Position numbers and translations under genes: made by a program. A stretch of 64,000 nt of DNA, from positions 1 through 64,000 of the forward strand of contig JAGHSZ010000020.1 in NCBI GenBank assembly GCA_018065565.1, in the 5' to 3' direction. Within the stretch, counting starts at the first letter, position 1; every line of letters starts with the position of its first letter. Below are positions 1-64,000 of the stretch, one piece after another. The DNA comes from Candidatus Colivivens caballi (lineage in GTDB: Bacteria; Bacteroidota; Bacteroidia; Bacteroidales; Bacteroidaceae). Below the pieces are notes generated by a model that ran no database searches, was not told the DNA's origin, and saw only the letters and a list, made by a program, of their open reading frames with translations.

Positions 1-1073
1 ATAGGCATATACTGCCATTCCCATCTGCGCTTGAAAGCCGAGTCTATTGGGAACAGGCTTTGATCGCTGGTGTTCATTGTTGCCCAGATGTAGAGGTTGT
101 CTGGCAAGACGAGAATCTCGCCTGCAAACACTTTACTTACCACGTCTTCACCACCTTTGTATAGCTTATTGATATGTTGTTTGTCTGCATCTTGCAAGAA
201 TATCTGTTTGTCAGGTTCATCAGTTCTTGCAAAAGCTTTCTTCAAGAACTTCTGCATATCTTTATCTGCATTTATAGGATAGTCAGAGAATCCCGCTGCA
301 TTTCTATCAAGCAGTTGGAACAAGTCACCGAATATCTGAGCGCAGTTACCACGGTTTATCTCTTCAATGACAAGGTATTGCTTCTTTCCTTCATTGAAGA
401 CCAAATGTTTCCAAGCTTGTACATATGCTTTCAAGAATGCTTGGTCAACAAACTCGTAGATAATCTGCTCCTTATGAAGGACTGTGCTTCCAATCTTCAT
501 TGGCTGTCCTAATTCGTCACAGATAGGCAATAATCCCATAGTTGGTTTATATGCGCCAACAAAGGTTGAATAATCACTATCAGGATGGAAAGTCGTACGA
601 ATCACGCTTTCGTCCTCTGTCAGTTCTTTGATGGCATGAGACTTTCCTGTGCCTGGGGCTCCATAGTATATTTGTTGGAGAGGATAATCCTGTTTGTTGA
701 AAACCGTAGAAATGGCGGTATTGCCTCCTAAGGATTTATTAAAAAAATCTTGTGCGCAAAGGAAACAGATGTAATGACTTATGGCACCTCTTCGCCAGCC
801 TTGGTTGTCATTTTTATCACGCTTTATAAAATCATTGTCTGAAATCAACTCATTGAAAATATTTAATGCCTTATTGTATTCGTTGATGTCGTACATTGAA
901 CCGACATATTTCCACTTACCTGGATTATAATCAAACAAACGGTCTGATTCGAGAAAACGAACATAATCTTTGGGGGCATTCCCACCAAGAAGCAAAGGAT
1001 TACTCTCTGTTACTCTTGTACTCTTAACGCAAGTTTTCAAATATTCAAGAAAACGTTCTTTCTGTGTTGCCAT
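1..1073 (-). CDS. McrB-like AAA+ restriction ATPase, 3' part cut by the window edge
   Basis: An open frame of about 357 codons starts at an ATG at 1071-1073 and runs off the left edge. After about 140 residues of family-specific N-terminus it has a Walker A (GAPGTGKSH). It then shows the McrB signatures PDSDYSTFVGAYKP, a Walker B with VIEEINRGNCAQIFGDLFQLLDR spanning the McrB NRG-type segment, and WATMNTSDQSLFPIDSAFKRR as sensor/arginine region. McrB ATPases drive DNA translocation in modification-dependent restriction complexes, usually with an McrC nuclease encoded next, which would lie outside the window. The HNH gene 65 bp upstream on the same strand probably belongs to the same operon. 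The family is clear; the nuclease partner and the C-terminus cannot be seen. Confidence 0.88.
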   Translation of the reverse strand, partial: MATQKERFLEYLKTCVKSTRVTESNPLLLGGNAPKDYVRFLESDRLFDYNPGKWKYVGSMYDINEYNKALNIFNELISDNDFIKRDKNDNQGWRRGAISHYICFLCAQDFFNKSLGGNTAISTVFNKQDYPLQQIYYGAPGTGKSHAIKELTEDESVIRTTFHPDSDYSTFVGAYKPTMGLLPICDELGQPMKIGSTVLHKEQIIYEFVDQAFLKAYVQAWKHLVFNEGKKQYLVIEEINRGNCAQIFGDLFQLLDRNAAGFSDYPINADKDMQKFLKKAFARTDEPDKQIFLQDADKQHINKLYKGGEDVVSKVFAGEILVLPDNLYIWATMNTSDQSLFPIDSAFKRRWEWQYMP

Positions 1074-1138
1074 ATTGTATGTATTTCTATGTATTCAAAT
1101 TATGCTTATAAATAATAACTAATGATTTAACAACATTT

Positions 1139-1966
1139 CTATCCAATCAACAAATCTCTATGTCTTGCAAGTAGTTTTTGACTTGGCATAAATCTTTCAG
1201 GGAGGATTATCTGTTTCCCTTCAAATTTGTAGAAATACTCTTTTGTGACATCGCTTGTATAGTACTCCTTTATTTCTTTGCTTAGTATCATACGATAATC
1301 ATCATCAAAAGAAATGAGGTGTTCATCAAAAGCTGCATCATATGTTGCACTAAGGCATAGACCGTTTTCTGGATTCATTCTATGATGTTTGTTTTCTGCC
1401 CATGCTACGATATGGCTTGCTCGTAGTGTTTGAGGAACATTGAGCCCCGTTACACAACACTTGCAGCCGTAGTTGGCCAAAACCATTTTACGGAAATAGC
1501 TCTGTCCTAATCTGGCTCTTGTGGTAACCTCAATATCATTACCTTCTTTATCTATCTTGAAAATTGTTATTAACTCGTGGGAAACCTTAAGTCCTGTTGT
1601 CATGTTTTGAACAACTGACTCGGCTTTCTTTTCTTCTACATCATGTTTGTAATAGTTCAAAAGTTGTTTAATAGCCGCAGAACAAAAACATTTTTTTGGA
1701 TAGCTAATCTGATTCTGATTAATATTACGGAAAATAGAATTCTCACCTTTTATAAATAGCGATTGTTGAGTACGAACAAATTCAGCAATACGCATAAGCA
1801 AAGTCACATCATCAATACAAGTAATAGATTTCCCATTAAGTCCGAATACATCATTATATTCAAACATTTGGTCAATAATGCGAATTGCTATAATATAACT
1901 ACCAGAAGCACCACTTTTATTGCCATAGACAGTATGCACATAGTTTTCAAATCCTTCTTTTGTCAT
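1139..1966 (-). CDS. HNH endonuclease (HNH_2 type)
   Basis: This 275-residue protein has an unrecognised N-terminal half. The C-terminal HNH domain (about residues 155-245) shows a CKCCVTG zinc knuckle, ASHIVAWAENKHH, the NPENGLCL segment and a following AAFDEHLISF. Such domains cut DNA and occur in standalone restriction enzymes and as partners of McrB-like ATPases. The gene sits 65 bp upstream of the McrB-like gene on the same strand, so co-transcription is likely. Together they probably form a modification- or phage-directed restriction system. Substrate specificity cannot be read from the sequence. The chosen ATG at 1966 has no competing in-frame start nearby. Confidence 0.82.
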   Translation of the reverse strand: MTKEGFENYVHTVYGNKSGASGSYIIAIRIIDQMFEYNDVFGLNGKSITCIDDVTLLMRIAEFVRTQQSLFIKGENSIFRNINQNQISYPKKCFCSAAIKQLLNYYKHDVEEKKAESVVQNMTTGLKVSHELITIFKIDKEGNDIEVTTRARLGQSYFRKMVLANYGCKCCVTGLNVPQTLRASHIVAWAENKHHRMNPENGLCLSATYDAAFDEHLISFDDDYRMILSKEIKEYYTSDVTKEYFYKFEGKQIILPERFMPSQKLLARHRDLLIG

Positions 1967-2342
1967 ATATTTTGCTTTTTATATCTAAAAACGTGGGGCA
2001 ATGCAAAATGCCGTTTGTGGTTGAGGGAACCTTGCTTGTTTAATGCAAAAATCATTCACGCTGAATTTCATATTCACAACCTCTTGAAAGTCGCCATGTT
2101 TTAAGGGTTAAAAATCTATTCCTTATTTTTCACAGATAGTAACATCATCATCTATTGTTTTGGCATAAACGCAACATTATTCTGTGGTGAAAGTATGGTT
2201 CATGAGCTTTTAAACAGATGTATTGCCCAAATGAATAGTCTGGATGAAAGTTTACCTTTCTATCAAATACGATGCTGTGAAAAGACAGTTTAATGTTCTT
2301 CACTGATTTTATATGTTATTCACTTGTATAATCCATAACCTT
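1967..2342. other. Gene-free spacer between XRE regulator and HNH gene
   Basis: No convincing gene was seen in this AT-rich spacer. The plus strand holds a 32-codon ORF (2195-2293), hydrophilic and without a recognised family or promoter, which is more likely chance or a relic. No strong hairpin was noticed. Confidence 0.4.
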
Positions 2343-2573
2343 TTATTTTGACTCTTGCGATAGGAGAAATTGTTTATACTCTCTAACGAGTAACTCTTTT
2401 ATGTCAACCTCAAGGAGGTCTGCAATCTTAAGCAAGCTACCAAGGTCTGGTTGAGACGAGTTTGTGCACCACTTACTCACAGTCGAGGGGTTAACACCCA
2501 TTTCCTCAGACAACCACTTTGCAGTGCGTTTCTTCTCTACTAAAACCAATTTTATTCGATTAATATCTTCCAT
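2343..2573 (-). CDS. Small XRE-family HTH regulator
   Basis: This 76-residue protein is essentially a single HTH_3 domain. The helix-turn-helix segment is about residues 16-36 (RTAKWLSEEMGVNPSTVSKWC), followed by QPDLGSLLKIADLLEVDIKELL, the usual end of the fold. It would bind DNA as a dimer. A TAnnTTTG promoter motif lies about 20 bp upstream. Two damaged relatives occur near 44.1-44.5 kb and share the N-terminal IKLVLVE segment, so the family has been copied within this genome. Targets are unknown. The McrB/HNH genes downstream and the phased palindrome array upstream (2983-3195) are the obvious candidates, but that is inference. Confidence 0.85.
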   Translation of the reverse strand: MEDINRIKLVLVEKKRTAKWLSEEMGVNPSTVSKWCTNSSQPDLGSLLKIADLLEVDIKELLVREYKQFLLSQESK

Positions 2574-2593
2574 GTCTTTGATTTATTATGCTA

Positions 2594-2601
2594 CAAAATT
2601 A
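2594..2601 (-). promoter_or_regulatory. Bacteroidota -7 promoter motif for the XRE gene
   Basis: On the minus strand the bases read TAATTTTG, matching TAnnTTTG, 20 bp upstream of the XRE start. No good -33 TTG was found at the usual 19-21 bp spacing. Confidence 0.5.
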
Positions 2602-2982
2602 GTGATTTATTTTCAATTTCTTTCATGTTTTGCCTATAAATCTTGATGCAATGGCGCTTTTTTATTGTTTTTATGTTAATTGTTGCTCGAATACTGTTAT
2701 TTCACACCGATTCAGTACTATTCTTCCATTCAGTTTGCTGATTCAATTGGACAGTCACCACCCCTGCAACAAGCAGGGATAGCATTGGGTTGTCCATCCC
2801 TCCCTTTTATGGCGACAGACCTTCCCCATCCCTCTCTTTTAGTGTGGGGGTGGATGAGTTGTTCACGCAGGTTACGCCGATTTACAGAATTCGTTTTTTC
2901 CTTTCAATCAGCGCAATCTGCGTGAGTTTTATAGACCTTCCACGCTGTCTTTTGCTACTTGTCTTGAAAGGAAAAATTGCAT
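2602..2982. other. Non-coding spacer upstream of the palindrome array
   Basis: No gene was recognised. A small hairpin (CCCTGC at 2762-2767 with GCAGGG at 2773-2778) is visible. The rest is C/T-rich and low in coding character. ORFs that cross it run through the repeat array and look like chance. Confidence 0.4.
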
Positions 2983-3195
2983 AACGAGCGCTCATAAATT
3001 GTCTCACGAGCACTCGTAAATTGTCACACGAGCGCACGAAGATTGAAAAAGGTGTACACCTTCTTGTGAAAAGGTGTACAGCAAACGCCAGAAAGGTGTA
3101 CACCAAAATTCAGAAAGGTGTACACCTTTTTATAGTTTATGAGCGGTCGTGGGAACAAACATGAGCGCTCGCGAAGGAAAACATGAGCGGTCGTG
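2983..3195. repeat. 22-bp phased palindrome array, copy 1
   Basis: Ten short dyad-symmetric motifs lie with centres 22 bp apart. Three GAGCGCTC-like units are centred near 2989.5, 3011.5 and 3033.5. Four GGTGTACACC-like units follow at 3055.5, 3077.5, 3099.5 and 3121.5. Three more GAGCGCTC-like units lie at 3144.5, 3166.5 and 3188.5. The only irregular step is one of 23 bp. The second GGTGTACACC unit reads GGTGTACAGC, and the spacers between core units (for example AAACGCCAGAAA) recur in the copies at 17.7 and 46.4 kb. The array lies between the XRE gene and vsr. It is not CRISPR-like. Function is unknown; helical phasing suggests binding sites for a dimeric protein. Confidence 0.88.
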
Positions 3196-3277
3196 GAGGC
3201 AAACATCGTCAGGTGTCACCATAACGATAATGAACGATTGGGGATAATCATGGCTTATCAAAGTGTGTTTTACCCTA

Positions 3278-3314
3278 CAAAAAAACAGCCACACAACTCT
3301 TTCGGGTTGTGCGG
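3278..3314 (-). terminator. Intrinsic terminator downstream of vsr
   Basis: On the minus strand a 9-bp stem (CCGCACAAC with GTTGTGTGG, one G-T pair) and an 8-base loop are followed by a run of T (3278-3286 on the plus strand is A-rich). It lies about 85 bp past the vsr stop and closes the cdd-UDG-vsr run. Confidence 0.8.
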
Positions 3315-3397
3315 CATGATGTTTCCGTGCTGTTTGTCAACAAAACCGATGATGGGTTATTCGTCACCAGACAATATGAATGGAGTGTTCTCCGTTT

Positions 3398-3967
3398 TTA
3401 GTCAGTGGTGCTGTTGTTGTAGATGATGTCGGTGTCTTCTGCTGCTTGTGAATAGCCGTTGCTTTCGGTTGTGTCGTAGGTGGTGACAGTCTTTGCCTGT
3501 CTGATGGTTTCCTCGCCTGTACGAGGTTTTAGGTCTTTGAGAAAGATGGTGTTGAGTGTAAACGCAAGTGATGCCAGTGTGGCTTCGCGCTCTTTGGGGG
3601 TTAACTGGCATTCCCACACGGTGATGCAGTGCCAGCCCATTGAGGCGAGTTGCTGCTGTACCCGTCGGTCGCGTTCCTTGTTGCGCTTGACTTTTGAGGT
3701 CCAGAAACTGGTGTTAGTCTTTGGAACGGTGTAAAGACTGCACCCCGTATGTCCGTGCCAAAAACATCCGTTGATGAAAATGCAGGTGTGGTATTTTCGC
3801 AACACTACATCGGGCTTGCCAGGCAGTCGCTTGTGGTTGAGACGATAACGGAAACCGTGGCTCCAAAGATACCGACGCACAATCAACTCGGGCTTGGTGT
3901 CCTTGCTGTGGATTGCTGCCATGTTGGCATGACGCTGTGGTGTGGTCTGAAAAACTGTTCTGGGCAT
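3398..3967 (-). CDS. vsr: Very short patch repair endonuclease (Vsr)
   Basis: This 189-residue protein carries the Vsr fold at residues 1-135. Visible motifs include MAAIHSKDTKPELIVRRYLW, the PGKPDVVL strand with its metal-binding Asp, FINGCFWHGHTGC (catalytic/zinc His and Cys) and the W-x-V-WECQL segment. Vsr nicks 5' of the T in T:G mismatches that arise when 5-methylcytosine deaminates. About 50 C-terminal residues are low in recognisable structure. It lies 6 bp after the UDG-family gene. Vsr genes usually neighbour a cytosine methyltransferase, but none is in this window, so the matching enzyme is elsewhere or lost. Confidence 0.93.
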   Translation of the reverse strand: MPRTVFQTTPQRHANMAAIHSKDTKPELIVRRYLWSHGFRYRLNHKRLPGKPDVVLRKYHTCIFINGCFWHGHTGCSLYTVPKTNTSFWTSKVKRNKERDRRVQQQLASMGWHCITVWECQLTPKEREATLASLAFTLNTIFLKDLKPRTGEETIRQAKTVTTYDTTESNGYSQAAEDTDIIYNNSTTD

Positions 3968-3973
3968 AATGGG

Positions 3974-4618
3974 TTATAAGATAGAATGAATCCCTTCTGC
4001 TTCAAACATCTGCTGGTAAACCTCGGCTTTCTTTGCTAATGCCAGGGGGTAGGCGCGTGAAGTGCTGGGCATGCGGTATAGCCGCAGGTGGCGGTTGTGA
4101 CTTTCGATTTCGGCAAATGAGCCAATCTTTGGTTGCTCAACTCCGAAGTACTGGCAGATGGTGTCGGTTGCCTTTTGCCCAGTTGTCACAATTGCGGTGC
4201 ATAGCGGCATTTGTTCAAGAAGTGAATGGATGTCGGTCGGAGTGACAATTTCAAGATATTTGTCGGAGGCATTGTCTTGAAGACGGCGAACTGCTGTCGC
4301 TGTGTCGTAAATGCCGATGCCTGCGGTGGTGAGAAAATCTACGATGGCATCTTTTCGGTATGTCTTGGCGGAGGTGTCAACGAAATGTAGTGCATCGTGA
4401 AAGAATATTAGTCCAACGACACGCCACATGTCGTTGGTGAAGTTTGGGTAGTAGAAATCGATGCACCAGCGTTTCTGTTGTGGAGGAAACGAACCTAACA
4501 TCAGCAATCGTGCGTTTCGTGGAAGAAACGGCACGAGTGGGTGCTGCTCAATTTTAGCCTTAAAACTGGCAGGAGATGTGGCTGATGTGTCCGTGGTGCT
4601 GGCTGTTTTGGTGTTCAA
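3974..4618 (-). CDS. Uracil-DNA-glycosylase superfamily protein
   Basis: This protein of about 214 residues has the UDG-superfamily motif 1 region (LMLGSFPPQQ, about residue 40), FYYPNFTNDMWRVVG, an IGIYDTATAVRR segment and AIVTTGQKA as the later strand. The FYYP...NDMW pattern resembles MUG/hypoxanthine-type DNA glycosylases, which remove uracil or other deaminated bases from mismatches. The first possible start is a TTG at 4618 just after an in-frame stop. No ATG lies before residue 40, where the fold has already begun. It is flanked by cdd (43 bp upstream) and vsr (6 bp downstream) on the same strand. The exact substrate is not settled by sequence. Confidence 0.78.
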   Translation of the reverse strand: MNTKTASTTDTSATSPASFKAKIEQHPLVPFLPRNARLLMLGSFPPQQKRWCIDFYYPNFTNDMWRVVGLIFFHDALHFVDTSAKTYRKDAIVDFLTTAGIGIYDTATAVRRLQDNASDKYLEIVTPTDIHSLLEQMPLCTAIVTTGQKATDTICQYFGVEQPKIGSFAEIESHNRHLRLYRMPSTSRAYPLALAKKAEVYQQMFEAEGIHSIL

Positions 4619-4661
4619 CTGTTCTATGGTTCAATTGATGTTGACCTAAAATCGATGAAAA

Positions 4662-5144
4662 CTAAATGAGACAGTCGTTGTCGAAACAAACTGGCAAGAG
4701 GTCGCGGGCTGACTGGACTGCATAAATGCCCTTACTGCCATAGAGAATGACTCGCATCGGAGTGTTGAACCGTTGTTCAGTCTCGGTCATCACCTGACGA
4801 CATGCGCCACATGGCGCAACTGGCATTTCTGTGAATTCGCCGTTGGTGCCGCGTGCTGCTATGCACAACATTTTGACAGGCTGGTCGGGATAGTTGGCGT
4901 TTGCATAGAACAGGGTGGTGCGCTCGGCACAAAGACCTGATGGGTAAGCGCAGTTTTCCTGATTGGAACCACTGACGATTTCACCATTTTCGAGCAATAC
5001 TGCTGCTCCCACACTGAAATGACTGTATGGTGCATAACTGCGGTGGGTTGCCTCTTTTGCTACATTCATCACGCGAAGCTCTTCTGCGGTAAGTTCGGCC
5101 TCGTCCATCTCAACAATTTCAATGGCGTGTTTGATTGTATTCAT
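4662..5144 (-). CDS. cdd: Cytidine deaminase
   Basis: This 160-residue protein has the zinc-dependent deaminase motifs CAERTTLFYA (catalytic Glu and zinc Cys) and PCGACRQVM (two zinc Cys), plus the SHFSVGAAVLLENGEIV substrate-binding strand typical of tetrameric Cdd. It converts cytidine and deoxycytidine to (deoxy)uridine in pyrimidine salvage in the cytoplasm. Length is usual for the family. It is the first gene of a minus-strand run that continues into the UDG-family gene and vsr, with a TAACTTTG promoter motif 20 bp upstream. Confidence 0.95.
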   Translation of the reverse strand: MNTIKHAIEIVEMDEAELTAEELRVMNVAKEATHRSYAPYSHFSVGAAVLLENGEIVSGSNQENCAYPSGLCAERTTLFYANANYPDQPVKMLCIAARGTNGEFTEMPVAPCGACRQVMTETEQRFNTPMRVILYGSKGIYAVQSARDLLPVCFDNDCLI

Positions 5145-5164
5145 AGGTATAACAGTTTTCTGCG

Positions 5165-5172
5165 CAAAGTTA
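5165..5172 (-). promoter_or_regulatory. -7 promoter motif for cdd
   Basis: TAACTTTG on the minus strand, 20 bp upstream of the cdd start; matches the Bacteroidota TAnnTTTG consensus. Confidence 0.6.
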
Positions 5173-5245
5173 GTAAAACTATTCGTAATTCTATCATTTC
5201 AGCCAAATAATTGTGGCTTCTTATTTCTAATTCCTAATAATTTCT

Positions 5246-5253
5246 TAACTTTG
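5246..5253 (+). promoter_or_regulatory. -7 promoter motif for the LysM glucosaminidase
   Basis: TAACTTTG about 30 bp upstream of the start at 5283. With the cdd promoter it forms a divergent promoter region. Confidence 0.6.
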
Positions 5254-5282
5254 CCCCATAATAATGTAATTACAACGCAAAT

Positions 5283-6197
5283 ATGAGATTCAGATGTACG
5301 GTGTGTGCGACACTCTTGGTGATTGCAACCACTCTCTGCGCACAGACCAAGAACAAGGCTTTTCTGGATTATATTGAAAAGTATAAGGACATTGCCATCG
5401 AACAGATGGAGAAACATAAAATCCCTGCAAGTATCACCCTGGCACAGGGACTGCTTGAAAGTGGTGCGGGCTGCAGCGACCTTGCACTGCGCAGCAACAA
5501 TCATTTCGGCATCAAGTGTGGCAGTTCATGGATGGGTGCCACCACCACTCACTTTGATGATGGACGCAATGAGTGCTTCCGCGTCTATGAAACTGTGCGT
5601 GACAGCTATGAGGATCATTCGCAGTTTTTGCACAAGGAACGCTATATGCGTCTGTATCGTCTCAGTGTGATGGACTATAAGGGATGGGCTCGTGGACTGA
5701 AATCGTGTGGATATGCTACAAGTCCAACATACGCTGACCGACTGATCAGTCTTATTGAACTCTATGACCTTCATCGTTTTGACCGTGACCCTGATGCGAA
5801 GTACGAACCTCTGCCAGAACCGGAGCCATTGCCTGACATACAGTTGAAGGCTCATAAAATATTGAAGAACAACGATGTGATGTATGTCGTGGCAAACGAG
5901 ACCGATACATGGGAGTCGATTGCAAAGGAAATGGGCATTTCAAAGCGCAAGTTGCTAAAAGTGAATGAGGGCATTGAAGAGGTTCCACTGTGCAAAGGCG
6001 ACTTTGTGTATCTTGAAAAGAAAAAGACGAAGGCGGCAAAGGAATTTGGTGGCAACTATTGGCATCACATTCAAGATGGCGAGTCAATGTTCAGTATTGC
6101 CCAGAAATATGCCATCAACTTGAAGAACTTATATGAAATGAACTTTAAGGATGCTGACTATGTACCTGTCAAGGGCGATTTGCTCAAAGTGAGATAA
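5283..6197 (+). CDS. Secreted glucosaminidase (GH73 type) with two LysM domains
   Basis: This 304-residue protein has an N-terminal signal peptide (about residues 1-20, ending TLCAQ). The GH73/FlgJ-like glucosaminidase domain (about 30-165) is marked by PASITLAQGLLESG with the catalytic Glu, NNHFGIKCG, FRVYETVRDSYEDHSQFL and YATSPTYADRLISLI. Two LysM-like segments follow at about 200-250 and 258-304. The enzyme should cut beta-1,4-linked N-acetylglucosamine bonds in peptidoglycan in the periplasm, with LysM anchoring it to the wall. It has its own promoter and a strong terminator, so it is probably monocistronic. Confidence 0.93.
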   Translation: MRFRCTVCATLLVIATTLCAQTKNKAFLDYIEKYKDIAIEQMEKHKIPASITLAQGLLESGAGCSDLALRSNNHFGIKCGSSWMGATTTHFDDGRNECFRVYETVRDSYEDHSQFLHKERYMRLYRLSVMDYKGWARGLKSCGYATSPTYADRLISLIELYDLHRFDRDPDAKYEPLPEPEPLPDIQLKAHKILKNNDVMYVVANETDTWESIAKEMGISKRKLLKVNEGIEEVPLCKGDFVYLEKKKTKAAKEFGGNYWHHIQDGESMFSIAQKYAINLKNLYEMNFKDADYVPVKGDLLKVR

Positions 6198-6224
6198 GTC
6201 GGAGCACAAGTCAATGAAAAAATG

Positions 6225-6263
6225 AACCGCGGAACTTCACATTACAAAGGAAGTTCCGCGGTT
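6225..6263. terminator. Bidirectional terminator between glucosaminidase and mutS2
   Basis: A perfect 14-bp inverted repeat (AACCGCGGAACTTC, 6225-6238, with its complement 6250-6263) has an 11-base loop. It lies between convergent genes. An A-run just left of the stem gives a T-tail for transcripts of the minus-strand mutS2. Confidence 0.87.
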
Positions 6264-6316
6264 GTTGTCTCTGTCTGGAATAAGTGGATGTGTGTGGCTG
6301 TGGTTGCGATTCTTTG

Positions 6317-8815
6317 CTATTGCAGGTCAACCACAGTGATGCCTGCACCTCCGAACTGGGGATTCTCGTCTCGGTATGCAGTGACTTCAGGAATGGTGTT
6401 GAGGTATTGGCGGACTAACTGACGAAGTATGCCCGTACCAGTTCCGTGCAGAATGCGGATGCGGCTTGAATTTGCCACAAGTGCATCGTCAATGAAAAGG
6501 CTGATTGCCTGCATGCATTCGTCTCCACGCATACCTCTGACATCGATTTCTCCGGTGAAGTTCAATGTGCGTTGACGCATTTCGCTCTGTGTCTGAGTTG
6601 TGATGAATGTAGCAGCACGCTTTTCTTCTTTGGGTGCTTCTGACGGTTGCAGTTTCACCAACTTTACATTAGTCTGAATTGACCCGAATGCCACCAAGGC
6701 CTCTTTGTTGCCATTGATGCGAAGTATGCGTCCGATGGTGGTTTGACCTTCCATCTTGACAAATGAACCTACACTCAGGGCAGTGCTGCCTGTGTCCGTT
6801 GATGCCTTTTCAGCCTGTTGCTTGCGGATGTCTTTTGTGTTGTTCAGAGGGTTGCGCTCTTTGCTGTGCTTTGTGGTAAACGGTTTAGGCTCTTTTTGAT
6901 CCGTTTGTTCATTGCTTTCCTTGAAGTCTTGTAAACGCTGCCTGATTTGCTTGGTGCGTTCTCGTTCGGCTTGTGCCTCCTTGATTTCGCGAATGGTGCG
7001 TTCAACCTGGGCGTTTGAGCTGTCGATTATCTGTTTTGCTTCATTGCGGGCCTTGTCGATAATGTCGCGCTTCTGTGAGTGTATCTTTTCAAACTCAGAT
7101 TCGTAGCGTTCGATTGTCTGGTCGAGTTTCTTCTCCTGCTCATGGATAGCCTGTCGCTTGTTCTCCCAGTAGCGTTTGTCTCGGGCAATGTCGAGTAGGT
7201 ATTTGTCGGCATTGATATAATCCTTCCCGACAAGTTCGGCTGCTTCTTGTATGACATCCTCTGGTATGCCAATCTTGCGGGCGATTTCGATGGCAAAGGA
7301 ACTGCCAGGATTTCCAATACGCAGCTGGAACAACGGTTGCATCTGCTGACGGTCGTAAAGCATTGCACCATTGACGATGCCTTTGGTTTCGCTTGCAAAT
7401 TGTTTGAGGTTCTGGTAGTGAGTGGTGATGACTCCAAATGCTCGCTTCTGGTTGAAGCGTTTAAGCATCGCTTCGGCTATGGCTCCGCCTATCTGTGGCT
7501 CTGTACCTCCACCAAATTCGTCAATGAGAATGATGGTGGCTGCATTGGCATTCTTCATCATTGCTTTCATGTTGAGCAGATGTGATGAATAGGTGGAAAG
7601 GTCGTTCTCGAGACTTTGCTCGTCGCCGATGTCGATGAATATGTTCTGGAATATGCCAGCATTGCTGCTTTCTGAAACAGGTATCAACAAACCGCATTGC
7701 AACATGTATTGTAGAAGTCCAACTGTTTTTAGGCAAACTGACTTGCCGCCAGCATTTGGACCAGAGATAAGCAGCAGGCGTTGTTCGTTGTTCAGACGGA
7801 TGTCAAGTGGTACCACCTTGCGACCGTGGCGTTCCAACGACATTCTGAGCAATGGATGGACCGCAGCACCCCAGTCAAGGTTAGGGCGTGCTTCAAGCGC
7901 CGGTTTCAGCGAATCGGTCTGTATGGCAAAACGGGCTTTGGCACGAATGAAGTCAATGTCACCGAGAAACTCGTATGACTGAATCATGTCGAGTATATAG
8001 GGGCGAATGGAGTCGGTGAATACCAAAAGCAGACGGATTATTTCGCGGCGCTCTTCACTCTCAAGTTCACGAATCTTGTTGTTTGCCTCAACTACTTCTG
8101 TTGGTTCAATATATACTGTCTTTCCTGAGTCGGACTCGTCGTGTACAATTCCGTTGACCTTGCGTTTCATGGCAGGTGCAACAGGTATGACGAGACGACC
8201 GTCGCGCACCGTCGGCGTTGTGTCTTTCTCTACGAGTCCGTCGGTCTTGGCCTCGCGTAAGATCCTGTGCAGCATGTTGGAAATGCTGTTTGTCAGACTG
8301 CGTTGCTCCTGGCGAATGCGCATGAGTTCTACGGTTGCGGAGTCCTTTACCTCTCCGTGAGCATCAAGTATCTGGTTGATGCGGCGAACCAGGTTGGGAT
8401 ATGTCTTGATGCCTTGGCAGAGTTGGGTGAGAGTGGGGTAGGGAGTCTTGCCTTCTTCGTTTTGCCTGCTTGTGAAGAACTGCACGATGTGGTGTATGGA
8501 ATCGAGTGAACGCCCTAAATCAAAAAGTTCTTCTTGAAGGAGATAGGTGTTGGCAATCTTGATGCGTCGCAGTGGTGTGCGAACATCAAAGAAATACTGG
8601 TTCGGGAAGTCCTCTTCTTCTTTTTGGATGCGTACAAATTCGGTTACTTGTGCCAATCGGTTGCTCACCTCGTCGAAGTCGATGCTCATCTGCATTGCTT
8701 CGACTCTGTCGCGTCCCAACTGACAAAGACATCCTTCGTTCAGCATCTTACGAATGGTGCTGAACCCGATCTTCTCTTCAAAATTATCAGGATATGTGTT
8801 CTGCTGTAATGTCAT
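6317..8815 (-). CDS. mutS2: Endonuclease MutS2
   Basis: At 832 residues this has the full MutS2 layout. A MutS core/lever region lies at about 1-310. The ATPase domain has Walker A ISGPNAGGKSV (about 350) and Walker B IILIDEFGGGTEPQ, followed by VITTHYQNLKQFA. A long charged coiled coil covers about 510-640, and a C-terminal Smr nuclease domain carries EIDVRGMRGDECM and RILHGTGTGILRQLVRQYL. MutS2 acts on recombination intermediates, and in some bacteria on collided ribosomes, rather than in classical mismatch repair. It begins 9 bp after the rarA stop, so the two are co-transcribed. Both are genome-stability genes. Confidence 0.96.
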   Translation of the reverse strand: MTLQQNTYPDNFEEKIGFSTIRKMLNEGCLCQLGRDRVEAMQMSIDFDEVSNRLAQVTEFVRIQKEEEDFPNQYFFDVRTPLRRIKIANTYLLQEELFDLGRSLDSIHHIVQFFTSRQNEEGKTPYPTLTQLCQGIKTYPNLVRRINQILDAHGEVKDSATVELMRIRQEQRSLTNSISNMLHRILREAKTDGLVEKDTTPTVRDGRLVIPVAPAMKRKVNGIVHDESDSGKTVYIEPTEVVEANNKIRELESEERREIIRLLLVFTDSIRPYILDMIQSYEFLGDIDFIRAKARFAIQTDSLKPALEARPNLDWGAAVHPLLRMSLERHGRKVVPLDIRLNNEQRLLLISGPNAGGKSVCLKTVGLLQYMLQCGLLIPVSESSNAGIFQNIFIDIGDEQSLENDLSTYSSHLLNMKAMMKNANAATIILIDEFGGGTEPQIGGAIAEAMLKRFNQKRAFGVITTHYQNLKQFASETKGIVNGAMLYDRQQMQPLFQLRIGNPGSSFAIEIARKIGIPEDVIQEAAELVGKDYINADKYLLDIARDKRYWENKRQAIHEQEKKLDQTIERYESEFEKIHSQKRDIIDKARNEAKQIIDSSNAQVERTIREIKEAQAERERTKQIRQRLQDFKESNEQTDQKEPKPFTTKHSKERNPLNNTKDIRKQQAEKASTDTGSTALSVGSFVKMEGQTTIGRILRINGNKEALVAFGSIQTNVKLVKLQPSEAPKEEKRAATFITTQTQSEMRQRTLNFTGEIDVRGMRGDECMQAISLFIDDALVANSSRIRILHGTGTGILRQLVRQYLNTIPEVTAYRDENPQFGGAGITVVDLQ

Positions 8816-8824
8816 TTGTGATGT

Positions 8825-10081
8825 TTATTTCCCCCACAGATGGTTCATTCGTTCTTTGATTTTTGCTTCTTGTGGATTGTCTTGTGCAACCCAGAATTGT
8901 TGCCCCTCTGCTTCGTCGGGCAGGAATTGCTGTTTGACAAAATGTCCCTCGTAATTGTGGGCATACTTGTAGCCTTGTGCATAGCCTAGTTCTTCCATCA
9001 ATTTGGTTGGTGCGTTTCTCAGGTGCAATGGCACTGGCAGGTTGCCTGTCTGTTGCACATATTGCAGTGCCTCATTGATGGCCATATATGCCGAGTTGCT
9101 CTTGGGCGAGGTTGCAAGATAAACCGTGGCCTCTGCCAATGGAATCCGTCCTTCGGGCCAGCCAAGTTTGTGAACTGCATCGAATGCTGCATTTGCGAGC
9201 AGCAGGGCATTTGGGTTGGCAAGTCCGATGTCTTCACTTGCCGAAATGACCAGACGGCGGGCAATGAATTCGGGTTCTTCACCTCCCTCAATCATTCGGG
9301 CGAGGTAATAGATTGCTGCATCAGGATTGCTGCCACGAATGCTTTTGATGAATGCCGATATGAGATCGTAGTGCATTTCACCGTCTTTGTCGTATGCAAG
9401 TGGATTTTGTTGAAGACAGCGTGTCACGAGTTCGTCTGTGATGACGATGCTGCCGCTGTTCGATTCTGCAACGAGTTCGATGATGTTAAGCAGTTTGCGT
9501 GCATCACCACCGCTGTACCTCAATATGGCGTCTGTCTCTTTCAGCTCTATCTGTCGTTCTTTCAGTACTGTGTCGGTTGAAAGCACACGATGCAGCAAAC
9601 CGAGCAGGTCGTCTTTTCCAAGCGATTGGAGTACATAGACCTGGCAGCGGCTGAGTAATGGACGAATGACTTCGAACGATGGGTTCTCGGTTGTGGCTCC
9701 TATCAGTGTGATTGTGCCTTGTTCCACAGCACCGAGCAGCGAGTCTTGCTGACTTTTGGAGAAACGATGAATTTCGTCAATGAACAAGATTGGATTGCCT
9801 GTGTTGAAAAAGTGTGTTGCCTTTGCCTTTTCAATGACATCGCGCACATCTTTCACTCCACTGGTCACTGCACTCAATGTGAAGAAAGGCACTTCGAGTG
9901 TCTTTGCGATTATGTTGGCGAGAGTGGTTTTGCCAACACCTGGGGGACCCCATAGTATGAACGAACTAATACGCCGCTGATTAATCATACGGCGTATAAC
10001 TGCTCCTTCACCCACTAAGTGTTGCTGACCAACATACTGGTCGAGCGTGGTGGGGCGCATTCGTTCTGCAAGTGGTTGCAT
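8825..10081 (-). CDS. rarA: Replication-associated recombination protein A (RarA/MgsA)
   Basis: This 418-residue AAA+ ATPase has Walker A GPPGVGKTTLA (about 45), Walker B ILFIDEIHRFSKSQQD, sensor GATTENPSFEV and LLSRCQVY. The C-terminal MgsA tetramerisation part contains DLISAFIKSIRGSNPDAAIYYLARM and LANAAFDAVHKLGWPEGRIPLAE, both diagnostic. RarA acts at stalled replication forks and single-strand DNA, with ties to clamp-loader-like folds. It is the upstream gene of the rarA-mutS2 pair. Length is normal. Confidence 0.96.
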   Translation of the reverse strand: MQPLAERMRPTTLDQYVGQQHLVGEGAVIRRMINQRRISSFILWGPPGVGKTTLANIIAKTLEVPFFTLSAVTSGVKDVRDVIEKAKATHFFNTGNPILFIDEIHRFSKSQQDSLLGAVEQGTITLIGATTENPSFEVIRPLLSRCQVYVLQSLGKDDLLGLLHRVLSTDTVLKERQIELKETDAILRYSGGDARKLLNIIELVAESNSGSIVITDELVTRCLQQNPLAYDKDGEMHYDLISAFIKSIRGSNPDAAIYYLARMIEGGEEPEFIARRLVISASEDIGLANPNALLLANAAFDAVHKLGWPEGRIPLAEATVYLATSPKSNSAYMAINEALQYVQQTGNLPVPLHLRNAPTKLMEELGYAQGYKYAHNYEGHFVKQQFLPDEAEGQQFWVAQDNPQEAKIKERMNHLWGK

Positions 10082-10212
10082 GTTGTTGCTTCTTCTTGTT
10101 TCTTTTTGTTCCTTCTTGTCCTTTGGTTGTTTGCAGACTGATTAAGTTGATGTTATGTTGCTTTTACCAAAACAATTAAGAACAATCCTTAATCAAGAAC
10201 AATCATTGTTAG

Positions 10213-10794
10213 TTAGAATTTAACTTCTGGTGCTTTGTCTGCACCTTCTTCTGCCTTGAAGTTAGCCTTTGTGCTGAAACCGCAGATGCCTGCGATGATG
10301 TTGACAGGGAAACGGCGTACTTTTACATTGTAGCTCTGTACGGCATCGTTGTATTCAGTGCGGCTTTTCTGGATGCGGTTTTCAGTTCCTTCGAGTTGGG
10401 TCTGTAACTCCATGAAGTTTTCATTGGCTTTCAGTTCTGGGTAGTTCTCTGAAACTGCAATGAGTTTGCCGAGTGCAGAACCTATTTCGCCTTGTGCTTT
10501 CTGGAATTCCTGTAACTGTTCAGGGGTGATGTTTGAAGGGTCAATCTGGATGCTTGTTGCCTTTGCACGCGCTTCAACTACCTCTTTGAATGTGTTTTCC
10601 TCATGTTCAGCATAGCCTTTCACTGTGTTGACGAGGTTTGGAATGAGGTCGGCGCGACGCTGATACTGTGCTTCGACATTTGACCAAGCCTTTGACACTG
10701 TTTCATCTTGTGATACGAGTCCATTGTACTGTCCGATGCCCCATAAAGCAACAATTGCAACAGCTGCGATTAAAACGATGGTTCCTTTTTTCAT
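10213..10794 (-). CDS. lemA: LemA family protein
   Basis: This 193-residue protein has one N-terminal transmembrane helix (about 5-22) and the LemA helical bundle: YNGLVSQDETVSKAWSNVEAQYQRRADLIPNLV, KLIAVSENYPELKANENFMELQ and the conserved YNDAVQSYNVKVRRFP. LemA proteins are membrane-anchored coiled bundles of unsettled function, often encoded next to TPM-domain proteins. Here the TPM gene lies 86 bp upstream on the same strand, so the pair is likely an operon. Confidence 0.93.
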   Translation of the reverse strand: MKKGTIVLIAAVAIVALWGIGQYNGLVSQDETVSKAWSNVEAQYQRRADLIPNLVNTVKGYAEHEENTFKEVVEARAKATSIQIDPSNITPEQLQEFQKAQGEIGSALGKLIAVSENYPELKANENFMELQTQLEGTENRIQKSRTEYNDAVQSYNVKVRRFPVNIIAGICGFSTKANFKAEEGADKAPEVKF

Positions 10795-10880
10795 AATGTT
10801 TAGTTTTTGATTTAGTTGTTGATTCCTTTAATATTGTGATTTGTTTGTTTCGAATGAATGCAGGCGTCAGGATGTGGTTG

Positions 10881-11798
10881 TCAGAATCGTCCTGTTGAGC
10901 CTCCGCCGCCGAAGTGGCCTCCGCCGAAACTTCCACCGATGCTGCCTCCACCGCCAAAGCCTCCGCGTCCGATTCTGCCACCAAATATGGCTCCACCGGA
11001 ACCTCCGCGGAAGTTGTCTTCATTGTTGTCATGAATGGTTGTCATTTCATGACCGCAGTTGGTGCAACGATATGTAACCTTAATTTTGCGCTTGCCATTG
11101 TCGTCGGTGAATTTATTATATGCCACCACCTTCATCTTCCTTTTCTTGCATTTAGGACATCTCTTCTTGCTGGCATAGACTCCGAGCGCAATCATTCCTG
11201 ACCCTAAGACTCCCATGGTAAGAAGTGGCAGCAGAGGGTCGTATTCGTCATACTCGTCGCTGCTGTCGATGACTTGCTTGAAGTCTTCATCTCCGCGTAT
11301 GTAGTAGTCGATGGCACGAATGGTCGCTGTCATGGCCATGTCCCACTTTCCTTCTTTGAGCAATGGCACCATTACTCGGTTCTGTATTCTTCTGCATGTG
11401 GCGTCGGGCAGTGCGCCTTCCAAACCGTCACCGGTGAGGATTGTGTAACTGCGGTCGTCTGTACAGAGCATCACAAACAGACCATCATCCTTGCCCTTGT
11501 GTCCAATTCCGTATTTGTCTGCGATGTCTTGACCAAATTGGTAAGGGTCGTCACCTTCAATGTGACGGACAACGACCACCACTGTCTGCACCCCTGTCTC
11601 TTCTTCAAGCAGATACAGTTCACGGTCGAGTGAATCAACTGTCGCTTGATTCAGAACTTCATCTGGGTTGATGACATATTTGGTGCGGTCTTGCAGATGC
11701 ACCATTGGCAGGGTCGATGGTGTCCAGTATGTCTGTCCAAATGATGCAATTGTCATGAACAGACATATCAGTGTGAGTGTTATTTGTAGTTTCTTCAT
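10881..11798 (-). CDS. TPM-domain membrane protein with zinc ribbon
   Basis: From ATG 11798 this is about 305 residues: signal peptide (to TIASFGQ), a TPM domain with VNPDEVLNQATVDSLDRELYLLEEETGVQTVVVVV-type layout and YGIGHKGKDDGLFVMLCTDDRSYTI, then a transmembrane helix (LLPLLTMGVLGSGMIALGVYA). A zinc ribbon (CPKCKKRKM...CTNCGHE) and a glycine-rich tail follow. An in-frame start 17 codons earlier is rejected because it would precede the promoter motif at 11809-11816. TPM proteins occur in periplasm or thylakoid and are linked to protein quality control or phosphatase-like activity. The pairing with LemA is typical. Confidence 0.88.
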   Translation of the reverse strand: MKKLQITLTLICLFMTIASFGQTYWTPSTLPMVHLQDRTKYVINPDEVLNQATVDSLDRELYLLEEETGVQTVVVVVRHIEGDDPYQFGQDIADKYGIGHKGKDDGLFVMLCTDDRSYTILTGDGLEGALPDATCRRIQNRVMVPLLKEGKWDMAMTATIRAIDYYIRGDEDFKQVIDSSDEYDEYDPLLPLLTMGVLGSGMIALGVYASKKRCPKCKKRKMKVVAYNKFTDDNGKRKIKVTYRCTNCGHEMTTIHDNNEDNFRGGSGGAIFGGRIGRGGFGGGGSIGGSFGGGHFGGGGSTGRF

Positions 11799-11808
11799 AT
11801 CGTGCAGG

Positions 11809-11816
11809 CAAAGGTA
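11809..11816 (-). promoter_or_regulatory. -7 promoter motif for the TPM-lemA operon
   Basis: TACCTTTG on the minus strand ends 10 bp before ATG 11798. It fixes the start choice and implies a leader of only a few bases. Confidence 0.62.
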
Positions 11817-11843
11817 AGGAAAATATCTGATATTGACAAGAAA

Positions 11844-11868
11844 ACCCACTGCCGATATGACAGTGGGT
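11844..11868 (-). terminator. Terminator downstream of galK
   Basis: An 8-bp stem (ACCCACTG 11844-11851 with CAGTGGGT 11861-11868) is followed on the minus strand by TTTTCTTG. A second 7-bp hairpin (11885-11901, CAGCATA with TATGCTG) lies just upstream in the transcript. Confidence 0.75.
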
Positions 11869-11918
11869 GTCGATATTTACTGTTCAGCATACGATATGCT
11901 GACTGTAATTACATTTTA

Positions 11919-13076
11919 TTAGCAGAGTTTGCGTGCGCCGTCACCGATGACAACATCGATAATCTTGCATGCCTTGCCAAACTTTTCGTTGTAGTTTGCT
12001 TTTACTTGCTCGATGAAAGTAGGGTAGAGGTCTTTCTGTACGAGGTTGATTGTGCAACCGCCAAATCCACCACCCATGATGCGTGCTCCTGAAACACCAC
12101 AGTCGCGTGCAATGTCAACCAGATAGTCAGTCTCTTCGCAACTTACTTCATAGTCCTTGCTCAGTCCGTCGTGTGTCTCATACATCTTCTCACCAACAGT
12201 CTCGTAGTCGTTCTGTTTGAGCGCTTCGCAAACTGCAAGTACACGGTCAACTTCACCAAGTACAAACTTTGCGCGGCGGTAGTCAACTTCGCTGATTTGT
12301 TCTTTTACCTTTTCGAGGTCTTCCCATGTGCAGTCGCGCAGAGTCTCTGCTTCTGGCTTGAATGCCTTTACGGCTGCTACTACGCGTTCGCAACTTTCAC
12401 GGCGCTCGTTGTATGGACTGCCTACGAGTTCGTGCTTTACGCATGAGTTGATGAGGACGAGTTTGTAACCCTTTGGCTGCCAAGGGAAGTATTCAAATTC
12501 ACCACTGCGGCAGTCAAGGCGCATCAGGTTGTTCTTCTTACCGTGCATTGCAGCAAACTGATCCATGATGCCGCACTTTACACCAACATAGTTGTGTTCG
12601 GTAGCCTGACCAACTTTTGCAAGTGTCATTGGGTCGATGTTGCCATTGAATGTGTCGTTGAGTGCGTATGCAACACAACTTTCAAGTGCTGCACTTGAAC
12701 TCATGCCGCTGCCCTGTGGAACATCGCCTGCAAATGCAATGTTGAAACCTTCAACTTTGACACCGAGCTTCATCATTTCTTTTGCTACTCCAAAGATGTA
12801 GCGGAAGTGAGTTGAGCGTGGTCCTTTCTCGTCATCGAGTGAGAATTCATAATAGTCTTTCAGGTCAATGCTGTATGCCTTGATGAGGCGTGTGCCATTA
12901 GGTTTCAGTTCAGCAATGATGCCTTGCTCTACTGCTCCTGGAAATACGAATCCTCCATTATAATCAGTGTGCTCACCAATCAAGTTAATACGTCCAGGAG
13001 CTGCATAAACTGTTCCTGTAGTTCCATCGAAGTGCTTGATGAAGCGGCTTCTTACATCGTCAATTGTAAGTTTCAT
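11919..13076 (-). CDS. galK: Galactokinase
   Basis: This 385-residue GHMP kinase has the galactokinase signature GRINLIGEHTDYNGGFVFP near the N-terminus, the ATP loop PQGSGMSSSAALE (about 130) and the C-terminal GGGFGGCTINLV motif. Catalytic Asp is expected in CGIMDQFAAMHG. It phosphorylates alpha-D-galactose at C1 as the entry step of the Leloir pathway. It lies 46 bp after galM on the same strand, which supplies the alpha anomer. galT/galE are not in the window. Confidence 0.97.
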   Translation of the reverse strand: MKLTIDDVRSRFIKHFDGTTGTVYAAPGRINLIGEHTDYNGGFVFPGAVEQGIIAELKPNGTRLIKAYSIDLKDYYEFSLDDEKGPRSTHFRYIFGVAKEMMKLGVKVEGFNIAFAGDVPQGSGMSSSAALESCVAYALNDTFNGNIDPMTLAKVGQATEHNYVGVKCGIMDQFAAMHGKKNNLMRLDCRSGEFEYFPWQPKGYKLVLINSCVKHELVGSPYNERRESCERVVAAVKAFKPEAETLRDCTWEDLEKVKEQISEVDYRRAKFVLGEVDRVLAVCEALKQNDYETVGEKMYETHDGLSKDYEVSCEETDYLVDIARDCGVSGARIMGGGFGGCTINLVQKDLYPTFIEQVKANYNEKFGKACKIIDVVIGDGARKLC

Positions 13077-13122
13077 AATTTTATCGGTTTTATTGGTTAA
13101 TAATATATTGATTAGGTAAATT

Positions 13123-14214
13123 TTATTTCTTTACTCCGAACTTGTAGATTGTGGTCTGAGTATAAACCTCACCAGGACAGAGCACAGTGCTTGGGAAGTA
13201 AGGCTGATTTGGTGAGTCAGGGAAGTGCTGTGCCTCGAAGCAGATGGCACTGCGGCGTGGGTATGTTGCACCGAGTGTTCCCTTCTTGCCGGTTCCCCAG
13301 TTGTTGGTATATACCTGTACACCAGGTTCTGTTGTATAGACTTCCATTGTGCGTCCTGAGTGTGGCTCGTAGATGCGTGCAGCAAATGACAGTTCACCTA
13401 CTTCTTTCTTGTTAAGAACAAAGCAGTGGTCGTAGCCAGCTCCGTTCTTGACCTGTTCGTCGCCTGGCATGTCAATGTCGCGTCCCACTGGCTTTGGTGT
13501 GCGGAAGTCGAATGGAGTGCCGGCAACCTTGTCGATGTTACCATAAGGAATGCTGGTCTCGTCGATAGGGAGATAGTGGTCGGCATTGATTTCGCATACA
13601 AGGTCTTCGATTGTAGGAGTTGGGTCAGCAAGACCTGCTAATGCAAAGTAACCATGGTTGGTCAGGTTGACAATGGTCTTTTTGTCAGTAGTTGCCTTAT
13701 ATTCAATTTTGAGTTCGTTTTCGTCAGTCCATGTATAGACTACATCGATTTCCATGTTTCCAGGGAAACCTTCTTCCATGTCGGCAGCATGATAGTGAAG
13801 GTGCAGTGTCTGTCCGTCAATCTGCTCTGCATCCCAGACACGAGTGTGGAAACCAGTAGGACCTCCATGGAGTGCATTTGCACCATTGTTGCACACGAGT
13901 GTGTATTCTGTACCGTCGAGTGTGAACTTTCCTTTGCAGATGCGGTTGCCAAAACGGCCAATCAGTGTGCTGAGGAATGGTTCCTGTGTGGTAAGCTTCT
14001 CGTCGATGTTGTCATGTCCCTGAATCACATTGGCATAGTTGCCGTCGCGGTCAGGTACCATAATAGCAACAATAGCACCAGCATAGTTGGTGATAGCCAC
14101 CTCATTGCCAGCACTATTATGCAGGAAAAACAAATCGACGGGCTTGCCCTGAACTTCTTTTGTGAAGTCTTCGCGCTTCAAGCCCGAAAGACTTTTTATT
14201 GGATTTTGGTTCAT
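13123..14214 (-). CDS. galM: Aldose 1-epimerase (galactose mutarotase)
   Basis: At 363 residues this has galactose mutarotase motifs: NRICKGKFTLDGTEY, ANALHGGPTGFHTRVW, VNLTNHGYFALAG with the catalytic His, GYDHCFVLN, and FEAQHFPDSPNQP plus PGEVYTQTTIYKF at the C-terminus with the catalytic Glu. It interconverts alpha and beta anomers of galactose and glucose. No signal peptide is evident, so it is cytoplasmic and works with galK just downstream. Confidence 0.95.
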   Translation of the reverse strand: MNQNPIKSLSGLKREDFTKEVQGKPVDLFFLHNSAGNEVAITNYAGAIVAIMVPDRDGNYANVIQGHDNIDEKLTTQEPFLSTLIGRFGNRICKGKFTLDGTEYTLVCNNGANALHGGPTGFHTRVWDAEQIDGQTLHLHYHAADMEEGFPGNMEIDVVYTWTDENELKIEYKATTDKKTIVNLTNHGYFALAGLADPTPTIEDLVCEINADHYLPIDETSIPYGNIDKVAGTPFDFRTPKPVGRDIDMPGDEQVKNGAGYDHCFVLNKKEVGELSFAARIYEPHSGRTMEVYTTEPGVQVYTNNWGTGKKGTLGATYPRRSAICFEAQHFPDSPNQPYFPSTVLCPGEVYTQTTIYKFGVKK

Positions 14215-14437
14215 ATTGCTAATTTATTTTTATAGGTTGTAATATTAGTTTTCACATTTTAGCAGTAAGTGATTGCTGAATCTGATTTTTGCCAGAGTGA
14301 TGCATCAATAGGGTGATGATGTGTGGTCTTTCAAATTCTATTGCAAATAAAACGATTTTTTTGCATACTTGCAAATATTTGGGCAACGATTTTTGATAAT
14401 TTATATCTTTTTATATGTTTTCTTGCTTTTTTTATCA

Positions 14438-15694
14438 CTAATTGCTCGATTTGTTGCCACAGCTGCTCAGTAAGTCGGCAACGATGAAACTGCTGCCCCC
14501 TACAAATATGAAATCGTTGTCGCCAGCATCGCGAAGTGCATGTGCATATGCAGAGGCTACATCACTGAATGTTACTCCGCGTAATCCATATTTTGATGCA
14601 ATCGCTTGAAGTTCAGTGGCTGGCATTGCGCGGCGCACACTTGCCTGTGTGAAATAGTAGTGGGCATGTTTGGGCATCATGCTGAGTACTCCGCTGATGT
14701 CCTTGTCGTTAACCATTCCGAACACGATGCGCAGTGTGTCGCATGGCTGGCTGTTGATTTGTGGAACTAAATATGTGAAGCCTCCCACATTGTGACCTGT
14801 GTCACAAATGGCTAATGGATGGTTGTTTATTGTTTGCCAGCGTCCCATCAGACCTGTGTTGGCTGTGACATGGAGCAGTCCCTGCCTTAGTGCTTCATCG
14901 CTTATATTATAATAAGGTGTAAGGCGCAGCTGCTGAATGGCGGTCAGGATTGTCTTGATGTTCTTCTGTTGATAGAGGCCTTTCAGTTCGAAATCATAGT
15001 TTGAAGTGTTGGACACGGCATCTTCTGCAAACACGATGCTTGTCTTTTCAGAATATGCTTTTGCACGGAACACTCCTTCGGTCTCGGGATGCCGTTCACC
15101 GATGACTACTGGCACTCCCGGCTTGATGATACCAGCCTTTTCGTAGGCAATCTTGCTGAATGTGTTGCCAAGTAGGGCAATGTGGTCGAAACTGATGTTT
15201 GTGATGATGCAGAGGTCGGGATGAATGATGTTGGTGCAGTCAAGTCTTCCTCCTAAACCAACTTCCACTACTGCCACATCTATGTTTTGCTCTGCAAACC
15301 ACTTGAATGCCATGGCAGTTGTGAGTTCAAAGAATGTTGGGCAAAGGGGCTCGAAGAATGCTTTTTCCTCGTCGATAAACCTCATCACATATTCTTCGGG
15401 TATCATTTTCCCGTTGACACGGATGCGTTCGCGGAAATCTACCAGGTGTGGCGAAGTGAACAGTCCTACCTTGTAACCTGCTTCTTGCAGGACAGAAGCG
15501 ATGCTGTGTGAACACGAGCCTTTGCCGTTAGTGCCTGCAACATGTATTGTGCGGAACTTCATGTGAGGATGGCCGAAATGAGCATCAAGCAGGTTGGTGT
15601 TCTCCATTCCTTCCTTGTAAGCGTCCTTGCCTACATTCTGAAACATAGGTACCTGCGAAAACAGGTAATCGGTATATTCTTTATAACTTTTCAT
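14438..15694 (-). CDS. folC: Folylpolyglutamate / dihydrofolate synthase
   Basis: This 418-residue Mur-ligase-like ATPase has HVAGTNGKGSCSHSIASVL as P-loop, TSPHLVDFRERIRVNG (omega-loop region), VVEVGLGGRLDCTNI, ITNISFDHIALLG, DTGHNVGG and a C-terminal FVGGSSFIVADLL. The enzyme adds glutamate to dihydropteroate or to reduced folates. It follows dnaJ by about 90 bp on the same strand but is functionally unrelated. The 215-bp spacer from its end to galM holds no gene. Confidence 0.95.
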   Translation of the reverse strand: MKSYKEYTDYLFSQVPMFQNVGKDAYKEGMENTNLLDAHFGHPHMKFRTIHVAGTNGKGSCSHSIASVLQEAGYKVGLFTSPHLVDFRERIRVNGKMIPEEYVMRFIDEEKAFFEPLCPTFFELTTAMAFKWFAEQNIDVAVVEVGLGGRLDCTNIIHPDLCIITNISFDHIALLGNTFSKIAYEKAGIIKPGVPVVIGERHPETEGVFRAKAYSEKTSIVFAEDAVSNTSNYDFELKGLYQQKNIKTILTAIQQLRLTPYYNISDEALRQGLLHVTANTGLMGRWQTINNHPLAICDTGHNVGGFTYLVPQINSQPCDTLRIVFGMVNDKDISGVLSMMPKHAHYYFTQASVRRAMPATELQAIASKYGLRGVTFSDVASAYAHALRDAGDNDFIFVGGSSFIVADLLSSCGNKSSN

Positions 15695-15785
15695 GTGCTC
15701 CGTTAGCGAGAGGCAGTAATTGTTATAACAGCAGAATGTCTGTTTCCCCTCTTGCTTAACTACTTGGTCTTATAGCAGTTTGCTA

Positions 15786-16952
15786 CTAATTGAAATATGA
15801 TTTGAATTTACGACAAATCTTTTCCTTGATGCTGTCTGTTGGCGAGAAGTTCTCGCATTCCTGCATCTTCTGTACCAGTTCCTTTTCTTCGCGGTTGAGC
15901 GTTTCAGGGACATACACATTAATCTTGATGATTTCGTCGCCACGCTGACCTTTGTACATGCCCTGTACCTCTGGGATTCCCTTGCCGCGCAGACGCATCA
16001 CTGTGCCAGGCTGGGTTCCAGGCTGAATGGTGATGGTTGTGTTGCCGTCAACTGTTGGCACTTCAACCTGTGCACCGAGAATGGCTTGCGGTACTGAAAT
16101 CACCAGATTGTATATCAGGTTGTTCTCTTCGCGGATAAGCTGGTCGTCCTTTTTCTCAACGATGATGATCTGCAAGTCGCCATTCACTCCGGCATGTTTG
16201 CCTGCACCGCCTTTTCCCGGTACATTCAGCACCATGCCTTCTACCATGCCAGCAGGGAAGTTCACTTCCACAATCTCTTCGCCCATCACGATGCCTTCAC
16301 CTGAACATTGTTCACATTTGTTCTTGATGATTTTGCCTTCACCGTGGCATGTTGGACATGGCGACTGGGTGCGCATCATGCCGAGAAAACTTTGCTGCTG
16401 GCGTATGACGGTTCCTGAACCATGGCATGTAGGGCAAGTTTCTAAACGACCGTCCTTGCTTCCTGTTCCATGACAATGAGAACACTGTACATGCTTCTTG
16501 ACACGGAATTTCTTTGTTGTGCCGTTTACAATCTCTTTAAGGTTCAGTTCCACTTTTAGACGCTGGTCCTGCCCTTTATAGACTCGTTCTTTTTGTCGTC
16601 CACCGCCAAAATCACCGAACCCGCCAAAGTCGCCAAATCCGCTGAACCCTCTTCCTCCGAACAAGTCACCGAACATTGAGAATATGTCGTTCATGTCCAT
16701 GCCCTGGCCTCCGTAACTGCCATCGGCATTGAAAGCGTCGGGACCAAACTGGTTGTATCGCTCGCGTTTGTCAGGGTCACGCAGTATGTCGTAGGCTTCG
16801 GCAGCCTCCTTGAACTTTGCTTCTGCTTCTTTATCACCTGGATTGCGGTCAGGGTGATACTTTATTGCCATTTTCTTATAGGCACGCTTTATGTCGTCGG
16901 CACTGGCTGATCGGTCAACGCCAAGCACCTCATAATAATCTCTCTTAGCCAT
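15786..16952 (-). CDS. dnaJ: Chaperone DnaJ
   Basis: This is a complete 388-residue type I DnaJ. The J domain with the KYHPDRN HPD motif lies at about 1-70, and a glycine/phenylalanine-rich linker at about 75-125. The zinc domain has four CxxCxGxG-type repeats ([32 protein letters not shown]). The C-terminal substrate-binding domains contain [11 protein letters not shown]. It delivers clients to DnaK and stimulates its ATPase. It lies 35 bp after grpE on the same strand; dnaK itself is not here. Confidence 0.98.
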
Positions 16953-16987
16953 ATCTGTTTTTAATCGACTCCTAATTCTTTTCTTTG

Positions 16988-17587
16988 TTATTCACCTACA
17001 ACTACTTTTGAATAGCGAATAACTTTTCCGTTTAAGGTGTAGCCCTTGTTGATGCAGTCGATGACCTTGCCCTTCATTTCAGGAACAGGGGCAGGAATCA
17101 TAGTGATTGCCTCGTGGTAGTTTACATCGAAGTCCTTCTCCTTGGTGTCGATTTGTTCAACTCCCTGCGACTTCATGAACTTCATGAACTTGTCGATGAT
17201 GAGTGTCACGCCTTCTTTGACGGCATTGACATCGGTCATTTTGTCCATACTCTGTTCGGCACGCTCCAAGTCGTCAATGATTGGCAGAATGTCAGTCAGC
17301 ACTTTCTCGCCACCATTAAGGATGAGGTCGGCTTTCTCTTTGAGTACACGCTTGCGGTAGTTGTCGAATTCAGCAATCTGACGCAGATTCTTGTCTTTCA
17401 GTTCTGCTATTTCCTGCTGTGCTTGTGCCAGCTGTGCCTCGATTGTATCTTCTTCGGTTTCAGTGCTTACCTTTTCAGACTGTTCTTCCTGTTCAGTTTG
17501 TGAACTTGCTTCCTGTTCAGCATTCTGCTGCTCTACATCTTCGATCTCGATATCTCTTGCTTCTGTTTCTTTGTTCTTTTCTTCCAT
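16988..17587 (-). CDS. grpE: Nucleotide exchange factor GrpE
   Basis: This 199-residue protein has a very acidic, Glu/Gln-rich N-terminal third, a long coiled coil (about 50-105, with [16 protein letters not shown]) and the GrpE head motif [13 protein letters not shown], then [24 protein letters not shown] and [17 protein letters not shown]. GrpE promotes ADP release from DnaK. It is first in the grpE-dnaJ operon. No clear TAnnTTTG motif or heat-shock operator was found upstream. Confidence 0.97.
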
Positions 17588-17734
17588 GTTTTGATGTTTT
17601 GCCTTTTTTGTTAATTATTATTTATAATATAAAATGTGTGCAAACTATGTGCCAATGCCCCTAACTCTCGCTTTTCGGACATAATGGCACTGGAGGCAAT
17701 AGCCGTGTCGCAGATTGATGGCAAATACCTGCAC
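17588..17734. other. Spacer upstream of grpE
   Basis: No gene was seen. The stretch adjoins the second phased palindrome array and contains the presumed grpE promoter region, but no consensus motif could be assigned. Confidence 0.35.
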
Positions 17735-18052
17735 GAGCACTCATGTTTTACCACGCGAGCGCTCGTAAATAGTAAATCGTGCGGTGGATGATTGGAAAAG
17801 GTGTACACCTTCCTGAGAAAAGGTGTACAGCAAACGGCAGAAAGGTGTACACGAAAATTCAGTAAGGTGTACACCTTTTATATATTGTCGTGCGCTCGTG
17901 AAACAAAACATGAGCGCTCGTGAAGGCATTTTCCTATGCACGATTGACAATTAACCTCTGCATGATTGACGCTTAACCTCTGTACAATTCATAGCTAACC
18001 TATGCATGATTGACGGCTAACCTATGCATGATAGATAATTAACCTCTGCATG
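17735..18052. repeat. 22-bp phased palindrome array, copy 2 (longest)
   Basis: Fifteen motifs lie with centres 22 bp apart. Three GAGCGCTC-like units sit at 17738.5, 17760.5 and 17782.5 (the last decayed to GTGCGGTG). Four GGTGTACACC-like units follow at 17804.5, 17826.5, 17848.5 and 17870.5. Two GAGCGCTC-like units lie at 17893.5 and 17915.5. Six TGCA-centred units, in contexts such as CTATGCATGATTGAC, run from 17938.5 to 18048.5; one of these reads TGTA. Only two steps are 23 bp. The four core units and their spacers match copy 1 closely. The array separates grpE from the AbiE-type pair. Function is unknown. Confidence 0.9.
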
Positions 18053-18229
18053 CTGAAGGAGGAATCAGAGTGGGGTTATCCATACGATGATGCAAAGGAG
18101 TAATACATTCTCGACATGGAACAACGCGAACATACCGAACTGGTGATTGGCTGCCTATGTGATTTGTTTACCCTATCTGAAACAGAAACAGCCCAGTGCT
18201 CCAAAAGAAAAAATACATCTACAATCTGA
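18050..18229 (+). pseudogene. Short degenerate ORF with an in-frame stop
   Basis: From ATG 18050 a frame runs 17 codons to TAA (18101-18103) and then continues in the same frame for 42 codons to TGA at 18227. The part after the stop (from ATG 18115) is acidic to neutral and matches no family I know. It lies at the end of the palindrome array and ahead of the AbiE-type genes. It may be a relic of a small gene or chance; evidence is weak. Confidence 0.25.
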
Positions 18230-18269
18230 TAACATATGCATCTTAGCTCCTAAAAGTCTGTTAAATGTT

Positions 18270-18299
18270 TTGCTGTTTGGAGCAAAATACTTACTTTTG
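18270..18299 (+). promoter_or_regulatory. Promoter of the AbiE-type operon
   Basis: A TTG (18270-18272) and TACTTTTG (18292-18299) are separated by 19 bp, a full Bacteroidota -33/-7 promoter, ending about 20 bp before the start at 18321. Confidence 0.7.
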
Positions 18300-18320
18300 C
18301 AGAAAATTTGAAATTGAGTA

Positions 18321-18626
18321 ATGAGTAAAAAAGAATGCATAGAAGCAATGTCGCCTTACCTGTTTTGGGATGTTGACCGCACAACACTTGACCTTGATAC
18401 TCACAGGTCGTATATCGTGCAGCGTGTCTTGGAGTATGGTTTGATGCAGGATTGGGTATGTCTGAAACAAACCCTGGGCATCCCTGCCATCACTGCTACA
18501 TGCAAGGGACTGCGTTCACTTGAACCTCGTGCTCTGGCATTTATATCGCTCGTTTCTAAAACACCAAGGGAGGAATTCAGATGCTACACTACGAAACAAT
18601 CGAGCCGGGAACCTTGGAACTCTTGA
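18321..18626 (+). CDS. Putative AbiE-system antitoxin component (DUF6922-like)
   Basis: This 101-residue protein has a YLFWDVDRTTLDLDTHRSYIVQRVLEYG segment and reads like a short regulatory domain that, in Bacteroidota, commonly precedes AbiEii-type nucleotidyltransferases. The family name is from memory of that neighbourhood. The reading frame overlaps the toxin gene by 46 bp, so synthesis is coupled. In AbiE systems the first protein represses the promoter and offsets the toxin. The C-terminus within the overlap is poorly constrained. Confidence 0.7.
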   Translation: MSKKECIEAMSPYLFWDVDRTTLDLDTHRSYIVQRVLEYGLMQDWVCLKQTLGIPAITATCKGLRSLEPRALAFISLVSKTPREEFRCYTTKQSSREPWNS

Positions 18627-19201
18627 AAAAGATTCAGTCATTGACTGAATTTCAGTTCTTGCGCCTTGTCGGTGGCACTGCCCTTGCCTTGCAACTTGGT
18701 CACAGAAAGTCTATTGATTTGGACTTTTTCGGCACTATAAATTGTGATGCAGATGAATTGGTGGAACTGATGCGAGGCATTGGCAACATCCAGTTGCTAA
18801 AGAAATCAAAAAACATCAATGTATTTATAGTCAACGGTATAAAGGTCGATTTTGTAAATTACGACTACGAATGGATTGCTCCGCCAATAATTGAAAACGG
18901 CATAGTATTGGCTCAGGAGCCTGACATTGCAGCCATGAAAGTCAATGCCATTATTGGTCGCGGAACAAGAAAAGACTTCATTGACATTGCTTTCCTTTTA
19001 AAGAAGTATTCTCTGTCTCAGATTTTTCATTTCTATTTCAGTAAATATCCCGAAGCGTCAATGTTCTTGGCATCTAAGAGTCTTGCTTATTTTGATGATG
19101 CTGATAACGACCCAATGCCGCTCATGCTAAATGAAGAGACTTGGGATGAAATCAAACAATACATCTCGAGCAAATACGAGGATTACGAAGACAGCTACTA
19201 A
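18581..19201 (+). CDS. AbiEii/AbiGii-type nucleotidyltransferase toxin
   Basis: This 206-residue protein has the type IV toxin nucleotidyltransferase signature: FLRLVGGTALALQLGHRKSIDLDFF (GG[ST] loop followed by DxD-type DLD, about 25-48), VDFVNYDYEW, and MKVNAIIGRGTRKDFIDIAFLLKKYSL with the conserved K and R-KD. Such toxins nucleotidylate tRNA or related targets and mediate abortive phage infection with an AbiEi-like partner. The start at 18581 is preceded by GGGAGG at good spacing, unusual for this phylum. Residues and length fit an active enzyme. Confidence 0.87.
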   Translation: MLHYETIEPGTLELLKKIQSLTEFQFLRLVGGTALALQLGHRKSIDLDFFGTINCDADELVELMRGIGNIQLLKKSKNINVFIVNGIKVDFVNYDYEWIAPPIIENGIVLAQEPDIAAMKVNAIIGRGTRKDFIDIAFLLKKYSLSQIFHFYFSKYPEASMFLASKSLAYFDDADNDPMPLMLNEETWDEIKQYISSKYEDYEDSY

Positions 19202-19307
19202 AAAACATTAACTTTGCAAGGCTGTTAAAAAAATATGGTGAAAAGAAACTGTGAATGGCGTGATTGTCTCAATGGTTTCAGATAAGATGCACTAATCTTT
19301 CCACTCT

Positions 19308-20615
19308 CTATACTCCCTTACGGCTTACCAACAGGGTGACGATGACTGTTGGTATGCAACAGAGCATCACCATCCAGAAGAACATTTCATAGCCGAGCCA
19401 TTCTTGCAGGTAGCCAGCGAACATTCCGGGTATCATCATGCTCAGTGCCATGAAGGCGGTGCAGATGGCGTAGTGGCTTGTCTTGAATTCGCCTTCGGCA
19501 AAGTGCATCATGTAGAGCATGTAAGCCGTGAAACCGAATCCATAGCCAAACTGTTCGATGGCGATGCAGATGCTGATTGTGACTATGCTTGTTGGCTGTA
19601 CCATTGCAAGGTAAACGAATGAGAGACATGGCAGCGTCATGCATGCTGCCATCGGCCACAGTGAGCGTTTCAGTCCCCATCGGGCTGCCATCACTCCACC
19701 GATGATGCCGCCAATGGTGAGGAACAGCACGCCGATGGTGCCGTAGGCCAGTCCCACTGATTCGGTCGTCATGTTGAGTCCGCCCGCTGCCGTGTCGGCA
19801 ACGAGGAACGGGGTGCAGAGTTTCAACAGGAATGCTTCGGGCAGACGGTAAAGAAGCATGAATGCGATGGCGAGTCCTACCATCGGTTTGCGGAAGAAGG
19901 TGGCAAATGACTGTCCAAATTCCTTGACAATGTCCTTTGCTTTGCCAGAGGCTTCGCCGCTGAGTCGTGGCTGGTCGTCGGCTGGCCGTGGCACGATGAA
20001 AAGATGGTAGATGCTTACGATACAGAAGATTGCGGCTGTGATGCCGAGCGTGAGTTGCCACGAAAGTGGAATGTTGTCGTATGTGGTTTCGATGTAGCCA
20101 GCAATGGCAACCAGCACTCCTTGCCCGAAAATGTTGCTCAGGCGGTAGAAGGTGCTGCGTATGCCGACAAACATGGCCTGCTGCTTCTGGTCGAGTCCTA
20201 ACATGTAGAATCCGTCGGCGGCAATGTCGTGTGTGGCACTGGCAAATGCGGTGATGATGAAGAGTATGAGTGTCAAGGTGAACAGGCTCATAGGGACTGC
20301 TCCGCCTGCGATTTCAGATGCGGTTGGATGTGGCAGGGTGAAGGTGAGCAGCAGGAAGAGCGCCGTCATCAGAATCTGCATTGACACCACCCACCATCGC
20401 TTGGTCTTGAACAAATCGACGAACGGGCTCCACAGGGGCTTGATGGTCCATGGCAGATAGAGAAGACTGGTGAATAGTGCCATCTGACCGTTTGGTACAC
20501 CCATCTTGGCAAACATCAGTACGGAAATGTTGTTGACGATGAAATATGGGATGCCCTCGGCAAAGTAGAGGGTCGGAATCCACAACCACGGGTTCTTGTT
20601 TGTCTTGTCGTTCAT
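19308..20615 (-). CDS. AmpG-like MFS transporter
   Basis: This 435-residue membrane protein has about 12 predicted helices. The N-terminal PWLWIPTLYFAEGIPYFIVNNISVLMF and LYLPWTIKPLWSPFVD pattern is characteristic of AmpG-type muropeptide permeases, as is ATHDIAADGFYML in helix 4-5. AmpG imports anhydro-muropeptides for cell-wall recycling. It is the last gene of a minus-strand run after the SpoIID-like gene. The 67-bp gap to that gene is filled by a heptamer repeat. The substrate is inferred from family and neighbours. Confidence 0.82.
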   Translation of the reverse strand: MNDKTNKNPWLWIPTLYFAEGIPYFIVNNISVLMFAKMGVPNGQMALFTSLLYLPWTIKPLWSPFVDLFKTKRWWVVSMQILMTALFLLLTFTLPHPTASEIAGGAVPMSLFTLTLILFIITAFASATHDIAADGFYMLGLDQKQQAMFVGIRSTFYRLSNIFGQGVLVAIAGYIETTYDNIPLSWQLTLGITAAIFCIVSIYHLFIVPRPADDQPRLSGEASGKAKDIVKEFGQSFATFFRKPMVGLAIAFMLLYRLPEAFLLKLCTPFLVADTAAGGLNMTTESVGLAYGTIGVLFLTIGGIIGGVMAARWGLKRSLWPMAACMTLPCLSFVYLAMVQPTSIVTISICIAIEQFGYGFGFTAYMLYMMHFAEGEFKTSHYAICTAFMALSMMIPGMFAGYLQEWLGYEMFFWMVMLCCIPTVIVTLLVSRKGV

Positions 20616-20631
20616 TACAGTATTTTTTTGA

Positions 20632-20686
20632 GTTTAGAGCTTAGAGTTTAGGGTTTAGAGTTTAGTGCTTAGAGGTTAGAGTTTAT
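20632..20686. repeat. Heptamer tract (TTTAGAG-type)
   Basis: About eight imperfect 7-bp units of the form TTTAGAG/CTTAGAG/GTTAGAG fill the spacer between the MFS and SpoIID-like genes. It is one of several 7-bp-periodic tracts in the window. Confidence 0.75.
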
Positions 20687-21897
20687 AGCACACTCATCTC
20701 TGACTGGTTAGGGTTAATGGTTAATATCTTTGTGCCTGGATAATAGAAATTGAGAATTTCCTTGTAGTTGAAGCCCTTGCTGCCCATCACGGCTGCACCA
20801 ATCTGGCAGAGTCCGACTCCGTGTCCCCAGCCGTGTCCGTGGAGGGTGATGCCGTCGGAGGTGGTTTCGATGGTGAATGCCGATGATTTGAGGTGGGTCG
20901 GTGAAAGGGCGCGGCGTATGGCCAGTTCCTTTCCGATGACATATTCACCCTTGGACGTGATGACTTTCAGACTCTTGATTCGTCCTGACGGACCATATTC
21001 AAGCGGCAGGAGTTGAGGGTTGTTGCCTTCGAAATTAGTGATGTGCTGACGGAGGAGTGCCGTCAGCTCTTCGGTGGTGTAGCGAACCTCCCAGTCGTGG
21101 AAATCTTTGGTTTCCAAGTCGTAACTGTTGAGAACCTGCGACAGGACAGCCGAGTCGTGAGTGTCGCAGTAGGGGTCGTCCTTACAGATGAGGTATGGCA
21201 TGTCGGTGTCCTCCCAGCATGTTGAGAACAGTTCAGTCTTTCCACCGCAACATTTGGAATAGCGAGTGTCGCAGATTTCGCCGTTGTATGTGAGAACTTC
21301 ACCGCAGGTTTCGCTGATGGCTTTCAGCGCATTCTGGTTGGTGATGTGCCCGATGCCCTGATAACGCTGGCAGTGGTCGTCGGCGCAGACATCGAAAAGT
21401 GTGTGATGTGACTCTGACAGAATGCGTGAGTATGCCCAGCTGCGTGAGATGACAGCGTGTGCTTTAAGGAACTCCAATGAGGCATTGGCGTTCATCTCGG
21501 AAGAAATGACGCTTGTGAGGTAGTCCTCTATGGAAAGTGTGTTAATGGCTTGAAGTGTGTCGCCATTGGCAATGATGCGTAACTTGCCCATGAATGTCTG
21601 GCTCTCTTTGCGTTCCCAGTGAAACTGAATGCCAATGGTGACATCGTGAAGTGTAAAACGAGAATGGCGCGAACGGTTATTGAACATAAGTTCACGGAAA
21701 ATGGTGCCATTCATCATGATGCCGTCGGGAGTGAGGACGGCAGTGTATGTCCCGTCGGGAATGTCGTAGCCCTTGATCTCAAATGTGAGGGTGGGGGAGG
21801 CGACTATGCCGACTGTTATTGATGGTGACATGGAGTCGCCATCAAATGGTGATGTGCTGCTTTGTGTGTTACCGTCTGTGAGATTCATTCGCCGCAT
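20683..21897 (-). CDS. SpoIID/LytB-domain protein
   Basis: This 404-residue protein has the SpoIID fold: [35 protein letters not shown] (about 120-155, with catalytic-region Glu), [12 protein letters not shown], and the C-terminal [36 protein letters not shown]. SpoIID proteins are lytic transglycosylases on denuded glycan; LytB forms enhance amidases. No signal peptide is visible, which is odd for a wall enzyme and could mean action on recycled fragments in the cytoplasm. It overlaps the upstream GT2/DUF4922 gene by 13 bp. Confidence 0.88.
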
Positions 21898-24122
21898 TCG
21901 GTTAGTATGTCCTTGATGGCCTTTGGTGTCAGACGCTGATAGTCTTCAAGCCGTGGGGTGATTATTAGCCCTGCCATGTCGAGTGCTCCCGGACTGATGA
22001 GGTACGCCTGTGCATCCGTTCCATAGCAGTCGGGACGGTGCTTTCTGCGAGGAATGACTGTGGTGACAAATGTGTCGCCGTCCTTCCATGCGAGTATGTT
22101 CGACTCGTCAGATTCGTATTTTGCAAATTCTGCTTCACTCTCCTCGATGGTCGTAGTGCGGATGATGTGATGCTTGGTCAGTGGGTTGATGTCGAAGCGT
22201 GGCACAGCCTGGAAGTGCATGTGGTCGGGGGCACTTGCGCCGCAGTGTGGGCCGTTGTAGAATACCATCATCCCTTGCAACTGCTCACACAAGTGCAGCA
22301 TGTCGGCATAGTGTCCATGTATGCTTTGAGGCTCGTGTCGGCGCGATGCAATGGTGAAGTGCTGTGGCAGAATCGGGAATGGATTTACCAGAAGTTCGTA
22401 GCGCCCAAGCAGAGTCTGACTCATCTGTTCGTCTGGACGATTCATGCGGCAGAGGAAACAAGGTCTGTGGCTGATGCTGTTGGCGTCAATCTTTGAACCC
22501 GTAGAGATGATGCGGCTCGGATTGAACTGTATGCGGATGTGCTTGTCGTCAATTTCGACTTCACGAACCTTGACATTAGCCAGTTGCTCGTAGCGTTGAG
22601 CCACATCGTGCCACAACTTCAACTGCTGCGCATGAAACTCGACTGCTGGCTTGGCCGGTGCGCTGAGTGCTTGCATATAACGCTGGCGTGCCTCAATCTC
22701 GATGGTGCGGAGTGAGTCTTTGTAGTAGTTGTTTGCGTTGACTTTCTCTACTGAAAGTGCTGCGTCGCTGTTGCCCTCCCAGCGGCGACAGAGGTAGAGC
22801 TCGTTGTAGATGCGGCCAATCTTGTACTGCCGTGAGAAAGCCAGGCCGAGGGCGTAGTCTTCTCCGTAACTGGTATTTGGGAATCCAATCTGACGAAGCA
22901 ACGGTGTGTAGAATGCCCGTGGTGCACCAAGGCCGTTGATGCGTAATGCGTTGTTGCGCCCGTTGTCATCAGTCCATTCGCGGTGGTCGATGGTTCCTGG
23001 TGGCAGAGTGCGGAGATGAAAGTCGCACATTCGGTAGGAACCTATGACCATTGCGCAGTGTTCCTGCTGAAACTTCTCGACAATCGTGCTGAGGGTGTCC
23101 TCTCGTGCATATAGGTCGTCGGAGTCGAGCTGTATGGCATAGCGTCCACACAAAGGTGAGTTGATTGCGACATCCCAACAACCGCCAATGCCAAGGTCGG
23201 TGCGTTCCGGTATGATGTGTACAACGCGTGGGTCGTAACTTGCAATCTTTTGTATGGCACGAGTCGTTCCGTCGGTTGAGTGGTTGTCAACGATGATGAT
23301 GTTGAACTTGAATGCTGCTTGCTGTGAAAGTGCCGACATGATGGCGTCTTCGATGGTCTTGACACGGTTGCGGACAGGAATGACCACACTGGCCTCGTAT
23401 TTGAAGTCGCCGTTTTCTACTGGTACATCGCTGACGGTGTCAACAGGGATGTATGCCCCGATGCGCTTTAAGTGCTCTGTGCAGACTTTTTCCATCTCAA
23501 TCTGGACCTCGCGGTTGCGTGGATCGACATAGTCGAACTGCTTTTCTCCACTGAGGCGTGTGTCCATTTCCTCCTCGGTGTAAAGAAACTCGTTGAGGTA
23601 GAAGATGTTGTCGATGCTGAGTGTCAGCTCGTAGAGCGCAGCGGCTTTCCAGTTGTTGCCCTTATACTTGTCAGCCCATTCTTTTACTTTGCTGGAACGG
23701 AACAAGCGTACAGAACCAAAATCGAAGTCGTTGCGTAAACTGCCTTTCTGGAATGGTATGACCTGATGCTTTTCGGTCTGTCCCTTCTTCACTTCGTAGC
23801 GGTCGCCATACACAAGGTCTGCCCCGTTCTGTTCGGCAGTGCGAACCATTCGTTCAAGTGCGTGATAGCCGAGTCGCAGAGGGGTGTATTTGTTATAATA
23901 TAATGTATAATCGGATTTCGTCATTAATGCTACTTGCTGTAGCGTGCTGCTGCTTTCGAGTTGGTCGATGTACACGATGTGACAACCTTCAAACTGCGGC
24001 AGAGTTGCAGAATGAGCAAGTAGGAAAATGTTCTTTACGAACTGTGATGCTTTCAACTCAGTGACGATGCCTTTAACGATGGAAGCATCTGCATATGGAA
24101 TAAAACAATCTATTGTTTTCAT
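21885..24122 (-). CDS. GT2 glycosyltransferase fused to DUF4922 (HIT-like phosphorylase-type) domain
   Basis: From ATG 24122 the protein has about 745 residues. The first ~240 residues are a divergent nucleotide-sugar-transferase-like region. A clear GT2 domain follows (about 250-400) with [38 protein letters not shown] and [15 protein letters not shown]. The C-terminal ~300 residues resemble DUF4922/GalT-HIT proteins: [25 protein letters not shown] and [10 protein letters not shown], a histidine-triad-like HxHxQ. This could join nucleotide-sugar handling to transfer. The start is set by a TACCTTTG motif at 24128-24135; six earlier codons would overlap the promoter. Its role is unknown, but co-transcription with SpoIID and AmpG-like genes points to cell-wall metabolism. 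Confidence 0.83.
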
Positions 24123-24127
24123 GGGTG

Positions 24128-24135
24128 CAAAGGTA
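24128..24135 (-). promoter_or_regulatory. -7 promoter motif, nearly leaderless, for the GT2/DUF4922 operon
   Basis: TACCTTTG on the minus strand ends 5 bp before ATG 24122. The transcription start would then fall on or next to the start codon. Confidence 0.6.
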
Positions 24136-24274
24136 CGCATTTATCTGCAAACGACCATGCGTTTGTTAATAAAGTTGCAAGAAATATGTGGCGTTTTTTT
24201 GATAAATGCATGTGTCATTGGGATGGAGACGCAATGCTGATGTCGCACATACCTGACTCCGGGGCGGAATGTGC

Positions 24275-24919
24275 TCAGGCGTTTCTTCTTGCAAAGTCTT
24301 TGCAGATGTCTTTCAGCTGGCATTCACTGCATAGAGGCTTAACTGCACGACAGACATAACGCCCGTGGAGAATCAGCCAGTGATGGGCGTGTGGGATGAC
24401 ATCTTCGGAAAGGTGGCGACAAAGGTGCTGCTCGACTGCCAACGGGGTTGTTGCACTTGCGGGTACGAGACCGATGCGGTGGCTTACCCTGAATACATGA
24501 GTGTCAACCGCCATGACAGATTGCCCCATGTAAACGCTCAACACTACATTTGCTGTCTTTCTGCCGACGCCTGGCAGACGCATGAGTTCCTCACGACTGT
24601 CGGGGACAATGCTGTTGTAGTCGGATGAAAGCATACGCGCCATACCTATCAGATGCTGCGCTTTGCTGTTTGGGTAACTCACACTGTGGATGTGTTGAAG
24701 CACTTCTTCTTCGGTTGCCGCTGCTAATGATTCGGGGGTTGGGTATGCGGCAAACAATTGCGGTGTGACCAAGTTGACTCGCTTGTCGGTGCATTGGGCA
24801 CTGAGCATCACAGCCATAAGCAGGTGGAACGGACTGTCGTAGTTGAGCTCGGTCTGTGCATCAGGCATGGTAGCAGAGAAAAATTCTACTAATCGTGTGT
24901 ATCGTTCTTTTGTAGTCAT
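24275..24919 (-). CDS. nth: Endonuclease III
   Basis: From ATG 24919 the protein has 214 residues. It shows the HhH-GPD fold with catalytic Lys in MLSAQCTDKRVN, the helix-hairpin-helix LPGVGRKTANVVLS, catalytic Asp in VDTHVFRVSHRIG, and the C-terminal [4Fe-4S] cysteines CRAVKPLCSECQLKDIC. It removes oxidised pyrimidines and nicks the abasic site. Longer starts up to 25078 are rejected: the extra residues are non-homologous, and AGAAG sits 6-8 bp before this ATG. Confidence 0.95.
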   Translation of the reverse strand: MTTKERYTRLVEFFSATMPDAQTELNYDSPFHLLMAVMLSAQCTDKRVNLVTPQLFAAYPTPESLAAATEEEVLQHIHSVSYPNSKAQHLIGMARMLSSDYNSIVPDSREELMRLPGVGRKTANVVLSVYMGQSVMAVDTHVFRVSHRIGLVPASATTPLAVEQHLCRHLSEDVIPHAHHWLILHGRYVCRAVKPLCSECQLKDICKDFARRNA

Positions 24920-25067
24920 GTTCATCTTCTGAATTGTAGTTATTGATGCTGCTGTTATGCAGTTATTGATGCAATGAAAGCATTGCAAAATAAAGCGTAT
25001 TTGAATTAATTTGCAAAGTAAGTAAAAATAATTGACATTAATAGGCGAGTGGGTGAAAAATTCTTCG

Positions 25068-25075
25068 TATCTTTG
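25068..25075 (+). promoter_or_regulatory. -7 promoter motif for rpoD
   Basis: TATCTTTG, 23 bp upstream of the rpoD start; matches TAnnTTTG. No -33 TTG at standard spacing. Confidence 0.6.
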
Positions 25076-25098
25076 CAACCCAATTTGTATTTATTAGG

Positions 25099-25959
25099 AT
25101 GAGACAACTTAAAATCACTAAAAGTATCACGAATCGCGAAAGCGCTTCGCTTGACAAGTATTTACAAGAGATTGGCCGTGAAGAACTGATCACAGTAGAG
25201 GAAGAAGTGGAACTTGCAGCCCGTATTCGTAAGGGCGACCGCCGAGCACTGGAAAAACTTACTCGCGCAAATCTGCGCTTCGTTGTTTCTGTTGCAAAAC
25301 AGTACCAGAACCAGGGACTGAGTTTGCCTGACCTTATCAATGAAGGCAATCTTGGACTGATTAAGGCCGCTGAGAAGTTTGATGAAACTCGTGGATTTAA
25401 ATTCATCAGTTACGCTGTTTGGTGGATTCGCCAAAGCATTCTCCAGGCACTCGCAGAACAGGCTCGTATCGTACGACTTCCACTTAATCAGGTCGGTTCA
25501 CTCAATAAGATTAGCAAAGCATTAGCAAAGTTTGAACAGGAGAACGAGCGCCGTCCGTCTGCTGACGAACTTGCAGACTCTATCGGACTTCCTGTTGACA
25601 AGATCAGTGAGACCATGAAGGTTCAGGGTCGTCACATCAGTGTTGATGCTCCTTTCGTTGAAGGTGAAGACAACTCGCTTCTTGATGTCCTTGTCAATGA
25701 CGACAGCCCAATGGCAGACCGTACACTTGTGAACGAATCATTGCAAAAGGAGATTGACCGTGCCCTTGACTCGCTTTCTGAACGCGAAAAGGACATCATC
25801 CGCATGTTCTTTGGTATTGGCCAGCCTGAAAAGACATTGGAGGAAATTGGCGACACATTCCAACTCACTCGTGAGCGTGTTCGCCAGATTAAGGAAAAGG
25901 CTATTCGCCGACTCCGTCAGAGTGCTCGCAGCCGCTTGCTCAAATCTTATCTTGGCTAA
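25099..25959 (+). CDS. rpoD: Primary sigma factor RpoD/SigA
   Basis: This 286-residue sigma-70 has the short form usual for Bacteroidota primary sigma factors, without region 1.1. Region 1.2 begins at [14 protein letters not shown]. Region 2 contains [56 protein letters not shown]. Region 3 has [12 protein letters not shown], and region 4 has [18 protein letters not shown] with the recognition helix. It directs RNA polymerase to the TAnnTTTG promoters seen throughout the window. It is divergent from nth, with its own promoter. Confidence 0.98.
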
Positions 25960-26024
25960 TAGGCGCGACACTGCGATTCATTGAACACTGAGAAACATAA
26001 ACTTCGTAATTGCGATTTGATAAA

Positions 26025-26540
26025 ATGAAACGAATATACACATTACTCATTCTGCTGCTTTCAGTTTGCACTTTGGCTCAGGCACAGGTGGTTGACCCAG
26101 AAGACCCTTCTGAAAAGTCGGGCATGGCCACGATGAAGAGGCGTGACAAAGCAGCTAAGCAAGAGGAGAAAATCAATACAAAGAATGCTGATTGGTACAC
26201 TTCAACAGTCTATATGTTTGCAGTGTCATCGCAGTTCGGTGATTCTATTGTGTATGTTTCAGAACTTATGCCTGTGGAGAATGTTCAGCTCACAAAGAAA
26301 TACGACTACTTGAAATTCCGTAGTGAGTTCACATATTACTTCAAACAATATCTTGCTGACAATTACGGATGTGAAAAACAGACTTGTGCTGTGTTCTTTG
26401 ACAAAAACAAGAAGAAACTGAACAAGCGTTATGATAAAGTCATGAAACGCTATAAAGCTGACAAAGCGAAAAAGGTGAACATAATCCCTCAAAGTGGTTT
26501 TACATTTAAATTGCCTGAATACCCCAATCTCGCTCAATAG
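26025..26540 (+). CDS. Small secreted protein of unknown function
   Basis: From ATG 26025 the protein has 171 residues: a signal peptide (MKRIYTLLILLLSVCTLAQAQ), a basic/acidic linker rich in Lys, and a C-terminal part with FAVSSQFGDSIVYVSELMPVENV and many Lys in KNKKKLNKRYDKVMKRYKADKAKK. I do not recognise the family. A TTG start five codons earlier would only extend the signal. It lies 26 bp before the C11 peptidase and could belong to that operon or follow rpoD. Confidence 0.75.
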   Translation: MKRIYTLLILLLSVCTLAQAQVVDPEDPSEKSGMATMKRRDKAAKQEEKINTKNADWYTSTVYMFAVSSQFGDSIVYVSELMPVENVQLTKKYDYLKFRSEFTYYFKQYLADNYGCEKQTCAVFFDKNKKKLNKRYDKVMKRYKADKAKKVNIIPQSGFTFKLPEYPNLAQ

Positions 26541-26566
26541 TATGTGTTGTAAAACTTATAGTTAAG

Positions 26567-27859
26567 ATGACTGGTATAAGCATTAGGAATAAGATTATTG
26601 CATGTTGTTGCTGGGCAATCCTTATGGTTTGTTCAGCAACATTTGTTTCTTGTTCACATGATAGTGACTACACCAATGTGGACGAACCAGCCGACCGTGT
26701 AGTGCTTGTATATATGGTTGCAGAAAACAGTCTTTCCGGTTCAGACAGATTTGATTATGCTGACATCAAGGAAATGCTGTCGGGCACTTCTTACATCCCG
26801 AAAGGCGACCATCTGATTGTCTATCTGGACAACACCAATCTGCCTGCACTTTATGACATTGACCGAAAGACTGATGCCAGCAGTTACTATTACCTCGAAC
26901 CTGTAAAGCAGTGGCAGGAAGATGTGAATTCTGCTTCTCCTGAAATGCTTGACGAAGTCCTGTCGTATGTATATAAACACTATCCGGCAGAGTCCTATGG
27001 ACTGGTGATGTGGTCGCACGGTTCTGGGTGGATTGCCAATCATCAGAATTACACTTCTGCTCCTGTACACTCTGATTCGCCTGCACGCAAACCGAAGACT
27101 TCGTTTGGCATCGACAATGAACTTAACACCTCGTCGAATAAGGGCGCCAAGATGGAAGTGTGGGACATGGCTAAGGTGCTGAAACAATATGACCGCCTTC
27201 AATTTGTGTTCTTTGATGCTTGCTTTATGCAGTGTATTGAAGTTGCATATGAACTCCGTGATGTCGCTCCATACATTATCGGTTCGCCCGCAGAGATACC
27301 TGCTCCAGGGGCGCACTATGGCAGAATCATGAGTTCACTGTTCAAGCACGACTTCAATCCCGACGACTTGACATCTGCCTATTTCAATTATTATAATCAG
27401 GACAACTGGGAGTCAACTTATGGAGTACTCCTTTCTGCAATCAAGACTTCGGAACTCGACGCATTCGCTGATGTGATGGCAAATATTTTCAGAAGTCATG
27501 ATGTGAATGAGCTCAACCTTATGAATACACTCAATTATCTCGACTTTGATTTTGTAGGGGTAAGGAATGGACTGCCTGATTTCTATGATATTAAGGGAGT
27601 GATGCAAAATGCACTCTCTGATGCTGAATATCAAGAATGGCTCGCCGCTTTCAATAATGTGGTGGTCTCATCGTATGCAAGCAATACATGGTACACAATC
27701 TATGAAAAGCGTGACATTCCAGTTGACCATGACCAGTATAGTGGAGTGTCGGTGTTTCTTGATTTGAAGAAGTATGCCGACTATAAAATGCCATTCCCTG
27801 AGGACTACTTACTGACAGCATGGGGACGAAGGATGAAAGAATCTCAAAATAATGAATAA
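26567..27859 (+). CDS. C11 (clostripain) family cysteine peptidase, lipoprotein
   Basis: This 430-residue protein has a lipoprotein signal (lipobox TFVSC at about residue 29). The catalytic His is in YGLVMWSHGSGW and the catalytic Cys in FFDACFMQCIEVAYEL, followed by IIGSPAEIPAPGAHYG, the family signature. C11 enzymes of Bacteroidales are calcium-dependent, cut after Lys/Arg and often self-activate. The predicted site is the periplasm or outer surface. It overlaps the next gene (HPr-kinase-like) by 8 bp, so they are translationally coupled. This is an unusual pairing for a protease. Confidence 0.92.
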   Translation: MTGISIRNKIIACCCWAILMVCSATFVSCSHDSDYTNVDEPADRVVLVYMVAENSLSGSDRFDYADIKEMLSGTSYIPKGDHLIVYLDNTNLPALYDIDRKTDASSYYYLEPVKQWQEDVNSASPEMLDEVLSYVYKHYPAESYGLVMWSHGSGWIANHQNYTSAPVHSDSPARKPKTSFGIDNELNTSSNKGAKMEVWDMAKVLKQYDRLQFVFFDACFMQCIEVAYELRDVAPYIIGSPAEIPAPGAHYGRIMSSLFKHDFNPDDLTSAYFNYYNQDNWESTYGVLLSAIKTSELDAFADVMANIFRSHDVNELNLMNTLNYLDFDFVGVRNGLPDFYDIKGVMQNALSDAEYQEWLAAFNNVVVSSYASNTWYTIYEKRDIPVDHDQYSGVSVFLDLKKYADYKMPFPEDYLLTAWGRRMKESQNNE

Positions 27860-28769
27860 GACATATCTATATAAGGTAGCAAGACTCACATTCAAGGTCA
27901 TATTCCAATCGACAGGTGAGCATGATGCTGATGGTTTCATCAACGATGAAGACCTCATCACTTCGTGCCGTCCTTTTCTTGTCGAAGGTGCATCGGATGA
28001 ACCTTGCTGCTTTACTTTGACAGTTGACGACACAGCTCGCCCAAATAATAAGGGTAGGGAGATTGGTCAGTTCGACTGTGGTGGCAACAATCATGGCGTA
28101 TATCGATTGGAAAATGGCGACTATCAGATTGTGGTCAGCGATGTATGCAATCGTAAATGCTGCTTGCTACAGGCAAACGCCGATTTTTCATGCGGAACTG
28201 TTGCTCTGCGTGGCGACAGGAGTATGCGTGCGTTTGGACTCAACAACACACTGATGATGATGTTTGCCTTTGCCAATGCGCAGAACGGAACATTGCTCAT
28301 GCACTCCTCTGTGATTCGAAAGGATGGCAAGGGCTATCTGTTCCTTGGCGTTAGCGGCACAGGAAAATCCACTCATACGCAGCATTGGCTTGACTGGGTG
28401 GAGGGTTCTGACCTGATGAATGATGACAACCCTGTTGTTCGGTTCATTGACGGACAGACACTGGTGTTCGGAAGCCCTTGGAGTGGCAAGACACCATGCT
28501 ATCGTAACATAGAAGCACCAGCAGGAGGGTTCGTCCAGTTGAAACAGGCTCCTTATAATAAGATTAGCCGCATGGGAGTCATCAACACATTTGCTTCGAT
28601 TCTCCCCTCATGTTCTGTCATGAAATGGGACAAGCGGGTATATACAGGCATTTGTGACACTGTGGGACATGTGATTGAGACTACTCCATGCTTCTTCTTG
28701 GAAAACCTTCCCGATCATGAAGCCGTAGAACTGAGTTTTGAGGCTCTGACAGGAAAACCCTTGAAGTGA
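27852..28769 (+). CDS. HPr kinase-like (HprK-related) protein
   Basis: This 305-residue cytoplasmic protein has a Walker A GVSGTGKSTHTQHWL (about residue 165), a following LMNDDNPVVRF acidic motif equivalent to the catalytic Asp region of HPr kinases, and SPWSGKTPCYRN. About 150 N-terminal residues are unrecognised. Related HprK-like proteins occur with PqqD-type proteins in orphan clusters, and one class phosphorylates lasso peptides. Here PqqD- and S24/S26-like genes follow. It should be a protein/peptide kinase or phosphatase, not the classical HPr regulator; no HPr is encoded nearby. Confidence 0.82.
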   Translation: MNKTYLYKVARLTFKVIFQSTGEHDADGFINDEDLITSCRPFLVEGASDEPCCFTLTVDDTARPNNKGREIGQFDCGGNNHGVYRLENGDYQIVVSDVCNRKCCLLQANADFSCGTVALRGDRSMRAFGLNNTLMMMFAFANAQNGTLLMHSSVIRKDGKGYLFLGVSGTGKSTHTQHWLDWVEGSDLMNDDNPVVRFIDGQTLVFGSPWSGKTPCYRNIEAPAGGFVQLKQAPYNKISRMGVINTFASILPSCSVMKWDKRVYTGICDTVGHVIETTPCFFLENLPDHEAVELSFEALTGKPLK

Positions 28770-28821
28770 GAGCCCCCCGTTTTTTGACTGAATATCTATC
28801 ATTAAAAAATCAATGCAATAA

Positions 28822-29301
28822 ATGCAGACACTGCAACTGAAAAATGCGGAATTCCTGCCTCATGTATGTGAACTGGTGAAAGAAGGTCACAGGGTGTCAC
28901 TGCGTGCAAAGGGCAACTCGATGCGTCCTTTTATCGAGAGTGACCGTGATGTTGCTGTGTTGACCGATTGCTCCGACTACAAAGTGGGTGATGTTGTACT
29001 GGCAGAGATAAGCAAGGGACACTATGTCCTTCATCGCATCGACCGCCTTGAAGGTCAGAATGTAACCCTGCGTGGCGATGGCAATGTCGTGGGGACGGAG
29101 CATTGCACCATTGGCGACATCCGTGCCGTGACATGCCAAATCATCAGAAAGGGCAAGACCTGGAACCTCTCCACCTCACGCATTTGGAAGATTTACAGCA
29201 AGGTCTGGGTGAGGCTTCTGCCCGCCCGTCGTTACCTGCTTGCCATCTATCGGCTGGTCTTTCGCGGGGAAATACCCCGTCGGCTGCGCTTCTGGCGTTG
29301 A
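28822..29301 (+). CDS. S24/S26-type peptidase-like protein
   Basis: This 159-residue protein has the signal-peptidase/LexA-type nucleophile motif AKGNSMRPFIE (Ser about 32), DVVLAEISKGHYVLHRIDRLEG where Lys is replaced by His as in the ER/archaeal S26B type, and LRGDGN. A basic C-terminal tail with a weak hydrophobic stretch may lie on the membrane. In this cluster it is a candidate leader peptidase. Catalysis is inferred, since the Ser-His pair is seen but there is no strong anchor helix. Confidence 0.8.
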   Translation: MQTLQLKNAEFLPHVCELVKEGHRVSLRAKGNSMRPFIESDRDVAVLTDCSDYKVGDVVLAEISKGHYVLHRIDRLEGQNVTLRGDGNVVGTEHCTIGDIRAVTCQIIRKGKTWNLSTSRIWKIYSKVWVRLLPARRYLLAIYRLVFRGEIPRRLRFWR

Positions 29302-29397
29302 TGTCGGCTGCGCCCCTTGGCTTTGACAACTTGTGCGGTCGTGTGTGTGTTTTACATCGATAATACTAAACAATAATAATACAACAATATCTGAATT

Positions 29398-29673
29398 ATG
29401 AGAATAAAAGACGGATTTGAACTGCGCCAGATCTGTGGCGAGAACATCATCATCAGTCATGGTGAAGACAACATCAATTTCACCACGGTAATCAATCCCA
29501 ATGCCACCGCTGCCTACATCTGGCAAAAGATGATTGGCAGGGAGTTCACAGTTTACGACATGGCAGATGCAGTACTGGAAGAATATGAAGTTGACCGCGA
29601 CACTGCTTACGCTGACTGCAAGCAGCTGGCCGACCAGTGGTTCAAGATTGGACTGATAGACCGCTTAAATTAG
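29398..29673 (+). CDS. PqqD-like (RiPP recognition element) protein
   Basis: This 91-residue protein of PqqD type starts with MRIKDGFELRQICGENIII, has VINPNATAAYIWQKM, the segment that ends the wing and begins the helices, and AVLEEYEVDRDTAYADCKQLADQW. PqqD-like domains bind leader peptides of ribosomally made, modified peptides and present them to enzymes. It is the last gene of the cluster and is followed by a strong hairpin. No precursor peptide is obvious within 300 bp. Confidence 0.85.
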   Translation: MRIKDGFELRQICGENIIISHGEDNINFTTVINPNATAAYIWQKMIGREFTVYDMADAVLEEYEVDRDTAYADCKQLADQWFKIGLIDRLN

Positions 29674-29697
29674 CCCCGATACACTACCTCCATCCAT

Positions 29698-29738
29698 AAC
29701 GAACCCCGAGAGTTAGACAACTACTTTCGGGGTTCGTT
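29698..29738 (+). terminator. Hairpin terminator after the PqqD-like gene
   Basis: A perfect 12-bp inverted repeat (AACGAACCCCGA, 29698-29709, with complement 29727-29738) and a 17-base loop lie 25 bp after the stop. It has no T-tail, so termination by this hairpin alone is uncertain. Confidence 0.7.
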
Positions 29739-29882
29739 GGTATAGATAAATGTTGGCTTATAGCCAAATGCTATGCTGCATGACAATGCAAATGCTGTTT
29801 GTTCTGTACGGCTTTGAATGTTTTTGATGCTATTTGCGATGCCGTACTTGCTGAATGTTTCTATGGCATTGTCAGCAAAGGC

Positions 29883-30941
29883 TTATTTCAGATGGTTCCA
29901 CCCCTGTGCCTTGATGTCGAACTGTGCTCCGTCGCGTGTGATGAGCAGTTTGCCGTCGTCGGCATCGGTGATGTAGCCAATCATCTTCACATCGTCCATC
30001 GTTTCCACCTTCTCCTTGTCTGCCAAAGGGACGGTGAAGAGCAGCTCGTAGTCCTCACCTCCGTTGAGGGCGCAGGTGATGACATTCAGGTTGAATTCTT
30101 CGGCCTGTGCCGCCGTCTGGTAGTCGAGCGGAATGTGCTCTTCATAGACTCGGCATCCGCAGTGGCTGTCCTCGCAGATGTGAAGGAGTTCGCTGCTGAG
30201 TCCGTCGCTTATGTCCATCATGGCAGTTGGCTGAATGCCTAACTGGCGCAGCTGGCGAACGATGTCGCCACGGGCTTCGGGTTTCAGCTGGCGTTCAAGC
30301 AGGTACTCGCGACCCGAGAAGTCGGGCTGGAAGTCGATGGGCTGACCCTTTGCCTCTGCCTGCTGACTGTAAAAGACTTCTTTCTCGCGCTCAAACAACT
30401 GCAATCCAAGGTATGCGGCTCCAAGGTTGCCGCTGACGCAGATGAGGTCGGTGGGCTTTGCCCCGCTTCGGTAGATGGCCTTGCCCCGCTCCACATCGCC
30501 GATGCAGGTGATGCTGATCATCAGTCCAGTGAGTGAGGATGTGGTGTCGCCGCCCACGATGTCCACATTGTGGGCATCACATGCCAGCCGCAGTCCGTCG
30601 TAGAACTCCTCCATGTCGGCAAGTGTGAAACGCTTGCTCAGTCCCAGACTGACCGTAATCTGCCTGGGTGTCCCTCCCATGGCATAGACATCGCTGATGT
30701 TCACCATTGCTGACTTGTAGCCAAGGTGCCGGAGGGGAACATAGGTGAGGTCGAAGTGTATGCCTTCGAGGAGCAGGTCGGTGGTGACAAGGACTTCCTT
30801 GTCGGCATCAAACTTCAACACGGCGCAGTCGTCGCCCACACCCTTGATGGTTGATGGATTGTGAATGGGGAGTTGGTCGGTGAGATGGTGAATCAATCCG
30901 AATTCGCCGAGGTCTTTTATGTCTTTTTCTTGTTCTGCCAT
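29883..30941 (-). CDS. thiL: Thiamine-phosphate kinase
   Basis: From ATG 30941 the protein has 352 residues. It has the ThiL/PurM-like pattern: GDDCAVLKFDADKEVLVTTDLLLEGIHFDL (metal/ATP Asp), AMGGTPRQITVSLGL, NVDIVGGDTTSS, GNLGAAYLGLQLF and MDISDGLSSELLHIC. It phosphorylates thiamine monophosphate to the diphosphate. A start ten codons earlier (30971) lies in the repeat-rich spacer and is less likely. The 5' side carries heptamer tracts. It is convergent with the PqqD cluster. Confidence 0.94.
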   Translation of the reverse strand: MAEQEKDIKDLGEFGLIHHLTDQLPIHNPSTIKGVGDDCAVLKFDADKEVLVTTDLLLEGIHFDLTYVPLRHLGYKSAMVNISDVYAMGGTPRQITVSLGLSKRFTLADMEEFYDGLRLACDAHNVDIVGGDTTSSLTGLMISITCIGDVERGKAIYRSGAKPTDLICVSGNLGAAYLGLQLFEREKEVFYSQQAEAKGQPIDFQPDFSGREYLLERQLKPEARGDIVRQLRQLGIQPTAMMDISDGLSSELLHICEDSHCGCRVYEEHIPLDYQTAAQAEEFNLNVITCALNGGEDYELLFTVPLADKEKVETMDDVKMIGYITDADDGKLLITRDGAQFDIKAQGWNHLK

Positions 30942-30959
30942 TGGGTTCTCTTTACATTT

Positions 30960-31075
30960 GCCGTTAGCCATTAGCCATTGGCTTCTCTTTACATTTGCTG
31001 TTTGCTGTTAGCCATTGGCCATTGGCCATTGGCACTGTTCACTATTCACTTTTCACTATTCACTTACTCCTCCCC
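30960..31075. repeat. Heptamer tracts upstream of thiL
   Basis: Two kinds of 7-bp units, TTAGCCA/TTGGCCA and TTCACTA/TTCACTT, fill most of the spacer between PNP and thiL. They resemble the tracts at 31930-32200 and 38096-38350. Confidence 0.75.
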
Positions 31076-31095
31076 TCGGGGGAGTCAGAAGGGGG

Positions 31096-31908
31096 CTACT
31101 TCACTTTCTTGATGAGCTCCTTCATCAGTGCGGTCATTCGAGGCTGGGCGGCATCGGCTGCAATCTGGACTTCTTCGTGGCTGACCTTGACTGCCTCGTC
31201 GAATCCTCCGAGGTCGGTGATGACGCTGATGCCAAATACCTTGATGCCGCAGTGAACGGCTACAATGACTTCTGGCACTGTTGACATGCCAACAGCATCG
31301 GCACCGAGTGCGCGGAATGCGCGGTACTCAGATGGTGTCTCAAATGTAGGGCCTGGGGTGCCATAGTAAACGCCTTTGTGAACCTTGATGCCGAGTTCCC
31401 TGGCTGCGTCTTCTACGATGGCAATGAAGTGTTTGTCGTAGGCTTCATGCATTGAGGGGAAGCGTGGACCCGTTGGGAAGTTCTTGCCGCGCAGTGGGTT
31501 CTCTGGGAACATGTTGATGTGGTCTTCGATAATCATGAGGTCGCCAACCGAGAATGCAGGATTCATGCCTCCTGCTGCATTGCTGACAAAGAGGTTCTTG
31601 ATGCCCAGTTCGTACATTACACGGACAGGGAATGTCACTTCTTTCATGTCGTAACCTTCATAGTAGTGGAAGCGTCCCTGCATGGCAAGAATCTCTTTGC
31701 CTCCGAGCTTGCCGAAGAGCAGCTTGCCGCTATGTCCCTCTACTGTTGATATTGGCATGTTTGGAATCTCGCTGTAAGGGATTTCGGTTTCAATATCAAT
31801 TTCTTCGACTAATCGTCCTAATCCGCTGCCGAGGATGATGGCAGTTTCGGGTTTGCTGGTCATTCGCTGGCGAAGGAACTCAGCTGTTTCTTGAATTTTC
31901 TCGTACAT
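31096..31908 (-). CDS. Purine nucleoside phosphorylase
   Basis: From ATG 31908 the protein has 270 residues. It has the trimeric PNP signature: ILGSGLGRLVEEI, GRFHYYEGYDMKEVTFPVRVM, VSNAAGGMNPAFSVGDLMIIEDHINMF, PGPTFETPSEYRAFRALGADAVGMSTVPEVI. It phosphorolyses (deoxy)inosine and guanosine. An earlier start (31953) would add 15 residues encoded by AT-rich spacer and is rejected. It lies in a minus-strand run with thiL and lpxK separated by repeat-filled spacers. Confidence 0.94.
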   Translation of the reverse strand: MYEKIQETAEFLRQRMTSKPETAIILGSGLGRLVEEIDIETEIPYSEIPNMPISTVEGHSGKLLFGKLGGKEILAMQGRFHYYEGYDMKEVTFPVRVMYELGIKNLFVSNAAGGMNPAFSVGDLMIIEDHINMFPENPLRGKNFPTGPRFPSMHEAYDKHFIAIVEDAARELGIKVHKGVYYGTPGPTFETPSEYRAFRALGADAVGMSTVPEVIVAVHCGIKVFGISVITDLGGFDEAVKVSHEEVQIAADAAQPRMTALMKELIKKVK

Positions 31909-31929
31909 AGATATAAGTTTAAAATTATA

Positions 31930-32200
31930 TGTTAAATTTAGGCTGTTAGCCATTAGCTGTTAGCCATTGGCCATTAGCTGTTAGCCATTATTTAGGCCGT
32001 TAGCTGTTAGCCATTGGCCATTAGCTGTTAGCCATTAGCCATTATCCATTAGCTTAGAGCTTAGAGTTTAGGACGCTCTCATCTCTCCACTTTTTCACTC
32101 TTCACTTTTCTTTTTTCACTTGCGAAGCACTACTTTTCACTTTTCTTTTTTCACTTGCGAAGCACTACTTTTCACTTTTCACTCTTCACTTCCTTTGTGA
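31930..32200. repeat. Heptamer tracts and a duplicated TTTTCAC-GCGAAGCAC unit
   Basis: Imperfect 7-bp units of the TTAGCCA/TTAGCTG type run from about 31940 to 32060. They are followed by TTCACTT-type heptamers and two copies of a unit with TTTTCACTTGCGAAGCAC about 40 bp apart (near 32115 and 32150). The tract reaches into the last codons of lpxK, whose C-terminus (VKSEK) is encoded by it. Confidence 0.72.
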
Positions 32201-33209
32201 TTGAACTGATGATTCGGTCTTCAAATTCAGCTTGTTCGCCGTTCATGATTTCCACTTCGATGGGGAGTGAACAGAGCGACTCGGTGTGGAGCAGGGGGGC
32301 AAGACGAGTATAGTCTTTTTCCGTAGTCACAATCAGACGCTGGCTTCCTTCCAGTGCTTCATAGGCTTGTCTGATGCCTGTGATGTCGGCTTGGGTGAAG
32401 TTGTGGTGGTCGCCAAAGCGCATGGAGTTGAAGTCGGTGTATTTCCCCAGTTCCTCTTCCAGTGGGCGTGGATTGGCGATGCCTGTGATCAGCAGCACAG
32501 AATAGTCTTTCAGTTGGTCAAGGCTTATGCCGTTGGACAGTTTGCCGTATTTGATTCGTGAGAAATACAGTTGCTGCTGTGGTTCCAGTTTCAAGTTGGT
32601 GTGCAGTTTGCCCTTTTGAAATTCGTTTACTGCTGTTTCGGTGCATTTTGTGACGATGACGATGTCTGCCCGTCTGTGTCCCTTTCTGCTTTCGCGCAGC
32701 CGTCCCATTGGCATCAGCCAGTCGGTCGAGTAGAGCCTGTGACGGTCTGTGAGCAGTATGCTGACTGTCGGTTGTACCCTGCGGTGCTGGAAAGCGTCGT
32801 CAAGCAGAATGACATCGGGGCGCTTGTCGAGGTCCTGCAGCCTCTGGATGCCTTCGCATCTGTCGGCATCGACGGCTACGGTAAGTCCCTGGAATTTGTG
32901 AAACATCTGATAGGGTTCGTCGCCTATGTCTGCGACGGTGGAACTGTCGTCTGCCAGGACAAATCCCTTGGTCTTCCGTTTGTATCCACGGCTGAGAACA
33001 GCCACATGCATGCCTTTTGCCTGAAACAGGCGTATGAGGTATTCAGTGTGTGGTGTCTTGCCAGTGCCTCCTACTGCCAAGTTGCCTATGCAGATGGTCG
33101 GTATGTCGAAGGTGTACGACTGAAGAATTGAACAGTCGTACATCCAGTTGCGTATGGATGTGACACCATCGTAGAGGACTGCAAAGGGATAGAGCAGAAA
33201 GTCGAGCAT
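32172..33209 (-). CDS. lpxK: Tetraacyldisaccharide 4'-kinase (LpxK)
   Basis: From ATG 33209 the protein has 345 residues. It has an N-terminal membrane-associated helix (MLDFLLYPFAVLYDGV), P-loop GNLAVGGTGKTPHTEYL, DVILLDDAFQHRRVQP and LLITGIANPRPLEEEL. LpxK adds the 4' phosphate of lipid A at the inner membrane. A TTG start ten codons earlier (33239) is possible but nearly abuts the sppA stop. The last few codons lie inside a repetitive tract, so the C-terminal end may be a recent extension. Confidence 0.93.
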   Translation of the reverse strand: MLDFLLYPFAVLYDGVTSIRNWMYDCSILQSYTFDIPTICIGNLAVGGTGKTPHTEYLIRLFQAKGMHVAVLSRGYKRKTKGFVLADDSSTVADIGDEPYQMFHKFQGLTVAVDADRCEGIQRLQDLDKRPDVILLDDAFQHRRVQPTVSILLTDRHRLYSTDWLMPMGRLRESRKGHRRADIVIVTKCTETAVNEFQKGKLHTNLKLEPQQQLYFSRIKYGKLSNGISLDQLKDYSVLLITGIANPRPLEEELGKYTDFNSMRFGDHHNFTQADITGIRQAYEALEGSQRLIVTTEKDYTRLAPLLHTESLCSLPIEVEIMNGEQAEFEDRIISSITKEVKSEK

Positions 33210-33241
33210 GTTGATGTGTTGATTTGCTGATGCCTCCAAAC

Positions 33242-35020
33242 TTACATGTTGAACTTCAAGAAGTAAGGGAGTGCAGCCTGTATGTTGTCCTTGTTGTTGA
33301 TGTTCTGGATGGACTTGACCATAGGGTAGAACTCTCCAAGGTTTGCCTTGAGTTGTTCGTCGGCATAACTTGTAGGTTTAACTTCCTGGAGGAGGTTTTC
33401 AAATATACTTGCCTTTTCAGGATATGTCTTTATGGTGCATTCCTTTACTTTTGCTTTCTTTTTTGCGACTGCGATGGCATCGTCAAGGTTTCCAAGTTGG
33501 TCAACCAGGCCAATCTTCTTAGCGTGTTCACCTGTCCATACTCGTCCCTCACCGATTACCTTGATTGAGTCCTGACTCAGACCGCGTCCTTCTGCACAGC
33601 GTCGTGTAAAGAGGTCGTAGCCTTTGTTGATGTAAGCCTGGAGTGCAGCACTTTCGTTGTCGGTGACAGGGCGAGAGTAGTCGCCAAAGTCTGCAAATTC
33701 GTGTGTCTTTACTGTTACGAAATTGAGTGCGAGTTTGTCGTTGATGAGTTCGCTGGCCTCAGGGAACATACCGAAGATGCCGATTGAGCCTGTGAGGGTG
33801 GTTGGTTCAGCAACAATCCAGTTGGCTGCACATGAAATGTAGTAACCGCCACTTGCTGCATATCCACCCATACTTACGATGATAGGTTTCTTTGCCTTGA
33901 TGTTCATCACCTGATGCCAGATTTGTTCAGAAGCATATGCACTTCCACCTGGTGAGTTGACACGGAGTACCACAGCCTTGATGTCGTCGTTGTCGGCAAG
34001 TTCCTTCAATTCACGGATAACTTTTGTGCCAACGATTGATGCTTCATTTGAGTATAAGTTGGTAGTCGCCTCTTCCTGAACGATTTCTCCTTCGGCATAA
34101 TAAACGGCAATGATGTCTCCGCTTGGATTCTTTGGCTGAGCCGATTCGAGTGATGCAACATCGGTGTAGGTTGCTGTGTTGTAGTCTGCTTTGTCCTTCA
34201 TCATGTTGGAGATGATGCCAGGCACTTCGTCGGAATATGCAATCTTGTCAACGAGTTTCATCTTCTTGTACTCCTTGGTCGAAGTGAAGACGAGTGGCAT
34301 GTTTGTAATGGAGTCGAGTGCAGCAGGTTGCAGTTTGCGTGACTTTGCGACATCGTTGTTGAACACATTCCATATTTCGCTTGAGAAGGTTTCAATCTGT
34401 TCGCGGTTGGCGTCGCTCATGTCGTCGAGGATGTAAGGTTCGACAGCTGATTTGTATGTGCCCACTTTGAATATCTGCATTTTGACACCTACTTTTTCGA
34501 GCAACTTCTTGTAGTATATGGTCTGCATTGACATGCCGTGCCAGTCGATTGTTCCTTCTGGGTTGATGACGAGTGAGTCGGCTGTGCTGCACAGGTAATA
34601 TGCACCCTGTGAGTAGTTGTCGCCGTATGCCACAATGAATTTGCCAGATTTCTTGAAGTCGAGCAGTGCGTTTCGGATTTCTTCATATCCAGCAGGTGTG
34701 CTGCTGAGGGCGCCTGCTTCGAGATAGATTCCTTTGATGTTCTCGTTGCTCTTCGCGTTCTTGATTGATGCTAAGATTTCGTCGAGTCCCATTTCTGACA
34801 TGTCTTGTCCGAGGAAATTTGCCAGTGGGTTTTCTGCTGCGCGTTCATTGATGGTTCCGTTGAGCTGGATTACCATTACGGAGTTGTCTGCAATCTGTTT
34901 TGGAGCCGAATCCATAGAGAGGAGCCCTACAAAGGTGATTGTTGCAAAGATTGCATAGAGCAGACCAAGCACAATGATACCTGTGATGGTTGCGAGTGTG
35001 TACTTTAAGAATTGTTTCAT
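33242..35020 (-). CDS. sppA: Signal peptide peptidase SppA (67-kDa type)
   Basis: At 592 residues this is the long, tandem-domain SppA. An N-terminal transmembrane helix (about 10-32) precedes domain 1 with the general-base Lys region around GDNYSQGAYYLCSTAD. Domain 2 has LRVNSPGGSAYASEQIW, VSMGGYAASGGYYISCAAN and the nucleophile region TLTGSIGIFGMFPE. It degrades cleaved signal peptides at the inner membrane. It precedes lpxK on the same strand with almost no gap, suggesting co-transcription. Confidence 0.95.
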   Translation of the reverse strand: MKQFLKYTLATITGIIVLGLLYAIFATITFVGLLSMDSAPKQIADNSVMVIQLNGTINERAAENPLANFLGQDMSEMGLDEILASIKNAKSNENIKGIYLEAGALSSTPAGYEEIRNALLDFKKSGKFIVAYGDNYSQGAYYLCSTADSLVINPEGTIDWHGMSMQTIYYKKLLEKVGVKMQIFKVGTYKSAVEPYILDDMSDANREQIETFSSEIWNVFNNDVAKSRKLQPAALDSITNMPLVFTSTKEYKKMKLVDKIAYSDEVPGIISNMMKDKADYNTATYTDVASLESAQPKNPSGDIIAVYYAEGEIVQEEATTNLYSNEASIVGTKVIRELKELADNDDIKAVVLRVNSPGGSAYASEQIWHQVMNIKAKKPIIVSMGGYAASGGYYISCAANWIVAEPTTLTGSIGIFGMFPEASELINDKLALNFVTVKTHEFADFGDYSRPVTDNESAALQAYINKGYDLFTRRCAEGRGLSQDSIKVIGEGRVWTGEHAKKIGLVDQLGNLDDAIAVAKKKAKVKECTIKTYPEKASIFENLLQEVKPTSYADEQLKANLGEFYPMVKSIQNINNKDNIQAALPYFLKFNM

Positions 35021-35180
35021 TGTGTATTTGTTATTTGATTAATTTGTTTTTGTTTCGGTATGCTGCTGTATGTTCTTGTGGTTTTACATGATGTTGTGTG
35101 GTATTGTACCTGTATTAGTTATAGCACAATCGTATGTTCGTCATGATGCTATCACCACACACCTTACAAATGTTTCGCTG

Positions 35181-35260
35181 CATGAAATGATGGTTTCATG
35201 GCATGAAACGACGATATTGCGACTTGAAACGACGATTTCATGATTTAATACCACGATTTT
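35181..35260. repeat. 21-bp phased array upstream of sppA
   Basis: Four units of about 21 bp with the pattern TGAAACGACGATTTC are spaced exactly 21 bp (TGAAA at 35183, 35204 and 35225; GACGAT-like at 35189, 35210, 35231 and 35252). The first includes a near-palindrome TTTCATGGCATGAAA. It lies between the GH105-type gene and sppA. Function unknown. Confidence 0.72.
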
Positions 35261-35291
35261 TGTTGATGGCGTCGTCCTTCTCAGTCTGACA

Positions 35292-36407
35292 TCAATGTTT
35301 CAGCCATCGGTAGTATTCGCATGCTGCAAGAAGCCATGCTCCGGTGCCGAATGGTGCCTGCGACCTCGCATCGACGGTGCGTGTAGGGTCGGGCTTTTCA
35401 CCGATTGGTTGAACATAACCAATGCTGCCGTCGTCTTGGAGTGCAATGGTTGACAGATATTTCCATGCTCGGTCGATGGTCTGCTTGTAGTCCTTTTCTT
35501 TCAGCAGTCCGTGGTTGATGCCCCACAGAATGCCGTAGGTGAAGAATGCGGTTCCGCTGGTCTCATATCCTGGTGCATCGTCTTCGCATAGCATCGAACG
35601 ACTCCAGTAGCCACCTTGGTTCTGGCATTGTTTCACTGCTTCTGCCAACTGCAGGAAGCGCTGAACATAGAACGGGCGGTATTTGCTGTTTTGAGGTAGG
35701 TCGGTCAGCACTCGTGCCAGTCCAGCCAGAACCCATCCGTCGCCACGAGCCCAGAAACTCTTGCCGTCGTTGCAACTTGTCTTCACCTTTGGGTAAACAT
35801 ATTTTGCGTCGCGGTAGTACAGGTGGACATCCTTGTCGAACAGCAGGCTGTCAGTCCAGCGGAAGCACTGGTACTGTTTGTCGAGCAGTCGCTCATCGTG
35901 TGTCACTGTGTAGAGCTTCGAGAAAATAGGCATTCCCATGTAGAGCGCATCCGACCACCACCAGTAGTCGTTGGCATCCGACTTCGCCTGAGTTGTCATC
36001 ACATGTATTGCGCGTTCGATGCGCTCAGTGCGCCGTTCCAGTTTGTATAGGTCGATATAGACCTGGAAGCATATCTGCCAGTCGGCAAATAGCACATGAT
36101 TGTGGTCTTCGCCATAGGTTTTGTATTCCCATTTCGACTCATCCATCTGGCGTGCCCCCTTCCACTGGTTGTAGTTTGCCCACTTGATTGAGTAGTCGAG
36201 GTAACGGTTGTCGCCAGTCAGCTCATAGACGGCCTGGTTGCCAGTGAAGTAGGCAGCATTGTCCCAGAATCCACGGCACTGTGGCGAGTTGTGTTCTTGC
36301 CAGTAGTTGTTCACTTTCACAATCATTCCTAATGTTTCAGATTTCTCCTGTCCTGTCATTGCTGTGCAGATTGTGAAAATCAGCAAAAGTGTGTATATGC
36401 GTCTCAT
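35292..36407 (-). CDS. GH105/GH88-type unsaturated uronyl hydrolase, secreted
   Basis: From ATG 36407 the protein has 371 residues: a signal peptide (MRRIYTLLLIFTICTAMTGQ) and an alpha/alpha barrel. Motifs fit unsaturated rhamnogalacturonyl/glucuronyl hydrolases: HVLFADWQICFQVYIDLYK, DYWWWSDALYMGMPIFSKL (catalytic Asp), KSFWARGDGWVLAGLARVL and ETSGTAFFTYGILWGINHG. It removes the 4,5-unsaturated uronic acid from oligosaccharides made by polysaccharide lyases, here in the periplasm. The earlier start at 36482 adds a non-signal segment and is rejected. Confidence 0.88.
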   Translation of the reverse strand: MRRIYTLLLIFTICTAMTGQEKSETLGMIVKVNNYWQEHNSPQCRGFWDNAAYFTGNQAVYELTGDNRYLDYSIKWANYNQWKGARQMDESKWEYKTYGEDHNHVLFADWQICFQVYIDLYKLERRTERIERAIHVMTTQAKSDANDYWWWSDALYMGMPIFSKLYTVTHDERLLDKQYQCFRWTDSLLFDKDVHLYYRDAKYVYPKVKTSCNDGKSFWARGDGWVLAGLARVLTDLPQNSKYRPFYVQRFLQLAEAVKQCQNQGGYWSRSMLCEDDAPGYETSGTAFFTYGILWGINHGLLKEKDYKQTIDRAWKYLSTIALQDDGSIGYVQPIGEKPDPTRTVDARSQAPFGTGAWLLAACEYYRWLKH

Positions 36408-36596
36408 CTTGCTTGGCGTTTTTTGTGATTTGTCAGACATTTGTCGGTTTGTGAAACAGTTCCGGCTGCATGTAGCCCACATGTTTCAATCTGCAAATAT
36501 GCAAAAAATATTTCAATTATTGATTGTCACCGTTCAATTATTTCGGGTTTGGTGCTTAATTTGCCTGATGCACATTGCTAAATTGCAAATTATTCT

Positions 36597-36604
36597 TACC
36601 TTTG
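36597..36604 (+). promoter_or_regulatory. -7 promoter motif, nearly leaderless, for cca
   Basis: TACCTTTG ends 4 bp before the ATG of cca, so transcription should begin at or next to the start codon. Confidence 0.6.
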
Positions 36605-36608
36605 CAAC

Positions 36609-38090
36609 ATGAAATTGCTTACAGACAAAGAACTGATAGAGGCTATTGACAAGCCTATTTTTCATAAGATATCGGAAGTTGCCGATGCTCTGCACCTTGA
36701 TTGCTATGTGATAGGTGGATATGTCCGCGACCTGTTTCTTGAACGCCCAAGCAATGACATTGATGTCGTTGTGGTCAGTGGCGCTGATGCCGATGAACCG
36801 GCAGGGGATGATGAAAAAGCGACAGAGCACACTGCCTCGCGCCCTGGCATAGTCATTGCCGAACATCTGAAACAGGTGCTGGGCAAGAAGGCAAGCATTG
36901 CCGTGTTCCGCAACTTCGGCACTGCGCAGGTGAAATGTGGAGGCATGGAAATCGAATTTGTAGGTGCACGGCGTGAGTCTTACAGTCACGACTCGCGCAA
37001 ACCCATCATTGAGGACGGCACACTCGAAGACGACCAGAACCGCCGCGACTTCACCATCAATGCAATGGCGCTCTGCCTCAATGGTGACCGTTTTGGACAA
37101 CTTGTTGACCCATTCTATGGATTGTACGACCTTGAGGATGGAATCATACGCACACCGCTCGACCCCGATGTCACTTTCAGCGACGACCCTCTCCGCATGA
37201 TGAGGTGCATACGGTTTGCCACCCAGCTCAATTTCACCTATGAGGATGAGACCTTTGATGCCATCAGCCGCAACCGTCAGCGCATACGAATCATCTCAGG
37301 TGAACGCATTGCCGAGGAACTCAATAAAATCATCATGGCAAAGCACCCGTCGAAGGGATTCATCGACCTGGAACGCTGTGGACTGCTCGAAATCATCTTC
37401 CCGGAACTGTATGCTCTTGAAGGGGTGGAGACTCGTAACGGACGGGCACACAAGGACAACTTCTACCACACCCTTGAGGTGCTCGAAAATGTAGCCCGTG
37501 ACGGTGCCGACCTGTGGCTCCGCTGGGCTGCCATACTCCATGATGTGGGCAAACCAAAGAGTAAACGATGGGACAACCAGTTGGGATGGACTTTCCACAA
37601 TCACAACTACATAGGTGAGAAGATGGTGCCGTCGATATTCAAGCGCATGAAACTTCCTCTCGACCAGAAAATGAAATATGTGGAGAAACTTGTTGGGCTT
37701 CACATGCGTCCTATCGTGATTGCCGATGACGTGGTCACTGATTCTGCTGTACGCCGTCTGCTCTTTGAGGCTGGCGACGACATCGACGACCTTATGCGTC
37801 TGTGCGATGCTGACATCACCTCAAAGAATGAACAACGCAAGCGGCAGTTCCATCAGAACTTCCAACTGGTGCGTCAGAAACTGATTGACATCGAGGAGAA
37901 AGACCGCATCCGTAACATGAAACTTGCTGTCGATGGCGAGGAAATCATGGCCATGTTCAACCTTCAGCCTTGTGCCACCGTCGGTTCTCTGAAAATGCAG
38001 ATGAAGGATGCCATCCTCGATGGTGTCATCCGAAACGAACACGATGAATGTGTGGAGTTCCTGAAAAAGATTTATGAAAGTGATAAGTGA
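36609..38090 (+). CDS. cca: CCA-adding / polynucleotide nucleotidyltransferase with HD domain
   Basis: This 493-residue protein has a nucleotidyltransferase domain with YVIGGYVRDLFLERPSNDIDVVVV (GG...D-x-D), RRDFTINAMALCL and DDPLRMMRCIRFATQL. An HD phosphohydrolase domain follows (LRWAAILHDVGKPKSKR, then VTDSAVRRLLFEAGDDIDDLMRLCDADIT). The layout is that of bacterial tRNA CCA-adding enzymes with HD domain, which build or repair the 3' CCA end. It is divergent from the GH105-type gene, with its own promoter. Confidence 0.93.
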   Translation: MKLLTDKELIEAIDKPIFHKISEVADALHLDCYVIGGYVRDLFLERPSNDIDVVVVSGADADEPAGDDEKATEHTASRPGIVIAEHLKQVLGKKASIAVFRNFGTAQVKCGGMEIEFVGARRESYSHDSRKPIIEDGTLEDDQNRRDFTINAMALCLNGDRFGQLVDPFYGLYDLEDGIIRTPLDPDVTFSDDPLRMMRCIRFATQLNFTYEDETFDAISRNRQRIRIISGERIAEELNKIIMAKHPSKGFIDLERCGLLEIIFPELYALEGVETRNGRAHKDNFYHTLEVLENVARDGADLWLRWAAILHDVGKPKSKRWDNQLGWTFHNHNYIGEKMVPSIFKRMKLPLDQKMKYVEKLVGLHMRPIVIADDVVTDSAVRRLLFEAGDDIDDLMRLCDADITSKNEQRKRQFHQNFQLVRQKLIDIEEKDRIRNMKLAVDGEEIMAMFNLQPCATVGSLKMQMKDAILDGVIRNEHDECVEFLKKIYESDK

Positions 38091-38095
38091 AAATT

Positions 38096-38355
38096 TATGC
38101 TGTTAGCTGTTGGCCATTAGCCAATGGCTTTTTTTCACATGCGCAGCACCCATGCTAATGGCTAATGGCAAATGGCCAATGGCTTCTTTTCACATGCGCA
38201 GCACCCATGCTAATGGCAAATGGCTAATGGCTAATGGCTTCTTTTCACATGCGCAGCACCCATGTTAATGGCTAATGGCCAATGGCAAATGGCTTCTTTT
38301 CACATGCGCAGCACCCATGCTAATGGCCAATGGCTAATGGCAAATGGCTCAAAAT
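38096..38355. repeat. 55-bp tandem repeat with nested heptamers
   Basis: Four copies of a unit containing CACATGCGCAGCACCCATG lie exactly 55 bp apart (38136, 38191, 38246, 38301). Between them are 7-bp units GCTAATG/GCAAATG/GCCAATG in varying order. The tract fills the spacer between cca and the convergent TonB-like gene. Confidence 0.85.
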
Positions 38356-38400
38356 ATTCTGCTTAACTCCCTCTGCTTTTACTCTCTGACTTGCTTATGA

Positions 38401-39471
38401 TCAGAATGGTCTGAATCCACCGAAACCTCCGAACCGTGGCATGAACACCACTGGCTGCATGGTCTCGAAGCGTACTGTGGTGTCGCCCACCTTTGCAGGT
38501 TCAAATTTCTCGAGTCCGAGCACCGTTTTCAGTGCCTCTGCATCAAAGTATGGGTCGATGCCTTTTTCGATGCTGACACTGTATATGCTGCCGTCAGTGT
38601 TCACCACATATTTCACATTGACTCTGTTGTTCATCTGACCACGCTGTGGATTTCCTCCCGGCATACCCATCGGAGGCATTCCCATGCCGCCACCCATGCC
38701 TGGCAACTGGTGACCCTTTGGGAACTGTATGTTTTCAGCGAAATACTTGTTGAGTGCCTCTTCGCCACCCTGATACTGTGCTGCGGTCACATTGGTATCG
38801 TCCTTGGTTACAATTGGCAGTTCAGTCTTTTGCATGAAACCCTCGCGTGTGCGCCCCATCAGTCCGAGGGCATAGTCGGTCATGTTGGCATAGAACTTCG
38901 ATACGGCAATGTTGAGATTGACATCGCCGATGTTGATGAACAGACTGTCGTTCTTGATGCGTATGTTGGTGGCGTTGTCCACATTCAGACCTTTGCTCTT
39001 CAAGGCCTCAAATACAGCACTGTTGACGATGTCCGACAACTGCACCACCTTCTTGTTTGCAAAGTCGTATGTCACATATTTGTCGCCCGACACATCGGCT
39101 GGCGACTTCATTCCGGCAGAGTTATATTTCACGCAAATCACATCAGTTGCTGTGATGCGGTAGCATTCGGCAATGTTGATGATGCCCACGGTGATGTTTT
39201 TCAGTTCCTCTTTCTTCACTTTCTTGAATGCCTTGTAATAAAGAGGGATTGCCTGGTCGAATGATGCCTGAATGCCAAACACCTCGCCACCAAGAAACTG
39301 TTCGAGCGTGTCGTCGAGTTTTGGCAGGAAAAATTTCAGTTGGAGGTTGCAGCCCTTCGATGGAACGGTCTGCAAATAGACATCAGAGGTTGATACATTC
39401 GATTTTGTTTCATCGGCAGCCATTGCCCCAAAGGTAATCAATGAAAGCGCAAGTGTCAACAGGAATTTCAT
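38401..39471 (-). CDS. Secreted protein with TonB-C-like domain
   Basis: This 356-residue protein has a signal peptide (MKFLLTLALSLITFGAMAA) and an unrecognised middle. A low-complexity Gly/Met/Pro segment (GMGGGMGMPPMGMPGG) leads to a C-terminal TonB_C-like domain (VNVKYVVNTDGSIYSVSIEKGIDPYFDAEALKTV). A Gly-Phe rich tail follows. There is no transmembrane anchor, so it is not a classical TonB. Such periplasmic proteins are common in Bacteroidota and of unclear role. Confidence 0.82.
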   Translation of the reverse strand: MKFLLTLALSLITFGAMAADETKSNVSTSDVYLQTVPSKGCNLQLKFFLPKLDDTLEQFLGGEVFGIQASFDQAIPLYYKAFKKVKKEELKNITVGIINIAECYRITATDVICVKYNSAGMKSPADVSGDKYVTYDFANKKVVQLSDIVNSAVFEALKSKGLNVDNATNIRIKNDSLFINIGDVNLNIAVSKFYANMTDYALGLMGRTREGFMQKTELPIVTKDDTNVTAAQYQGGEEALNKYFAENIQFPKGHQLPGMGGGMGMPPMGMPGGNPQRGQMNNRVNVKYVVNTDGSIYSVSIEKGIDPYFDAEALKTVLGLEKFEPAKVGDTTVRFETMQPVVFMPRFGGFGGFRPF

Positions 39472-39722
39472 AATCAGTACAAGTCGTTTTAAGTTTGTTT
39501 TCGGTTAGTTCTTTCTCTATGGCATTAGATACCGCTGCAAAGTTATGAATTATTTTTTATGTGACAATGCAAATGGGGAGAAAATAATGGTGATGGGGCA
39601 TTACAACCACGCTCAGCTTTCCTCCTTCGTTATGGACGGAGTCCTGATATGGTCTTGCCCCCAATTGACCTACAATTCGAAAACTTGCGCTGATTTAGCA
39701 ATGAATTGTCAGTTATTTTATT

Positions 39723-39730
39723 TAACTTTG
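39723..39730 (+). promoter_or_regulatory. -7 promoter motif for the TPR-HTH regulator
   Basis: TAACTTTG, 47 bp upstream of ATG 39778. Confidence 0.55.
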
Positions 39731-39777
39731 CAAGCAAAAACATACATAACATGACATTAACACACATAACTGACATA

Positions 39778-41475
39778 ATGAAGCAGAGCCGGATGTTGCC
39801 GTGCTTTATTTTGACTTCCTTAATTTTTGTGATGGCTTGTACTGACAGTCGACAGGAGTCGTCGCTTTCGGAAATCGGTGCTATTTGTGATGTTAATCCC
39901 GATAGTGCCATCCGTTGCCTTAACCGCATGGACGGCAGTCGTTTGTCACGGCACGAGTCAGCATGGCGTAATCTGCTATATGTGAAATCATTGGTTGCAA
40001 AGGGTGCTACGGTGAGCAGTGATTCGCTAATTCGCCCTGCCTACACCTATTATCTTGCTCATCCCGATGAACCACAGTATCAGCTGTGTATGTACTACAT
40101 GGGATGCTATTTCAGCACTGCTGACAGTGTTCGCCAGGCAGAGGCATGTATGCTTGCTGCGGCACATACTGCTCAGGATCGCAAGGACTATCTTACTGCG
40201 TATCAGGCTATGAACAGCCTGAGCCGTATGCTTCAGACCACTGACCCCAAGAGCGCGATTCTCTATGCCAAGGGCGCACTTAACTGCTACGACCGAATGC
40301 CTCAGAACCAGCCTCCTGCCAATCGCATTTCGCTGCTTGAAAATTTAGGGCGCTGCCACATGTTTGCCATGCAGATTGATGAATCGGTCGCAGCCTATGA
40401 TGAGGCATTCAGCATAGCACGCAATCTGAACGACTCCACACTTATGAATGAAGTCTTGGTGCAGAAGGGGTGGACCTATGTGTGTGTCCCTTCGTTTGAA
40501 AAGGCGCTCGAGTGTGGCGAGACGGCTCTTGGTTACTGCTCCAGCCCGTCTGCACAATTATGCAATCTCTTGTTTCACTGCTATGGCAGTCTGCATCAGT
40601 ACGACAAGGCTAAACAATATCTTTCAGGCATAACGCTTGACAGCAACTACCGTTTCTACACCAAGTATCTGCATCTGCTTGGCGATGCCATCGTTCGCAG
40701 CGACAGGGACGAAGCCTTTATGTGGCGTGACTCCTTGACCTACTACATGGACCGCATCTCCTCGCACAACCGCACCACCAGCGGCATCTTCATCAAGGAC
40801 AATATGATAAAGTCGATGGAGATGGAACTTGCCCGTGAACAGCATCGCCGTTCGCTCCTTGTCAGTGTGATAGTTGCTCTCCTGCTACTGATTGCCGCTA
40901 TAATAATATATGTGTGGGCACGCGTCCGGCAGCACCGCGATATGCAAAGGTTGCAGGCAGTCAATGCCGACTATTCATCTGCCTTGGCATCATATATGAG
41001 TGCCTGTGACGACCTTGAACACTTGAAGGTCGATGCTGCTGCATTCCGCAATCAGAAGGAAACAGAAATCGAGCAGTTGCGTCAGCGCCTTACCAAATAT
41101 GCCGATGCTCCGACCATAGCCGAGGCAAGCAATGAGGAACGCGATGCCATAAGCAGTCGTCTTGCCACTTCACTCCATGCACTGGCTGCAAGGGGAGAGA
41201 TGGCAACACAGACCAACCTTGATGAAGTGGTCGTCGTGGTCGGCAGTTCGTTTCCGTCGCTTGCGGCTTTGCTCCACGATGCACCTGTCAAGGTCAACGA
41301 ACGCGAGACCGTAGTCTGCTGTCTCATCCGACTCTATTTTAGTGCTGGCGAGATTGCTGTGTTGCTTGGCATCACACCCCAGAACCTGACTAATGTGCGC
41401 TCGCGCATCAACAAGAAACTCTTTGGCGATTCTACCACCGCAAAACTTGATATGAGAATCAAACGATGCCAGTGA
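39778..41475 (+). CDS. One-piece membrane regulator: lipoprotein-type TPR sensor, TM helix, coiled coil, C-terminal HTH
   Basis: From ATG 39778 the protein has 565 residues. An N-terminal lipobox (FVMAC, about residue 22) leads to TPR-like helices (about 30-330) and a transmembrane helix (LLVSVIVALLLLIAAIIIYVWARV, about 360). A coiled coil follows (EIEQLRQRL), then a C-terminal HTH: VNERETVVCCLIRLYFSAGEIAVLLGITPQNLTNVRSRI. The layout puts a periplasmic TPR sensor and a cytoplasmic DNA-binding domain in one chain. It is a Bacteroidales style of membrane regulator with unknown ligand. The longer start at 39706 lies ahead of the promoter motif and is rejected. Confidence 0.85.
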   Translation: MKQSRMLPCFILTSLIFVMACTDSRQESSLSEIGAICDVNPDSAIRCLNRMDGSRLSRHESAWRNLLYVKSLVAKGATVSSDSLIRPAYTYYLAHPDEPQYQLCMYYMGCYFSTADSVRQAEACMLAAAHTAQDRKDYLTAYQAMNSLSRMLQTTDPKSAILYAKGALNCYDRMPQNQPPANRISLLENLGRCHMFAMQIDESVAAYDEAFSIARNLNDSTLMNEVLVQKGWTYVCVPSFEKALECGETALGYCSSPSAQLCNLLFHCYGSLHQYDKAKQYLSGITLDSNYRFYTKYLHLLGDAIVRSDRDEAFMWRDSLTYYMDRISSHNRTTSGIFIKDNMIKSMEMELAREQHRRSLLVSVIVALLLLIAAIIIYVWARVRQHRDMQRLQAVNADYSSALASYMSACDDLEHLKVDAAAFRNQKETEIEQLRQRLTKYADAPTIAEASNEERDAISSRLATSLHALAARGEMATQTNLDEVVVVVGSSFPSLAALLHDAPVKVNERETVVCCLIRLYFSAGEIAVLLGITPQNLTNVRSRINKKLFGDSTTAKLDMRIKRCQ

Positions 41476-41584
41476 CTCTGCATTTGGGAAACAGTCATGT
41501 TGTGGCTTCGTTGCTGTACTGACAAAATATTCATCGTCCCCCAAAAACTGCACCGAAAAACATCATTTCTATCTCAAAAACACT

Positions 41585-41631
41585 AATAGTGTACAATGTG
41601 TAAAATTCTTCGTAACACATTGTACACTATT
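41585..41631. terminator. Perfect 17-bp hairpin downstream of the regulator
   Basis: AATAGTGTACAATGTGT (41585-41601) and its exact complement (41615-41631) have a 13-base loop and are followed by TTTCTTT. It probably ends the regulator transcript, 110 bp after its stop; an operator role cannot be excluded. Confidence 0.8.
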
Positions 41632-41684
41632 TCTTTATGACCGTTTTTGACTCCGTTTTGCCTCGGCACTTCATGTTGCCGCTA

Positions 41685-41714
41685 TTGTCGTAATACTTTT
41701 TTTGTTTACATTTG
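41685..41714 (+). promoter_or_regulatory. Full -33/-7 promoter for the small TonB-like gene
   Basis: TTG (41685-41687), 19 bp, then TACATTTG (41707-41714), about 53 bp before ATG 41768. Confidence 0.7.
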
Positions 41715-41767
41715 CTGCCGAAATCAAAACCTCATTATTCAACTCAATCAACTCAACCCATTCGCAG

Positions 41768-42199
41768 ATGAAAACGAAAACAATCATCCTCTTTGCGTTT
41801 GTCGCAATTCTGTTGCCGGCATCAGTTCGTGCGCAACTTCTACCACAGTATATGAATAACCCTCGGCATGGCAAAGATGAACCTTTTCAAGTGGCAGAAA
41901 CTATGCCTGAATTCCCAGGTGGGATGCAGTGCATGATGGAATACATTGACAGTGTTGTCAGCAGTAAGCCCAATGCTCGTGGAGGCTTTGGCCGTTCAAT
42001 TGTGGAGTTCGTAGTTGAAACCGATGGAAGCCTCACTCATCCTCGCATCATCAAGTCGGTTGACGAATACCGTGACCGTCAGGCACTCGACATAGTGAAG
42101 TCGATGCCGAAGTGGACTCCTGGTGCCAACCGTGGCAAGAAGGTCAGGGTGAAGTATGTCATTCCAGTTTCTTTCCGCACCTCCTCAAAAAGCAAATAA
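41768..42199 (+). CDS. Small periplasmic TonB-C-domain protein
   Basis: From ATG 41768 the protein has 143 residues: a signal peptide (MKTKTIILFAFVAILLPASVRAQ) and a TonB_C-type domain with EFPGGMQCMMEYI, VEFVVETDGSLTHPRIIKSVDEYRDRQALDIVKSMPKWTPGANRGKKVRVKYVIPVSF. This is the standard Bacteroidota 'energy transducer TonB' domain without a membrane anchor. The ORF could start at 41702, but that would be ahead of the promoter -7 box. Confidence 0.88.
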   Translation: MKTKTIILFAFVAILLPASVRAQLLPQYMNNPRHGKDEPFQVAETMPEFPGGMQCMMEYIDSVVSSKPNARGGFGRSIVEFVVETDGSLTHPRIIKSVDEYRDRQALDIVKSMPKWTPGANRGKKVRVKYVIPVSFRTSSKSK

Positions 42200-42458
42200 G
42201 TGATCCGCTTCATTGTCTAACCAACATAAAACCGAATATCGCAGACATGACATACCTACATATCATTCAACAACAGATGCATCCGACAGGATGTGGGTGG
42301 CGTGCTCCACCGCAACCATTGCTGGGCTGCCCTCCACTGACCACAAAACTGCTGATTTCGGCAAGCAGCCGTCATCCGCCACTTTCATCAGTGTGGCTCA
42401 CATCCTTTTTTATCTTTCTATTACATCAATTTATAGAGAGATCAACTGCTATTCACCC
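42200..42458. other. Gene-free stretch after the TonB-like gene
   Basis: ORFs here are long only by chance: their translations are Pro/Ser/His-rich and match nothing. No promoter or repeat was recognised. The stretch ends at a terminator-like hairpin. Confidence 0.4.
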
Positions 42459-42519
42459 CTCGCTGGTTCTGCCTGTAGATGTGACTCCGTGAGCCCCGCA
42501 GACACTAGCGAGTTTTTTT
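42459..42519 (+). terminator. Intrinsic terminator
   Basis: A long imperfect stem (CTCGCTGGTTCTGC 42459-42472 with GCAGACACTAGCGAG 42498-42512) is followed by seven T (42513-42519). It probably ends the TonB-like transcript. Confidence 0.72.
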
Positions 42520-42954
42520 ATTTATATCGATTACAATCACTATCAATAAGAACGATGCAGTTCCTCAGACAATGAAAATACTTATATGGGCATAGGGCAA
42601 TCTAAGCAGAAATACATATTACATCTTCGACAACGGCAGTTGGCAACCATGCCTAGAAGACGCAGAATGAAACGGACGTATAAGTGAAGAACTGATTGTA
42701 TCACTTGTCTAAACGGTAATTATCAAGAATCGTGAGTATTTGTAAAGGTTTATTTCATTAACCTTGTTCTTGCAATGTAACATTTTGGGAACAATAAGCC
42801 CACGGATAATCGGCATTTCTGCTGAAAAACAGTGGGGTTATAGATTCAGTTGTCAATCTTGATAAGATGAACAAGTCTGTGACTATCATATGTTTTATTT
42901 CGGTCCAATGTTAAATATACATAGTTCCACATGAAATATTCAAAACCATTGTAG

Positions 42955-43275
42955 GAGGTTGAGCGAGACCTTATCAATGGAACTCGAAACGCTTTCATAC
43001 AAGCAGACAACGGTCAGCAGTGTGCAAGCATGTTTGACGAACTCGACAAATCGAATCCCGACATTCATGAGTACATCGACCGCATTCAGCAAGCGACCGG
43101 CAACGACCGCTACTTCTGCATGTTGAACTCTTATACTGCCATCACCCAGAGGAGCGCACCAACGCACCTTTGGCGAGACAATGTCAAGAGTGACAGTCCT
43201 GACTATTGCTTCGATACCAACCAACTCGATCAGGCAAAGCCTGAACGTGAGGTTGTGCGTCACTTCCGTAGATGA
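42955..43275 (+). pseudogene. Possible gene remnant, hydrophilic ORF ending at a terminator
   Basis: An open frame of 106 codons lies between an in-frame TAG (42952) and a stop at 43273-43275. The only ATG is at 43030 (81 codons). The translation is hydrophilic with natural-looking composition (MFDELDKSNPDIHEYIDRIQ) and stops four bases before a strong hairpin, as a real gene 3' end would. No promoter or N-terminus is visible and no family is recognised. It may be the 3' remnant of a lost gene. Confidence 0.35.
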
Positions 43276-43278
43276 AGG

Positions 43279-43323
43279 AAACCCACTGAAAATCTGAAAA
43301 AAAATCAGGCAATCAGTGGGTTT
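43279..43323. terminator. Bidirectional hairpin terminator
   Basis: A perfect 11-bp stem (AAACCCACTGA 43279-43289 with 43313-43323) encloses an A-rich loop and is followed by TTT and later T-runs. It serves the plus-strand remnant and perhaps the minus-strand gene at 43371. Confidence 0.75.
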
Positions 43324-43370
43324 ATGTATTATATCTTTTTTATGTAAGAGACCAATATTTAAATAGTGGT

Positions 43371-44033
43371 TTAGTTGAATCTTCCGCCCAATGCTTTGTA
43401 ATATTCATAAGAATACTTGAAATACTGAATTTGCTTAGACGACATTGTCTTAACATTATGATATTGTCTGCCAACCATCTTGATTTTAACAGTATTTGCA
43501 TACGCGATCTTCTTAATAAGAGGCTCCAAATCTGCGGCATATTCATCACACCATTCCCAAATACGTCCTCCGTTACCGCAGTCAGTTTCCATCTTAGTTG
43601 GTGTAAATGTAATATTCTCACCATCGATGTTAAAAATCATGTATTGAATAAACAACCAATCATCAGCTTCATACTGAATCAGGAATCTAGGATTTGTCGC
43701 TTTACCTCCCTCTACAGCAAAATACATACAATAACCATTCTGATTGGTGTATCTTGGTCTGGTCTGAGGTTCTACCCATTTTTTGTCAGAGAACTCATCT
43801 TTCTCTTCGGTAAAATACTTCTTGAGTTCTGTGATTTTTACAGCATTGAGAGAGTCCTCTTTTGCTTTCTCTGACGCAATTCTTGCTTCCTCTTCTGCCG
43901 ATACTTTATCTACTTGATCGACAGCAACAGAGTCAATGTCTGATGATGTGGATTCATCTGAAGAACCTGCACATTTTCCAATAATAGCTAATAGGAAAAA
44001 TATTCCCACAGCCCATAAACAGCCTTTTTTCAT
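43371..44033 (-). CDS. Membrane-anchored or secreted protein of unknown function
   Basis: This 220-residue protein has an N-terminal hydrophobic segment (MKKGCLWAVGIFFLLAIIGKCAG; the Cys is preceded by Lys, so a weak lipobox). A Ser/Asp/Glu-rich linker follows, then a globular part with RPRYTNQNGYCMYFAVEGGKATNPRFLIQYEADDWLFIQYMIFNIDGENITFTPT. The latter looks like a beta-rich periplasmic domain seen in Bacteroidota and phage-adjacent lipoproteins, but I cannot name it. The gene stands alone. Confidence 0.75.
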   Translation of the reverse strand: MKKGCLWAVGIFFLLAIIGKCAGSSDESTSSDIDSVAVDQVDKVSAEEEARIASEKAKEDSLNAVKITELKKYFTEEKDEFSDKKWVEPQTRPRYTNQNGYCMYFAVEGGKATNPRFLIQYEADDWLFIQYMIFNIDGENITFTPTKMETDCGNGGRIWEWCDEYAADLEPLIKKIAYANTVKIKMVGRQYHNVKTMSSKQIQYFKYSYEYYKALGGRFN

Positions 44034-44072
44034 AAAGTTGTATTATTAAAAATTAAACAATATCTAGAGACA

Positions 44073-44284
44073 TTAAAGATTTTGACTTTCAGTATCATTC
44101 AACAAATACTTAACATCAACATTTAGCAATTTTGCAATTCTGTCAAGCGTATTGAGGTCCGGTTGTATAGTGTTCTGGCACCATTTGCTAACAGTGCATG
44201 GAAATTTTCCAAGCTGTTCGGAAAGCCATTTCCCAGTTTTTTCCTTTCAACTAAAACCAACTTTATTCTATTAAGATTAGCCAT
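44073..44284 (-). pseudogene. XRE-family regulator with a one-base frameshift
   Basis: The frame starts MANLNRIKLVLVE and, after an A6 run (44237-44242), shifts. Restoring one A gives KKTGKWLSEQLGKFPCTVSKWC and QPDLNTLDRIAKLLNVDVKYLL to a stop at 44073. This aligns without gaps to the intact XRE protein at 2343-2573. The promoter motif TACCTTTG survives at 44312-44319. It is either a recent pseudogene, a slippage-controlled (phase-variable or frameshifting) gene, or a homopolymer sequencing error. Confidence 0.85.
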
Positions 44285-44311
44285 ATCATGTAAATTACTA
44301 TAAATTTAATG

Positions 44312-44319
44312 CAAAGGTA
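44312..44319 (-). promoter_or_regulatory. -7 promoter motif for the frameshifted XRE gene
   Basis: TACCTTTG on the minus strand, 27 bp upstream of the ATG at 44284. Confidence 0.55.
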
Positions 44320-44369
44320 TAAATTTTTCATGAATAATCCGTTGTTTTTCGACAAAAAACTTATTGTCG

Positions 44370-44460
44370 AACATGCAGACTCGCCAACTTGTTCTGCCAA
44401 TCACATACTGGTTTTGTCCTGTTCAACAAGAACCAATTTAAGTCGATAGAGATTTGTCAT
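44370..44460 (-). pseudogene. Truncated XRE-family fragment with nonsense codon
   Basis: From ATG 44460 the frame reads MTNLYRLKLVLVEQDKTSM, then TGA where the conserved Trp (TGG) stands in relatives, then LAEQVG. Similarity ends after about 30 codons. It is a second decayed copy of the same small XRE gene, placed between the AAA ATPase and the frameshifted copy. Confidence 0.75.
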
Positions 44461-44499
44461 ATGTTTTGTGGTTGTATAAATTATACTTTGATACAGAAT

Positions 44500-46056
44500 T
44501 TATACGATTGCCTCAATTAAAGTACGGCCATTGATCTTTATTGGTGGCAAAAGCCCTGATTGCTTCTTTTGATTGAAACAGAAGGAGACAAGATAGCCAG
44601 TCTGGAGGTCGAAGCGTTCAAGATAACCCTTGAGCTGCTCTTCGCCTCGTTCATTGTATGCATTGCCTCGCCATATTTTCAACTCAATTACATATCGCGT
44701 GCCCAAGTAGTCAACAATGATGTCCATTCGCTCGTGATCACGTGTTTGAGGTTCTATGTAGTAGTTACCCACACCGTTGATGATAGGACGAAGGTAGGTC
44801 AGAAATATCTCACGGCCATTATCCTCCAGGAATCTGTGTTCCTTGTCCATGTTGTAGGTCTCGTTCATGTGAACTACGAAACGCTCCAAGAGGTGTTGCA
44901 TATTAATATAGCCATCTATAATGAAATGAGATTTGTCAACTTGTCCGTGCATAGACATTGCAGATGCTTTGTTCTTTGCGAGGAAGTAGTTGTACAGACG
45001 TGTTTCCATGATTCGACAGGCAACTGTTACTTGGCCATTAGCAGTGCTGATGTAATTGAACATAGCTGCTATCTGAAGATACTTCTCGTCGGGATTATAT
45101 GTTTCACGTGAACCACTGAACAGAATTCTCTTTAATGTTGTTTCCAGTTCAGGGTAATCATCCAGTTTTTTTATCATGTTATCAAAGAGCGTGTTACGCT
45201 CCATGAGAATTGCATTCACCGCTTTTTGTACACCTTCCTTGTCCCAAGAATATTTCTCTGCATCAATAATCATGCAGATACGGCTCACAAGGACAGGATA
45301 ACCGGATGTATAGTCTCGAATCAACTGTGCCACAGCTTTCTCGTCAAAGTCAAGCGCATGGTCACTCTTGTATTCTGCAAGCATTTCTGCAATTCCTTCT
45401 GCCTTGAGACTCATGTCAACATCGAAAGGTACGGCAATATTCCAAGGAGAATTGTATTGATGCTGGTCTTCAGGACGCATCTTTAGTTTGAGGTTTTTAA
45501 TGTCATAAACTCCAGCAAGTATTACTGATTGGAAGGTTGGATAGTCTTCGCGTTTCAGATACATATTGCGCAAAACACCAAGGAACTTTATAAAACCAGG
45601 GTTATTGCCAGCCTGATCAACTTCATCAATGAGTATAACAATGGGCTTAGTAGCAGAAGAACACAATTCTATTACTATATCCTCAAAATCAAGCTCGCAG
45701 ATATTTGTCATCCCTCGAGGGGCAACTTCTTCAAGTAGCGAAACGACTTTTTCTTCATCCTTAAATCGGCGAGTTTCGCGGGCAAGCAGTCTCAAGAAAG
45801 TTGCAGAAGTTGTTGATGCATCTTCAAAATTGCGATCATCAAGTCCTTCAAAACTAATACTGAAAACAGTGTAATCTTCTGACAGCTCGCGTTTAATGGC
45901 TTCTAAAGTAGTCGTCTTACCATACTGTCTGCCACGATTAATACAGAAATAGTCACCCTTGACGACCATCTCTCTTATGATTCTCAATCGATCGGAGATA
46001 TCCACCATGTAGTGTTCTTTTGGACGACAGGTTCCTGTTATGTTGAATGCTTTCAT
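44500..46056 (-). CDS. AAA-ATPase with C-terminal PD-(D/E)XK nuclease-like domain
   Basis: This 518-residue protein has CINRGRQYGKTTTLEAI as P-loop (about 45), IVILIDEVDQAG as Walker B and SRICMIIDAEKY in the lid. The C-terminal nuclease-like domain has RMDIIVDYLGTRYVIELKIWRG, the D...ExK motif. The family is the AAA_lke/PDDEXK_9 type, widespread and variable in Bacteroidota, and thought to be linked to mobile elements or defence; no function is proven. It has its own promoter (46093-46100). XRE relics lie just downstream. Confidence 0.88.
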   Translation of the reverse strand: MKAFNITGTCRPKEHYMVDISDRLRIIREMVVKGDYFCINRGRQYGKTTTLEAIKRELSEDYTVFSISFEGLDDRNFEDASTTSATFLRLLARETRRFKDEEKVVSLLEEVAPRGMTNICELDFEDIVIELCSSATKPIVILIDEVDQAGNNPGFIKFLGVLRNMYLKREDYPTFQSVILAGVYDIKNLKLKMRPEDQHQYNSPWNIAVPFDVDMSLKAEGIAEMLAEYKSDHALDFDEKAVAQLIRDYTSGYPVLVSRICMIIDAEKYSWDKEGVQKAVNAILMERNTLFDNMIKKLDDYPELETTLKRILFSGSRETYNPDEKYLQIAAMFNYISTANGQVTVACRIMETRLYNYFLAKNKASAMSMHGQVDKSHFIIDGYINMQHLLERFVVHMNETYNMDKEHRFLEDNGREIFLTYLRPIINGVGNYYIEPQTRDHERMDIIVDYLGTRYVIELKIWRGNAYNERGEEQLKGYLERFDLQTGYLVSFCFNQKKQSGLLPPIKINGRTLIEAIV

Positions 46057-46092
46057 TGCTATTTGGGGAATATGGAATATATTTTTACTTTA

Positions 46093-46100
46093 CAAAGTTA
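46093..46100 (-). promoter_or_regulatory. -7 promoter motif for the AAA/PDDEXK gene
   Basis: TAACTTTG on the minus strand, 36 bp upstream of the start at 46056. Confidence 0.55.
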
Positions 46101-46292
46101 CGCAAAATTATTCAATTGAATGCAAGTAGCACTCTAAATTACCTTACTTTTATGAAACTTTATAAGAAATATTATTCATAACTGACAATTTCTTCTTCTT
46201 TCCTGCATAATTTTAGTGTGTTGTTTATTCTTTTTTCGCATTCTTTCCGTGTTAATTTCATTTATCCCTTGTTTGCAATCTGAGATCCTCGC
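46101..46292. other. Gene-free spacer upstream of the AAA gene
   Basis: AT-rich; no ORF with coding character, no hairpin of note. It leads into the third phased palindrome array. Confidence 0.4.
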
Positions 46293-46520
46293 AAGCACTC
46301 ATGTTTTGTCTCGCGAGCACTCATGTTTTGTTTCACGAGCGTTGATGTTTTGTCTCACGAGCGTTGGATAATATAAAAAGGTGTACACCTTCTTGAATTT
46401 TGGTGTACACCTTTCTGGCGTTTGCTGTACACCTTTTTCTCGGAAGGTGTACACCTTTTTATATTGTTGAGCGCTCGATTTACTATTTATCTATGCACGA
46501 TGAGCAAAACATCAACGCTT
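46293..46520. repeat. 22-bp phased palindrome array, copy 3 (core inverted)
   Basis: Eleven motifs have centres about 22 bp apart. Four GAGCACTC/GAGCGTTG-type units sit at 46296.5, 46318.5, 46340.5 and 46362.5. Four GGTGTACACC-type units follow at 46384.5, 46406.5, 46428.5 and 46450.5. One GAGCGCTC lies at 46472.5, one TGCA unit at 46495.5, and one decayed unit near 46516.5. The third core unit reads GCTGTACACC and the spacers are reverse complements of those in copies 1 and 2, so the core is inverted here. It lies between the AAA gene and the DjlA-like gene. Confidence 0.88.
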
Positions 46521-46845
46521 GTGAGATAAAACATGAATATAACACATTCGGAAGATGAATAGATTTAGCCGTCGGGGATGTTTCAACCTAAATCGACCAT
46601 TAGGCGGTGATGCGCTGACAAGCCTTCTTTTTGTCATCTGGGCATATTTCCAGCAGAAACATTTGGTAGAGTCATCATTATTTGCGAACTTTGCCCCCAG
46701 TACTGATGTAGCAATGGCATGATAGTGCTTTGGCAACAGTCTTGTGCCGCATCAGCGGAGTGATTTTTAAGAAGAAACATTATTACATTAGGGATGGAGT
46801 GGGGGATTGCTCACATACACACCTGAATAAACACAGATAGATGTT
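46521..46845. other. Spacer upstream of the DjlA-like gene
   Basis: No gene recognised; a 74-codon minus-strand ORF here has no homologous look or promoter. No TAnnTTTG motif was found near 46846. Confidence 0.4.
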
Positions 46846-47646
46846 ATGTCACACAAAAGATGGATAGGGGGATTCCTCGGATGGATAGCAAGTCAGAGCA
46901 TACTGGGCGCAATTGCTGGGTATGTCATAGGTTCGATACTCGATATGGTCAACGAATTTAATGGTAAATCGGTTGATGCCGACGAGACTTCTGACTGGGA
47001 CGGGGATGACAGCCGACTCCGTCAGCAGGAGGGGGCACGCAACAGTTTCTTGTTCTCGCTGATGGTTCTGGCTTCACACATTATCCAGGCCGATGGCAAA
47101 ATCATGCATTCGGAGATGGAACTGGTGCGCCGGTTGCTTCGGCAGAATTTTGGTGAGGCTGCGGTGGAACAGGGCAACGAGATGTTGCTGCGGCTTTTTG
47201 AATATCGCAAACAAAAGGGAGAAACTGCCTGGAACGCCCAGATCAGTGAGGCGTGTCGTGAAATGGCTGCTCACATGACACAGGAGCAACGACTCCAGCT
47301 CATTGCCTTTCTCTGTGAGATTGCCAAGGCTGACGGATGTGCCGACAGCAACGAGGTGCAGGCTCTCTATACCATTGCCGTCAACCTCTCGCTCTCTGCC
47401 GATGTCATCGACCAATTGCTTCATCTTGGTGGCTCAAACCTCGATGACGACTATGCTGCATTAGGTATCACCCGCGATGCAACCGATGATGAGGTGCGCA
47501 AGGCGTACAAGAAAATGGCATTGCAGTATCATCCCGACCGAGTTGCCACTCTGGGCGAAGATGTACGCGCTGCTGCTGAAAAGAAGTTCCAGGAAATCAA
47601 CAATGCAAAGGAACGGATATTCAAGGCAAGGAAAATTAAAAGTTAA
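46846..47646 (+). CDS. DjlA-like membrane co-chaperone (TerB + J domain)
   Basis: This 266-residue protein has an N-terminal glycine-rich membrane segment (GGFLGWIASQSILGAIAGYVIGSIL), typical of DjlA. A TerB-like domain follows (about 60-180, FLFSLMVLASHIIQADGKIMHSEM and LIAFLCEIAKADGCADSNE). A C-terminal J domain contains KKMALQYHPDRV (HPD). DjlA recruits DnaK to the inner membrane in envelope stress pathways. Heptamer-like AAAAGTT repeats follow the stop. Confidence 0.9.
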   Translation: MSHKRWIGGFLGWIASQSILGAIAGYVIGSILDMVNEFNGKSVDADETSDWDGDDSRLRQQEGARNSFLFSLMVLASHIIQADGKIMHSEMELVRRLLRQNFGEAAVEQGNEMLLRLFEYRKQKGETAWNAQISEACREMAAHMTQEQRLQLIAFLCEIAKADGCADSNEVQALYTIAVNLSLSADVIDQLLHLGGSNLDDDYAALGITRDATDDEVRKAYKKMALQYHPDRVATLGEDVRAAAEKKFQEINNAKERIFKARKIKS

Positions 47647-47708
47647 AAATTAAAAGTTGGAGTTTAGAGGCATCTCTACTCTCACCAAACAACACAGGGA
47701 AGGTCTTT

Positions 47709-47996
47709 CTTTTTCGAACACGAAATTTACGAAATTGTTTCAACACAGAGAAGGTTTAGTTTTTCTTTTTTGCTAACCTTTTCACAGAGTGTGCTTGTGG
47801 CACATTGAGAGGGCACAGAGTGCGTGCCGTCCGGATGGCTCTGTGAACTTTGTAATGCCATCGGCATTCTCTGTGAACGGGATTGAACAAACAATGGGGA
47901 AAATGATAATCCCGTTACTCTGTGTTAAATGGCGCATATGGTTACAGTCCGCACGGTTTCGTGTCAATTCGAGTATTTCGTGTTCAAGAAAATGAA
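47709..47996. repeat. Inverted-repeat-bounded, MITE-like element
   Basis: The ends match as imperfect inverted repeats: GAACACGAAATTTACGAAATTG near 47716-47737 on the left and its complement near 47965-47987. An inner pair (CAACACAGAG, 47741-47750; CTCTGTGTTA, 47919-47928) is also inverted. CACAGAG/CTCTGTG words recur within. No ORF of note. The structure suggests a non-autonomous or hairpin-forming repeat. Confidence 0.6.
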
Positions 47997-48022
47997 ATAT
48001 CAGACTAACATTTAACTTCCAT

Positions 48023-49492
48023 CTACTTTTTTTGATAGCATCCAGCATCAGGATGTCTGTCGGGTCGGCGTGTGCCACGCATGTCGGTCTGGCAGTCAGC
48101 TGGCACATTGTCGATGCCCAGACCGATGGCAAGTGAGAGTGAATCGAGGGCGAAGTCGTAGATGTAGTTGTCGAGGTCGAGCAGGTGGAAGTTGCCTTCG
48201 CGCGGCATTGGGCGTGGCGCCTCCAGCTCCTTTTCAGCCAGACGGCGGTAACTGGTGTCGCCGATGGTGTCGAGCAGACACTGGGTGAAGTATGGTTGGT
48301 CGGCATCGGTCAGGACAGTGTTGACGAGACTTCCGCTGAACTGGTAGTTGAACGGTGCATCGCTGTCGGGCATGCGGTCGGCATAGACCTCGTCGTGACT
48401 GTAGCCTGTGATGATGGAGTTGACAAACTGCAACTGATGGAGCGGATGCACCTCTCCGTCGGCTACATTGGCAAAGTAGAGGGCGCTGCCGTGGCTTGAT
48501 GCCCACGGATAGAACTGGGCAAGAGTGCAGTGGGTGAAATCGATGGTGCCGCCGATGACTGTGGCACAGTTGCCACCGGCATTGCTGAGTTGTACTCCGT
48601 GAATGACGGCACGGCTGTCGGTCAGGCAGAGGGCATCGCCTGCCACATTGTGAATGGCAGTGTTGAGTATGTAGAGCGAGTCCTGACTGATGCCGCGTAC
48701 TCCGTAGCTGCCTCCATGTATGTCGCAGTTGACGAGGCGGTTGCCATGACTCTCAGCATAGAAGGTGATGCCTCCCCACTGACTGTCGGTGCGGTCGTAG
48801 GGCAGATAGGTGAACAAGTGGTCGGTGCGGTCGCCGCGGAAGGTGACGGGCTGGTCCGTTGTGCCCTGTGCAATTAGCGTGCCGCGCACTGCCAGACTGG
48901 CGCCTGAGTGGAAACACAGAGTTGTGCCTGGTGTGAGGGTGAGTGTTGCGCCGGGGTTGATGCTGAGGCTGTCGTAGATGACATAGGGACGGATGCCGCT
49001 GAGGGTGAGTGAGTCGGTGATGTGGCAGTCGCGCAGCATGATGATGTCCTGACCGTAGGCTTCGAGCACCACCTGCTGGATGGTGCCGTCAGTGTGGATG
49101 AACTGGATGGAGTCGGACAGCAGCAGTGGCGTGTCGGAGTTGTGTGCGGGGACTGTCACTTCAACGAAGCAGAACAGACTGTCGTCGTGGTTGATTTTGA
49201 CATCGGTGAATGATGTGCCCGTCTGTCCGTCGAGGTTGAGGCGGAAACCACTCTGTCCACCACTGGCGAGTCGTACCGATGGCAGGTACAGACCACGGTC
49301 GTTTCGGTTGTAAATCTTGAAACGGTGGGTGGCAGATGGGATGGTGGTGAACACGGTGTCGAACCGAAGGGTGTCGCAACTGAATTCAAGGCGCATGTCG
49401 CTGCCACTGGTGAATTCCTCGTCGTCGGTACACGATGCTGTCATTGCCGTTATGGCTGCAATGATGATTATGAAAAGTATGTTTTTAGTCAT
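48023..49492 (-). CDS. Surface lipoprotein with right-handed beta-helix
   Basis: This 489-residue protein has a lipoprotein signal (lipobox TASC, about residue 21). An N-terminal Ig-like part (about 30-150) is followed by a region of short strands typical of a right-handed parallel beta-helix: GIRPYVIYDSLSINPGATLTLTPGTTLCFHSGASLAVRGTLIAQGTT, NRLVNCDIHGGSYGVRGISQDSLYILNTAIHN. Such helices bind or cut polysaccharides. The C-terminus ends DMRGTRRPDRHPDAGCYQ, a motif of Bacteroidota choice-of-anchor proteins. No lyase residues were identified. Confidence 0.85.
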   Translation of the reverse strand: MTKNILFIIIIAAITAMTASCTDDEEFTSGSDMRLEFSCDTLRFDTVFTTIPSATHRFKIYNRNDRGLYLPSVRLASGGQSGFRLNLDGQTGTSFTDVKINHDDSLFCFVEVTVPAHNSDTPLLLSDSIQFIHTDGTIQQVVLEAYGQDIIMLRDCHITDSLTLSGIRPYVIYDSLSINPGATLTLTPGTTLCFHSGASLAVRGTLIAQGTTDQPVTFRGDRTDHLFTYLPYDRTDSQWGGITFYAESHGNRLVNCDIHGGSYGVRGISQDSLYILNTAIHNVAGDALCLTDSRAVIHGVQLSNAGGNCATVIGGTIDFTHCTLAQFYPWASSHGSALYFANVADGEVHPLHQLQFVNSIITGYSHDEVYADRMPDSDAPFNYQFSGSLVNTVLTDADQPYFTQCLLDTIGDTSYRRLAEKELEAPRPMPREGNFHLLDLDNYIYDFALDSLSLAIGLGIDNVPADCQTDMRGTRRPDRHPDAGCYQKK

Positions 49493-49637
49493 ATTTGAGG
49501 AGTTCTAAAAGTTGTGAATTAAGAATTAAACGCAAAATCAGTGCGTTTATTGTGCAAAACGATGTGTTTGATGCCGTGGCGATGAGTGTGCTGCGGCTTT
49601 TTTGCAGTTGCGGTTCGCTGGTTTGGTGAATTAAGTG

Positions 49638-49645
49638 TATATTTG
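49638..49645 (+). promoter_or_regulatory. -7 promoter motif for the second uronyl hydrolase
   Basis: TATATTTG, 18 bp upstream of ATG 49664. Confidence 0.55.
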
Positions 49646-49663
49646 CGGAGAAAATTACGAATT

Positions 49664-50965
49664 ATGGAAATACAAGTTTCGCAAGTTCAACTTGCACGGC
49701 GGAATGGCTGGTTGGCAGTTGCTGTATGTGCATCATGCCTTGCAGTGTGGTTGATGCCAGCGGATGTGGTGGCTCAGAGTATTGCTGCCGATAAACTTCG
49801 TATGAGTGATGCCGAACTGGCAAAGGCATTGGTGCGCTCGGAGATGAGGCGGTCGCCACAGGCATGGGCACTTGAGGGTGCGCGGCAACCGAAGTGGACT
49901 TATACCATCGGACTGGAACTTGAAGCAATGCTTGGCGCAGTTGACTGTGTGACTGACGATGACGGAAAGGGTGCTGATGTGGTGAATGGTGACAGGGTGG
50001 AGGCGTATGCCATGACTTTTGTCGATGCCTTGATTGACGGGGATGGACTGATTCGTGGATATAGGCGTGATGACTATAAGCTCGATGACATCAACAGCGG
50101 CAAACTGGTGCTGAAACTGATGCAGCGAATGATGGATCGTGGTGTGACTGATGCCGAGTTTGGCAGATTGAAACATGTGGTTGACACGCTGTACGCACAG
50201 TTTGCCACGCAGCCACGAACTGCTGAGGGTGGGTTCTGGCACAAACGCATCTATCCCGACCAGATGTGGCTGGATGGACTCTACATGTCGGCTCCGTTCA
50301 GGGCAAGGTATGTGATGGAATATGGGACAGATGACGAACAGAAGGTGGTGTGGGACGACATTGTCAAACAGTTCTTGTTGGCTTATGGACACACTCGCTG
50401 CCTGGATTGCGGTCTGCCACATCATGCCTGGGATGCTGTGTGCCGCCAGTCGTGGGCTGACAGTGTAACGGGGCGTTCATCGCATGCGTGGGGCAGAGCC
50501 GTGGGGTGGCTGATGATGGCACTGGTGGATGTGATGGAAGTGAGACACGACCCACGGCTGGAGTCGGTCTTTGATGAAGTGTCGCATCGATTGCTGGCTT
50601 TGCAGAACCGTGACAACGGATGTTGGCAACAGGTGCTCGACTGCACAGGTCGTGAGGGCAACTACTTTGAGATGTCGGCTTCGGCTATGATTGCATACTC
50701 ATGGCTGAAAGGTGTGCGCCTGGGACTGCTTCCAAAGCGTTACAGGAAGGCTGCGTGCCGTACGCTTGACGGCATCCGTCGCAATTTCCTGTCGTTTGAC
50801 GAACTGACCGGACTGTTCACACTGACCAACATCTGTGCTGTGGCTGGACTGAGTGCCGACCGCGACGGTTCATATACATATTATATCAATGAACCACAAC
50901 GCGACAACGACCCAAAGGGCATGGGACCGCTGATAATGGCACTGACCGAGGCTGCCAGGCGTTAG
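49664..50965 (+). CDS. GH105/GH88-type uronyl hydrolase (second copy)
   Basis: From ATG 49664 the protein has 433 residues: an N-terminal hydrophobic export segment ending VVAQ, then an alpha/alpha barrel with GGFWHKRIYPDQMWLDGLYMSAPF (catalytic Asp in QMWLDGLYM), SHAWGRAVGWLMMALVDVMEV, FEMSASAMIAYSWLKGVRLG and GPLIMALTEAARR at the end. It is a distant relative of the enzyme at 35292 and should also act on unsaturated uronides. The longer ORF (from 49586) begins ahead of the promoter motif. It overlaps the convergent DMP19 gene by 4 bp. Confidence 0.87.
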   Translation: MEIQVSQVQLARRNGWLAVAVCASCLAVWLMPADVVAQSIAADKLRMSDAELAKALVRSEMRRSPQAWALEGARQPKWTYTIGLELEAMLGAVDCVTDDDGKGADVVNGDRVEAYAMTFVDALIDGDGLIRGYRRDDYKLDDINSGKLVLKLMQRMMDRGVTDAEFGRLKHVVDTLYAQFATQPRTAEGGFWHKRIYPDQMWLDGLYMSAPFRARYVMEYGTDDEQKVVWDDIVKQFLLAYGHTRCLDCGLPHHAWDAVCRQSWADSVTGRSSHAWGRAVGWLMMALVDVMEVRHDPRLESVFDEVSHRLLALQNRDNGCWQQVLDCTGREGNYFEMSASAMIAYSWLKGVRLGLLPKRYRKAACRTLDGIRRNFLSFDELTGLFTLTNICAVAGLSADRDGSYTYYINEPQRDNDPKGMGPLIMALTEAARR

Positions 50966-51414
50966 TCAGCCTGCGAACTGAACCATTCAGCCACGGCGGG
51001 AGTCACGACTTCTTCGTAGTCGTCGAGATAATCGTCGCCGTAGTCGTTGAGTTGCTCAAACTGTTCGTATTGAGCCATAAACTCGTCGTCGTCCTTGTCG
51101 GCTTCGAGTGTTTCGCGGTTTGCCTTGTATTCGTGCTGAACATTGAAGAGAAGCTGTCCGAACTTTTTCAGACCGAGTTCCCGTTTCATCAGCATGGGCA
51201 GCGGACCCAGTAGCACATAGGGACCGTAACCGTTTTGTATCAACTGAATGAAACCACCCTCCATCACTTCGTCGCGAAGGTAACGGTAGGCAAGCATGAT
51301 GTGCTCGTTCAGGGTGAGCATGTTCATGTTTTGTTCGGTGAGCTGACCACCAATACGGTCAATCAGACTGTCGGTGGTAGCGTTGAGAAAGTCAACTGAT
51401 TCGTTGTAAGTCAT
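50962..51414 (-). CDS. DMP19-like (DUF4375) protein
   Basis: This 150-residue protein has LTLNEHIMLAYRYLRDEVMEGGFIQLIQNGYGPYVL, the DMP19/DUF4375 signature, then KKFGQLLFNVQHEYKANRETLE and a strongly acidic tail (DKDDDEFMAQYEQFEQLNDYGDDYLDDYEEV). DMP19 folds are helical DNA-mimic-type proteins in some bacteria; here the role is unknown. It overlaps the uronyl hydrolase gene tail to tail by 4 bp. Confidence 0.8.
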   Translation of the reverse strand: MTYNESVDFLNATTDSLIDRIGGQLTEQNMNMLTLNEHIMLAYRYLRDEVMEGGFIQLIQNGYGPYVLLGPLPMLMKRELGLKKFGQLLFNVQHEYKANRETLEADKDDDEFMAQYEQFEQLNDYGDDYLDDYEEVVTPAVAEWFSSQAD

Positions 51415-51424
51415 GTTTTTTGGG

Positions 51425-51480
51425 GTAGTCAGTAGTAGGGGAGTTTAGAGGCCAGTAGTGGGGGAAGTGGTTAGAGGTTA
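51425..51480. repeat. AGTAGTNGG/TTTAGAGG heptamer-like tract
   Basis: GTAGTCAGTAGTAGGGG and repeated AGTTTAGAGG/GGTTAGAGG words fill the spacer between DUF3078 and DMP19 genes. Confidence 0.55.
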
Positions 51481-51539
51481 AGTAGAAAGTATCTCCTGCT
51501 TACCTTATCTCCCTTTGACTCCAAAACTCCTATTCTCCT

Positions 51540-52847
51540 TTAAAAATCATATTTAAGTCCGAGAGTAAGGTATTCCTTAAACTGGAAGTAGCCCAGGTTG
51601 CTGTCATAATACTTTGGACCACGGTTGTCGTCAAAGCGCCAAAGGGTGTAGAGTTCTGATGAAATGTACTTGGAGAAGGCAAATGAGAATACATTCTCCA
51701 TTTCTGCTTCCACATATTTGTAAGATGAGAAGTAGTAAGAACGACAGCGCCATGAAAGGTTTTTGCAGAGAGTGAACTTGCAGTTGAATTCAAGTCGCGA
51801 ACCATAGTCGCGTGTCGAGTAGATGCCCTCCATGCCATACACCTTGTGAATGTTCTCGTTGTCGGTTCCGATGTAGCGGAGTTTGAATGACAGAGGGAGG
51901 ATGGCAACACTGAGAGTGTTTCCATTTTTGAGAGTAGGCTTGAAGTCCATACCGGTAGAAACATAGAAGTCGAGTGGCGCAAGGAAGTCGGAGAACTTCA
52001 AAATGTTGTTGGTGCGGTAACCTGGCATAAACTGAGTGTTGGCTTCGGCAGTGACGGTGTAGTACCAGTTCTTTGTGGTCTTGATGCCGAGCTTTGACCA
52101 GAGGTTGAGTTTATCGTTGTTGGTGATAAATGTGTGGCATGTGTCGGATGTAGTGGTGACGAAACCGAGGCGCATGTCGAGTTTGTTTTCCCATGTGATG
52201 CGCTTTGTGTCGTTGTAGTTAGCTTGCAAAAGGAGTGTTGCCAGCATGGTTTCGTTGTTGTTTCCACCTTTGTACCAGTTCTCTGATATGTAGTTCTGTG
52301 TGAATTGCAGTGCAAAGTTGCCAGTACGTTTCCAGAAGTTTGGACGCTTGATGGCGATGTCGATGTCCATGTTGTCGGACACCTTTGCCACATCATCGAC
52401 ATCTGGCAACTGGTCGGCAATGGTGCTGGACAGTTCCTTGTGAGTGTCGGCAGGGACATCGGTCACAAGTTCTTCCTGTGAGTACTGACCGCTGTAAAAG
52501 TTGACAGCAGACGGCTTTTGCAGATAAAGTTGCATCAAACGGTCGTTGATGGTGCTGTCGGCAGCCGTCAGATTGCCCAGTGAGTCGAGGCGCAATATGC
52601 TGTGAGTTGCAGAATTGTAGTAGGTGGCGGGTCCGATCAGACGATAGAATCCACCCCAGCTCTTGCTGGTCTTGGCATTCGCGCTGAGCAGTGAGTCGGC
52701 ATGGATGCTGTCCTTGACGGCTGCGATGAAAACTACGAGTGAGTCGGCATACTTGTGTTGAACTACCTTTGGATTGTTGGTCTGTGCACAGAGCGTTGAT
52801 GTGGCGAGACACATCAGAAGTGCAACGGTTGCTTTGAATCTATTCAT
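51540..52847 (-). CDS. DUF3078 outer-membrane-type protein
   Basis: This 435-residue protein has a signal peptide (MNRFKATVALLMCLATSTLCAQ), an N-terminal helical part, and a DUF3078 beta-barrel domain with WKRTGNFALQFTQNYISENWYKGGNNNETMLATL, WENKLDMRLGF and a C-terminal aromatic end (LTLGLKYDF), typical of outer-membrane beta strands. The family is Bacteroidota-specific with no assigned function. It is followed by a heptamer tract. Confidence 0.92.
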   Translation of the reverse strand: MNRFKATVALLMCLATSTLCAQTNNPKVVQHKYADSLVVFIAAVKDSIHADSLLSANAKTSKSWGGFYRLIGPATYYNSATHSILRLDSLGNLTAADSTINDRLMQLYLQKPSAVNFYSGQYSQEELVTDVPADTHKELSSTIADQLPDVDDVAKVSDNMDIDIAIKRPNFWKRTGNFALQFTQNYISENWYKGGNNNETMLATLLLQANYNDTKRITWENKLDMRLGFVTTTSDTCHTFITNNDKLNLWSKLGIKTTKNWYYTVTAEANTQFMPGYRTNNILKFSDFLAPLDFYVSTGMDFKPTLKNGNTLSVAILPLSFKLRYIGTDNENIHKVYGMEGIYSTRDYGSRLEFNCKFTLCKNLSWRCRSYYFSSYKYVEAEMENVFSFAFSKYISSELYTLWRFDDNRGPKYYDSNLGYFQFKEYLTLGLKYDF

Positions 52848-52942
52848 AACTTTGTTCGTAATATTGATTAAGTTTTTACTCTTGTTAGTTTTTGCTCCTG
52901 TCTTGTATTATTATAAACCTGTGTAACAGCCTGTTTCACGAT

Positions 52943-53914
52943 TTATTTGCTTATGGCCCTTTCTTTCCTCTCTTTCCACAACTGGTAGGAGTTCCACACA
53001 TTGTGCCACACACTGTAGAAACCACCAGCGAGTGCGGTCACTGGGTTCATGAATGTGTAAGCCATCCATATTGCAAATGCAGTGTTTTTCTGCCCTAAAC
53101 TCTGTGAACCGGCAATCATGTCACCGTGTTTGCGTCCGATGGTTCTGCCCAGTACGAACTGGACGAGGCAACACAGTGCCGACGCAATGGCAATGCCAAA
53201 GTACTCCCACAGTTGCTCGTGACTGTGAACGATGGCTTTCGTGGTGACAGCAATGGCAAGTGCCAGTGCAATGGCCCACAGATAGAATGCGGCTCCGCTT
53301 TTGCTTGCAAACCAATGATGAAGCCGCGGGGTGAGGTAACGAAGCACTGTTGCAAGGATGAGTGGCATCATCAGTAACGGAAACACACGGCCGATGATGA
53401 TGGTAAACGATGTGACGAAATTCATGTCAGTCGAACTGCTGTGCAGCAATGGTACAATGGCTGGAATGAGCAGTGCTGCCACGAGGTTGATGATGCATGT
53501 GTAGCTGACCACATAACTTCCGTTGCCGTGCAGTTTGTCAGTCACAACCGATGCAGCGGTTGCTGTGGGACATATCATGCACACCATTGCGCTCTCAATA
53601 ATTACCCGTCCTGGAATTGTTGGAAAACAGATGATGGGAATGGCCATAACGATGAACGAAAGTGCCTGTATTGCGAGCAACTTCAACTGCCAACGGTGTG
53701 GACGCAGGGCACGTGGGTTGACTTTGCAGAATGCAAGGAAAAGCATTGTGAAGATGAGTGCCGGCTGCACCACACTGACCACATCTGACATCAAGGCGTG
53801 TGTCGGGTCGAGGGCATGGATGCTGACATAGATGAAATAAGATGCCACGCCCGTAATCATGGATATGGGAAGTGTCCAATTCTTGATGAATCGTATAATG
53901 TTGTTTCCTTTCAC
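52943..53914 (-). CDS. BASS-family (bile acid:sodium symporter-like) transporter
   Basis: This 323-residue membrane protein has about 9-10 helices. Motifs fit the BASS/Arsenical-resistance-3-like fold: VQPALIFTMLFLAFCKVNP in helix 2, AMVCMICPTATAASVVTDKLHGN in the crossing helix pair, and SQSLGQKNTAFAIWMAYTFMNPVTAL in the second crossing pair. Substrates are usually anions exchanged with sodium or protons; which one cannot be read. It lies between DUF3078 and uvrB in the minus-strand run. Confidence 0.85.
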   Translation of the reverse strand: MKGNNIIRFIKNWTLPISMITGVASYFIYVSIHALDPTHALMSDVVSVVQPALIFTMLFLAFCKVNPRALRPHRWQLKLLAIQALSFIVMAIPIICFPTIPGRVIIESAMVCMICPTATAASVVTDKLHGNGSYVVSYTCIINLVAALLIPAIVPLLHSSSTDMNFVTSFTIIIGRVFPLLMMPLILATVLRYLTPRLHHWFASKSGAAFYLWAIALALAIAVTTKAIVHSHEQLWEYFGIAIASALCCLVQFVLGRTIGRKHGDMIAGSQSLGQKNTAFAIWMAYTFMNPVTALAGGFYSVWHNVWNSYQLWKERKERAISK

Positions 53915-54001
53915 TGTTTAGATGATTATGCTGGTATGAGTAGCCTGTATATACAATTTTGTACGAATAATTGTGCCTGTATGGCTTATGGCTTTTATGG
54001 C

Positions 54002-56035
54002 TTATGACTTCAAACTCTGCTCCTGGTTCTTTTCCTCCTGTATCTTTTCGAGTTTGAGCATTTCGTCGCGATAGAGTATCGCCTTCTGGAAGTCGAGGCT
54101 CTTGGCAGCTGCTTCCATCAGCTTGCGAGTATGTTCGATGGACTTTACGAGTTGTTCGAGGTCCATTTTGCATACAACTGGGTCTTCGGCTGCTTTGAGG
54201 AAAGACTCCTCGATGTATGCACGGCCAACATAGTCCACATGCTTGCCTTCCCTGATGTTTTGCTGTGCCTTCTTTATCTGGGTCGGAGTGATGTGGTGCT
54301 CTTCGTTGTACTTCAACTGCTTCATTCGCCTGCGTTCAGTCTCGTCAATGGTTTGGCGCATGCTTTTTGTGATGTTGTCGGCATAAAGGATAGCTTTGCC
54401 GTTGACATTTCGTGCAGCACGGCCTATGGTCTGAGTCAGAGAACGGTAACTGCGCAGAAAACCTTCTTTATCGGCATCGAGTATTGCCACAAGCGACACT
54501 TCGGGAAGGTCGAGGCCTTCACGCAGCAGGTTGACACCAATCAGCACATCGTATTCACCTTGACGCAGTTTTTTGAGAATCTCAACGCGCTCGAAGGCAT
54601 CGACGTCGCTGTGGATGTAATTGCATCGGATGCCATAGTGGTTAATCATGTTCTCCGACAGTTCCTCCGCTTCTTTCTTGGAGGTTGTTGTCACGAGTAC
54701 TCGTTCACTCCGTTCGATTCGTTGCTGTATTTCTTCCATCAGGTCATCGAGTTCGTGCTCGCTTGGACGCACTTCGATTTCTGGTTCAAGCAGACCAGTA
54801 GGACGTACCACCTGTTCCACGATGACTCCCTCTGAGCGTTCCAACTCGTATTTGGCAGGAGTGGCACTCATGTAGATGGTCTGTGGAGTCATTGCCTCAA
54901 ACTCTTCAAATGTGAGTGGACGGTTGTCGAGTGCGGCTGGCAGTCGGTAACCGTATTCGATGAGAGTCTCCTTGCGATGACGGTCACCCCCATACATGGC
55001 TCCAATCTGTGAAATGGTTTCGTGGCTTTCATCGACAACGAGGAGGAAGTCGTCTGGGAAGAAGTCGAGCAGGCAATAAGGCTTTTCGCCAGGCTGGCGA
55101 CCGTCGAAATAACGACTGTAATTCTCGATGCCTGAACAGTGGCCAAGTTCGCGAATCATCTCAAGGTCGTTGGTCACACGAGTCTCGATGAGGTTGCGTT
55201 TCACCTCGTCGCCAATTTCTTCGTAGAACTTTATGCGTTCAACAAGGTCGTCCTGTATCTTTTGAATTGCCTCTTGTGTGCGCTCTTTCGAAGTCATGAA
55301 CAAGTTGGCAGGATATATCTTGTAGTCGTTGACCTGCCCAATGACCGTGCCGTTGGTGGGTTCGACTTCGGTGATGCTTTCTATCTCGTCCCATGCAAAG
55401 CACACTCTGAGTATGCGTTCATCGTATGCCAGATAGATGTCAACCACTTCGCCCTTGACGCGGAAGTGACCACGAGTCAGTTCAAGGTCGTTTCTGACAT
55501 ACAGACAATCCACAAGCTTGCGCAGAAAGGCATTTATGTCGAGGGCTTGTCCAACTGCAACAGGGATGACACTCTCCTGAAAGTCAACAGGAGAGCCCAT
55601 GCCAAATATGCATGACACCGAACTGACCACGATGACATCCTTGCGCCCTGACATGAGCTCGCGGGTGGCAGCAATGCGTAGCCGGTCAATTTCTTCGTTG
55701 ATGGCAAGGTCCTTTTCGATGTAAGTGTCAGTAGCTGGCAGATAGGCTTCTGGCTGATAGTAGTCGTAGTAACTGACATAGTACTCTACGGCGTTGTTCG
55801 GGAAGAAACCTTTCATCTCGGTGTAGAGCTGGTGTGCCAGAGTCTTGTTGTGGCTGAGAATAAGTGTCGGTCTTCCTATGTTCTTGATGACATTTGCTAT
55901 GGTGAATGTCTTACCTGAACCAGTTACACCGAGCAACACCTGTGCTGGCAATCCGCTTTGGACTCCCTCGGTCAATTGGCGTATGGCTTCGGGTTGGTCG
56001 CCCGTTGGTTCATAGTCTGATATGAGTTCGAACAT
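54002..56035 (-). CDS. uvrB: UvrABC excision nuclease subunit B
   Basis: This is a complete 677-residue UvrB: LLGVTGSGKTFTIANVI (Walker A), YVSYYDYYQPEAYLP (beta-hairpin), the DEAD-like LLVVDESHETISQIGAMYGGD, YMSATPAKYELERS, motif V/VI GVNLLREGLDLPEVSLVAILDADKEGFLRSYRSLTQTIGRAARN, and the C-terminal UVR domain. It verifies lesions and loads UvrC in nucleotide excision repair. The nearest neighbours are unrelated. Confidence 0.98.
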   Translation of the reverse strand: MFELISDYEPTGDQPEAIRQLTEGVQSGLPAQVLLGVTGSGKTFTIANVIKNIGRPTLILSHNKTLAHQLYTEMKGFFPNNAVEYYVSYYDYYQPEAYLPATDTYIEKDLAINEEIDRLRIAATRELMSGRKDVIVVSSVSCIFGMGSPVDFQESVIPVAVGQALDINAFLRKLVDCLYVRNDLELTRGHFRVKGEVVDIYLAYDERILRVCFAWDEIESITEVEPTNGTVIGQVNDYKIYPANLFMTSKERTQEAIQKIQDDLVERIKFYEEIGDEVKRNLIETRVTNDLEMIRELGHCSGIENYSRYFDGRQPGEKPYCLLDFFPDDFLLVVDESHETISQIGAMYGGDRHRKETLIEYGYRLPAALDNRPLTFEEFEAMTPQTIYMSATPAKYELERSEGVIVEQVVRPTGLLEPEIEVRPSEHELDDLMEEIQQRIERSERVLVTTTSKKEAEELSENMINHYGIRCNYIHSDVDAFERVEILKKLRQGEYDVLIGVNLLREGLDLPEVSLVAILDADKEGFLRSYRSLTQTIGRAARNVNGKAILYADNITKSMRQTIDETERRRMKQLKYNEEHHITPTQIKKAQQNIREGKHVDYVGRAYIEESFLKAAEDPVVCKMDLEQLVKSIEHTRKLMEAAAKSLDFQKAILYRDEMLKLEKIQEEKNQEQSLKS

Positions 56036-56089
56036 AGATATTAGGGTTTAAGGGGCATTGGTACTCGTACAGTGCCAATGGCATTGTCA

Positions 56090-57160
56090 TCAGTCTTTGT
56101 AGAAATCAAGGTTTTCAGGCATAATCAACTCGATTCCGATGTAGTGGAGTACTTCTTGCTTCATGTGGAGGACACATGAGTTGAAGATGCTGCGGAAACA
56201 GTTGAGACCCTGATGCTGTGGGTGCTGACCGACAAGGAAATCAACATAGCCATCGCGCATGCAGCGGATGTTGACATCGATGGCATCATATCCCAACAGA
56301 GTGATGTGTGGGTGGTCGGGCATGTTGTCTTTCAGGAAGTTTCCAATGACATGGATGGAAGAGTTGAACGACAGACCATACCGAATGTCAGCATTTTCAG
56401 TGAAGAAGGAGTGCATCGAATCCTTCATGCCTTCTTTGTCGTATGCATAAAGGTTGAGGTCGATGATTTCTGTCTCTGGGCTGTGTGCCTTGACATATTC
56501 ACGGAAACCTTCCTCACGCTCCAACTGCTGGCGGCTGGCAACTCGACCCTCGCCCAGCAACTTGAACAAGGCAATCTTGCGATGCTGTGCTGCTGCCATA
56601 AGAATGATCTTTGCCGAGAATTCGCCGCTTCGGCGTGCATCCTGACCATAGAATGTCACTGGATTGAGGTCCGACCAGTAAGAGTCAAGCAGGGAGTAGG
56701 GGATGTCCTTCGCTTCCAGCTTTTTAGTGAAACGCGACATGATTCGGTGGTTGAAGATAGGGCCGATGATGACGGCGCAAGGGTCGAACGACAGAATGTT
56801 GCGGCATTGCGATTCAAACGATTCTTCATTGAACTGGTCATAGTGGAACACCTTGAATGCCAATTTGAAATCCGCATATCGTTTCACTCCCTCATAGAGT
56901 CCCGTTTCAACTCGTGCCCAGTAACTGTCCTCCTGGTGCATAGGCAGTATGGCAGCAATCTTATATACTTTGTTGCTTGCGAGTGCGCTGGCATAGTGGT
57001 TGGGGACATAGTTGATTTCATCGAGCACTTTCTGTACTTTCTCAAGTGCGAGTTTTGATACACAACTACGACCGTGAAGTACTCTGTCAACTGTCCCTAC
57101 ACTGACACCTGCCATTTCGGCAATGTCCTTGATGCGTATTTTCTGCTGATTGAATTCCAT
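56090..57160 (-). CDS. LacI-family transcriptional regulator
   Basis: This 356-residue protein has the N-terminal LacI HTH (IRIKDIAEMAGVSVGTVDRVLHGR) and a YVPNHYASALASNKVYKIAAILP hinge. The periplasmic-binding-like sugar domain includes DPCAVIIGPIFNH and PHITLLGYDAIDVN. It lies divergent from kdgK-eda, so it probably regulates them in response to a uronate-derived ligand. No autoregulation site was proven, but an imperfect palindrome lies at 57236-57250. Confidence 0.92.
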   Translation of the reverse strand: MEFNQQKIRIKDIAEMAGVSVGTVDRVLHGRSCVSKLALEKVQKVLDEINYVPNHYASALASNKVYKIAAILPMHQEDSYWARVETGLYEGVKRYADFKLAFKVFHYDQFNEESFESQCRNILSFDPCAVIIGPIFNHRIMSRFTKKLEAKDIPYSLLDSYWSDLNPVTFYGQDARRSGEFSAKIILMAAAQHRKIALFKLLGEGRVASRQQLEREEGFREYVKAHSPETEIIDLNLYAYDKEGMKDSMHSFFTENADIRYGLSFNSSIHVIGNFLKDNMPDHPHITLLGYDAIDVNIRCMRDGYVDFLVGQHPQHQGLNCFRSIFNSCVLHMKQEVLHYIGIELIMPENLDFYKD

Positions 57161-57342
57161 ACCCTAAAACAAAATATGTGACTATTCTTTATATAAAAAT
57201 GTGTCGAATACTTATTGACTCTTTTTACTGGTGGTTGTAACATGTGTACATAAACCTCTGCAAAGATAGAGAATTTTTGCTAAAAAGCAATGTGAATGGG
57301 CTTTTTTCTTGTTAAAACTACTTTCCTATCGTTAAAAATTCT
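57161..57342. other. Regulator-kdgK intergenic region
   Basis: It holds the putative operator at 57236-57250. No further gene or strong repeat in this part. Confidence 0.4.
57236..57250. promoter_or_regulatory. Candidate LacI-type operator
   Basis: TGTAACATGTGTACA has dyad symmetry (TGTA with TACA, 7-base centre) and sits 75 bp from the LacI start, between divergent genes. It is a possible binding site; assignment is inference. Confidence 0.4.
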
Positions 57343-57350
57343 TATATTTG
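57343..57350 (+). promoter_or_regulatory. -7 promoter motif for kdgK-eda
   Basis: TATATTTG about 134 bp upstream of kdgK, leaving a long leader. Confidence 0.5.
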
Positions 57351-57435
57351 CACGCAAAAACAAAACTCTACTTTCGAATCATTACAGACATACAATGTAT
57401 GAGAACGAGTTGACAACAGATATCTTCTTGCTTCG

Positions 57436-57480
57436 ACTCTTAATTCTTAACTTTTAAATTTTAACTCTTATAACATTATA
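57436..57480. repeat. Short TTAA-type heptamer tract in the kdgK leader
   Basis: Units TTAATTC, TTAACTT, TTAAATT and TTAACTC follow at about 7 bp. Confidence 0.6.
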
Positions 57481-57483
57481 ATT

Positions 57484-58506
57484 ATGGCAAAGATTGTTAC
57501 AATGGGCGAGCTGATGCTCCGTCTTTCTCCTGAAGGTAATTACCGTTTCGTTCAAGCTGATAAATTTAATATTATCCCCGGTGGCGGTGAGGCAAATGTT
57601 GCTATCAGTTGTGCCAACTTTGGCCACGAATGCTATTTCGTGTCAAAACTTCCGAAGCATGAAATTGGCCAGATTGCTCTCAATGCAATGCGCCGTTTCG
57701 GAGTGAACACCGACTTCATTGCCCGTGGCGGCGACCGTGTCGGACTTTACTATGCCGAAACTGGTGCTTCAATGCGTGCATCGAAGGTTATCTATGACCG
57801 TGCACATTCCGCTATTGCTGAGGCAAAGCCCGAGGACTTCGATTTCGACAAGATCTTTCAGGATGCTGACTGGTTCCATTGGAGCGGTATCACTCCTGCA
57901 ATAAGCGATGCCAGTGCAGAATGTCTGCGTCAGGCATGTATAGCAGCAAAGCGCCACGGTGTCACCATCAGTTGTGACCTTAATTTCCGCAAGAAACTCT
58001 GGACCAGCGAAAAGGCCATCAGCGTGATGCGTCCTCTGATGCAGTATGTCGATGTATGCATCGGCAATGAGGAAGATGCAGAACTCTGTCTCGGTTTCAA
58101 GCCTGATGCTGATGTAGAAAGTGGCAAGACTGACGCTGCTGGCTATGAAGGCATTTTCCGCCAGATGATGCAGGAATTTGGTTTCAAGTATGTGGTCTCA
58201 ACACTTCGCGAGAGTTTCAGCGCTACCCACAACGGATGGAAGGCTCTGATTTATGACGGCAAGGAATTCTATCAGTCAAAGCGTTATGACATCGACCCAA
58301 TCATCGACCGTGTGGGTGGTGGCGACAGCTTCTCTGGTGGCTTGATTCATGGTCTGCTCACAAAGGCAACTCAGGGTGAGGCTCTCGAATTTGCTGTGGC
58401 AGCCAGTGCACTGAAACACACCATCCCTGGCGACTTCAACCATGTCTGCATTGATGAGGTGGAGGCTCTTGCAGGTGGTAATGCAAACGGTCGTGTACAG
58501 AGATAA
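57484..58506 (+). CDS. kdgK: 2-dehydro-3-deoxygluconate kinase
   Basis: This 340-residue PfkB-family sugar kinase starts MAKIVTMGELMLRLSPEG. It shows IIPGGGEANVAISCANFG (first PfkB motif), GVTISCDLNFRKKLW and RVGGGDSFSGGLIHGLL (second motif with catalytic Asp). It phosphorylates 2-keto-3-deoxygluconate to KDPG in uronate catabolism. It is first in the kdgK-eda operon, 116 bp before eda, with a regulator gene divergently transcribed. Confidence 0.95.
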   Translation: MAKIVTMGELMLRLSPEGNYRFVQADKFNIIPGGGEANVAISCANFGHECYFVSKLPKHEIGQIALNAMRRFGVNTDFIARGGDRVGLYYAETGASMRASKVIYDRAHSAIAEAKPEDFDFDKIFQDADWFHWSGITPAISDASAECLRQACIAAKRHGVTISCDLNFRKKLWTSEKAISVMRPLMQYVDVCIGNEEDAELCLGFKPDADVESGKTDAAGYEGIFRQMMQEFGFKYVVSTLRESFSATHNGWKALIYDGKEFYQSKRYDIDPIIDRVGGGDSFSGGLIHGLLTKATQGEALEFAVAASALKHTIPGDFNHVCIDEVEALAGGNANGRVQR

Positions 58507-58509
58507 CAA

Positions 58510-58562
58510 TTTGATAGTAGTCAGTAGTTAGGTAGTCGGTAGTTAAGTAGTTGGCAACTGAG
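58510..58562. repeat. GTAGTTA heptamer tract between kdgK and eda
   Basis: Repeated GTAGTCA/GTAGTTA/GTAGTCG units of about 7 bp fill much of the intergenic region. Confidence 0.65.
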
Positions 58563-58622
58563 TGTCGCATAGCACTTCCTGTAACTTCTCGACTACGAAT
58601 CTACAACAAATATAAATGAATT

Positions 58623-59291
58623 ATGGCAAAATTTGATAAGCTTGCCGTTATGGCAAAGATTGGTGACACGGGCATGGTTCCTGTGTTCTATCATAAAGAT
58701 GCAGAGATTGCAAAGAAAGTGATAAAGGCATGCTACGAAGGTGGTGTCCGTGCTTTTGAATTTACAAACCGTGGCGACTTTGCCCATGAGGTGTTTGCCG
58801 AGTGTGTAAAGTTTGCAGCAAAGGAATGTCCAGAACTGGCAATGGGTGTAGGCAGTGTGGTTGACCCTGCCACCGCAGCCCTTTACATTCAGCTTGGAGC
58901 CTGCTTCGTCGTAGGTCCTCTGTTCAATGCCGACATAGCCCCTGTTTGCAACCGTCGCCTTGTCCCTTATTGCCCGGGCTGTGGTACAGTCAGTGAAGTG
59001 GGAAAGGCTCAGGAACTGGGATGCGACCTCTGCAAGGTGTTCCCTGGCGATGTCTATGGTCCAGCCTTTGTGAAAGGCATGAAGGCACCAATGCCATGGT
59101 CAAAGATTATGGTCACTGGTGGCGTGGCTCCGACCGAAGAAAACCTTACTGCTTGGTTCAAGGCAGGAGTCTATTGCGTAGGCATGGGCAGCAAGCTTTT
59201 CCCAAAGGATAAGGTGGCAGCAGAGGACTGGCAATATGTTACCGACAAGTGCCGTGAATGTCTTGACATCATTGTAAGGGCAAAGCAGTAA
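58623..59291 (+). CDS. eda: KDPG/4-hydroxy-2-oxoglutarate aldolase
   Basis: This 222-residue class I aldolase of the Eda family has [14 protein letters not shown] (catalytic Glu), [25 protein letters not shown], and [11 protein letters not shown] with the Schiff-base Lys, then [31 protein letters not shown]. It splits KDPG into pyruvate and glyceraldehyde-3-phosphate. It completes the uronate route after KdgK. A hairpin follows at 59359-59395. Confidence 0.95.
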
Positions 59292-59358
59292 AACCTGCCT
59301 GTAAAGACACTCTGAGGCTTGTGCTCACTGTCTTTTCATTACATTAATCATAGAAACC

Positions 59359-59395
59359 CAACCGCAAGTATCCGTCACAGAGATGCTTGCGGTTG
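59359..59395 (+). terminator. Hairpin terminator after eda
   Basis: A perfect 10-bp stem (CAACCGCAAG, 59359-59368, with 59386-59395) lies 67 bp after the stop, without a strong T-run. Confidence 0.65.
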
Positions 59396-59524
59396 TTGTG
59401 TTCATGTGGATATTGAAATCTACAACTGAGCTTTTATGTTGAAAAGTCTGCCCGTTTTTACCAGATTTTAATTAATTATCTAAAAAATGTTCAGTATATT
59501 CGCTCATGTTCACACCCTTTTTTG

Positions 59525-59532
59525 TACTTTTG
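59525..59532 (+). promoter_or_regulatory. -7 promoter motif for the lipoprotein gene
   Basis: TACTTTTG, 31 bp upstream of the start at 59564. Confidence 0.55.
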
Positions 59533-59563
59533 CATCAATAACTTAAAGATTATAGCATAAGAT

Positions 59564-60112
59564 ATGAGAAAATTACCACTTTCAATACTGTTTCTATCCA
59601 TGGGAATGGTTGCATGCACAAACAACACAAGGGACAATGGAACAATTGAGGCAGACACAGAAGATTCACTAACTATGTTTGCGGATTCTGAGGAGGCAAC
59701 CGTAGAAGAAGGTCTTGAAGTAGAAAACAAGGAAGAAGAAAACCAACAAATTGAGACCATTAAGCAATTCCTTGCAGACATATATACCCCCAAAGGTACC
59801 TCCGAAATATTTGAAGATAAATGGATTAATAAACATTGTAGCGCAAACATGAAGCAAATCCTTCGTGATGAGTATGATTACGATGGTGAGGGCTGGGGAA
59901 GTTGGCTCATTGGTGGTTGGGGTGCAGGAGAAGAAATCTTGACAACAATGACTGGTATTACCTATGATGGTCAGTATTACTACGCTACATTAAGGCCAGA
60001 AGAAACAGACTATGAGATTCAAGGTGAAAGAGTCATAAGATTTGAAGTCTCAATGGTGGACGGTATTCCTGTGATAAATAGTTGCAAATGGACTCAGGAT
60101 TTTAGTTATTGA
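59564..60112 (+). CDS. Lipoprotein of unknown function
   Basis: This 182-residue protein has a lipobox (GMVAC, about residue 18), an acidic Asn/Glu-rich linker (about 20-60) and a globular C-terminal half with TIKQFLADIYTPKGTSEIFEDKWINKHC and DYEIQGERVIRFEVSMVDGIPVI. It weakly recalls DUF3828-type lipoproteins, but I am not sure. It stands alone with its own promoter. Confidence 0.78.
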   Translation: MRKLPLSILFLSMGMVACTNNTRDNGTIEADTEDSLTMFADSEEATVEEGLEVENKEEENQQIETIKQFLADIYTPKGTSEIFEDKWINKHCSANMKQILRDEYDYDGEGWGSWLIGGWGAGEEILTTMTGITYDGQYYYATLRPEETDYEIQGERVIRFEVSMVDGIPVINSCKWTQDFSY

Positions 60113-60195
60113 GACTGATTCCGAACCTTATAACAATTCTTATCTCTATGCCTAAACTATATTTCCTTAATCTCGATGATATAGAAATATAGTTC

Positions 60196-60290
60196 CGAAG
60201 CAGTGGGGGTGTCCGAAGCAGTGGGTTTTAGGGTTTTAAGCAGTGGGTTTTCGTGGCCGAAGCAGTGGACTTTTGTGGTCGAAGGAGCAC
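60196..60290. repeat. 22-bp phased AAGCAGTGG array
   Basis: Copies of AAGCAGTGG start at 60198, 60216, 60238 and 60260, with a decayed copy at 60282. The last four are 22 bp apart and the first step is 18. It sits between the lipoprotein and C10 peptidase genes. The sequence is unrelated to the GGTGTACACC arrays but shares their period. Confidence 0.72.
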
Positions 60291-60360
60291 TTCTTCGGGG
60301 CTGAACATACGCTGCTTTGGCCATGAAGATATAGATGTCTTAGTATTTATGATTCATGCT

Positions 60361-61806
60361 TTACTTCACATGAATGCCTTGGGCATTATAGGTCTTGTCG
60401 TTGTGGTGTATGAGTAACTTGCCATTGCGAAGAGTCTTTGTGGCAGGGCGACTGGATGAAGGAGCCGAGGTGATGTCGGTAGGCGTGAACTTAGGTTCCA
60501 GTCCGATGATGGCATCTATGCAAAGAGAGAAATTGGTTTTCTGTCCTTCCGGTATCAGGCTGGTGAGGAGGCAGTAGTTGTTGCCGCTGCCATTCCATCC
60601 CCAGTTGAAGTGGAAATAGCCGCGCTCGTCCCTTCCGTCACAGACGAACTGGTGTCCGTCGTTTTTGTCCTCTCCTCCCACAATGATGGGGCGTCCGGCT
60701 TCCAGATCTGCATTGAAAAAGTCGGCGAGCTGGTCTTTGGTGACATTCCACTCCGATGTGTGGGCATGACTCGGAAATGTTCCGTAGCAGGTGTATTCCT
60801 CTTCTGAAAGGGTGGAGACGAACTTGTCGTAGCGATAGTCGAAATGTTCCTCCAAACCTGCTGCCATGTAATCTGTATAGGTGCCGCTTCCACCTGCTTC
60901 TGCAATGTCATATACCATTTCGCTTGCAATGCCCAGATGATAGAGCAGAGTGGCTACTGCCGTTTTCTGCTCCGGAGTGGTTTCCACGCCCAAGTAGGTT
61001 GGCAGCATATTGTTCCAGTCGTAGTGGGTGTTCTGGAAGTCGGCTGTGAGTTCAACAAATTCGTTTTGTAATATACTTGATTCGTTGCTGGGACGTATGT
61101 CTTGCCAGTAGATAGTTTTCTGCCCTATGCCCTGTTCGGGATAGCGCCATTTGGCAAGTACCATACCGGCAGCCGTGGCAACACACCCAGTAGCACATTG
61201 TTCGCCAGTGAGATAGTTAGTGGGGCAAAGGCTGTTGTAGGGTTCCAGCTGATGCCAGTTGATGGCTTCGCCACGGTCGTTGACGAGTAATGGGGCGATA
61301 GGGGAGGTTTTGGAGTCTGTACGAACGGTATAGTTTTTTTGCTGTTGTACGGCAGAGAGTTCCTCTTGTAGCATGTTGAGCCAGAAGGCAAAGCCGGGAT
61401 TGAGTCGGTCGGCACAAAAAGTGTCTTTATCGGAATAGACGAGTATGTCGGGGGTGCCGTCAATGGCTGAGACGATGGCATAACCTCCATCTGCCTGATT
61501 GAATACATAGAAGGCTACAATGGGAGTGACAGCTTCGCTATCTTCTTGCAGTATATACCGTGTATGGGCAAGGCTGAGGGCTGTGGACTTATGTGTCCGT
61601 GTTCCTTTGACTGTGTCGGATGTGCTGGGCAGACTGTTCAGGAAGCGGGCGGCTATGTCGGCTGCCTGCTGCTGGCTGCGTGCTGCCATATTCAACGAGG
61701 AGGCGATGAACGCAAAAACTAATAGGATATACTTGTATGAGTGTTGTAGAATGTCAGAGCTTTGCGCATCCATTCCACCAGTTTCAGTGTCAATTTTCTT
61801 GTCCAT
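60361..61806 (-). CDS. C10 (streptopain-type) cysteine peptidase
   Basis: This 481-residue protein has an N-terminal region with an internal hydrophobic segment (YKYILLVFAFIASSLNMAA, about residues 26-44) and a Spi-like prodomain with GGYAIVSAIDGTPDILVYSD. The catalytic domain has EQCATGCVATAAGMVLAKWRYP (catalytic Cys) and NDGHQFVCDGRDERGYFHFNWGWNG (catalytic His and Trp region). Streptopain-type proteases of Prevotella and Bacteroides are secreted and act on host or environmental proteins. It starts 3 bp after the small acidic ORF, indicating an operon with the two upstream genes. Confidence 0.9.
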   Translation of the reverse strand: MDKKIDTETGGMDAQSSDILQHSYKYILLVFAFIASSLNMAARSQQQAADIAARFLNSLPSTSDTVKGTRTHKSTALSLAHTRYILQEDSEAVTPIVAFYVFNQADGGYAIVSAIDGTPDILVYSDKDTFCADRLNPGFAFWLNMLQEELSAVQQQKNYTVRTDSKTSPIAPLLVNDRGEAINWHQLEPYNSLCPTNYLTGEQCATGCVATAAGMVLAKWRYPEQGIGQKTIYWQDIRPSNESSILQNEFVELTADFQNTHYDWNNMLPTYLGVETTPEQKTAVATLLYHLGIASEMVYDIAEAGGSGTYTDYMAAGLEEHFDYRYDKFVSTLSEEEYTCYGTFPSHAHTSEWNVTKDQLADFFNADLEAGRPIIVGGEDKNDGHQFVCDGRDERGYFHFNWGWNGSGNNYCLLTSLIPEGQKTNFSLCIDAIIGLEPKFTPTDITSAPSSSRPATKTLRNGKLLIHHNDKTYNAQGIHVK

Positions 61807-61808
61807 AT

Positions 61809-61973
61809 TTAATAATCATTGTCAGCATCTCTCGATTCATTATCTCTGTCATATACATTGTTGCCTGTTTCGTATGAATCAGACTCCTCTCGCTCTTCTC
61901 TTTCAATGTCTTCTGCAACATCTTCAAGAACATTCCATGCTAAAAAATCTGTTAGTGACATAGGATGTGACAT
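61809..61973 (-). CDS. Small acidic protein (54 residues) upstream of the C10 peptidase
   Basis: From ATG 61973 (an alternative ATG lies at 61961) the frame runs 54 codons to TAA at 61809, three bases before the protease start. The protein begins MSHPMSLTDFLAWNVLEDVAED and is then very acidic (EREEREESDSYET...). Composition and tight spacing to the next gene suggest it is translated. No family is recognised. A role as chaperone or inhibitor for the protease is possible, since C10 proteases often have co-encoded inhibitors, but that is inference. Confidence 0.6.
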   Translation of the reverse strand: MSHPMSLTDFLAWNVLEDVAEDIEREEREESDSYETGNNVYDRDNESRDADNDY

Positions 61974-61992
61974 TTATTTTGTCAAAAACATA

Positions 61993-62790
61993 TTACTTGT
62001 GTAACTTTGCTTTTTTCAGACGATCATTACGAGGAACAAGAAACTCTGCCCAATATGAATACAATAAAGTGTATGGAATTAATATTAAAGGTATCGTGAA
62101 CATATACCATTTGTTGTTGGATGTCACTTCTTCTATACCTTCCTTACATAATACTAAAATGAAAAGACATATTGACGCTGCAAGGCATAGAAGGAATGAA
62201 ATGGTAAATGTGTGGAAAAACCATATCTTCAATGAAGAGTAGGCACATTTGTGACTGTTGTCAAAGGAGGCCTTGACTGTCTGAATTATGGTCATTCTGT
62301 CGGCATCATAATAGCGGTTGGAATATAGTGCCGGGTCGGTTAGTGGGTATGGTTGCTTTGGAATGTATGTAACCGTGGCTGGTGATTGGTTTTCATGTTC
62401 TTCGGCTACGGCATAAGTGTCATCGTATGGGTCAAATATTCCAAGGTCGTACTTTTCTGCCAATTGAATAACCATGTCGTTTGCTTCTTTTCCATGAGCA
62501 GAACCAAACTGTATGTAAACAAGCCCGTCGGTTATGGCATAATCTGCCCACCAATCGTCAAAGTCCTCCATCTGTTCTTCTTCGGGCAGAGCATCCCTTC
62601 CGTTGCCAGCAGGAAAGACCTTGATAAGTTCTCGGTAGGCTTTTTCCAAATTGGGATTTGACACAATGGAAATATCATCGTAGATGCCGTCTTGAACATT
62701 GTAATCCGTTTGCTGGTGAAGCCATTCTGCCAATTCTTCCTTCTTTTGCGGAGCTTTTGACTTGTCGTATAAACCTATATAGAATGACAT
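61993..62790 (-). CDS. Putative membrane protein of unknown function
   Basis: This 265-residue protein has a hydrophilic N-terminal domain (MSFYIGLYDKSKAPQKKEELAEWL..., about 1-180, with YAITDGLVYIQFGSAHGKEANDMVIQLAEKYDLGIFDPYDD). Two C-terminal hydrophobic segments (FHTFTISFLLCLAASICLFILVL and WYMFTIPLILIPYTLLYSYWA) follow. The N-terminal part looks like a small immunity- or Suf/Imm-type fold common in Bacteroidota; unproven. It lies 19 bp upstream of the small acidic ORF, so probably first gene of that operon. Confidence 0.7.
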   Translation of the reverse strand: MSFYIGLYDKSKAPQKKEELAEWLHQQTDYNVQDGIYDDISIVSNPNLEKAYRELIKVFPAGNGRDALPEEEQMEDFDDWWADYAITDGLVYIQFGSAHGKEANDMVIQLAEKYDLGIFDPYDDTYAVAEEHENQSPATVTYIPKQPYPLTDPALYSNRYYDADRMTIIQTVKASFDNSHKCAYSSLKIWFFHTFTISFLLCLAASICLFILVLCKEGIEEVTSNNKWYMFTIPLILIPYTLLYSYWAEFLVPRNDRLKKAKLHK

Positions 62791-63516
62791 AGTATTAATC
62801 CTTTCCGCAACACTAATGTTCTTAATACTGTTTAATATTCAGAGCAACATAAAGTTGCCCAGGGTTTGCCATGTCAGATGTTTCACTTAACTTAGTGTTG
62901 CGATTAGAAATCAAGCGATAATCATAACATGACCTGGCAAAGGTACAAATAAAATCTGAGAACTCATTCCTTTTGGAGGTATATTTATTGCAAGTACATA
63001 TTATTCTCTCCAACTCTCACCACACTCCATACATTCACAAGTTCTTCAATTGTAATGTTCAACATCCTCCGAACCACAGTTGGGGGCATTGTCCTGTTTG
63101 TTTCATATCGTAATTTGGTTGGTCGTTGCAAAGGTTGTAAGAAACGGGGAGATTGCAAAGGGAATAGGGATAATAACTACACACTTCTATGTACCATTAA
63201 TTAAGTGAGATGATATGCTACCGGTACAAGTGGAGAATAATCTGCAACTACCATTGTTTGGATGTTCCTTAGAGAACTCGCATGTTCTTATATTATGTGG
63301 TATACTTCGGTATTGTTATTAGCAGTATTAAGGAAAGGTAGTTCCGACGGGGTATCCAATCTCTTGACTCTCCCTTTACGTCCAAAACGGTTTCGGACAA
63401 TCCCTTTCCAATGATAAATATTGTGCATAAAAAAGCATCATCTTTGTCACTACTGTGAACATTGGCAGAACCTTGATCGGTATATTGCATAGCACAGTCT
63501 TTATGAATAAACAAAA
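62791..63516. other. About 725-bp gene-free region
   Basis: No gene with family support, promoter or repeat was seen. Two minus-strand ORFs (63 and 76 codons) here look like chance. The right end carries a hairpin. Confidence 0.4.
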
Positions 63517-63544
63517 TCACCACCCCCCTTATAGGAAGTGGTGA
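63517..63544 (-). terminator. Terminator of the partial repeat-protein gene
   Basis: A 7-bp stem (TCACCAC 63517-63523 with GTGGTGA 63538-63544) is followed on the minus strand by ATTTTGTTTATT. It lies about 37 bp beyond the 63581 stop. Confidence 0.65.
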
Positions 63545-63580
63545 AATGATGGATACTGAATTACCCTTGAATCTGGAAAG

Positions 63581-64000
63581 TTATGCTTGTATGAGTTGGC
63601 ATGTCATTTTTTCAAGTTCCTCTGCACGACTATCCGAAATTCCATTTACTTCTTTGATTTTCTGCAGGAATCATCGGTCGCGATCCGATATTGAACCACT
63701 TCTCACCATTTCTTTGTACTCGTCAATATATTCCTGTTCTTTAGGAGAAAGGTGTATTTGTTGCTTGGCCAATAATTCCAGCTCCAATGCCCTCTGTTCA
63801 CTGATACCGTTTGCAACTCTTATTTTTGCCAAAAAACGAGTGTCACGCTCTGAAACCTCACCACTATTAATAATCTCGTAAAACTCGTTAAAATACTCCA
63901 TATCTCCCTCTGACATAGAACTGATTAATATTTGTTGTGGGGAATTTATGTTGTCTTCATTATTTGGGCTTTCTGGCTCTTTTGATTCTGGCATGAATCG
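63581..64000 (-). pseudogene. Helical repeat protein, 5' cut by window, with in-frame TGA
   Basis: The frame is open to the right edge and ends at TAA 63581-63583, but has a TGA at 63671-63673. The translation holds two about 50-residue repeats. Repeat 1 contains SGEVSERDTRFLAKIRVANGISEQRALELELLAKQ. Repeat 2 reads SGSISDRDR, then TGA, then FLQKIKEVNGISDSRAEELEKM. The TGA replaces an Arg (CGA or AGA) by one base change. The C-terminal 30 residues would be lost if TGA acts as stop. The N-terminus and function lie outside the window. Confidence 0.62.

Follow-up and report, generated by a model that had tools for sequence, protein, structure and literature searches.

Dispersed arrays of TGTACA sites at two-turn phase between inverted arms in a Bacteroidaceae genome: a candidate platform for a DNA-binding protein

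The array lies in an intergenic region of the window (the whole stretch of 64,000 nucleotides that was analysed), with a GrpE-like gene on the minus strand on one side and a DUF6922/AbiEii pair on the plus strand on the other. The GrpE-like neighbour has homologues in 14 of the 17 genomes of the genus. Tandem-repeat and BLAST searches of the window located a second and a third copy of the element.

About 2976–3206, plus strand: second copy of the element
16988–17587, minus strand: left neighbour, a GrpE-like open reading frame (named by sequence reading), the start of which faces the array
17728–17793, plus strand: left arm, three B units (centres 17738.5, 17760.5 and 17782.5)
17794–17815, plus strand: A unit U1, GGTGTACACC, invariant in 78/78 copies
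17816–17837, plus strand: A unit U2, GGTGTACAGC, the same variant in 58/78 copies
17838–17859, plus strand: A unit U3, GGTGTACACG in the window array; CACC in 58/78 and CACG in 14/78 copies
17860–17881, plus strand: A unit U4, GGTGTACACC, invariant in 78/78 copies
17883–17926, plus strand: right arm, two GAGCGCTC-type B units (centres 17893.5 and 17915.5), inverted with respect to the left arm
17928–18059, plus strand: tail, six TGCA-centred units (centres 17938.5–18048.5), variants in the B frame
18321–18626, plus strand: right neighbour, DUF6922 (Pfam PF21956, E 1.5e-15)
18581–19201, plus strand: AbiEii-type nucleotidyltransferase (Pfam PF08843, E 1.2e-12)
About 46283–46530, minus strand: third copy of the element

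The chain of dyads has 15 centres between 17738.5 and 18048.5, with all steps of 22 bp except 17870.5 to 17893.5 and 17915.5 to 17938.5, which are 23 bp, in agreement with the original prediction. With 50 of 75 pairs it is the top-scoring chain of its kind in the window: two start positions in the whole 64 kb score at least as high, the array itself included, and the 99.9th percentile is 41. The exact GGTGTACACC is found in the window array only in the units centred at 17804.5 and 17870.5, while those at 17826.5 (GGTGTACAGC) and 17848.5 (GGTGTACACG) are one-letter variants. Three motif classes had been proposed, but there are really two: aligned in the same 22-bp frame, the TGCA-centred units, which are weak dyads (2–3 of 5 pairs), match the innermost-left GAGCGCTC-class consensus at 12–18 of 22 letters and are thus variants of that class. 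The six-unit tail is an extra of this array, the usual form being 3 B + 4 A + 3 B. Elsewhere in the window, positions 60173–60325 hold another intergenic array with a 22-bp period and an unrelated motif (AAGCAGTGGGTTTT), and intergenic 55-, 54/35- and 37-bp repeats of TTAGCCA/TTTCACT-like heptamers are found at 38061–38342, 31886–32212 and 30888–31081, respectively.

A sequence-model search of the source genome (G000; a 2.55-Mb draft assembly in 168 contigs, 84.7% complete) placed the window array among about 84 copies of a non-coding intergenic element of about 220 bp. The 84 places comprise 77 full copies and several partial ones among matches listed down to 51 bits, a level at which strongly decayed copies could still be missed. 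The layout is fixed: three B units, four A units of the GGTGTACACC type and three B units inverted, so that the two arms are inverted relative to each other. Exactly three left B units are present in 48 of 81 copies and three right B units in 55 of 81. The same period holds in the other copies, with 250 of the 255 steps between neighbouring TGTACA sites exactly 22 bp (the rest are 20 bp once, 31 bp once and 44 bp three times), and every B centre sits at phase 0 or +1 with respect to the core. The exact-sequence element was absent from 16 congeners and 44 other relatives, and the same element was not found in plasmids. Array flanks in the source genome (for example at L269, L260 and L265) are often bordered by a second dispersed repeat, AACCCAAATCGTTCATTAGCGTTAT, and also by a CCCTCCCCATCCCTCCCTTTCAGGGCGGGG repeat.

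The motifs are far better conserved than the sequence between them. Mean pairwise divergence is 34% for spacers versus 2.3% for motifs, and between mutual nearest-neighbour copies 49 of 540 spacer positions differ (9.1%) versus 5 of 600 motif positions (0.8%); the outer A sites are the same in all 78 copies. In a dead insertion, decay would affect motifs and spacers equally; as the spacers drift and the motifs do not, the motifs are held in place. A neutral minisatellite, spread by slippage and recombination, would fit the varying number of arm units, and the intergenic regions of this genome are rich in other repeats, but such an origin is contradicted by the difference in divergence, the fixed phase, the fixed 3-4-3 order and the minimum spacing between copies described below, and we give it hardly any credence. 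The earlier view that the array is unlike a simple tandem repeat is borne out. A CRISPR-like array was also rejected, as the motifs are palindromic with conserved spacer frames rather than direct repeats with unique spacers.

The B units combine one conserved outward half-site (GC-CTCG) with a second half that drifts; the left and right halves show no compensation and the units are not true dyads. The arms within one copy are no more complementary to each other than shuffled sequence. The half-site asymmetry, together with the lack of arm complementarity, argues for reading the arm units as directional protein sites, and against an RNA or cruciform role. It had been suggested that dimers sit on every unit; this may hold at best for the TGTACA units, and not for the GAGCGCTC class, which has no compensating dyad.

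With home-made gene calls from a coding-potential gene caller, no array core overlapped a predicted gene, in agreement with the expectation that the block is untranslated; a translated repeat was rejected on the same observation. By the same calls, 60 arrays have both neighbours, with 23 lying between convergent genes, 15 between divergent genes and the others between co-directional genes, in the same orientation as the genes or the opposite one in a ratio of 17:5. Array-free gaps of at least 100 bp (n = 113) are co-directional in 74 cases, divergent in 29 and convergent in 10, so that convergent gaps are enriched for arrays (23/60 versus a background of 10/113). In co-directional gaps the array is usually closer to the stop of the upstream gene, and the arrays mostly lie directly behind the 3' end of a gene. 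This location and the convergent enrichment would suit an RNA element (a hairpin or bidirectional terminator behind genes), and AAAAAGGTGTACACC...GGTGTACACCTTTTT could pair, with −35 kcal/mol for the consensus. However, covariation was seen in only 1 of 29 pairs, the same-copy arms behave like shuffled sequence, no intrinsic terminator was found, there was no Rfam match at the gathering score and the minimum spacing would be left unexplained. A hairpin or terminator was rejected for want of arm covariation and of a terminator, and an RNA role of this kind seems very improbable.

The BIME/REP elements of enterobacteria are dispersed palindromic units, found behind genes and between convergent genes, that bind proteins. 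The array copies resemble them in being dispersed, in having palindromic A units and in lying behind genes and between convergent genes. REP units are hairpins of ∼35–40 nt with no strict 22-bp phase, whereas the arrays are phased at 22 bp. Hairpin covariation was not seen in the arrays.

The copies also keep a distance from one another. Based on 22 same-contig intervals in this fragmented assembly, the spacings range from 7.5 to 29.9 kb; no two arrays are closer than 7.4 kb, none being observed below 7 kb (8.8 expected), and the minimum spacing was matched in 0 of 20000 simulations (interior-only P = 4e-4). On the closed chromosome of a relative, G680, two TGTACA families are never less than 20 kb from each other (P = 2.5e-4).

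Minimum spacing is also what a mobile element with target immunity would produce, and this is the main rival to a protein platform. The element would be non-autonomous and MITE-like; its inverted B arms would be bound by a transposase, in the manner of Tn7, IS21 or Mu-like ends, and immunity would space the copies. The ends of Tn7, IS21 and Mu have multiple ∼22-bp sites for the transposase, in opposite orientation at either end, and these elements show target immunity. The element has ∼22-bp sites and inverted arms of directional, outward half-sites; its homologous copies are dispersed, and the array neighbours differ between the congeners G000 and G008. It departs from such ends in having no constant terminal sequence, no transposase that we could see and an extra palindromic core, which is left without a role. 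Fixed terminal inverted repeats, as expected of a MITE, were not found, as the inverted arms vary in length. Flank BLAST gave neither a true empty site nor a target duplication among the sequences examined (the junction-spanning matches are copies with mis-detected ends), and neither an autonomous parent nor B-only arrays were found apart from the known copies. The conservation of the motifs in place while the spacers drift also counts against mobility, which we regard as rather unlikely, although it deserves more weight than the other rivals considered here.

The layout recurs, with other sequences, in related genera. The exact triple TGTACA-16-TGTACA-16-TGTACA is present in 19 of 399 genomes of the family, with 70–125 matches in several genus g3 genomes; the control, in which the pattern is reversed to ACATGT, is itself common in genus g11. 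Such patchy presence counts against a single conserved and essential system, unless its motif changes. Parabacteroides gordonii has eight copies of an array with a core of four TGTACA sites at 22 bp and AACTAATT-type flanks, and families X and Y of G680 likewise have a core of four TGTACA sites at 22 bp. A census of periods was made on sampled sequence: the first 800 kb of G680 hold four array families (periods 21, 22, 22 and 23) and 17 of 28 periodic segments at 21–23 bp, at least one of the 17 probably coding, and in 315 kb of G574 (L464–L483) 33 of 54 periodic segments, from many unrelated motif families, have a period of exactly 22 bp. In one G574 family, three 22-bp palindromes around TACATGTA form the core, between inverted GGCATGCC arms. 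The congener G008 has an array phased at 11 bp, in at least 11 copies, whose inner and outer classes are inverted about the centre. The G008 and G574 arrays are unrelated in sequence to the G000 element but have a similar inverted layout. No gene family is common to the array neighbourhoods across genomes, and the array neighbours of G000 and G008 do not match. The unrelated sequences and unmatched neighbours imply that sequence and position turn over while the layout stays, and hence that the element must have been able to spread.

Other arrays with 22-bp spacing were noted in passing. The congener G004 has arrays of other sequence (L168 2156–2240 and L335 370–699), one of them directly behind grpE; Olsenella/Atopobiaceae (L061, L068, L117, L134 and others) have dispersed GGTGTACATACCCTC repeats, some as inverted pairs ∼98 bp apart; and Verrucomicrobia AS27 (L065, L080 and L095) has dispersed inverted GGTGTACAAGGGATGCTCA repeats.

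At L132 (222–295), L128 (7774), L149 (2361) and L105 (5301), 22-bp GGTGTACA direct repeats, likely iterons, adjoin Rep_3 genes identified by Pfam, and at L130 (634) one identified by a home-made HMM. These TGTACA-type repeats beside initiator genes, in unrelated bacteria, show that the 22-bp geometry suits cooperative winged-helix binding. The arrays could be sites, resembling iterons, of a free or domesticated winged-helix initiator of the Rep_3 type, used for replication control or titration. In Prevotella intermedia, which bears the PINSR repeat discussed below, the second chromosome is reported to encode a Rep_3 protein, with no iteron-like repeats found nearby (PMC4755523). The arrays share the spacing and motif type of Rep_3 plasmid iterons, but the latter are direct repeats adjoining the rep gene, with one origin per plasmid, whereas no Rep_3 gene lies near the arrays in the array loci examined, the A units are palindromic, the arms are inverted and dozens of dispersed copies are unlike an origin. 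We therefore consider Rep_3 sites improbable.

It had been claimed that no Bacteroidales element of such a form has been described. This is nearly right: the nearest described elements are PINSR (PMC4755523) and BrickBuilt (PMC4596501), and in the text available to us neither paper describes A/B arrays with inverted arms or their spacing. PINSR of P. intermedia/nigrescens is a 188-bp intergenic non-coding repeat with 177–184 copies in one lineage and, according to its authors, without terminal inverted repeats (PMC4755523). The array element is likewise a high-copy intergenic non-coding repeat; the comparison is by description only, as the available text of PMC4755523 gives neither unit structure nor period, nor does it report a spacing or selection analysis. 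The BrickBuilt MITE of Porphyromonas gingivalis has 19 copies, one repeat class, a leader and tail and IS5-like TIRs (PMC4596501). It is similarly intergenic, multi-copy and species-specific, with repeats of about two turns (23 nt; PMC4596501), but the array element has a 22-bp repeat, two site classes, inverted arms and 84 copies, with no fixed TIR or leader/tail. Literature matches to GGTGTACACC were only to papers unrelated by title and abstract.

On the sequence evidence we lean towards the arrays being a dispersed, selectively kept platform for a putative oligomeric DNA-binding protein, possibly one that organises the chromosome. Four near-identical TGTACA sites lie between inverted arms, each with three directional B sites, and neighbouring sites are two helical turns apart. 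This arrangement would line up several copies of a sequence-specific protein on the same DNA face and so build a fixed nucleoprotein patch; we infer the binding, the oligomerisation and the function of the patch. Such patches would lie mostly behind gene 3' ends, separated by a minimum of several kilobases. Their most likely use would be to organise the chromosome, in a way comparable to the BIME, MatP and gyrase-site systems, or to insulate topology or transcription. The lack of a gene family common to the array neighbourhoods and the fact that the B units are not true dyads count against this platform.

More tentatively, and with less than even confidence, the arrays may belong to a Bacteroidales-wide class of two-turn-phased arrays, with inverted B arms around 3–4 A sites, in which sequences are replaced between species but the geometry and the distances between arrays persist. 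Such a class would be a rapidly evolving system that organises or marks the chromosome, together with DNA-binding proteins that co-evolve with it. Intergenic repeats scattered through a genome tend to be regarded as sequence families; here it is the geometry that is conserved in several genera (two-turn phase, inverted arms, a core of three or four sites and a minimum spacing), and not the sequence. If a transposase reads the arrays, they would constitute a large family of minimal mobile elements kept apart by immunity. If instead a protein platform is what they form, the protein that reads them would reveal how chromosomes are organised or marked in a major gut and rumen lineage, and would provide a testable explanation for PINSR and BrickBuilt. 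The approximately 84 arrays and their relatives of the same layout thus suggest that bacterial chromosomes can be marked or organised in a way that is little known so far.
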